The position numbers and the translations under genes were made by a program. This document shows positions 1 through 35,043 of a stretch of DNA of 35,043 bases, piece after piece; the first letter of the stretch is position 1, and every line of letters starts with the position of its first letter. Source of the DNA: Rhodobacteraceae bacterium HLUCCA09 (lineage in GTDB: Bacteria > Pseudomonadota > Alphaproteobacteria > Rhodobacterales > Rhodobacteraceae). Under the pieces are notes generated by a model. It made no database searches. It saw only the letters and a program-made list of their open reading frames with translations, and was not told where the DNA came from. The stretch is taken from NCBI GenBank assembly GCA_001314685.1, contig LJNT01000164.1:1-35043 (forward strand), in the 5' to 3' direction.

Positions 1-327
1 CCCTGCGCCGAGATACAAAGACCGTGCCGGCCCGAGAGCGCCCGGGGGGCACCCCTTCGTGCGGCGCGAGGCAGTGCCACCGCCCTGCAGCGGGTCTGCG
101 CGCAACCGCGCCCCTGTGCCGCGCGGGGCGGGGCGGGCGCCCTCCGGCCTGCGGCTCGGCAACGCCCGATCCGGCAGGGGATTGGCCCCGCCCTGCCCGG
201 CGAATCCTGGCTGCGTCGCGGCCGCGCTGCAAGACGGCGCCCCCCCCTCGCGGCTTCCCCTGTCCCGCCCCTTCGTCTAACGCTGGGGCCGACCGGCCGC
301 CGACGAAGCCGGACGGGAGGAGAGGCC

Positions 328-2661
<2,334 letters not shown>

Positions 2662-2665
2662 CGCT

Positions 2666-2743
2666 GGCCGGGGGCGCCGCCCCCGTCGGCCCGTTCCGGG
2701 CCGACTCCCCCGGAGTATTTCGGCCAAGATGATGGGGCGGGCC
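2666..2743 (+). repeat. Dispersed intergenic double-hairpin repeat, copy A
   Basis: GGGGGCGCCGCCCCCGTCGGCCCGTTCCGGGCCGACTCCCCCGGAGTATTTCGGCCAAGATGATGGGGCGGGCC; near-identical to copies at ~24814, ~31063 and ~34300 (minus). Confidence 0.85.
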
Positions 2744-2837
2744 GGGGCGCGACCCGGAGCCGCGCGCAGGCGAGGGATCGCCGGGGGCGGGCGGGCCGAT
2801 GGCGAAGTCGAGGTGCGCGCAGGCCGGCGATCCGCGA

Positions 2838-2866
2838 TTGACACTGCAACTTGGCAATATCATTAC
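2838..2866 (+). promoter_or_regulatory. Candidate sigma70-type promoter for the meh-mct-like operon (TTGACA-N17-CATTAC)
   Basis: Perfect -35 TTGACA at 2838-2843, 17-nt spacer, weak -10 CATTAC; locally AT-rich. Confidence 0.4.
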
Positions 2867-2911
2867 CGCCAGGCATCGCAAAAAGACGATATGTTACCCA
2901 GGGAGGGGCGG

Positions 2912-3781
2912 ATGGGCAGAGCCGAGACGGCGGAGGCGGCAGGACAGGAAGCCGTGGGCCGTGTGCGCGAGAGGTCGGGCGGCGTGACCGAGGTGCTCGC
3001 CAACATGCTCGGCGCCACGATCCGCCCCGGCTGGCATGCCGGGGCACTGGCAGAGGGCGACGTGCTGCCGCCGCTCTGGCACTGGGCCGGCTTTCCGCAG
3101 GACACGCCGATGGAGGGGCTGGGGCCGGACGGGCACCCGGTGCCCGGTGCCTTCCTGCCCGATCTGGGCCTTGGCCGGCGCATGTGGGCGGGCGGCAAGC
3201 TGCGCTTCCGGCGCCCCCTGCACGTCGGCGAGCGACTGACCAAGCGGTCGGAGATCACCGGGGTGGAGTGGAAACGGGGCGATTCGGGGCCTCTCGCCCT
3301 CGTCTCGCTCGAGCACGCGATCTCGGGCGAGGGGGGGCTGGCGATCGAGGAGAGCCAGCAGATCATCTATCTCGCCATCCCCGACACATACCAGCCGCCC
3401 CGGCCGCGCCCCGCTCCCGAGGGGGCGGTGTTCGACGAGGCCGTGGCGGTCGATAGCGTCCGCCTGTTCCGCTACTCGGCGGCCACGTTCAACGGCCACA
3501 AGATCCACTTCGACCGGGAGTTCACCACGCGGGTGGAGAATTACCCGGGGCTGATCGTGCACGGGCCACTTCAGGCGACCTTGCTGATCGAACGGGCCGT
3601 CCGGCACCGGGGTGGGGCGCGTCCCGTTTCGCTGTCGCACCGAGGCGTGCATCCGATGTTCGAGCACCAGCCGCTGCGGCTGATCGGGGTGGACGAGGGG
3701 GCCGCGATGAGCTTGTGCACTGCGACGCTGCCCGAGCATGGCGGGCATCAGGGCATGCAGGTCAGGGCGGAGTGGGCGTGA
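2912..3781 (+). CDS. MaoC/HTD2-type (FAS1-like) dehydratase, likely mesaconyl-C4-CoA hydratase-like
   Basis: In-frame ATG at 2912 preceded by GGGAGGGGCGG; protein contains LPPLWHWAGF, GPDGHPVPGAFLPDLGLGRRMWAGGKLRFRRPL and C-terminal FNGHKIHFDREFTTRVENYPGLIVHGPLQATLL hot-dog motifs; TGATG overlap with the next gene. Confidence 0.82.
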   Translation: MGRAETAEAAGQEAVGRVRERSGGVTEVLANMLGATIRPGWHAGALAEGDVLPPLWHWAGFPQDTPMEGLGPDGHPVPGAFLPDLGLGRRMWAGGKLRFRRPLHVGERLTKRSEITGVEWKRGDSGPLALVSLEHAISGEGGLAIEESQQIIYLAIPDTYQPPRPRPAPEGAVFDEAVAVDSVRLFRYSAATFNGHKIHFDREFTTRVENYPGLIVHGPLQATLLIERAVRHRGGARPVSLSHRGVHPMFEHQPLRLIGVDEGAAMSLCTATLPEHGGHQGMQVRAEWA

Positions 3782-4992
3782 TGGGCGTCCTGTCGGGCAT
3801 GCGCGTGGTCGAGGGCTCGGCCTTCGTGGCGATCCCGCTGGCGGGGATGACGCTGGCTCAGATGGGCGCCGAGGTGATCCGGTTCGACCGGCTCGAGGGC
3901 GGGCTCGACGCGGGCCGCTGGCCGGTCACGCGCGAGGGGCGGTCGCTGTTCTGGGCGGGGCTGAACAAGGGCAAGAAATCGGTCGCCGTGAACATGAAGT
4001 CCGACGAGGGGCGCGAGCTGGTCACGCGGCTGGTCACCGCGCCGGGCGACGAGGCCGGGCTGTTCCTGACGAACCTGCGCGTGCGCGGCTGGATGGATCA
4101 CGAGACGCTCTCGGCCCATCGCCCCGACCTCGTGACCGTCACCCTGCTCGGCGACCGGCACGGCAACCCGGCGGTCGACTACTCGGTGAACCCCGCGCTG
4201 GGCTTTCCGATGGCGACGGGGCCGGAAGGGTCGGACGAGCCGGTGGCGCATGTCCTGCCCGCGTGGGACTGCATCGCGGGCAACCTCGCCGTGTCCTCGC
4301 TCCTCGCCGCCGAGCGGCATCGGCTGAAGACGGGCAAGGGCCAGGAGGTGGTTCTTGCGCTCAAGGACGTCGCGGCGGCGATGCTTGGGCACCTCGGGAT
4401 CGTGGGCGAGGTGCTGGTGAACGGCGTCGACCGGCCACGATCGGGAAACGCGCTCTACGGCGCCTACGGGCAGGATTTCGTGCTGGCCGACGGGGCGCGC
4501 GTCATGGTGATCGGGCTGACCGACCGGCAGTGGCGCGGGCTCGTCGCGGCGACCGGCACGGGCAAGGCGATGGAGGCGCTGGAGCAGCGGACGGGCCTGC
4601 CCCTGAGGGACGAGGGCGCGCGCTTTCGCCTGCGCCACGAGATCACGGCGCTGCTCGCACCGTGGTTCGCCGTGCGCGGTCTGGCGGAGGTGGCCGAGGC
4701 GCTCGAGGCACAGGGCTGCACCTGGTCAGAGTTCCGCAGCTTCGCCCGCGCCGTGCGGGAGGATCCCGACCTGTCGACGGACAACCCGATGATGGCAGAG
4801 GTGGAGCAGCCCGGCATCGGCAGCTACCCCGTGCCGGGCACTCCGGTCAGCTTCGGGGCGCATCCACGCGAGGCGCCGGTGCGGGCGCCCCTGCTCGGCG
4901 AACACACGGAGGAGGTGCTGGCCGACGTGGCGGGCCTGTCGTCGGGCGAGATCGCCGCGCTGATGGACCGCGGGGTGGTGGCGGGGCCGTGA
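3781..4992 (+). CDS. CoA-transferase family III (CaiB/BaiF), mesaconyl-CoA C1-C4 CoA transferase-like
   Basis: MGVLSGMRVVEGSAFVAIPLAGMTLAQMGAEVIRFDRLEGGLDAGRWPV..., LPAWDCIAG carrying the expected catalytic Asp, VEQPGIGSYPVPGTPVSF; resembles recalled Chloroflexus-type Mct more than generic CaiB. Confidence 0.85.
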   Translation: MGVLSGMRVVEGSAFVAIPLAGMTLAQMGAEVIRFDRLEGGLDAGRWPVTREGRSLFWAGLNKGKKSVAVNMKSDEGRELVTRLVTAPGDEAGLFLTNLRVRGWMDHETLSAHRPDLVTVTLLGDRHGNPAVDYSVNPALGFPMATGPEGSDEPVAHVLPAWDCIAGNLAVSSLLAAERHRLKTGKGQEVVLALKDVAAAMLGHLGIVGEVLVNGVDRPRSGNALYGAYGQDFVLADGARVMVIGLTDRQWRGLVAATGTGKAMEALEQRTGLPLRDEGARFRLRHEITALLAPWFAVRGLAEVAEALEAQGCTWSEFRSFARAVREDPDLSTDNPMMAEVEQPGIGSYPVPGTPVSFGAHPREAPVRAPLLGEHTEEVLADVAGLSSGEIAALMDRGVVAGP

Positions 4993-5017
4993 GCCGCGGC
5001 CCCGGCGAGCGTCGGTA

Positions 5018-5053
5018 TCGCCGGCCCGCGCAGGAAGTCGCGCGGGCCGGCGA
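5018..5053. terminator. Perfect 14-bp stem-loop downstream of the CoA transferase (possible terminator, no clear U tract)
   Basis: TCGCCGGCCCGCGC-AGGAAGTC-GCGCGGGCCGGCGA. Confidence 0.6.
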
Positions 5054-5457
5054 CCCTCCTCCTCCCCGGGTCGTTCCCCCCGCCCCGCGCCTTCGGTGGG
5101 ACAGCGGCAGCGTCGTCGGCGCGGACCGGGGAGCGGGCACACGCCGGGTCAGGCCCAGGTGCCGGTCCTGCCGCCCGGCTTCGACGGTCTGGCGGGGTTC
5201 GCCTTCTTGCCTCCCATCCGGGTGTCTCCACCGCGGCGTCCGCACCACGCCCACAGGGAAGATGTGACATGGCCCCCGGCCGCGCGCTCGCCGGATTTCG
5301 ACGGGCCGCGTCGGATTCCTGCCAGAAGCGCGCAATTTGCAGGCTTCCGACCCGACATCGCAGGGGCGGGGCGGGGGCGGGCAACGACAAGGATGCCCCC
5401 GCCGAAGGGCCGCGGCGGACGGCGCGCGCGCCGGTTCCCGCTACGTCGCCCGGCGGC

Positions 5458-7074
5458 TCAGGCCGCGTCGCTGCGGTAGACGGCGAGCTCGGCGTCGGTC
5501 TCGGCGTCCCGCTCGGTCAGGTGCACGGCGTAGCCCCAGAGCCGCTGGACATGGCGCAGCGTGCGCCGCACCTCGAGCGGGTCGAGCACGCGGCCGTCCT
5601 GCACGGCATGGCGCAGGTGCAGCACACGCTCGCCGCGCATGTCGGCGCCCGTCACCTCGATCGCGGGCGTCTGGGCGGCGGGGTCGTACTGGTCGGCCAG
5701 CGCGCGAACGATCCGGCGATAGCCCTCGTCGTCGTGGATCGCCTCGACGCGCAGGGCCGGCGCCGCGGCATCGTCGCAAAGTGCGAAGAGGCGCCACTCG
5801 CGGATCAGCCGGGGCGAGAGATACTGCCGCACGAAGCTCTCGTCGCGGAACTCGGCCCAGGCGTGGCGCAGTGTCTCGACGGGCCGCGCGTTGCCGGCGA
5901 TGTCGGGGAACCAGGCGGCGTCTTCCTCGGTGGGCTCGGTGCAGACGCGGACGATGTCGCGCATCATGGCAAAGCCCAGCGCATAGGGGTTGAGGCCGCC
6001 GTAGCCCTGCGCGTCGAAGGAGGGCTGTGCCACCACCATCGAATGCAGGTCGAGAAACTCGAGCATTGCGCCGTCGCCGATCCGGCCGCGGTCGCGCAGG
6101 CGCTGCATGATCTCGAAATGGCACCAGGTGGCGCACCCCTCATTCATCAGCTTGGTCTGGCGCTGCGGCTCGAAATAGGTGGCCAGCCAGCGCACGATCC
6201 GCAGAAGCTCGCGCTGCCATGCATCGAGCAGCGGCGCATGGTTTTCGAGGAACAGCAGAAGGTTCTCCTCGGGCAGGCCCATCGCGCGCCGCTCGGCCAC
6301 CGCCGTGCCCTCCTCGGGCGGCTCGGCGCGGGAGGGCACGGTGCGCAGCCACAGGTCCTGCGCCGCGAGCCTTTGCTGCCGCGCCCGCTCGGCCAGTCGT
6401 GCGCGTGTCGCCACAGGGTCGGGCCGTTCGCCCCGCCCGGCGCGGTCGACCCCGTGGGAGAGGAGCGCGTGGGCCGCGTCGAGCACCTCCTCCACCGCCG
6501 GCCGCCCGTGCCGCTCCTCGCAGTCCATGACGAAGCGGCGGGCGTGGCGCAGCTCGTCGAGCACGGTGTCGGCATCCGTCCACTCGCGGAAGACGTGGTT
6601 GTGCCGGAAAAAGTGATTGTGACCGATGGCGGCGTGGGCGATCACGGTGGCCTGCGCGGCCATCGTGTTGTCCTCCATGATGTAGCAGAGACTCGGGTTG
6701 GAGTTGATGACGATCTCGAGCGCGAGCTGCTGGAAGCCCTTGCGGTAGAGCATCTCCTGACGGGCGAAGCGCTTGCCGAACGACCAGTGCGGATACATCA
6801 CCGGCATGCCGGTGGCGGCGTAGGCGTCGAGCATCTGCTCGGAGCTGACGACCTCGAGCCGCGTCGGGTAGGGGTCGAGGCCCAGCTCGCCGCGCGCGAT
6901 CTCCTCGATGGCGTCGTGGGTGCGCGCAAGCGTCTCGAAACTCCACGCCGGACCCTCGAAGAGCAAATCGCCGGTGGCCGTGGCCGTGGCCGGCGCCGCG
7001 CTCGTCGTCTTCCGCTTTGCCGGCGCCTTTCCCGTCGCGCCGCGGGCCGCCTGTCTTTCGCGCTTCTCGGTCAT
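5458..7074 (-). CDS. spoVR: SpoVR family protein
   Basis: MTEKRERQ... with DPYPTRLEVVSSEQMLDAYA, MYPHWSFGKRF, NPSLCYIMEDNTMAAQ, HNHFFRHNHVF typical of SpoVR; ATGA overlap with the upstream yeaH-like gene. Confidence 0.95.
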   Translation of the reverse strand: MTEKRERQAARGATGKAPAKRKTTSAAPATATATGDLLFEGPAWSFETLARTHDAIEEIARGELGLDPYPTRLEVVSSEQMLDAYAATGMPVMYPHWSFGKRFARQEMLYRKGFQQLALEIVINSNPSLCYIMEDNTMAAQATVIAHAAIGHNHFFRHNHVFREWTDADTVLDELRHARRFVMDCEERHGRPAVEEVLDAAHALLSHGVDRAGRGERPDPVATRARLAERARQQRLAAQDLWLRTVPSRAEPPEEGTAVAERRAMGLPEENLLLFLENHAPLLDAWQRELLRIVRWLATYFEPQRQTKLMNEGCATWCHFEIMQRLRDRGRIGDGAMLEFLDLHSMVVAQPSFDAQGYGGLNPYALGFAMMRDIVRVCTEPTEEDAAWFPDIAGNARPVETLRHAWAEFRDESFVRQYLSPRLIREWRLFALCDDAAAPALRVEAIHDDEGYRRIVRALADQYDPAAQTPAIEVTGADMRGERVLHLRHAVQDGRVLDPLEVRRTLRHVQRLWGYAVHLTERDAETDAELAVYRSDAA

Positions 7075-8387
7075 TCGGCCACGCCCTCGCGGCGGAACAG
7101 GTCGCGGAACACGGGGAAGATGTCGCGCGGCTGGGCGATGCGGCGCAGGGCGAGCGCGGGATGCACCTGCGCGATGGGGGCGTAGCCCTGCCACAGGTCG
7201 CTCTCACGCGGGATGGCAAAGCCGGGCTGGCCGCGCTGCGACAGGATCTCGACATAGGCCATGTATTGCACGGAGGGCAGGATGTCGTCGGTCAGAAGCT
7301 CGATGCAGGTCTCGACGTCGCCCGGCACGTCGTCGCCGTCGGAGGCCTGCGCGACGTAGAGGTTGTAGTCGTCGGGCGGGTAGCGCGCATCGCGGATGCG
7401 GATCATCTCGCGCAAGGCGCTCGAGACGACCGTGCCGCCGGTCTGCCTGTCCTCGAAGAAGGTGCGCTCGTCGACCTCTTCGGCGCGCTGCGTATGGCGG
7501 ATGAAGACGACCTCGACATGCTCGTAATGCCGCTCGAGGAAGAGGTGCAGGAGCAGGAAGAAGCGCTTGGCCAGCCCCTTCATCTCCTCGTCCATCGAGG
7601 CCGAGACATCCATCAGGCAGAACATCACCGCGCGGGCCACCGGCTCGGGCCGCCGCTCCAGCCGGTTGAAGCGCAGGTCCATCGGGTCGAGCCAGGGCAC
7701 GGCCGCACGCTTGCGCCGGGCGCGGTCGAGCGCGTCGCGCAACTCCGCGATGCGGGCCTTCGCGGCGCTTCCGTCGGCCGGGACGATCTCGCCCGACTCG
7801 AGGCGGGCAAGTTCCGCCTCGAGCTCGGCCACCGCCTCGGGGCGGGGGCGGCCGAGCGCGGCGCGGCGCACCATCGAACGGCGGAGCGAGCGCATCAGGT
7901 TGAGACGGCTCGGGGGGCCGGAGGGGCTGAAACCCGCGCGGTAGGGCTTCGAGCTTTGCTCGGCCCTGAGCTTCTTCTTCACGAGGTCGGGCAGCGCGAG
8001 ATCCTCGAAGACGAGGTCGAGGAACTCGTCGCGCGTCAGCATGAAGGCGAAGCCGTCCTCGCCCTCGCCCTCGGCGCTGCCCTCGCGCCCCCCTGCCCCG
8101 CCGCCCCCGCCCCGGGGCCGGGGGATCGTGTCGCCCTCACGGAACGCGCGGTTGCCCGGCAGCACGCCCACGCGGCGGCCGGTGCTCTCGTCGCGGCGGA
8201 ACTCGGGCTCGTGGATGTCGTCGGCGGGGATCACCACGCGCTCGCCCGAACTCGTGTCCTCGATGCTGCGCTCGAGGATGTTGTCGCGCACCGCCTTGCG
8301 CAGCCGCGACCGGGCGCGGTTGATGAAGCGCTGGCGATTACCGAGGTTGCGACCCGACGGGTTCTGCCGGCGGTCGACGATGTGCAT
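7071..8387 (-). CDS. yeaH: YeaH/DUF444 family protein (VWA-like)
   Basis: MHIVDRRQNPSGRNLGNRQRFINRAR..., FCLMDVSASMDEEMKGLAKRFFLLLHLFL; adjacent to PrkA and SpoVR genes. Confidence 0.94.
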   Translation of the reverse strand: MHIVDRRQNPSGRNLGNRQRFINRARSRLRKAVRDNILERSIEDTSSGERVVIPADDIHEPEFRRDESTGRRVGVLPGNRAFREGDTIPRPRGGGGGAGGREGSAEGEGEDGFAFMLTRDEFLDLVFEDLALPDLVKKKLRAEQSSKPYRAGFSPSGPPSRLNLMRSLRRSMVRRAALGRPRPEAVAELEAELARLESGEIVPADGSAAKARIAELRDALDRARRKRAAVPWLDPMDLRFNRLERRPEPVARAVMFCLMDVSASMDEEMKGLAKRFFLLLHLFLERHYEHVEVVFIRHTQRAEEVDERTFFEDRQTGGTVVSSALREMIRIRDARYPPDDYNLYVAQASDGDDVPGDVETCIELLTDDILPSVQYMAYVEILSQRGQPGFAIPRESDLWQGYAPIAQVHPALALRRIAQPRDIFPVFRDLFRREGVAE

Positions 8388-8444
8388 GGAGCCGATCGGT
8401 CTTCCCTTTCCTTCACCCCGCGGAGGCTGTTTGCCCCGGGCGCG

Positions 8445-10388
8445 TCAGCCCGCGTCGCGCATCCGCATGTACCATTCCACAAGCCGGCGCACCTGTCGCT
8501 CGGTGTAGCCGCGCTCGACCATCCGGGCGAGGAAGGCGTGGTGCTTTTCCGCGCTTTCCTCGTCCTGCTTCGAATCGAACGAGATCACCGGCAGCAATTC
8601 CTCGATCTGGCTGAACATCCGCTGCTCGATCACGTCGCGGATCTTCTCGTAGGATGTCCAGCGCGGGTTCTTGCCCTCGTTGTAGGCTCGCTGGCGCAGG
8701 GCATATTTGACCACCTCGTTGCGGAAGTCGCGCGGGTTGCGGATGCCGGCGGGCCGCTCGGTCTTCTGCAGCTCGCGGTCGAGCACTTCGGGGTCGAAGA
8801 GCTGGCCGGTATCGGGATCCTTGTAGTCCTGACCCTCGACCCACGCATCGGCGTAGGCGATGTAGCGGTCGAACAGGTTCTGCCCGTATTCCTCGTAGCT
8901 CTCCAGATACGCCTTCTGGATCTCCTTGCCGATGTAGGAGGCGTAGCGCGGCGCGAGCTCTTCCTTGATGAGCGCGACGTATCTCGCCTCTGTTTCCTCG
9001 TCCATCTGCTCGCGGCGGAGCGCCTGCTCGAGCACGTACATCAGGTGCACCGGGTCGGCCGAGATCTCGGCGGTGTCGAAGTTGAACGTCTCCGACAGCA
9101 CCTTGTAGGCGAACCGCGTCGAGGTGCCGGCCATGCCCTCGTCGATGCCGGCGGCGTCGCGGTATTCGAGCACGGTGCGCGCTTGCGGGTCGGAGCCCTT
9201 GAGATCCTGCCCGTTGTAGACCTGCATCTTGGCGTAGAGCGACGAGTTCTCGTGCGGCTTGAGGCGGGTCAGCACCGAGAAGCGCGCCATCATCTCGAGC
9301 GTATCCGGTGCGCACGGCGCCTCCGAAAGCTCCGACTGGGCAAGGAGCTTGCGGTAAATCCTCGCCTCCTCGTCGACGCGCAGGCAGTAGGGCACGCGGA
9401 TCAGGCTGATCCGGTCGAGAAACGCCTCGTTGTTGCGGTTGCCGCGGAAGGCGCGCCATTCCGACTCGTTGGAATGCGCCATGATGATCCCCTGGAAGGG
9501 AATCGCGCCGAGGTTTTCCGAGCCGACGTAGTTGCGCTCCTGCGTGGCAGTCAGCAGCGGGTGGAGCATCTTCTGCGGCGCCTTGAACATCTCGACGAAC
9601 TCGAGCAGGCCCTGTGTCGTCAGGTTGAGCGCGCCGGAATAGGAGTAGGCGTCGGGGTCGTCCTGGCTGAAGAACTCCAGCTTGCGGATGTCGGGGCGGC
9701 CGACGAGCGTCGAGATGTCCTGGTTGTTCTCGTCGCCCGGCTCGGCCTTGGCGACGCCGATCTGGCGCAGCTTCGAGGGGTGGAGCTGGACGACGGTAAA
9801 GCGCGAGATGTCGCCGTCGAACTCGTCGAGCCGCTTGATCGCCCAGGGCGAACACATGCCGGGCAGGCGGCGGCGCGGGATGCCGAACTCGCGCTCCAGC
9901 CGGGCGCCGTCACGCTCGGGGTCGAAGAGGCCGAGCGGGCTTTCGTAGATCGGGCTCACCCGATCGCCGGCCTTGAGCACGTAGATCGGCTGCTCTTCCA
10001 TCAACTGCTTCATGCGCTCGGCGAGCGACGACTTTCCGCCGCCCACCGGGCCGAGCAGGTAGAGGATCTGCTTGCGTTCCTCGAGCCCCTGCGCGGCGTG
10101 GCGGAGGAAGGCGACGAGCCGCTCGATCGTCTCTTCGAGGCCGTAGAAGTCGTCGAAGGCCGGGTAGCGCCGGATCGTGCGGTTCTGGAAGATGCGGCCG
10201 AGCCTGTCGTCCTTCGACGTGTCGACGATCTCGGGCTCGCCTATGGCGGCGAGCAGACGCTCTGCCGCGCCGGCATAGAGGGACGGGTCGTCGCGACAGG
10301 CTGCGAGGTAGTCGGGCAGGCTCATCTCGCGCATCTGGCGGCGCGTGAAGCGGGTATGGAACTCGTCGAATATGGAGGGCTCGCTCAT
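8445..10388 (-). CDS. prkA: PrkA family serine protein kinase / AAA-like
   Basis: MSEPSIFDEFHTRFTRRQMREMSLPDYL..., YLLGPVGGGKSSLAERMKQLME (P-loop), FQGIIMAHSNESEW; ATG at 10388. Confidence 0.95.
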   Translation of the reverse strand: MSEPSIFDEFHTRFTRRQMREMSLPDYLAACRDDPSLYAGAAERLLAAIGEPEIVDTSKDDRLGRIFQNRTIRRYPAFDDFYGLEETIERLVAFLRHAAQGLEERKQILYLLGPVGGGKSSLAERMKQLMEEQPIYVLKAGDRVSPIYESPLGLFDPERDGARLEREFGIPRRRLPGMCSPWAIKRLDEFDGDISRFTVVQLHPSKLRQIGVAKAEPGDENNQDISTLVGRPDIRKLEFFSQDDPDAYSYSGALNLTTQGLLEFVEMFKAPQKMLHPLLTATQERNYVGSENLGAIPFQGIIMAHSNESEWRAFRGNRNNEAFLDRISLIRVPYCLRVDEEARIYRKLLAQSELSEAPCAPDTLEMMARFSVLTRLKPHENSSLYAKMQVYNGQDLKGSDPQARTVLEYRDAAGIDEGMAGTSTRFAYKVLSETFNFDTAEISADPVHLMYVLEQALRREQMDEETEARYVALIKEELAPRYASYIGKEIQKAYLESYEEYGQNLFDRYIAYADAWVEGQDYKDPDTGQLFDPEVLDRELQKTERPAGIRNPRDFRNEVVKYALRQRAYNEGKNPRWTSYEKIRDVIEQRMFSQIEELLPVISFDSKQDEESAEKHHAFLARMVERGYTERQVRRLVEWYMRMRDAG

Positions 10389-10960
10389 GGGGCGATCGCA
10401 GCTCCTTTCGGGTTGCATTCAGGGCCAAGACGCTGCCGGGCCGGGTCTGTTCCCGGCAGTCTGTCGTCTCTGCAGTCAGTGCGCCGCCGCCTCGAGGCGC
10501 GGCGGCCCGATCGCGGACGCCCGATATCGGCACGCTGCGGAGTCACGGCCCAGCCGTCAACTCACAAATATCAGGGTAGCGCGGCGCGGCCCTTCAGCAA
10601 GGCGCGTCCGATCGCATCTGCTCGACGAGAGGGGAAGCGGGCCGGCCTTGCCTGTCCGGAAAGCGGCGAGGGCGCCGCGGCCGTGCCACCGCGGGGCGCG
10701 CGAGTGCTCGTTCGCGCCAAACGCCCGCTCTCGAGTCGAAGGGGCCCGGCTGCCACGCGCACCGTTCTGCCTGCGGCCGCCCCGTCAACGCATGCCCTGC
10801 CCAGGGGGATGCATGGGTGACGTCGTGTGCCCACGGGTCGGCACGCGGGAGGGCCGCGCCTGCCTCGCACGGGGGTGGGCGCCCGCATGCGCCCTCGCGG
10901 GGCACGGGCGCCGCGCCTTCCGCTCCACCCGGCGCGTTCAGTCTCTCACCGGGGGCGCCC

Positions 10961-12106
10961 TCACATCGCGGCGAGGAACAGGGCGCGCGTGGTCTCGGCC
11001 GTCATCGGCACCGGATTGCCGCCGACGCTGGGGTCTTCCAGCGCCATCGCCGTCAGCTCGTCCACCCGGCCGGCATCGACACCCATCGCGGCGAGGCCAT
11101 CGGGCATGGCGAAGAGCGTGTTCAGCTCGCGCACCCGCGCGGCGAAGCCCTCGAACCCGCCCGGAATGCCGAGATAGGCCGCCGCCTGCGCCAGCTTGCC
11201 CTCGACCGCCGGCCGGTTGAAGGCGAGAACGGCGGGCATCACCACCGCGTTGGTCGTGCCGTGATGGGTGTCGAACACCGCACCGACCGGGTGCGAGAGC
11301 GCGTGGATCGCGCCCAGCCCCTTCTGGAAGGCGACCGCGCCCATCGCCGCCGCGGCCATCATCTGCCCCCGCGCCTCGATATCCGAGCCATCGGCGTAGG
11401 CGCGCGGCAAATATTCGTTGACGAGCCGCAGCCCCTCGAGCGCGATGCCGTGGCTCATCGGGTGGAAATGCGGCGAGCAATACGCCTCGAGACAATGGGC
11501 AAAGGCATCCATCCCAGTGCCGGCGGTGATCCATCGGGGCATGCCCACGGTCAGCTCGGGGTCGGCGATGACCACACCGGGCAGCACGCGCGGGTGAAAG
11601 ATGATCTTTTTCACGTGCGTCTCGGAATTGGTGATGACGCTCGCGCGCCCCACCTCCGAGCCGGTGCCGGCGGTCGTGGGCACGGCGACGATGGGGGCGA
11701 TGCCGGCGGGGTCGGCCCGCGTCCACCAGTCGCCGATATCCTCGAAATCCCAAAGCGGTCGGGTCTGACCCGCCATGAAGGCGACCATCTTGCCGAGGTC
11801 GAGACCCGAGCCGCCGCCGAAGGCCACCACCCCGTCATGTCCGCCCTCGCGGTAGACCGTCAGCCCCGCCTCGAGGTTCGCCTCTGTCGGGTTCGCGTCG
11901 ACCTCGGCGAAGATCGCGCGGCCTAGGCCGGCGGCGTCGAGGATGTCGCGCGCGCGGGCGGTGATCTCGAGCGCCGCAAGCCCGCGGTCGGTGACCAGCA
12001 GGGGCCGGGCGATGCCCGCCTCGGCACAGGCGGCGGGCAACTCGGCCAAGCGCCCCGCGCCGAAGCGGATCGCCGTGGGGTAGGACCAGTTGGCCGTCAG
12101 GATCAT
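10961..12106 (-). CDS. Iron-containing (group III-type) alcohol dehydrogenase
   Basis: MILTANWSYPTAIRFGAGRLAELP..., AFGGGSGLDLGKMVAFM, VPTTAGTGSEVGRASV, GMDAFAHCLEAYCS, HALSHPVGAVFDTHHGTTNA; ATGA overlap with the upstream ALDH gene. Confidence 0.94.
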   Translation of the reverse strand: MILTANWSYPTAIRFGAGRLAELPAACAEAGIARPLLVTDRGLAALEITARARDILDAAGLGRAIFAEVDANPTEANLEAGLTVYREGGHDGVVAFGGGSGLDLGKMVAFMAGQTRPLWDFEDIGDWWTRADPAGIAPIVAVPTTAGTGSEVGRASVITNSETHVKKIIFHPRVLPGVVIADPELTVGMPRWITAGTGMDAFAHCLEAYCSPHFHPMSHGIALEGLRLVNEYLPRAYADGSDIEARGQMMAAAAMGAVAFQKGLGAIHALSHPVGAVFDTHHGTTNAVVMPAVLAFNRPAVEGKLAQAAAYLGIPGGFEGFAARVRELNTLFAMPDGLAAMGVDAGRVDELTAMALEDPSVGGNPVPMTAETTRALFLAAM

Positions 12107-13491
12107 CCCTTGACCTTTCTTAGATGGTAGGAGCGCGGGCGCGTCACCGCGTGGTAGCCCAAGACCGACATCGCGCCGCCCCGCCCGGTATCCTTGCAGC
12201 CCGTCCAGCACACCGCCGGGTCGACGTAGTCGGCCCGGTTGAGAAAGACGGTGCCGGTCTCGATCCTGCGGCCCAGCGCCAGCGCACGCTCGGGGTCGGC
12301 CGTCCAGAACGAGGCGGTCAGGCCGTAGTCGCTGTCGTTCATCAGCGCGAGCGCCTCGTCGTCGCCCTCGACCGGCATGATGCCGACGACGGGGCCGAAG
12401 CTCTCTTCCCGCATCACGCGCATCGAGTGGTCGACGCCCACCAGAACCTGCGGCATCAGGTAGGCACCGCCGTCGTCCTGCGGGAAGTTCTGCCGCTCGA
12501 TCAGGGGCGTGGCGCCGGCTGCCACCGCCGCTTCCGTCTGCTCGCGCACGGTGGCCGCGAAGCGGGCATGGGCCATCGGCCCCAGCGTCGTCTCCTCGTC
12601 CAGCGGGTTGCCGAGCCTGAGCTTGTTGACGAAGTCCACCGCCCGTTCCACGAAATTGTCGTAGTGGCGCCTGTGGACGTAGATGCGCTCGATCCCGCAG
12701 CAGCACTGGCCCGAATTGAACATCGCGCCGTCCATCAGCACGTCGACCGCCCAGTCGAGGTCGGCATCCTCCATGACATAGCCCGGATCCTTGCCGCCGA
12801 GCTCCAGCCCCGTGGCGGTGAAGGTGCCCGCGGCGGCGCGCTCGATGGCGCGCCCCCCCGCGACCGAGCCGGTGAAGTTGACGAAGTCGAAGGCACGGGC
12901 GGCGATCAGCCGCTCGGTGCCCGCGTGGTCGAGCACGACGGTCTGGAACACGTCCTCGGGCACGCCGCCCTTGTGCAGCGCCTCGGCGATGCGCTCGCCC
13001 GCCAGCAGGGTCTGGCTCGCGTGCTTGAGCACCACCGAGTTGCCCGCGATCAGCGCGGGCACGATGGTGTTGAGGGCGGTCAGGTAGGGGTAGTTCCACG
13101 GCGCGATGACAAAGACGACGCCCTGCGGCGCGCGCTCGATCCGCCGCTCGAAGCCGTCGGAGCTTTCGGCGATCATCGGCGCCAGCGCCTCTTCGGCGAT
13201 GCCGGCCATGTAGTCGGCCCGCTCGTCGATGCCGCCGAACTCGCCGCCGAAGCGCACCGGTCGGCCCATCTGCCAGGCGAGCTCTTCCACGATGGCCTCG
13301 CGCGCGTCCTTCAGCGCGGCGACGCCCGCGCGCACCTTCTCGACCCGTTCGCCGAGCGGCAGGGCAGCCCATGCGCCCTGCGCCGCCCTGGCCCGCGCCA
13401 CGGCGTCGTCGGCCGCCTCGGGCGCGAGCGCCGGACGCTCTGCATAGACCCGCCCGTCGACGGGCGAGACGCACTGGATCATTCTGGTCAT
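12103..13491 (-). CDS. NAD(P)-dependent aldehyde dehydrogenase
   Basis: VIAPWNYPYLTALNTIVPALIAGNSVVLKHASQT, ELGGKDPGYVMEDADLDWAV, NSGQCCCGIERIYVH, EESFGPVVGIMPV; RBS GGGAGA. Confidence 0.95.
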   Translation of the reverse strand: MTRMIQCVSPVDGRVYAERPALAPEAADDAVARARAAQGAWAALPLGERVEKVRAGVAALKDAREAIVEELAWQMGRPVRFGGEFGGIDERADYMAGIAEEALAPMIAESSDGFERRIERAPQGVVFVIAPWNYPYLTALNTIVPALIAGNSVVLKHASQTLLAGERIAEALHKGGVPEDVFQTVVLDHAGTERLIAARAFDFVNFTGSVAGGRAIERAAAGTFTATGLELGGKDPGYVMEDADLDWAVDVLMDGAMFNSGQCCCGIERIYVHRRHYDNFVERAVDFVNKLRLGNPLDEETTLGPMAHARFAATVREQTEAAVAAGATPLIERQNFPQDDGGAYLMPQVLVGVDHSMRVMREESFGPVVGIMPVEGDDEALALMNDSDYGLTASFWTADPERALALGRRIETGTVFLNRADYVDPAVCWTGCKDTGRGGAMSVLGYHAVTRPRSYHLRKVKG

Positions 13492-13508
13492 CGGTATCTC
13501 CCGGTGGG

Positions 13509-14873
13509 TCAGGCCCGCTCGAAGCCGCGCTTCACGTCCCAGTCGGTGACGACTCGGTCGGCCTCGGATATCTCCCAAAGTGCCGCGCGATGGTAGTGGT
13601 CGATCACCGCGTCGCCCATGGCACGGCGCAGCATGTCGGAGCCCGCCATCGCCTCGGCCGCGTCGCGGAGCGTCCGGGGCACCTCGCGGGCGTCTTGCGC
13701 CTGGTACATGTCGCCAGACAGCTCCGGCTCGAGCTCTAGGCTCCGCTCGATGCCGTCGAGGCCCGCGGCGAGCTGGCCCGCGACGGCGAGATAGGGGTTG
13801 AGGTCGGCACCGCCCACGCGGCACTCGACGCGCACGGCCTTCGTGCCCTCCCCGCAGACGCGGTAGCCCGCGGTGCGGTTGTCGGTCGACCAGACGGACT
13901 TGGTCGGCGCGAACAGACCCTCGGTGAACCGCTTGTAGGAATTGACATAAGGCGCGAGGAAACAGGTCGTCGCCGCGGCGTGCTCCAACAGGCCCGCGAG
14001 GTAGGATCTCATCGTGGCCGACATGCCGTGCGGCGCGTCCGGGTCGAAGAACGCGGGCGTTCCCCCCTGCCACAGCGACTGGTGGACGTGCGCCGACGAT
14101 CCCGCCCGGTCGGTCGCGTATTTCGCCATGAAGGTGCAGGCGCGGCCGTGGGCATTGGCGATCTCCTTCACGCCCGTCTTGACGATGGCGTGCATGTCGG
14201 CGGTGTCGAGCGCATCGGAATAGCGCACGTTGATCTCTTCCTGCCCCGCCTCGGCCTCGCCCTTGGAATTCTCCACCGGGATGCCCGCGCCGTAGAGGCC
14301 GTTGCGGATGGCCCGCATCACGGTTTCTTCCTTGGTCGTGCCCATGATCGCGTAGTCGAGATTGTAGCGCCCGAGCGTCTGCAGCTCGCGGTATCCCTCG
14401 TCCCACAGCGCGTCGAAGCTCTTCTCGAACAGGAAGAACTCGAGCTCGGTGGCGAACATCGCGTCGAAGCCCATCTCGCGCGCCCGCGCCACCTGCCGCT
14501 TGAGCACGGCGCGGGGGGCGTGGGGCACCTCGGAGTGGGTGTGGTGGTCGAGCACGTCGCACATCACCATCGCCGTTCCCGGCAGCCAGGGCACCCGGCG
14601 CAGCGTGGCGAGGTCGGGCTTGTGCACATAGTCGCCGTAGCCCCGCTCCCAGCTCGACGCGGCATAGCCTGGCACCGTGACCATCTCGATATCGGTGGCC
14701 AGCAGGTAGTCGCAGCCATGCGTCTCGTCGTGGCCGCCATCGACGAAATGCGCAGCGTGGAAGCGCTTGCCCATCAGCCGCCCCTGCATGTCGGTGATGC
14801 AGGTCAGCACGGTGTCGATCTCGCCGGCGGCGACGGCGTCCTGGAGCGCCTCGAAGGTCAGGTTGGCGGGCAT
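13509..14873 (-). CDS. Glutamine synthetase family protein (probable gamma-glutamyl-amine/polyamine ligase rather than ammonia GS)
   Basis: MPANLTFEALQDAVAAGEIDTVLTCITDMQGRLMGKRF..., HGRACTFMAKYATDRAGSSAHVHQSLW, CRVGGADLNPYLAVAGQLAAGLDGI; lacks the FDGSSI motif and adenylylation-site motif present in the glnA of this window. Confidence 0.88.
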   Translation of the reverse strand: MPANLTFEALQDAVAAGEIDTVLTCITDMQGRLMGKRFHAAHFVDGGHDETHGCDYLLATDIEMVTVPGYAASSWERGYGDYVHKPDLATLRRVPWLPGTAMVMCDVLDHHTHSEVPHAPRAVLKRQVARAREMGFDAMFATELEFFLFEKSFDALWDEGYRELQTLGRYNLDYAIMGTTKEETVMRAIRNGLYGAGIPVENSKGEAEAGQEEINVRYSDALDTADMHAIVKTGVKEIANAHGRACTFMAKYATDRAGSSAHVHQSLWQGGTPAFFDPDAPHGMSATMRSYLAGLLEHAAATTCFLAPYVNSYKRFTEGLFAPTKSVWSTDNRTAGYRVCGEGTKAVRVECRVGGADLNPYLAVAGQLAAGLDGIERSLELEPELSGDMYQAQDAREVPRTLRDAAEAMAGSDMLRRAMGDAVIDHYHRAALWEISEADRVVTDWDVKRGFERA

Positions 14874-14971
14874 GCTGGGGTCTTTCCGTCTCGCCGCGTC
14901 GCGCGGCCTCTGTCACGAGGAAGGGCGGAGCGCGCATGGCGCCCCGCCCCGTGCTTTGCCGGAGCCGAGGC

Positions 14972-16060
14972 TCAGCGGTAGGGGTAGCCGGCGGCCTCCT
15001 GCGCGGCGGCGTAGTCCTTGAAGATCTGCACCACGCGGCCGGCGCGATCCGACGAGGCAGCGATCTCGTCCCAGAACTCGGAGGCGTCGGAGACGACCTG
15101 CGCCCATTCCTCGGACGGGATCGAGGTCAGCTCCATCTTCTCGCCCTCGGTGCGCAGCTGCGCCTCGCCGCCCCAGTACCAGACGGCGCGGTAGTAGTGC
15201 GACTGGTCGATGGTGGAGCGGTAGAGTTGCTGCAGGTGGGGCGGCACGGCGTTCCAGCTCTCGGTGTTGGCGAAATAGCTGCCGAACCATGCGCCGGTGA
15301 CCGAGTTGGTCAGCGCGTAGTTGCACACGTCGGCCCAGCCGACCTCGTAGGCCTCGGTGAAGCCGCACCACGCCACGCCGTCGAGCTCGCCGGTGCGCAT
15401 CGCGACTTCCACGTCGTCCCACGGCACGGTGACCGGGATCAGGCCATAGCGGCTGAGGAACCGGCCCGCCGTCGGCACGCCGAACACGCGCAGGCCGCGC
15501 ATGTCTTCGAGCGAGCGGATCGGCTTGTCGACGGTAAAGACATGAAGTGGATCCCACGCGCCGGTCGAGAGCCAAGTGACGTTGTCGACCTCCGAGTAGG
15601 CCTCGTTCCAGATCTCGTCGAGGCCGTAATACATGAACATCGACGCCACATCGAGGCTGTAGCGCGTGGCGAAGGGGAAGTAGCCGCCGAACACGGAGAT
15701 ATCGACCGGCGAGGCCATCGTGGCCTCGTCGGACTGCACGGCGTCCAGCGTGCCGTTCTGCAGCGCGCGGAACAGCTCGCCCGTGGGCACGAGCTGGTCG
15801 GCGTAGTAGAGTTCGATCTCCATCTCGCCGTTGGCCGCGGCATTGAAGGCATCGATTTGCGGCTTGATCACGTGGGCGCCGAGCGGTGCGCCCGAATAGG
15901 TCTGCAGGCGCCAGCGGATCGGGGCCTGCGCCTTGACGATGGCGGGCGCGGCCAGCGTGCCGGCGGCGGCCGCGCCGGCGCCGAGGCCGGCCTTCTTCAG
16001 GAAGCTCCGCCGCGTGGCGAGGATGCGCTCGGAGGGGGATTTGGGCTTGGGGTCGGACAT
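14972..16060 (-). CDS. TRAP transporter substrate-binding protein (DctP family), Tat-type signal
   Basis: MSDPKPKSPSERILATRRSFLKKAGLGAGAAAAGTLAAPAIVKAQ twin-arginine leader; IRSLEDMRGLRVFGVPTAGRFLSRYGLIPVTVPWDDVEVAMRTGELDGVAWCG. Confidence 0.93.
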   Translation of the reverse strand: MSDPKPKSPSERILATRRSFLKKAGLGAGAAAAGTLAAPAIVKAQAPIRWRLQTYSGAPLGAHVIKPQIDAFNAAANGEMEIELYYADQLVPTGELFRALQNGTLDAVQSDEATMASPVDISVFGGYFPFATRYSLDVASMFMYYGLDEIWNEAYSEVDNVTWLSTGAWDPLHVFTVDKPIRSLEDMRGLRVFGVPTAGRFLSRYGLIPVTVPWDDVEVAMRTGELDGVAWCGFTEAYEVGWADVCNYALTNSVTGAWFGSYFANTESWNAVPPHLQQLYRSTIDQSHYYRAVWYWGGEAQLRTEGEKMELTSIPSEEWAQVVSDASEFWDEIAASSDRAGRVVQIFKDYAAAQEAAGYPYR

Positions 16061-16124
16061 GGCTGTCACTCCTCTGTTGACGGGGGCGGCCTCTTGGCGG
16101 GCCGTTCTGGGGTCGCTCGACGTC

Positions 16125-17460
16125 TCATCTCACGCTCACGGTCTCGGGCAGCCAGAGCGCGATCTGCGGAAACATCATCACCAGGGCGATCGTCGCCGCC
16201 ATCATCAGCACGAAGGGCCAGATCGACCTGTAGATGTCGAGCAGCCGGATCTCGGGCGGGGCGAGCGAGCGCATCAGGAACAGGTTGTAGCCGAAGGGCG
16301 GCGTGATGTAGGCGATCTGGCAAGTCATCGTGTAGAGGATGCCGAACCAGATCAGCGTGTTATCGAAGCCGAGGTCGAGCAGGCGCACCAGCGGCACGTA
16401 GAGCGGCGCGACGATCACCAGCATGGCGGTATCGTCGAGGAACATGCCCATCACGATGAAGCTGAGCTGCATCATGATGATCACCTGCCACGGCGTCAGC
16501 TCCCAGTTGTTGATGAACAGGTCCTCGATGGCGCGCACCGCGCCGAGGCCGTCGAACACCGCGCCGAAGGCGAGCGCGGCGAGGATCAGCCAGAGGAACA
16601 TGCACGAGATCGCCAGCGTCTTCCTCGCCGTCTCGTGCAGCAGGCGAAAGCTCATCCGCCCCTTGGCGATGGCGGCGAGCGTGGCGGCCGTGGCGCCGAC
16701 GGCCGCGCTTTCGACGAGGCTGGTGATCCCCATCACGAACAGGCCCGTCATGGTGAAGAAGATCAGGAACGGCAGGATGCCCGCGCGCAGGAGCTTGAGC
16801 TTCTCGCCCAGCGGCATGTTCAGGTCGGCGTCCGAGACGGTGGGGGCGAGATGGGGCTGGAGACGGCAGCGCACGTAGATGTAGATGCCGAACATCGTCG
16901 CCATCAGCAGACCGGGAAACACGCCCGCCAGCCAGAGCTGGCTGACCGGCTCGCGCGCGATCATGCCGTAGAGCACGAGCACCACCGAGGGCGGCACGAG
17001 GATGCCGAGCGACGAGCCGCCCTGCACGACCCCGGTGATCAGGATCTTGTCGTAGCCCCGGCGCAGCATCTCGGGCAGGGCGATGGTGGCGCCGATGGCC
17101 ATGCCGGCGACCGACAGCCCGTTCATCGCCGAGATGATGACCATGAGCAGGATCGTCCCGATGGCGAGCCCCCCCCGCCATGCGCCCGAACCAGACGTGC
17201 AGCATGCGGTAGAGGTCTTCGGCGATGCCCGATTCCGACAGGATGTAGCCCATGTAGATGAACAGCGGCAGCGTCAGCATCGGGAACCAGTTGAACAGCT
17301 TGAACGCCTGGCTGAACGGGATCTCGATGCCGCCCGTCCCGTAGAGGATCAGGACCATGCCGGACGCGACGAAGCCGATGGCGGCGAACACGCGCTGCCC
17401 GGTGAGCAGCAGCACCATCATCGAGGCGAACATCAGAAGCGCGGTCGCCTCGTTCGTCAC
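16125..17460 (-). pseudogene. TRAP transporter large permease (DctM), split by an apparent +1 frameshift at a G8 tract
   Basis: N-terminal part VTNEATALLMFASMMVLLLTGQRVFAAIGF...LHVWFGRMAGG in one frame (GTG start 17460 overlapping the DctQ stop); C-terminal part AIGTILLMVIISAMNGLSVAGMAIGATIALPEMLRRGYDK... in another frame; frames rejoin if one G is removed from the G8 run at 17169-17176. Confidence 0.85.
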
Positions 17461-17969
17461 GCGGGCGCCTCCTCGCGCAGGGTCGCCCAGTGCTTGAACA
17501 CCAGCGATATCGTCTGGAGCAGCATGAGCGCGATGCAGGCCACCATCAGCGACTTGATCGGGATCATCGAGGGGTTCCACATCGAGAACCGCCGCTCGCC
17601 CGTCTCGATGGCGTAGCCGAGCGACGAGATCGAGCCGAACAGCAGCACCGACAGGTAGAAGGCGAGGCAGACCATCGTGATCAGGTCCATCCGGGCCTTT
17701 CCGCGCCTCGACAGGCTCTCGTAGAAGAGGTCCATCCGCACGTGGCTGTCGTTCTTCAGCGTCATCGCCCCGCCCATGAAGTAGTAGGCGGTCAACGTGA
17801 ACTGCGCAGCCTCGATGGCCCAGTGCACGGGGATGTCGATCACGTTGCGGGTGACGGCGTCCATCAGCAGGATGCCGATCATCAGGAAGATCAGGTACAT
17901 CGCGACGATGCCGACATAATCGGACAACCGGTCGACCACCCGAACGTACGTCCTGATCGCCTGTGGCAT
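17457..17969 (-). CDS. TRAP transporter small permease (DctQ)
   Basis: 170-aa membrane protein, MPQAIRTYVRVVDRLSDYVGIVAMYLIFLMIGILLMDAVTRNVIDIPVHWAIEAAQF; immediately upstream of dctM. Confidence 0.9.
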   Translation of the reverse strand: MPQAIRTYVRVVDRLSDYVGIVAMYLIFLMIGILLMDAVTRNVIDIPVHWAIEAAQFTLTAYYFMGGAMTLKNDSHVRMDLFYESLSRRGKARMDLITMVCLAFYLSVLLFGSISSLGYAIETGERRFSMWNPSMIPIKSLMVACIALMLLQTISLVFKHWATLREEAPA

Positions 17970-17985
17970 CCGCCCCGCCCGCCCT

Positions 17986-18780
17986 TCAGCACCTGACCTC
18001 GACGCGCGCGCGCCTCAGCGCGGCGGCGAGGCGCCCCTCTGGCTGTCGATCGGAGACCAGCACGTCGATCTCGTCAAGTCGGCAGACACGGAAGGCCGCG
18101 CGCCGCCCGTGCTTTTCGGCATGCGCCAGCACGATGACGTGGCGGGCGTGGCCGATCATGGCATGGGCGATCTGCGCCTCCTCGAAATCGGCGTCCATCG
18201 CGCCGGCCTCGGCGTCGATCGCGGCGACGCCGAGCACCGCGTGGTCGGCCTGGAAGCGGCCGATCTGCTCGATGGCCATTGGGCCGACCGTCTCGGCGTT
18301 GTCGGCCGACCACGCACCCCCCAGAACGAAGACGCGCGCCCCGCCCCCCGCCGATGTGCCCCCCGCCGATGTGCCGCCCGCCGCGCCCAGCCGCTGCGCG
18401 ATGCGGACCGAGTTGGTGATGACGGTCAGACGGTCGATCTGGGCCAGCTCCTCGGCGCAGGCGAGCGTGGTGGTGCCGGTGTCGAGAAAGATCGTGTCGC
18501 CGGGGGCGATTGCGGCGGCCAGCGTGCGGGCGATGGCGGCTTTCGCCCCGGCCTGCTCCATCCGCCGCTCCTCGAAGCTGCCCTCGGTGGCGAGCCGGAT
18601 GCGGCGTGCTCCGCCGCGCACCTTGTGCAGCGCACCGGTCGAGGCGAGGTCGTGCAGGTCGCGCCGGACCGTCTCGACCGACACCGCGAAGGTCTCGGCC
18701 AGCGCCTCGACCGAGGCGGCGCCGTCCCGCCGGACGATCTGGAGTATCCTGTCCTGTCTGTCCCGCGGTTTCACGCCCAC
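17986..18780 (-). CDS. DeoR/GlpR family transcriptional regulator
   Basis: RQDRILQIVRRDGAASVEALAETFAVSVETVRRDLHDLASTGALHKVRGGA HTH; IFLDTGTTTLACAEEL effector domain. Confidence 0.94.
   Translation of the reverse strand: MGVKPRDRQDRILQIVRRDGAASVEALAETFAVSVETVRRDLHDLASTGALHKVRGGARRIRLATEGSFEERRMEQAGAKAAIARTLAAAIAPGDTIFLDTGTTTLACAEELAQIDRLTVITNSVRIAQRLGAAGGTSAGGTSAGGGARVFVLGGAWSADNAETVGPMAIEQIGRFQADHAVLGVAAIDAEAGAMDADFEEAQIAHAMIGHARHVIVLAHAEKHGRRAAFRVCRLDEIDVLVSDRQPEGRLAAALRRARVEVRC
18346..18375. repeat. Two perfect tandem copies of a 15-bp unit inside the deoR-type gene
   Basis: CCCCGCCGATGTGCC x2, encoding (GGTSA)2 on the minus strand. Confidence 0.9.
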
Positions 18781-18843
18781 CCCCTGCCGGCACCACGAAG
18801 CCCGGGCCGCATGCCCGTGTCAACGCCTTATCGGTTCTCGGAT

Positions 18844-18903
18844 TGCCCGTTTCGGCAGCTTTACCCCTCGAAATTTGACGGAACGGGCAGCGCGTGCCAT
18901 GTT
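18844..18903 (+). promoter_or_regulatory. Candidate promoter (TTGACG-N17-CATGTT) with overlapping inverted repeats, probable DeoR operator region
   Basis: TTGACG 18875-18880, CATGTT 18898-18903; inverted repeats TGCCCGTT (18844-18851)/AACGGGCA (18882-18889) and TTTCG (18850-18854)/CGAAA (18869-18873). Confidence 0.5.
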
Positions 18904-18935
18904 TCGCCAAAGTCCGCCCAAAAGGAGACCGAGCC

Positions 18936-20333
18936 ATGACCAGCGAGTCCGCCGTGCCGCGCGGCCCCTTCGACGTGGCCATTGTCGGCGGCGGGGTGGT
19001 GGGCTGCGCGCTCGCCCGGCGCTTCGCGCTCGCGGGGGCCTCGGTGGTGCTGATGGAAAAGGCGGTCGACATCCTCGACGGCGCCTCGAAGGGCAACAGC
19101 GCCATTCTGCACACCGGCTTCGACGCGCCGCCGGGCTCGCTCGAGGCGGCCTGCATCGCCGAGGGCTACCGTGACTACGACGAGATCCACGCCCGCCTCG
19201 GCCTGCCGCTGATCCGCTCGGGCGCCCTCGTCGTCGCGTGGACCGACGCGCAGGAGGCGGCGCTGCCGTCGCTGATGGAGAAGGCCCGCGCCAACGGGGT
19301 GAGCGACGTCGCCCCCCTCACCCGCGCCGAGACGCTGGCGCTCGAGCCGCATCTCGCGCCCACCCTGCGCGCAAGTTTCCGGGTTCCGCGCGAGGGGCTG
19401 ATCGACCCGTGGTCGGCGCCGCTCGCCTACCTGACGCAGGCGATGGCGCACGGCGCAGAGGTGCTGCGCGGCTGCGCGGTGACGGGCGGGGCGCGGGCCG
19501 GCGACCTCTGGCGGCTCGACACAACCCTGGGCGAGGTCTCGGCGCGGCTCGTGATCAACGCGGCGGGGCTCTACGGCGATCTGCTCGACGAGGCGCTGAT
19601 CGGCCGGCGCGACTTCACCATTCGGCCGCGCAAGGGCCAGTTCGTCGTCTACGACAAGCCGGCGGCGGCGCTCGCGGGTCACATCCTGCTGCCGGTGCCG
19701 ACAGCGATCACCAAGGGCATCGTCGTCTGCCGCACCGCCTGGGGCAACCTGCTTGTCGGCCCCACCGCTGAAGAGCAGGAGGACCGCGCCAACGCCCCCC
19801 TCGACCATGCCACGCTCGACGCCCTGCGCGCGAAGGGAGAAGAGATCCTGCCCGCCCTCGCCGAGCACGACGTGACCGCCGTCTATGCCGGCCTGCGCCC
19901 CGCGACGGAGGAAAAGGACTACCGGATCGCGGTGCACGAGGCCGGCAGCTACGTCACCGTGGGCGGCATCCGCTCGACGGGGCTGAGCGCCGCGCTCGGC
20001 ATCGCCTCGCACGTGCTGCGGCTGGCGCAAGAGGCAGGGCATGGCTGGCAGGCGCCGAACGAGGTGGCCTGGCCCAGGATGCGCAACATCTCGATCGCCG
20101 CCCCGCGCGACCACGAGAGCGCCGGGAACGGCGGCATAGTCTGCCATTGCGAGCAGGTGACGCGGCGCGAGATCGAGGCGGCGCTGTCGGCCCCCCTGCC
20201 CGCCCGCAGCCTCTCCGGGCTGAAGCGGCGCACGCGGGTGACGATGGGGCGTTGCCAGGGCTTCCACTGCTCGGGGCCGCTCGCGCGCATGACGGCGGGC
20301 GCGTTCGACCTGCCCATGGCCGGCAATGGCTGA
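18936..20333 (+). CDS. GlpA-like FAD-dependent oxidoreductase with C-terminal BFD-like [2Fe-2S] domain
   Basis: FDVAIVGGGVVGCALARRFALAGASVVLMEK; NSAILHTGFDAPPGSLEA; IVCHCEQVTRREIEAAL...RRTRVTMGRCQGFHC; RBS AAAGGAGA. Confidence 0.93.
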   Translation: MTSESAVPRGPFDVAIVGGGVVGCALARRFALAGASVVLMEKAVDILDGASKGNSAILHTGFDAPPGSLEAACIAEGYRDYDEIHARLGLPLIRSGALVVAWTDAQEAALPSLMEKARANGVSDVAPLTRAETLALEPHLAPTLRASFRVPREGLIDPWSAPLAYLTQAMAHGAEVLRGCAVTGGARAGDLWRLDTTLGEVSARLVINAAGLYGDLLDEALIGRRDFTIRPRKGQFVVYDKPAAALAGHILLPVPTAITKGIVVCRTAWGNLLVGPTAEEQEDRANAPLDHATLDALRAKGEEILPALAEHDVTAVYAGLRPATEEKDYRIAVHEAGSYVTVGGIRSTGLSAALGIASHVLRLAQEAGHGWQAPNEVAWPRMRNISIAAPRDHESAGNGGIVCHCEQVTRREIEAALSAPLPARSLSGLKRRTRVTMGRCQGFHCSGPLARMTAGAFDLPMAGNG

Positions 20334-21543
20334 CATTCCGGCCGAGGTCGACGTGGCCATCGTCGGGGCCGGCCCGGCGGGGCTGGCCGCCGCGACCGAG
20401 CTCTGCCGCCTGCGCGCGGGGCGCGTGCTGGTGGTCGAGCGCGAGGCCGAGGCGGGCGGTGTGCCGCGCTTCTGCGGCCACTCTCCCTATGGCATGCGCG
20501 AGTTCGGCCGGCCGATGCTCGGCCCCGGCTACGCCCGGGCGCTGGTGGCACGGGCGGAGGCGGCGGGCGCGCAGATCGCCACCGGCGTCACCGTCACCGC
20601 CCTGCGCGACGGGCCGCGCCTGACAGTCACGTCCGACGCCGGCACGGGCGAGGTCGCCGCGCGGCTCGTCCTGCTGACGACCGGCATCCGCGAGACGACG
20701 CGGGCGGGCCGGATGATCGGCGGAACCAAGCCCGGCGGCGTGCTCACCACCGGCGGCCTGCAGGGCCTCGTCTACGGCGCGGGGCTACGCCCTTTCCGGC
20801 GGCCCGTCATCCTCGGCACCGAGCTCGTCGCCTTCTCGGCGATCCTCACCTGCCGCCACGCCGGCATCCGGCCCGCGGCGATGGTCGAGCCGGGGGCGCG
20901 CATCACCGCCCGGCACCCGGCGGGCCTGCTGCCGCGCCTGCTCGGCCTCCCCCTGCATCTCGGCACCGATCTCGCCGCCATCGAGGGGCGCGAGCGGGTC
21001 GAGGCGGTGGTGCTGCGCTCGGGCGGGGCCGAGCGGCGGCTCGAGGCGGACGGAGTGATCGTGACCGGCCGCTTCCGGCCCGAGGCGACGCTGTCGCGCG
21101 AGGGCGGGCTGACCTACGACCCGGCGACGGGCGGGCCGGAGGTCGACGAGTACGGCCGCACCTCCGATCCCGCGATCTTTGCCGCGGGCAACCTGCTGCG
21201 CCCCGTCGAGACGGCGGGCTGGTGCTGGGGCGAGGGGCGCGCCGTGGCCGGCGCCATGGCCGTCGCGCTGGCGGGCGCGCTGCCGCCCCCCGCCGTTCGG
21301 CGCGTCGCCCGCACGGGCGCGATTGCCTGGGTGGTGCCGCAGCGCATCGCGGGGGGCTGCTCGCCCGCGCTCGACACCCTGCAGATGCGGGCGGCCCGGG
21401 CCGCCTCGGGGCGGCTGTCGCTGTCGGTCGACGGGCACGAGGCCGCCGCCCGTGCCCTCCGCGCCCTGCCGGAGCGGCGGATGCTGCTGCCCCTGCCCGC
21501 CGGCACGGGATCGCCGGAAGTCAGGCTGGAGGCCGCGCCATGA
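20326..21543 (+). CDS. NAD(P)/FAD-dependent oxidoreductase (pyridine nucleotide-disulfide type)
   Basis: VDVAIVGAGPAGLAAATELCRLRAGRVLVVERE; GIRETTRAGRMIGGTKPGGVLTTGGLQ; DPAIFAAGNLLRPVETAGWCWGEGRAVAGAMA; overlaps the GlpA-like gene. Confidence 0.92.
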   Translation: MADIPAEVDVAIVGAGPAGLAAATELCRLRAGRVLVVEREAEAGGVPRFCGHSPYGMREFGRPMLGPGYARALVARAEAAGAQIATGVTVTALRDGPRLTVTSDAGTGEVAARLVLLTTGIRETTRAGRMIGGTKPGGVLTTGGLQGLVYGAGLRPFRRPVILGTELVAFSAILTCRHAGIRPAAMVEPGARITARHPAGLLPRLLGLPLHLGTDLAAIEGRERVEAVVLRSGGAERRLEADGVIVTGRFRPEATLSREGGLTYDPATGGPEVDEYGRTSDPAIFAAGNLLRPVETAGWCWGEGRAVAGAMAVALAGALPPPAVRRVARTGAIAWVVPQRIAGGCSPALDTLQMRAARAASGRLSLSVDGHEAAARALRALPERRMLLPLPAGTGSPEVRLEAAP

Positions 21544-21677
21544 CGGCACCCGCGCGCCGTCTCGACACGGCGAGCAGTCTGCCGGAGGCTGGTCGTCTCG
21601 CGTCGGCCCTGTCGGGCCGGGATCGGCCCCGGCACACCGGAGCGCGACCGGGCCCGCCCCCGGAGGCCGCGCCATGA
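21540..21677 (+). CDS. Candidate 45-aa micro-ORF, ATGA-coupled at both ends
   Basis: MTAPARRLDTASSLPEAGRLASALSGRDRPRHTGARPGPPPEAAP; start ATG overlaps the upstream TGA and its TGA overlaps the downstream ATG; flanked by a perfect 17-bp direct repeat. Confidence 0.35.
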   Translation: MTAPARRLDTASSLPEAGRLASALSGRDRPRHTGARPGPPPEAAP

Positions 21678-23092
21678 CCATTCTCGCGCTCGACCAGGGC
21701 ACCACCAGCACCCGCGCGGTGATCGTGGGCGAGGACGGCACGGTGCGCGTGGCCCGAGCCGTCGCGCACCGTCAGTCCTACCCCGGCCCCGGCCGGGTGG
21801 AGCACGACCCCGAGGAGCTGCTCGCCAACCTCTCTGCCTGCCTCGACGCCGCGCCCGGCGCCCGCGCCGTGGGCCTTGCCAACCAGGGCGAGAGCTGCCT
21901 TGGCTGGGACGCGCAGACGGGACGCGCGATCACCCCCGTCATCGTCTGGCAGGACGAGCGGACGACCCCCGTGGTCGAGCGACTGCGCGCCGAAGGGGCC
22001 GAGACGCTGACGCTCGCCGGCGCGGGTCTGCCGCTCGACCCCTACTTCTCGGCCTCGAAGCTCGGCTGGATCCTGCGCGACGTGCCCGAGGCGCGCGCGC
22101 TGGCACGATCGGGCCGCCTGCGCCTCGGCACGACCGACGCCTTCTTCCGCCATCGCCTCACAGGGCGCTGCGAGACCGATCCCACCACCGCCTCGCGCAC
22201 CTCGCTGATGAACCTCGCCACCTGCGCATGGGACGACGAGCTCTGCGCCCTGTTCGGCGTGCCGGTCGAGGCGCTGCCCGCCATCGTGCCCACCACCGGC
22301 GACCTGGGCCGGACAGGCGGGCTGCCGCTGACCGCCTCGGTCGTCGATCAGCAGGCGGCGCTGCGCGGCCACGGCTGCACGGCGCCCGGCGCTGCCAAGA
22401 TCACCTTTGGCACCGGCGCCTTCGTGCTTGCCGTGGGCGGCGTCACACCCCCCGAGGCCGGGCATGGCCCGCTGCCGACCGTGGCCTGGGCGGAGCGCGA
22501 CGCACCGCCCACCTACGCGCTCGAGGGGGGCGTCTACGCCGCCGCGGCCGCGGTGAACTGGGCGCGAGGCCTCGGCCTCTTCTCCGACTTCGCCGAGATT
22601 TCCGCCTTCGACGCGCCCCCCGCGATCTCGCGCGGGCTGTCCTTCGTGCCCGCGCTCACGGGCCTCGGCTGCCCGCACTGGGACAGGTCGGCCAAGGGCG
22701 CGTGGCTGGGCATGACCCTCGACACCGGGCCGCGCGACCTGGTGCAGGCCGTGCTCGAGGGCGTCGCCTTCCGCGCGGCCGAGGTGCTGGGCGCCATCGG
22801 CCGGGTGCAGCCGCTCGCCGGCCCCGTCTCGGTCGACGGGGGCATGACGCGCAACCCGTGGTTCTGCGCCGTCCTCGCCGACACGCTGGGCGTGCCCGTG
22901 ACCGTGTCGGACGAGCCCGAACTGACCGCCCTCGGCGCGGCAGACCTCGCGGCGGCGGGTGCGGGCCTCGCGCTCTCGCTTCGTCGCGCGGGCCAAACGG
23001 TCGAGCCGCGCCCGCAGCCGCCCGACTGGGCCGACCGCTTCGCCGAGGCGCGCCGTCTCGTGCAGGAGTATGGCGGGACGGGCCGGCGCTGA
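21674..23092 (+). CDS. FGGY-family carbohydrate kinase, glycerol-kinase-like
   Basis: MTILALDQGTTSTRAVIVGEDG, VIVWQDERTT, PYFSASKLGWIL, VVDQQAALRGHGCTAPGAAKITFGTGAF, GGMTRNPWFCAVLADTLGVPV. Confidence 0.92.
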   Translation: MTILALDQGTTSTRAVIVGEDGTVRVARAVAHRQSYPGPGRVEHDPEELLANLSACLDAAPGARAVGLANQGESCLGWDAQTGRAITPVIVWQDERTTPVVERLRAEGAETLTLAGAGLPLDPYFSASKLGWILRDVPEARALARSGRLRLGTTDAFFRHRLTGRCETDPTTASRTSLMNLATCAWDDELCALFGVPVEALPAIVPTTGDLGRTGGLPLTASVVDQQAALRGHGCTAPGAAKITFGTGAFVLAVGGVTPPEAGHGPLPTVAWAERDAPPTYALEGGVYAAAAAVNWARGLGLFSDFAEISAFDAPPAISRGLSFVPALTGLGCPHWDRSAKGAWLGMTLDTGPRDLVQAVLEGVAFRAAEVLGAIGRVQPLAGPVSVDGGMTRNPWFCAVLADTLGVPVTVSDEPELTALGAADLAAAGAGLALSLRRAGQTVEPRPQPPDWADRFAEARRLVQEYGGTGRR

Positions 23093-23291
23093 CATGCGCA
23101 CCCCGGATGCGCCCGCATGGCGAATCCCCTCTCCGGGCGAGGCTTTTCACTCCACGAACAATGCCGCGCCGGCCGCGTGACCGTTTCCGCTTCCGCACAA
23201 CAGGCCGGGCAGAACGCGCCGCAGTGCAGATTACGCTAGGGCACTGGGGCGCAGTGAGCTAATCGCTTCGTCCGACCGGCGCGGGGGACGC

Positions 23292-24200
23292 ATGAGCGAG
23301 ACACTCGATTACGGTGACTACACCGCCCGGCCAGTCGCCGACGGCGATCGGTCGCAGGCCGCTGACATCGGCGAGCGCGCGCTGCGCGCGCTCTACGACG
23401 GGCCGCTGCTACCCTACGCGCTCCTGCGCTACCGGCTGATGCTGCGGCGCTGCCGCCACACCGACCGCCACACCTACACCACCTTCCTGCGATCGCCCGG
23501 GCAGCTGCGCCTGCTCGCCGGCCCGGTGATCGACTTCCTGCGGCCTGGCGGTGCCGGCGGCGAACGGCTCGAGATCGTGCTTCTCGCCTGCTCCAACGGG
23601 GCAGAGGCCTACACGATCGCGTCCTGGCTCCACCGGCACCGGCCGGGGCTCGACTTTCGCATCCGCGCCTCCGACCTGCACCCCGGGATGGCGGCCCGGG
23701 CGCGCGCCGCGCGCTACAGCGCCGCCGAGGTCCTGCACGGGCCGTTCGTGACCCGCGCCTTCCTGCGCGACACGTTCCTCGAGGAGGGGGCGGAGTTCGT
23801 CGTGCGGCCCGAGATCCGCGCCCGTGTCGAGGTCGAGCAGGCCGACCTGCTCGACGCGGCACGCCTGAGCGCGCGCTTCGGACCGGTGCCGCTGGTCGTG
23901 GCGCAGAACGTGCTGTTCCACCTGCCCGACCCGGCCGCCGAGCGCGCCTTCGCCGGGCTCACCGGCCTGCTGGCCCCTCGCGCCGTGCTGATGGTCGCGG
24001 GGATGAACCTCGAACTGCGGGCGCGGCTGACGGCGCAGGCCGGCCTCGCGCCCTTCGCGCAGGACGTGCGCCGCATCCATCGCGAGGGCCGGGCCCATAC
24101 GCCGCCGCACTGGTGGCGGGTGCCGTGGGGCGCCGAGCCCTACCTGCCCTTCCGCCACGACCCGGTGCGCCGCTACGCGACCGTGTTCCGCCGCGGCTGA
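23292..24200 (+). CDS. CheR-like SAM-dependent methyltransferase (orphan)
   Basis: IVLLACSNGAEAYTIASWLHR (CheR-like motif I), IRASDLHPGMAARARAARYSAAEV, VVAQNVLFHLP. Confidence 0.8.
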   Translation: MSETLDYGDYTARPVADGDRSQAADIGERALRALYDGPLLPYALLRYRLMLRRCRHTDRHTYTTFLRSPGQLRLLAGPVIDFLRPGGAGGERLEIVLLACSNGAEAYTIASWLHRHRPGLDFRIRASDLHPGMAARARAARYSAAEVLHGPFVTRAFLRDTFLEEGAEFVVRPEIRARVEVEQADLLDAARLSARFGPVPLVVAQNVLFHLPDPAAERAFAGLTGLLAPRAVLMVAGMNLELRARLTAQAGLAPFAQDVRRIHREGRAHTPPHWWRVPWGAEPYLPFRHDPVRRYATVFRRG

Positions 24201-24256
24201 GGCATGCCGATCCGCTTGACGCCGCCCCGGCGAGTTCTTAAGCCGAGAGCGGCCTT

Positions 24257-24332
24257 AGGGGTATAGCTCAGTTGGTAGAGCATCGGTCTCCAAAACCGAG
24301 GGTCGTGGGTTCGAGTCCCTCTGCCCCTGCCA
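24257..24332 (+). tRNA. tRNA-Trp (CCA anticodon)
   Basis: AGGGGTATAGCTCAGTTGGTAGAGCATCGGTCTCCAAAACCGAGGGTCGTGGGTTCGAGTCCCTCTGCCCCTGCCA; full cloverleaf, encoded CCA. Confidence 0.98.
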
Positions 24333-24338
24333 GGCAAA

Positions 24339-24730
24339 TCAAGGACGTGCGGTATGTGATGGGGGCCATGCGCTCCCGGTCCGGTCATCCGCTGCTGGCG
24401 ACGGCGCGTCGGGCCGGGCCCGCAGATCGGTGGAATTGAGCCCGTCGAGCGAGGCGTGGACGTAGAGCATCCGGCTTTCGCATTCGCGGCTGCGGCCCTC
24501 ATGCACCGCCATTTCGGAGAGCAGCGCTCCTGCACGCAAGAGGCGCGCGACGCACCAGCCCCGGCAGTCGCAGCAATGCCGCTCGGGGCGCAGACCCGGC
24601 TCCCGCTTCAGGTCTCCGATGGCGTGGCTGATCGGGGATGCGGCCTCCCACGGCCGTTCATGGTGACACCGCCAACCGTTCGGCGACGGCCACGAGGTCT
24701 CGAAGAACCTTCCAGGTCGTCGCCCCCGTG
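24339..24730 (-). other. Possible uncharacterised ORF or gene remnant downstream of tRNA-Trp
   Basis: Open minus frame reads RFFETSWPSPNGWRCHHERPWEAASPISHAIGDLKREPGLRPERHCCDCRGWCVARLLRAGALLSEMAVHEGRSRECESRMLYVHASLDGLNSTDLRAR; no clear upstream start codon. Confidence 0.3.
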
Positions 24731-24813
24731 CAGCCTTGCCTCCTAACGTGCGGTATCAAGACCTTCCGGGGTTCCGCTCGGTCAACGCCCTTGCCTGACG
24801 GCACGTGTCAGGG

Positions 24814-24889
24814 TGGCCGGGGCGCTACCCCCGTCGCCCGTTCCGGGCGCCTCCCCCGGAGTATTTGGACCAGGATGATGGGGCGGGCC
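24814..24889 (+). repeat. Dispersed intergenic double-hairpin repeat, copy B
   Basis: GGCCGGGGCGCTACCCCCGTCGCCCGTTCCGGGCGCCTCCCCCGGAGTATTTGGACCAGGATGATGGGGCGGGCC. Confidence 0.85.
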
Positions 24890-24907
24890 AGCGCCGAGCG
24901 GCACCGC

Positions 24908-26062
24908 TCAGAGCGGCAGGGCGCGCTCGACGAGGCGGGCGAGGAGCGAGGCGCCGAGCGGCGCGACGGCGTCGTTGAAGTCGAAGCGAGGCTGGTGCAG
25001 GCCCGGCCCCTCGCCCTGCCCGAGAAAGAGGAAGGCGCCGGGCCGAGCGGCGAGCATGTAGGCGAAATCCTCCGCCCCCATCTCGCGCGGGGCGACGGCG
25101 GTGACGCAGGGGGCGACTTCGGCGGCGACCTCGGCGGCGAAGGCGGCGCGGGCGGCGTCGTTCACCACCACCGGATATTCGCGGATGTAGTCGAGCCGCG
25201 CCGAGACGCCGTAGGCGGCCGCAGTGCCCGCCACGATCTCGCCCAGCCGTCGCTCGACCATGTCGCGCACTGCGTCGTCGAAGCTGCGCACCGTGCCATT
25301 CAGCATGGCGCGGGCCGGCACCACGTTGTCGGTCGTGCCGGCGTGGACCTGGGTGAGCGACAGCACCATCTCGTCGGCCGCGTGTCGGTTGCGCGAGACG
25401 ATGGTGGGCAGGGCCTGGCCGATGGCGAGCGCGGCCGGGATCGGGTCGCGCGTCTCGTTGGGGGTGGCGGCGTGCCCGCCCGTGCCCTCGACATGCACGA
25501 AGAAGGTGTCGACCGCGGCGAGGAAGGGGCCGGGCCGGGTGGCCACATGGCCCTCGGGCAGGCCGGGCGCGGTGTGCAGCGCATAGACCTCCTCGATCCC
25601 GAAGCGCTCCATGATCCCCTCGTTCACCATCACGCCGCCGCCGCCGCCCGCCTCTTCCGCCGGCTGGAAGATCAGCGCGACGCGGCCGGCGAAGGCGCGC
25701 GTCTCGGCGAGATAGCGCGCGGCGCCCAGCAGCATCGCGGTGTGCCCGTCGTGGCCGCAGGCATGCATCCGCCCCGGCACGGTCGAGGCGTGGGGCGCGC
25801 CGGTCGCCTCGTCAACGGGCAGCGCGTCCATGTCGGCGCGCAGGCCCACGGTGGGGCCCGGGCGCGCGCCCTCGATCAGCGCGACGACCCCCGAGGTGGC
25901 GATGCGCTCGTGGATCGCGTCGACCCCGAACTCGCGCAGCCGCTCGGCCACGAAGCCGGCCGTGCCGTGGCACTCGAAGCCGAGCTCGGGGTGGGCGTGC
26001 AGGTGCCGGCGCCACGCGGTCATGTCGTCGGCGAAGGCGGCGATGCGGTTGACGGCGGGCAC
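24908..26062 (-). CDS. M20 family amidohydrolase (hippurate hydrolase / amidohydrolase-like)
   Basis: GTG start VPAVNRIAAFADDMTAWRRHLHAHPELGFE; LRADMDALPVDEATG; HACGHDGHTAMLLGAARYL; MGAEDFAYM. Confidence 0.93.
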   Translation of the reverse strand: MPAVNRIAAFADDMTAWRRHLHAHPELGFECHGTAGFVAERLREFGVDAIHERIATSGVVALIEGARPGPTVGLRADMDALPVDEATGAPHASTVPGRMHACGHDGHTAMLLGAARYLAETRAFAGRVALIFQPAEEAGGGGGVMVNEGIMERFGIEEVYALHTAPGLPEGHVATRPGPFLAAVDTFFVHVEGTGGHAATPNETRDPIPAALAIGQALPTIVSRNRHAADEMVLSLTQVHAGTTDNVVPARAMLNGTVRSFDDAVRDMVERRLGEIVAGTAAAYGVSARLDYIREYPVVVNDAARAAFAAEVAAEVAPCVTAVAPREMGAEDFAYMLAARPGAFLFLGQGEGPGLHQPRFDFNDAVAPLGASLLARLVERALPL

Positions 26063-26123
26063 GGGGCGCGGTCTCTCTCTGGACAGGTCCGCGCAGACAG
26101 ACACGGAAAAGGCAGGAAGCGCA

Positions 26124-26939
26124 ATGTCCCCTCCCGCGCCGCCCCCCGAGGGGCGCCCCATCGACCGGCTGATCGCCGTCATGGCACGCCTGCGCGACCC
26201 CGAGGCGGGCTGCCCCTGGGACATCGCGCAGACATGGGAGACGATCGCGCCCTACACGATCGAGGAGGCCTACGAGGTGGCCGACGCCATCGAGCGGCAG
26301 GCCTGGGGCGAGCTGAAGGGCGAGCTCGGCGACCTGCTGCTGCAGGTGGTCTATTTCACCCGGATGGGGGCCGAGGAGGGGCGGTTCGACTTCGACACGG
26401 TGGCAGAGGCTATCGCCGACAAGATGGTCGCCCGCCATCCCCACGTCTTCGGCGACGAGAGCCGCGACAAGTCGGCCGACCAGCAGGTGCAGGACTGGGA
26501 GAAGGTAAAGGCCGCCGAGCGGGCGGCGAAGGGCGAGACGCGGGTGCTCGACGGGGTGGCGCTGGGGCTGCCGGCGCTGACCCGCGCGCTCAAGCTGCAG
26601 AAGCGGGCGGCGCGCGTGGGCTTCGACTGGGACGACCCGAAGGCGGTCCTGGCCAAGATCGCCGAGGAGGCGGGAGAGCTCGCCGAGGCGCAGGCGGGCG
26701 CCGACCCCGACGCGCTGGAGGACGAGACGGGCGACCTGCTGTTCGCCGTGGTCAACCTCGCCCGCCATCTGGGCGTCGACCCCGAGGCGGCACTGCGGCG
26801 CACCAACGCCAAGTTCACCCGCCGCTTCGCCGCGGTGGAGGATGCGCTCGCGGCCGAGGGGCGCAGCCCCGCCGGGGCGAGCCTCGACGAGATGGAGGCG
26901 CACTGGCAGGCGGCCAAGCGCACCGAGCGCGGTGGCTGA
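26124..26939 (+). CDS. mazG: Nucleoside triphosphate pyrophosphohydrolase MazG
   Basis: RDPEAGCPWDIAQTWETIAPYTIEEAYEVADAI; GELGDLLLQVVYF; KIAEEAGELAEA...EDETGDLLFAVVNLARHLGVDPEAALR; ATG 26124 with upstream AGGCAGGAAG. Confidence 0.96.
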   Translation: MSPPAPPPEGRPIDRLIAVMARLRDPEAGCPWDIAQTWETIAPYTIEEAYEVADAIERQAWGELKGELGDLLLQVVYFTRMGAEEGRFDFDTVAEAIADKMVARHPHVFGDESRDKSADQQVQDWEKVKAAERAAKGETRVLDGVALGLPALTRALKLQKRAARVGFDWDDPKAVLAKIAEEAGELAEAQAGADPDALEDETGDLLFAVVNLARHLGVDPEAALRRTNAKFTRRFAAVEDALAAEGRSPAGASLDEMEAHWQAAKRTERGG

Positions 26940-27071
26940 CCCCCCTTCCCTCGGCCGCCGGGCCGCACCGCCACTTCCGAACACTGCGCCTCACCCGGAC
27001 GCCGCGATCCACGCGCCCGCACCGCCCACCCACCGCCGCACGCGATGCGCTTTGGTGAGATCGAGCGCGCG

Positions 27072-27125
27072 CCCCGCCTGCCTGCCACCCGCCTGCCTTC
27101 CGCCTGCCGTCCGCCCGCCTGCCTG
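27072..27125. repeat. Degenerate short tandem repeat (GGCAGGCGG-like on the minus strand)
   Basis: CCCGCCTGCCTGCCACCCGCCTGCCTTCCGCCTGCCGTCCGCCCGCCTGCCTG between convergent mazG and nnr. Confidence 0.65.
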
Positions 27126-27257
27126 CGCGCGGCGGCCGGGGTTGTCGCCAGGTCGCTGCTGACATTCGCCCAAGCGACGGGTTTGCGGGCGCGTCTCACC
27201 GCAGGGCACCGAGCCGCCGCCCGGCACCGAGCGGCGGCAGGCGCGCGCCCTGCCGGG

Positions 27258-28943
27258 TCAGAGACCGAGCGACCGGAACAGGCCCGGCAGGGCTTCTGGC
27301 AGGTCCTCGGCAATCAGGCCGGGGCCGAAGGACCGGGCGGCCTCTGCGTGCAGCCAGGCGGCGGCCTCGGTCTGGGGGTGGGGTGTCTGCGTCACCATGC
27401 CCGGCGCGAGCAGGCCCGCGATCAGCCCGGCCAGCACGTCGCCCGCGCCGGCGCTAGCAAGCCACGGTGCCGCGCGCTCATGGGCGGCCGCGTGGATCGA
27501 GGCGGCACCGCCGGGCGAGGCGATCACAGTGTCGGCGCCCTTGAGCAGGATCGTGCAGCCGGCCCGGTCGGCCGCGTCCCGCGCCGCGTCGACCTTCGAC
27601 CGGCCCGCCTCTTCCCGTGCCCGTTGCGACAGGTCGGGAAAGAGGCGGGCGAACTCCCCCTCGTGCGGCGTGAGCACGCACATGGGGTGCACCAGGGAGA
27701 ACAGCGCAAGCGGATCGCTCTCGAAGCTCGTCAGCGCATCGGCGTCGAGCACGACCTTGCGGCCTTCGGCCCCGCCGCGGCAGGCCGACGCGACGTAGGC
27801 CCGCGTCGCCTCGCCGATGCCGAGGCCCGGGCCGAGGCAGACCGACGACAGCCGCGCATCCTCCAGCAGCCGGTCGAGATCGCCCGCGTCATCGACCTCG
27901 CGGAGCATGATCGCATCGAGGCGGGCGGCGTTCTCGGTCCGCGCCTCCGTCGGGCAGGCCACCGTCACCAGCCCCGCGCCGACCCGCAGCGCCGCCCGCG
28001 CGGCCATCCGCGCCGCGCCCCCACGCCCCGGCCCGCCCGCGAGCACCAGCACATGGCCGCGGTCGTACTTGTGGCGCGCCGGACGGAGGGCCGGCAGGTG
28101 CCCGCCCGGCCACATCCGGGCGGCCATCTCGTGGCCCATCTGCCAGCGGCCGACGAGGCGCACCCGCTCCGGCGCGGGCGGCCGGAGCGAGATCGTTTCT
28201 GCCACGTCCCACGGGCCGATCCCGATATCGTGGACGATGAGCCGGCCGCAGGCGTCCGGCCCCTGCTCCAGGTAATGGCCGAGCTTGGCGGCGTGGAAGC
28301 TGACCGTGAGGTCCGCCCGAACGAGCCAGCGCTGGGCCTGCGCCCACCAGCCCGACCATTCCGCGATGTCGCCCGTATCGTCGTCCGGCGCCGTTGGCGG
28401 GTCGGGGAGCAGGATCCGGCCGGTGTCGCAGTTCAGCCCCGACGGCGCGTCCACCGCCACGGTGCGGCAGCGGCGGGCGCCCTTTGCGGGGCGGGCAGGC
28501 ACGGCCCTCAACGCCTCGGCCGCCGCCTCGGGGATCGCCCGCGTCAGCCCCGTTCCGAACAGGGCGTCGACCAGCAGGTCGGGCCGCGGCCCCTCGCCCG
28601 CCGCCGCGAGCGGGGCGACCGGGCCGAGTGCCGCCCATCTTTCGTGGTTGGCGCGGGCGTCGGACGGCAGGCGGGCGGGATCGCCGAGGCCGAACACCTC
28701 AACCGCCCAGCCGCGCGCGTGCAACAGGCGCGCCACCACGTAGCCGTCGCCGCCGTTGTTGCCCGGCCCGCAGAGCACAACGGCCTTCCCCGGCTCGGCG
28801 GCGAGGTCCGGCCAGAGATCGAGGATGGCCGCGACAACCCCGCTGCCGGCGCGTTCCATCAGCGTCAAGCCGGTGACCGTTCCGCTCTCCATCGCCGCCT
28901 GTTCGATGGCGCGCATTTGGGCACTTGTCAGAAGTTCAGCCAT
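27258..28943 (-). CDS. nnr: Bifunctional NAD(P)H-hydrate epimerase / ADP-dependent dehydratase
   Basis: MAELLTSAQMRAIEQAAMESGTVTGLTLMERAG; VVLCGPGNNGGDGYVVARLL; CVLTPHEGEFARLFPDL; SAGAGDVLAGLIAGLLA. Confidence 0.95.
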   Translation of the reverse strand: MAELLTSAQMRAIEQAAMESGTVTGLTLMERAGSGVVAAILDLWPDLAAEPGKAVVLCGPGNNGGDGYVVARLLHARGWAVEVFGLGDPARLPSDARANHERWAALGPVAPLAAAGEGPRPDLLVDALFGTGLTRAIPEAAAEALRAVPARPAKGARRCRTVAVDAPSGLNCDTGRILLPDPPTAPDDDTGDIAEWSGWWAQAQRWLVRADLTVSFHAAKLGHYLEQGPDACGRLIVHDIGIGPWDVAETISLRPPAPERVRLVGRWQMGHEMAARMWPGGHLPALRPARHKYDRGHVLVLAGGPGRGGAARMAARAALRVGAGLVTVACPTEARTENAARLDAIMLREVDDAGDLDRLLEDARLSSVCLGPGLGIGEATRAYVASACRGGAEGRKVVLDADALTSFESDPLALFSLVHPMCVLTPHEGEFARLFPDLSQRAREEAGRSKVDAARDAADRAGCTILLKGADTVIASPGGAASIHAAAHERAAPWLASAGAGDVLAGLIAGLLAPGMVTQTPHPQTEAAAWLHAEAARSFGPGLIAEDLPEALPGLFRSLGL

Positions 28944-28968
28944 GGCGATGCCTCCCATTTTTGCATAT

Positions 28969-28985
28969 TGCCTGCGCCACGGGCA
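28969..28985. promoter_or_regulatory. Candidate NtrC-like site upstream of glnB
   Basis: TGC-N11-GCA (TGCCTGCGCCACGGGCA) inside an AT-richer patch of the nnr/glnB divergent intergenic region. Confidence 0.25.
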
Positions 28986-28998
28986 AACTGCGTAATAA

Positions 28999-29457
<459 letters not shown>

Positions 29458-29536
29458 GCGCCCTCTGTCCCGCGCCCCGGCGGGCCTCCGCCGCCCCGTC
29501 CATCAACGGTAACCGAAGCAAGAGGAACTCCCTCCC

Positions 29537-30943
29537 ATGAGCAAAGACGACGTTCTCAAGCAGATCAAGGACGAGGAGGTCGCCTATGTCGACCTGCGCT
29601 TCACCGATCCGCGGGGCAAGCTGCAGCACGTGACGGTCATGTCCGACCAGGTGGACGCGGACTTCTTCGACGAGGGCTTCATGTTCGACGGCTCCTCGAT
29701 CGCCGGGTGGAAGTCGATCGACCAGTCGGACATGAAGCTGATGCCCGACCCCGACTCGGCCTACGTGGACCCGTTCTACGCCGAAAAGACGCTCTGCGTG
29801 CACTGCTCGGTCGTCGAGCCCGACACGGGCGAGCCCTACAACCGCGACCCGCGCGGCACCGCGCAGCTCGCCGAGGCCTACCTCAAGTCGTCGGGCATCG
29901 GCGACACGGCGTTCTTCGGCCCCGAGGCGGAGTTCTTCCTGTTCGACGACGTCCGCTTCTCGGTCGAGATGAACAAGGTGGGCTACCAGATCGACGCGCA
30001 GGACGCGTCGTGGAACACCGATACCGAATACGAGATGGGCAACATGGGCCACCGCCCCGGCGTCAAGGGCGGCTACTTCCCCGTGAACCCGATCGATGAC
30101 GGGATGGACCTGCGCTCCGAGATGCTGTCGACCATGAAGCGTATGGGCATGAGCGTCGACAAGCACCACCACGAGGTGGCGTCGTGCCAGCACGAACTCG
30201 GGCTCATCTTCAGCTCGCTCACCAAGCAGGCCGACGAACTGCAGAAATACAAGTACGTGATCCACAACGTGGCCCACGCCTACGGCAAGTCGGCCACCTT
30301 CATGCCCAAGCCGATCGCGGGCGACAACGGCACCGGCATGCACGTCAACATGTCGGTCTGGAAGGATGGCAAGCCGCTCTTCGCCGGCGACAAGTACGCC
30401 GATCTGTCGGACGAGGCCCTGTGGTACATCGGCGGCGTTCTGAAGCACGCCAAGACGCTCAACGCCTTCACCAACCCCTCGACCAACTCCTACAAGCGCC
30501 TGATCCCCGGATTCGAGGCGCCGGTGCTGCGCGCCTACTCGGCCCGCAACCGCTCGGGCTGCGTGCGCATCCCCTGGGCCGAGAGCCCCAAGGCCAAGCG
30601 GGTCGAAGCGCGCTTCCCCGACCCCTCGGCGAACCCCTATCTCTGCTTCGCCGCGCTCCTGATGGCCGGTCTCGACGGGATCAAGAACAAGATCGATCCG
30701 GGCGAGGCGATGGACAAGGATCTCTACGACCTGCCCCCCGAAGAGCTCGAGGGCATCCCCACGGTCTGCGCCTCGCTGCGCGAGGCGATCGAGAGCCTCG
30801 AGGCGGACCACGAGTTCCTGCTGGCGGGCGACGTGTTCACCAAGGACCAGCTCGAGGGCTACATGGAGCTGAAGTGGGAAGAGATCTACGCCTACGAGCA
30901 CACCCCGCACCCGGTCGAGTTCAAGCTGTACTACAGCTGCTGA
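29537..30943 (+). CDS. glnA: Type I glutamine synthetase
   Basis: 468 aa; [46 protein letters not shown] adenylylation site. Confidence 0.99.
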
Positions 30944-30965
30944 CCCGGTCACGCCGACGGGCTTG

Positions 30966-30995
30966 AAAGGGGCGCCCCTTAGGCGCCCCTTTTCT
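30966..30995 (+). terminator. Rho-independent terminator of glnBA
   Basis: AAAGGGGCGCC-CCTTA-GGCGCCCCTTTTCT, 11-bp stem followed by a T-rich run. Confidence 0.92.
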
Positions 30996-31062
30996 CTTGG
31001 CGGAGACCGGCGGCTTCGCTGCGGCGCGCTTGGGACGCATGTCCTTTTGTGCCCTCCGGGCG

Positions 31063-31137
31063 GTGGGGGCGCTGCCCCCGCCGCCGCCGGGGCGGCGACT
31101 CCCCCGGAGTATTTGCCGCCAGGATGATGGAGCGGCC
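31063..31137 (+). repeat. Dispersed intergenic double-hairpin repeat, copy C
   Basis: GGTGGGGGCGCTGCCCCCGCCGCCGCCGGGGCGGCGACTCCCCCGGAGTATTTGCCGCCAGGATGATGGAGCGGCC. Confidence 0.85.
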
Positions 31138-31202
31138 AAAGCCGGCAGGCGCCGGATCGCCACGGGCCCCGGCTGCGCGGCCTGCGCGGGAGCGCGGCCG
31201 GC

Positions 31203-31358
31203 CTAGCAGGCTGCCGAAAAACTCGCGCCCCGGCGACGCGCTCAAAAATCGGGCGATTTTTCAGGATCTCTCGTCGAACTGATGGCCGACCGTCGTGCCG
31301 GGGATCGGTTTGCTCGACGAGCGAGCGCTATCCAGAACGTTCTTCAGCAGCCTGCTAG
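31203..31358. mobile_element. MITE-like element, 156 bp including flanking CTAG, with near-perfect terminal inverted repeats
   Basis: Left end CTAGCAGGCTGCCGAAAAA, right end (revcomp) CTAGCAGGCTGCTGAAGAA, 17/19 identical; CTAG at both borders; internal palindrome AAAAATCG-GG-CGATTTTT; no transposase ORF. Confidence 0.75.
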
Positions 31359-31786
31359 TCTCCCACGGCCTCGCGCGCGATGCCGTCGAGCATCGCCTGC
31401 ACGGCCTGCATCGGGCCCTCGGGGTAGGTCCGGTAGCCCACCATCACCGCGCCGCCCCGCTCGGCCACGAAGATGCCGTAAGGGCAGTGGGCGATGTTCA
31501 TGGGGTCGACCTCCATGACCTCCCGCGAGACGACCGCCGAGCAGAAGGTGAAGACATCGGCCGCCGCGAAGATGGTCGTGTCGCTGCCCACGTCCTCGCC
31601 GGTGCGGGCGAGCATGTCGCCCACGCGGCTGACATGGTCGATCACGAGCCCCTGCCCCACGATGGCGCTTTCGACGGCGAAGGTCGCGTCGTCGAAGCTG
31701 CCGTCGAAGGGATAGCTGACGACCTCCTGCGCGGCGGCGCCCCCTGCGACGAGGGCGGCGGCGACGGTGACGAATGTGCGATGCAT
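31355..31786 (-). CDS. DUF302 domain protein with signal peptide
   Basis: MHRTFVTVAAALVAGGAAAQEVVSYPFDGSFDDATFAVESAIVGQGLVIDHVSRVGDML..., CSAVVSREVMEVDPMNIAHCPYGIFV. Confidence 0.85.
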   Translation of the reverse strand: MHRTFVTVAAALVAGGAAAQEVVSYPFDGSFDDATFAVESAIVGQGLVIDHVSRVGDMLARTGEDVGSDTTIFAAADVFTFCSAVVSREVMEVDPMNIAHCPYGIFVAERGGAVMVGYRTYPEGPMQAVQAMLDGIAREAVGD

Positions 31787-31913
31787 TGCGGTTCCTCCCT
31801 GAGCGGCTCCGCGGCGCGTCTCCCGTCGCCGCCGGGCCGGCCTCCCGAGCGCGTCCCACGTCGAGGATGCCGCCGACCGGGGTACCGATCAAGGCGCCGC
31901 GACGCCGCGCTCC

Positions 31914-32909
31914 TCAGGCGCGCGGCGCCTCCCCGGTGAAGACCACGTTCTCGGGTGGCTCGCCACGGGCGACCCGGCCGATGTTGGCCGCCACGAAATC
32001 CCACCGCCGCTCCAGCATCTCGGGCGTGTTGGCGCTCTCGTGGGCCGACAGGATCACGTTGCCCAGCGTCTCGAAGGGGCGGTTGGCGGGCCAGGGCTCG
32101 GGCCCGTCGCCCTGACGATAGTTCCACCACACGTCGATCACCGCGCCGCCGATGCGCGTCTCGCTCAGCGCCTGCCAGAGCGCCTCCTCGTCGACCACCG
32201 CGCCGCGCGCGACATTGATCAGGACCCCTGCGGGCTTCATCGCGGCGAGGGCAGCGGCATCGATCATCCCCCGCGTGCCATCGTTCAGGTCGCAGGCGAC
32301 GACGACGAAGTCGGCCTCGCCCATCAGCCGGTGCAGGTCGTGCGGGCCCCCCAGCCAGTCGAGTTCCTCCGGGCAGGGCATGGCCGAGCGGCGGATGCCG
32401 ATCGCCCGCATCCCGAAGGCGCGGGCGCGCAGCGCCACCTCACGCCCGATATGGCCGTGGCCCACGATGCCGACCATGCGCCCCCGCACCTCGCCGTGCC
32501 GGGGCCCATGCGCCAGCACGTGCCCGCCCCAGCCTTCGGCGCGAAGGCGGGCGTCCATCTTCCGAAGCCCGATCTGCCATTCGAGCATCGCGGCGAGCAC
32601 GTATTCGGCCATCGTCGTCTCATGCTCGTAGCAATTCGCCACGGGAAGCTCCGCCGGCACCCGCTCCGGCGCGGTGAAGTCCACCCCCGTCCACGGGATC
32701 TGCCAGAGCCTCGCCCGCGGCACCGGCGGCCACGCGCCCCCCGGCGGCGCACCGCCCACCAGCACGTCGGCCCCCGCGGCGAGCGGGGCGAAGGCGGCGG
32801 GGTCGTCCTGCCCGGGGTCCCACGTGTCGATCCGCCAGCCGTTGCCCGCGCGCTCACGCAGCAGCCCGGCACGGGGCGCCGCGATGGTTCCGTGCACGAG
32901 CACCCGCAT
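31914..32909 (-). CDS. NAD-dependent D-2-hydroxyacid dehydrogenase
   Basis: VGIVGHGHIGREVALRARAFGMRAIGIRR; INVARGAVVDEEALWQAL; ATGA overlap with the phosphomannomutase gene. Confidence 0.9.
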   Translation of the reverse strand: MRVLVHGTIAAPRAGLLRERAGNGWRIDTWDPGQDDPAAFAPLAAGADVLVGGAPPGGAWPPVPRARLWQIPWTGVDFTAPERVPAELPVANCYEHETTMAEYVLAAMLEWQIGLRKMDARLRAEGWGGHVLAHGPRHGEVRGRMVGIVGHGHIGREVALRARAFGMRAIGIRRSAMPCPEELDWLGGPHDLHRLMGEADFVVVACDLNDGTRGMIDAAALAAMKPAGVLINVARGAVVDEEALWQALSETRIGGAVIDVWWNYRQGDGPEPWPANRPFETLGNVILSAHESANTPEMLERRWDFVAANIGRVARGEPPENVVFTGEAPRA

Positions 32910-34288
32910 CAGCCCTGCCCCCCGGCGTCTTCCAGAAGCGCGCTGATCTCGGCCACCTTCGCGGCCACCAGCCCGGCATCGCCGGCCGCCTCGACGTTGA
33001 GGCGCAGGACCGGCTCGGTGTTCGACGCACGCAGGTTCACCCGCCACCCGTCGAAGGTCAGCGACAGGCCGTCGAGCCGGTCGACCGCGCGCGCCGCCGG
33101 CGCGTAGGCCGCTTCGAAGGCCGCCCGCGCCGCCTGGGCGTCCGCCAGCCGAAAGTTGATTTCGCCCGACGACGGGTAGGCCGCCCGCGCCCCGGCGACG
33201 AGATCTGCCAGCGAGCGCCCGGTGCGCGAGACATGCTCGGCCACCAGCAGCCAGGGGATCATCCCCGAATCGCAATACATGAAGTCGCGGAAGTAGTGGT
33301 GCGCCGACATCTCGCCGCCATAGACCGCGTCGACCTCGCGCATCTTCGCCTTGAGATGCGCGTGGCCCGTGCGCGAGACCACGGCCGCGCCGCCCGACTC
33401 CGCGATCACCGCCCGCGTGTTCAGCACCACCCGCGGGTCGTGGACGATCTTCGCGCCCGGCTGCTTGGCGAGGAACGCCCCCGCGAGAAGACCCACCACG
33501 TATTCGCCGGGCACAAAGGCGCCGGTCTCGTCGAAGAAGAAGCAGCGGTCGAAATCGCCGTCCCAAGCGACACCGAAATCGGCGCCGGCCGCGCGCACGG
33601 CCTCGGCCGTCGCCGGCTGGTTCTCGGGCAGCAGCGGGTTGGGAATGCCGTTCGGAAACGTCGGGTCGGGGTCGTGCCACATCCGCTCGAACACAAGCGG
33701 CGCGTCGGCCGCCTCCAGCGCCCCCACGAGCGCGTCGAAGGTCGGCCCGGCCGCGCCGTTCCCCGAATTGACGAGGATCTTCAGCGGCCCCAGAGCGCCC
33801 ACCTCCACGAAGGACAGGCACCGCGCCACGAACGCCGCCCGGGGGTCTTCAGAGCGCAGCCCGCCCCGTCGGGGTGCCAGCCCCGCGTCGCCCGCCTCCG
33901 CCGCCGCCCGCACCGCGCCGAGGCCCGCCTCGGCCGACAGCGGCGTCGCCCCTGGGCCGACCAGCTTCATCCCGTTCCAGTCGGCGGGGTTGTGCGACGC
34001 CGTCACCATGATCCCGCCGCCCGCGCCGAAATGATCGGTGGCGAAGTACACCTCCTCGGTCCCGCAACGCCCGATGTCGATCACGTCCACGCCGCCCGCG
34101 CGCAGCCCCTCGATCAGCGCCGCCTGCAGGGCGGGGCTGCTCTCGCGCACGTCGCGGCCTGTCACCACCAGCCCGGGGCGAAGCGCATCGGCGTAGCCCC
34201 GCCCGATCCGCCGCGCCACCTGCTCGTCGAGGTCGACCCCCAGCCGCCCCCGCACGTCGTAGCTCTTGAAACAGTCGAGCCGCGCCAT
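32909..34288 (-). CDS. Phosphomannomutase/phosphoglucomutase
   Basis: MARLDCFKSYDVRGRLGVDLDEQVARRIG; GGIMVTASHNPADWNGMKLVG; GVAWDGDFDRCFFFDE; ASNTEPVLRLNVEA. Confidence 0.95.
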   Translation of the reverse strand: MARLDCFKSYDVRGRLGVDLDEQVARRIGRGYADALRPGLVVTGRDVRESSPALQAALIEGLRAGGVDVIDIGRCGTEEVYFATDHFGAGGGIMVTASHNPADWNGMKLVGPGATPLSAEAGLGAVRAAAEAGDAGLAPRRGGLRSEDPRAAFVARCLSFVEVGALGPLKILVNSGNGAAGPTFDALVGALEAADAPLVFERMWHDPDPTFPNGIPNPLLPENQPATAEAVRAAGADFGVAWDGDFDRCFFFDETGAFVPGEYVVGLLAGAFLAKQPGAKIVHDPRVVLNTRAVIAESGGAAVVSRTGHAHLKAKMREVDAVYGGEMSAHHYFRDFMYCDSGMIPWLLVAEHVSRTGRSLADLVAGARAAYPSSGEINFRLADAQAARAAFEAAYAPAARAVDRLDGLSLTFDGWRVNLRASNTEPVLRLNVEAAGDAGLVAAKVAEISALLEDAGGQG

Positions 34289-34295
34289 CCCCCGC

Positions 34296-34370
34296 CCCTT
34301 CATTGTGCCGAAAATATCCCGGGGGAGTCGGCCGGAACGGCCGACGGGGGCAGCGCCCCCCCGCCCCGGC
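34296..34370 (-). repeat. Dispersed intergenic double-hairpin repeat, copy D
   Basis: Minus strand GGGGGGGCGCTGCCCCCGTCGGCCGTTCCGGCCGACTCCCCCGGGATATTTTCGGCACAATGAAGGGGCGGG. Confidence 0.82.
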
Positions 34371-34376
34371 TGCCGC

Positions 34377-35043
34377 TCAGAGCCCCGCGTAGATCTCTGC
34401 CACCCGTGCCACCGCCGCCTCGGGCGACATCTCCTCGCTCTCGCCCGTCCGCCGCGAGGTCAGTTCCACCACGCCGTTCTTCAGGCCCCGCGGCCCCACC
34501 GTGATGCGCCAGGGCAGGCCGATCAGGTCCTGCGTGGCGAACTTCGCGCCCGCGCGCTCCTCGCTGTCGTCGTAGAGCGCCTCGAGGCCGTGGCTCGCCA
34601 GCTCCCGGTAGATGCGCTCGCAGGCGCCGTCGGCCTCCGCGTCGCCCTGCTTGAGATTGACGATGCCGCAATGGAAGGGCGTCACGCCCTCGGGCCAGAC
34701 GATGCCGCGCGCGTCGTGGCTGGCCTCGATGATCGCGCCCACCAGCCGCGACACGCCGATGCCGTGCGAGCCCATGTGCACCGGCACACGCCTCCCGTCC
34801 TGGTCGGTCACCACCGCCCCCATCGGCTCGGAATACTTTGTGCCGAAGTAGAAGATCTGCCCCACCTCGATGCCCCGCGACCGGCGCCGGCGCATCTCCG
34901 GCACGCGAGTCTCGAACACCGCCTCGTCATGCGTGTCGTCGGTCCGGGCGTAGCGCGAGGTGAACTCCTCCAGCACCGCGGCGCAGGCAGCGTGATCGTC
35001 GCAGTCGATCTCGCGGTCGCCAAAGGTGAGGTCGGTGATCTCG
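34377..35043 (-). CDS. proS: Prolyl-tRNA synthetase, C-terminal portion (5' end beyond the window)
   Basis: [97 protein letters not shown]. Confidence 0.95.

Follow-up and report, generated by a model that had tools for sequence, protein, structure and literature searches.

A conserved two-armed locus predicted to import ethanolamine and a glycerol-like alcohol through one TRAP transporter

Which compounds feed the two divergent gene arms between positions 10,961 and 23,092 of the window, the whole 35,043-nucleotide stretch of Rhodobacteraceae bacterium HLUCCA09 (contig LJNT01000164.1) analysed here? A first-pass annotation had proposed an amino-alcohol, or a single compound from which an amine as well as a C3 polyol would arise. 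Comparison of the sequences makes it rather probable that the locus serves the use of two compounds, namely ethanolamine, a constituent of membrane lipids, and a glycerol-like alcohol, with one TRAP transporter and one DeoR repressor acting at the divergent promoter. Reading of the open reading frames combined with Pfam and NCBIfam models confirmed the following arrangement in the window, with the exception of dctM, which is frameshifted:

10961..12106, minus strand: Fe-dependent alcohol dehydrogenase (Fe-ADH), GETADH-like (gamma-glutamylethanolamide dehydrogenase); PF00465/PF25137, eto-operon order, 72% to the Paracoccus denitrificans homologue
12103..13491, minus strand: aldehyde dehydrogenase (ALDH), GAADDH-like; PF00171, position, 71% identity to the P. 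denitrificans homologue
13509..14873, minus strand: GS-like putative gamma-glutamyl-ethanolamide ligase, ETAGA-like; PF00120, best PDB match 5dm3 (E=2e-189)
14972..16069, minus strand: DctP, TRAP solute-binding protein (SBP) of a second EtoX-like clade; best PDB matches 4uab/4xf5 (E=2e-133), clade fingerprint
16125..17460, minus strand: dctM, large permease, whose frame is broken in an 8-G run near 17184; PF06808
17457..17969, minus strand: dctQ, small permease; PF04290
17986..18780, minus strand: DeoR/GlpR-type repressor; PF08220/PF00455
18781..18935, no strand: divergent promoter region, deoR to glpA-like, containing GTTGACACGG
18894..20333, plus strand: GlpA-like FAD dehydrogenase (DAO) with C-terminal BFD [2Fe-2S] domain (Fer2_BFD); PF01266, PF04324; likely start 18936
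20326..21543, plus strand: FAD/NAD-type oxidoreductase, presumed electron-transfer partner; PF07992
21674..23092, plus strand: FGGY kinase with Gly in place of Arg83 of the GlpK signature; 389.8 bits versus a GlpK cut-off of 590

The minus- and plus-strand order given by the annotation stands, as do the 4-bp overlaps of the ALDH with the Fe-ADH frame and of dctQ with dctM; an intact dctM does not. The plus-strand genes had been described as overlapping or coupled. This holds for the GlpA-like and FAD oxidoreductase frames, which overlap by 8 bp, but not for the kinase gene, which follows without overlap after a gap of 130 bp. The arrangement is a recurrent unit, far from chance. A GlpA/FAD/FGGY arm adjoins DctP in 66 of 80 relatives of the window protein. 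In a survey of 397 genomes of the family, the SBP clade of the window was found in 28 and the GlpA-like gene in 29; 26 have both, so the co-conservation of the arms on which the annotation had staked its reading is borne out. The two-arm unit is spread over Rhodobacterales, Hyphomicrobiales, Rhodospirillales and two gammaproteobacteria. Its enzymes are of known kinds; their combination, which is conserved, is new.

The minus-arm enzymes correspond to the gamma-glutamylation route already described for ethanolamine and not to a new pathway (PMC10132767, PMC6529630). Hence, the combination that had seemed unfamiliar is in this arm a characterised one, and the idea of a novel minus-arm pathway was dropped. 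The eto operon of Phaeobacter sp. MED193 has the order RpiR-GGAH-EtoVWX-ETAGA-GAADDH-GETADH (PMC10132767). The window shares TRAP, GS-like, ALDH and Fe-ADH genes in identical order, the three enzyme genes following that of the TRAP SBP. In contrast, it has DeoR in place of the divergent RpiR regulator and GGAH, its SBP comes from another clade, and the divergent GlpA/FAD/FGGY arm is added. The GlnA4 pathway of Streptomyces coelicolor likewise gamma-glutamylates ethanolamine and then carries out two oxidations, but uses a different dehydrogenase and regulator and has neither a TRAP transporter nor a kinase arm (PMC6529630). Orthologues of the GS-like ligase are present in 252 of the 397 genomes. 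With the model of the gamma-glutamylputrescine synthetase PuuA (NF045547), the window protein reaches 207.9 bits, below the cut-off of 650. The amino-alcohol proposed by the annotation, and ethanolamine in particular, fits the three enzymes as well as the best relative of the SBP. Ethanolamine would be imported via the TRAP transporter, and the GS-like enzyme would join it to glutamate. Fe-ADH would oxidise the resulting gamma-glutamyl-ethanolamide to the aldehyde, ALDH would convert the latter to gamma-glutamylglycine, and a hydrolase encoded outside the locus would release glycine and glutamate. The window genome has no orthologue of the dedicated gamma-glutamylglycine amidohydrolase GGAH. 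A search for a substitute, both beside ethanolamine GS genes and in the window genome, yielded only a single 36% FGase-family protein, the gene of which adjoins that of pyruvate kinase. The missing GGAH orthologue counts against the model of ethanolamine plus a glycerol-like alcohol.

Two characterised proteins bear on the ligand of DctP: 4UAB is the ethanolamine SBP Csal_0678 (PMC12410723), and EtoX, the SBP of the eto operon, binds ethanolamine with a Kd of 7.9 µM (PMC10132767). DctP, which is 98% identical to its counterpart in Rhodovulum sp. 12E13, carries a Tat-type signal and matches the Csal_0678 SBP (PDB 4UAB; 4XF5) over its full length. However, some 30 substitutions specific to its clade set it apart from Csal_0678/EtoX, among them D96A, T175G, F176V and F230A (chain numbering), and it thus lacks the EtoX clade fingerprint (D96, T175, F176, F230 etc.). 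The substituted positions are otherwise conserved and several lie near the presumed ligand site; therefore, the window SBP may have changed its ligand. Common to both clades is the acidic platform residue Glu220 of 4UAB, which corresponds to window residue 239 if a numbering offset of 3 is assumed. An AlphaFold model of DctP from one sequence had a mean pLDDT of 35 and was unusable.

For the plus arm, the annotation had pointed to GlpA/GlpK-type enzymes, which handle glycerol. The kinase has the FGGY fold, and its closest PDB relatives are glycerol kinases. The GlpK signature comprises Arg83-Glu84-Tyr135-Asp245-Phe270, and Arg83 hydrogen-bonds glycerol (PMC3245297). Equivalents of Glu84, Tyr135, Asp245 and Phe270 are kept. 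By contrast, the Arg83 position is Gly in the window kinase (residue 72) and in 64/64 relatives, but Arg in the true GlpKs of these genomes (27/27). Furthermore, the kinase stays 200 bits under the cut-off of the GlpK model TIGR01311, and a separate true GlpK is encoded in 27 of the 29 searched genomes, that of the window included. An ordinary GlpA/GlpK arm can thus not be upheld. Because Arg83 of the signature is lost, the substrate is probably a glycerol analogue rather than glycerol. The GlpA-like protein resembles GlpA and the type II glycerol-3-phosphate oxidase GlpO of M. pneumoniae (4X9M): four Cys and the residues aligned with S47/H51/K258/R320/S348 of GlpO are kept in 66/66 cases, and we take S47, K258, R320 and S348 to be substrate-site positions. 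His51 of GlpO abstracts the C2-hydroxyl proton (PMC10726252). Unlike GlpO and GlpA, the window protein has the BFD [2Fe-2S] domain and an FAD oxidoreductase as its dedicated partner, and it remains below the family cut-offs (201.4 bits versus 460 for type II GlpO, NF033460). For the FAD oxidoreductase, no PDB relative was found at E<=1e-8. The kinase would phosphorylate a C3-type alcohol, and a GlpA-like/FAD/[2Fe-2S] complex would oxidise the C2 hydroxyl of the product to dihydroxyacetone phosphate or an analogue.

On the simplest view, the plus arm would serve ordinary glycerol catabolism, and the locus would salvage the two polar moieties of phosphatidylethanolamine, glycerol and ethanolamine, after extracellular hydrolysis. 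The structural relatives of the kinase, the GlpO-like residues and the DeoR protein, which scores best with GlpR models, speak for it, and a GlpR protein is up alongside the eto proteins in Phaeobacter on phosphorylethanolamine (PMC10132767). The uniform loss of Arg83, the low kinase score and the true GlpK in nearly all of these genomes weaken this view, which we consider possible but doubtful. Alternatively, the plus arm might handle an amino-triol (serinol, 3-amino-1,2-propanediol) imported by the same amino-alcohol transporter. A site that has lost the Arg facing a glycerol hydroxyl but retains the Glu would suit an ammonium group; the SBP retains the Glu mapped to the amine-binding Glu220 of 4UAB and has smaller residues at T175G, F176V and F230A, and ethanolamine sites can take serinol and alaninol, as in CqsR (PMC12410723). 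However, neither serinol nor 3-amino-1,2-propanediol is known as abundant in nature, and the conserved proton-abstracting His (PMC10726252) argues against deamination at C2, so that an amino-triol appears rather unlikely.

Genome comparisons suggest that one uptake system serves both arms, for ethanolamine and probably also for the kinase substrate, and the SBP is predicted to bind both. The SBP clade and canonical EtoX occur together in 0/28 genomes, with 12 expected (P about 6e-8, phylogeny ignored). In one genome (L236), a window-type SBP replaces EtoX within the eto operon. Gemmobacter aestuarii (L193/L235) and a Frigidibacter MAG (L233/L234) have eto operons without EtoX and, beside the GlpA arm, a window-type SBP without permease. 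Among the 80 related loci, the SBP clade adjoins four ethanolamine-type arrangements:

GS-ALDH-ADH after dctP: 16 loci
GGAH-GS-ALDH after the kinase gene: 3 loci
second GS plus ALDH: 2 loci
EutBC (ethanolamine ammonia-lyase): 7 loci

Two GS families are represented in the loci with a GS route. In another genome (L241), eutB-eutC-deoR-glpA-fad-fggy form one run without a window-type TRAP. Two findings count against the ethanolamine reading: in 52 of the 80 loci, the DNA read around the transporter shows no adjoining ethanolamine module, and two of the 28 SBP-clade genomes (G163, G004) contain neither the GS orthologue nor EutB. Accordingly, the transporter might carry the kinase substrate only, with ethanolamine entering otherwise and its enzymes attached by chance recombination. 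That most loci have the TRAP and the GlpA/FGGY arm but lack an ethanolamine module would agree with this, as would the SBP pocket differences. Yet the EtoX exclusion, the SBP swap and the reciprocal losses argue against it, as do the different ethanolamine enzymes, attached repeatedly and independently, and the TRAP-clade loci that have EutBC or GS/ALDH but no GlpA arm (L162, L181, L139, L157); we regard it as improbable. The reading with two compounds and a shared importer is supported in the compared sequences by enzyme identities, the conserved unit, exclusion, swap and losses. A single parent such as glycerophosphoethanolamine would account for coupled C3 polyol and amine arms, but is very improbable: a phosphodiesterase is absent from the locus, the kinase would be needless if G3P were released, the related EtoX bound neither phosphorylethanolamine nor G3P (PMC10132767), and two compounds with one importer explain the data better than the single source once proposed.

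A bolder extension is put forward tentatively. DctP may represent a second class of ethanolamine-type TRAP SBPs with a remodelled pocket that carries ethanolamine and a glycerol analogue (e.g. an amino-triol), and a new FGGY specificity (Gly-Glu-Tyr-Asp-Phe signature) together with a GlpA-like [2Fe-2S] dehydrogenase complex may form an undescribed catabolic pathway in three alphaproteobacterial orders and some gammaproteobacteria. The literature searched yielded nothing relevant on a TRAP transporter for glycerol, or on a locus joining ethanolamine, TRAP and glycerol kinase. EtoX-type proteins have been used to count ethanolamine uptake genes in ocean metagenomes (PMC10132767). Such counts could go wrong for a second clade that takes the place of EtoX and is coupled to another pathway. 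This clade would also connect the use of ethanolamine with that of a further compound. With the kinase, the FGGY family gains a signature that is at odds with the glycerol-kinase rule and directly testable. The natural SBP swap and the reciprocal losses lend themselves to work on the pairing of TRAP binding proteins with permeases.

The regulator has the HTH_DeoR and DeoRC sensor domains of the DeoR/GlpR family. It stands where the eto operon has RpiR-GGAH, and most of the 80 related loci have it too; control of both arms by DeoR is predicted. In a k-mer search for a DeoR operator in 58 homologous intergenic regions, TTGACA/TGTCAA occurred 50 times versus 3.6 expected. This conserved motif may simply be the -35 element of a promoter.

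In dctM, the start (17460) and the body (16125-17144) lie in two different frames, and the break falls within the 8-G run. As dctM is intact in a single frame in a relative of the same genus (L112), the break is attributable to an assembly error or a recent mutation.

The locus at window positions 10961-23092 combines enzymes of known types and an established ethanolamine route with a divergent TRAP clade and an uncharacterised FGGY/GlpA-like arm; the combination is conserved and apparently undescribed. By ORF reading and domain searches, all genes of the first-pass annotation were found in the order and on the strands listed. The claimed overlaps of dctQ with dctM and of the ALDH with the ADH gene measure 4 bp each. 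For the plus arm, overlapping or coupled genes had been noted: The GlpA-like and FAD oxidoreductase genes share 8 bp, and the kinase gene starts 130 bp past the FAD gene. It had been missed that dctM lies in two frames, with the break at an 8-G run near 17184. A relative of the same genus (L112) has an uninterrupted dctM, so the frameshift either stems from an error in the assembly or arose recently by mutation.

The minus arm has the same order, TRAP-GS-ALDH-FeADH, as the eto operon of Phaeobacter MED193. The best solved relative of the GS-like protein is 5dm3 (E=2e-189), which we take to be Csal_0679, the neighbour of Csal_0678. In a PDB comparison, the solute-binding protein (SBP) DctP matched 4uab/4xf5 best (E=2e-133; runner-up E=4e-16), and 4UAB is Csal_0678 with ethanolamine bound (PMC12410723). 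The MED193 eto SBP binds ethanolamine with a Kd of 7.9 uM, and the eto proteins increase on phosphorylethanolamine (PMC10132767). In the chemistry proposed for the minus arm from PMC10132767 and PMC6529630, gamma-glutamylethanolamide would be converted via the aldehyde to gamma-glutamylglycine and then to glycine. The SBP and GS matches, the gene order and this published chemistry place the enzymes of the minus arm among known types. The first pass did not recognise the combination as a characterised pathway; for this arm that has to be revised, its enzymes being those of the known ethanolamine route (PMC10132767, PMC6529630). The eto operon starts with RpiR and the gamma-glutamylglycine amidohydrolase GGAH, whereas the window locus lacks both and has a DeoR gene instead. 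No GGAH orthologue was found in the window genome; the sole match, at 36%, was an FGase-family protein encoded next to pyruvate kinase. GGAH is also missing from most relatives having the window TRAP clade and a GS. An eto operon of the same build is present in Paracoccus; the Sinorhizobium counterpart uses an amino-acid permease as transporter. Aminobacter has a GGAH-GS-ALDH-ADH set without TRAP, adjoining bhcABCD genes annotated for glyoxylate catabolism. On the conjugative plasmid pAA03 (L038), this set lies immediately beside the bhcABCD cluster, for which the formed glycine could be an input.

Across 397 genomes of the family, the DctP relatives split by identity into one group with at least 75% (28 genomes) and a remainder with at most 68%; a clean fingerprint difference also sets the two apart. 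For the window group, 80 loci were collected from named genomes; the GlpA/FAD/FGGY arm is present at 66 of them, spread over Rhodobacterales, Hyphomicrobiales and Rhodospirillales as well as Marinobacter and Polycyclovorans. The first-pass reading depended on co-conservation of both arms, and in the 397 family genomes window-type TRAP and the GlpA-like gene do co-occur, being together in 26 of 28/29 (Fisher P ~3e-35, phylogeny ignored). Some loci with window-clade TRAP have no GlpA arm: Four of these have a DUF1989 gene near or right after dctP (L182, L187; L184 by sequence) or, in L180, an adjoining MttB-family methyltransferase gene on the opposite strand.

In most loci DeoR is encoded at the divergent promoter. 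The deoR/glpA-like intergenic regions share a conserved TTGACA: In window positions 18781-18935 and the homologous regions (58 loci), TTGACA/TGTCAA occurs 50 times versus 3.6 expected, commonly extended to GTTGACAyGGkCA. This site may be a promoter -35 box or a DeoR operator, and we infer co-regulation of both arms.

Ethanolamine genes recur around the TRAP clade. GS-ALDH-ADH lies immediately 3' of dctP at 16/80 loci and GGAH-GS-ALDH 3' of the kinase gene at 3/80; a different GS (about 31%) with ALDH was found at 2/80, EutB or EutBC at 7/80. The GS genes 3' of dctP form at least two clades, one sister to the canonical Paracoccus eto GS genes. EutB is present in 3 of 5 family genomes with the window TRAP clade and without GS, versus 21 of 392 others. 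In L241 (6091-13509), eutB-eutC-deoR-glpA-fad-fggy form a single run, with no window-type TRAP in the stretch read. A different TRAP set adjoins its kinase gene on the other strand; the DctM of this set is only 27% like the canonical permease EtoW.

The canonical ethanolamine SBP, EtoX, is absent from all 28 window-SBP genomes (12 expected), and each genome searched has exactly one EtoW-type permease. Gemmobacter aestuarii (L193/L235) and a Frigidibacter MAG (L233/L234) have an eto operon with RpiR, GGAH and both permease genes, without EtoX; in these genomes a permease-less window-type SBP adjoins the GlpA arm. In G302:C5 (L193), only ~220 bp are left at the expected etoX position, and the eto permease genes are intact. 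In genome G003 (L236), a window-type SBP occupies the EtoX position of an otherwise canonical eto operon. The simplest reading of these gene arrangements is that the window-type SBP would bring in ethanolamine via the eto permease. Since this SBP goes with the kinase arm as well, the substrate of the kinase is probably a second cargo.

The FGGY kinase scores 389.8 bits (GlpK cut-off 590). The GlpK signature comprises five residues (PMC3245297). One of them, Arg83, is replaced by Gly in 64/64 kinase relatives and is present in 27/27 true GlpKs of the same genomes; the remaining four are retained. A separate true GlpK is encoded in 27/29 genomes searched, including the window genome. The GlpA-like protein retains the residues aligned to the GlpO substrate site of M. 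pneumoniae, among them the His that removes the proton from the C2 hydroxyl (PMC10726252), and the four BFD-domain Cys are kept in 66/66 GlpA-like proteins. Arg83 loss, the separate GlpK and the retained GlpA-like residues point to a substrate that is likely to be phosphorylated and to carry a C2 hydroxyl, with a distal group probably different from that of glycerol. Candidates are serinol, 3-amino-1,2-propanediol and also glycerol itself. Some 6 kb past the kinase gene, window positions 29119-30943 read by eye as glnB and a true glnA of primary nitrogen assimilation.
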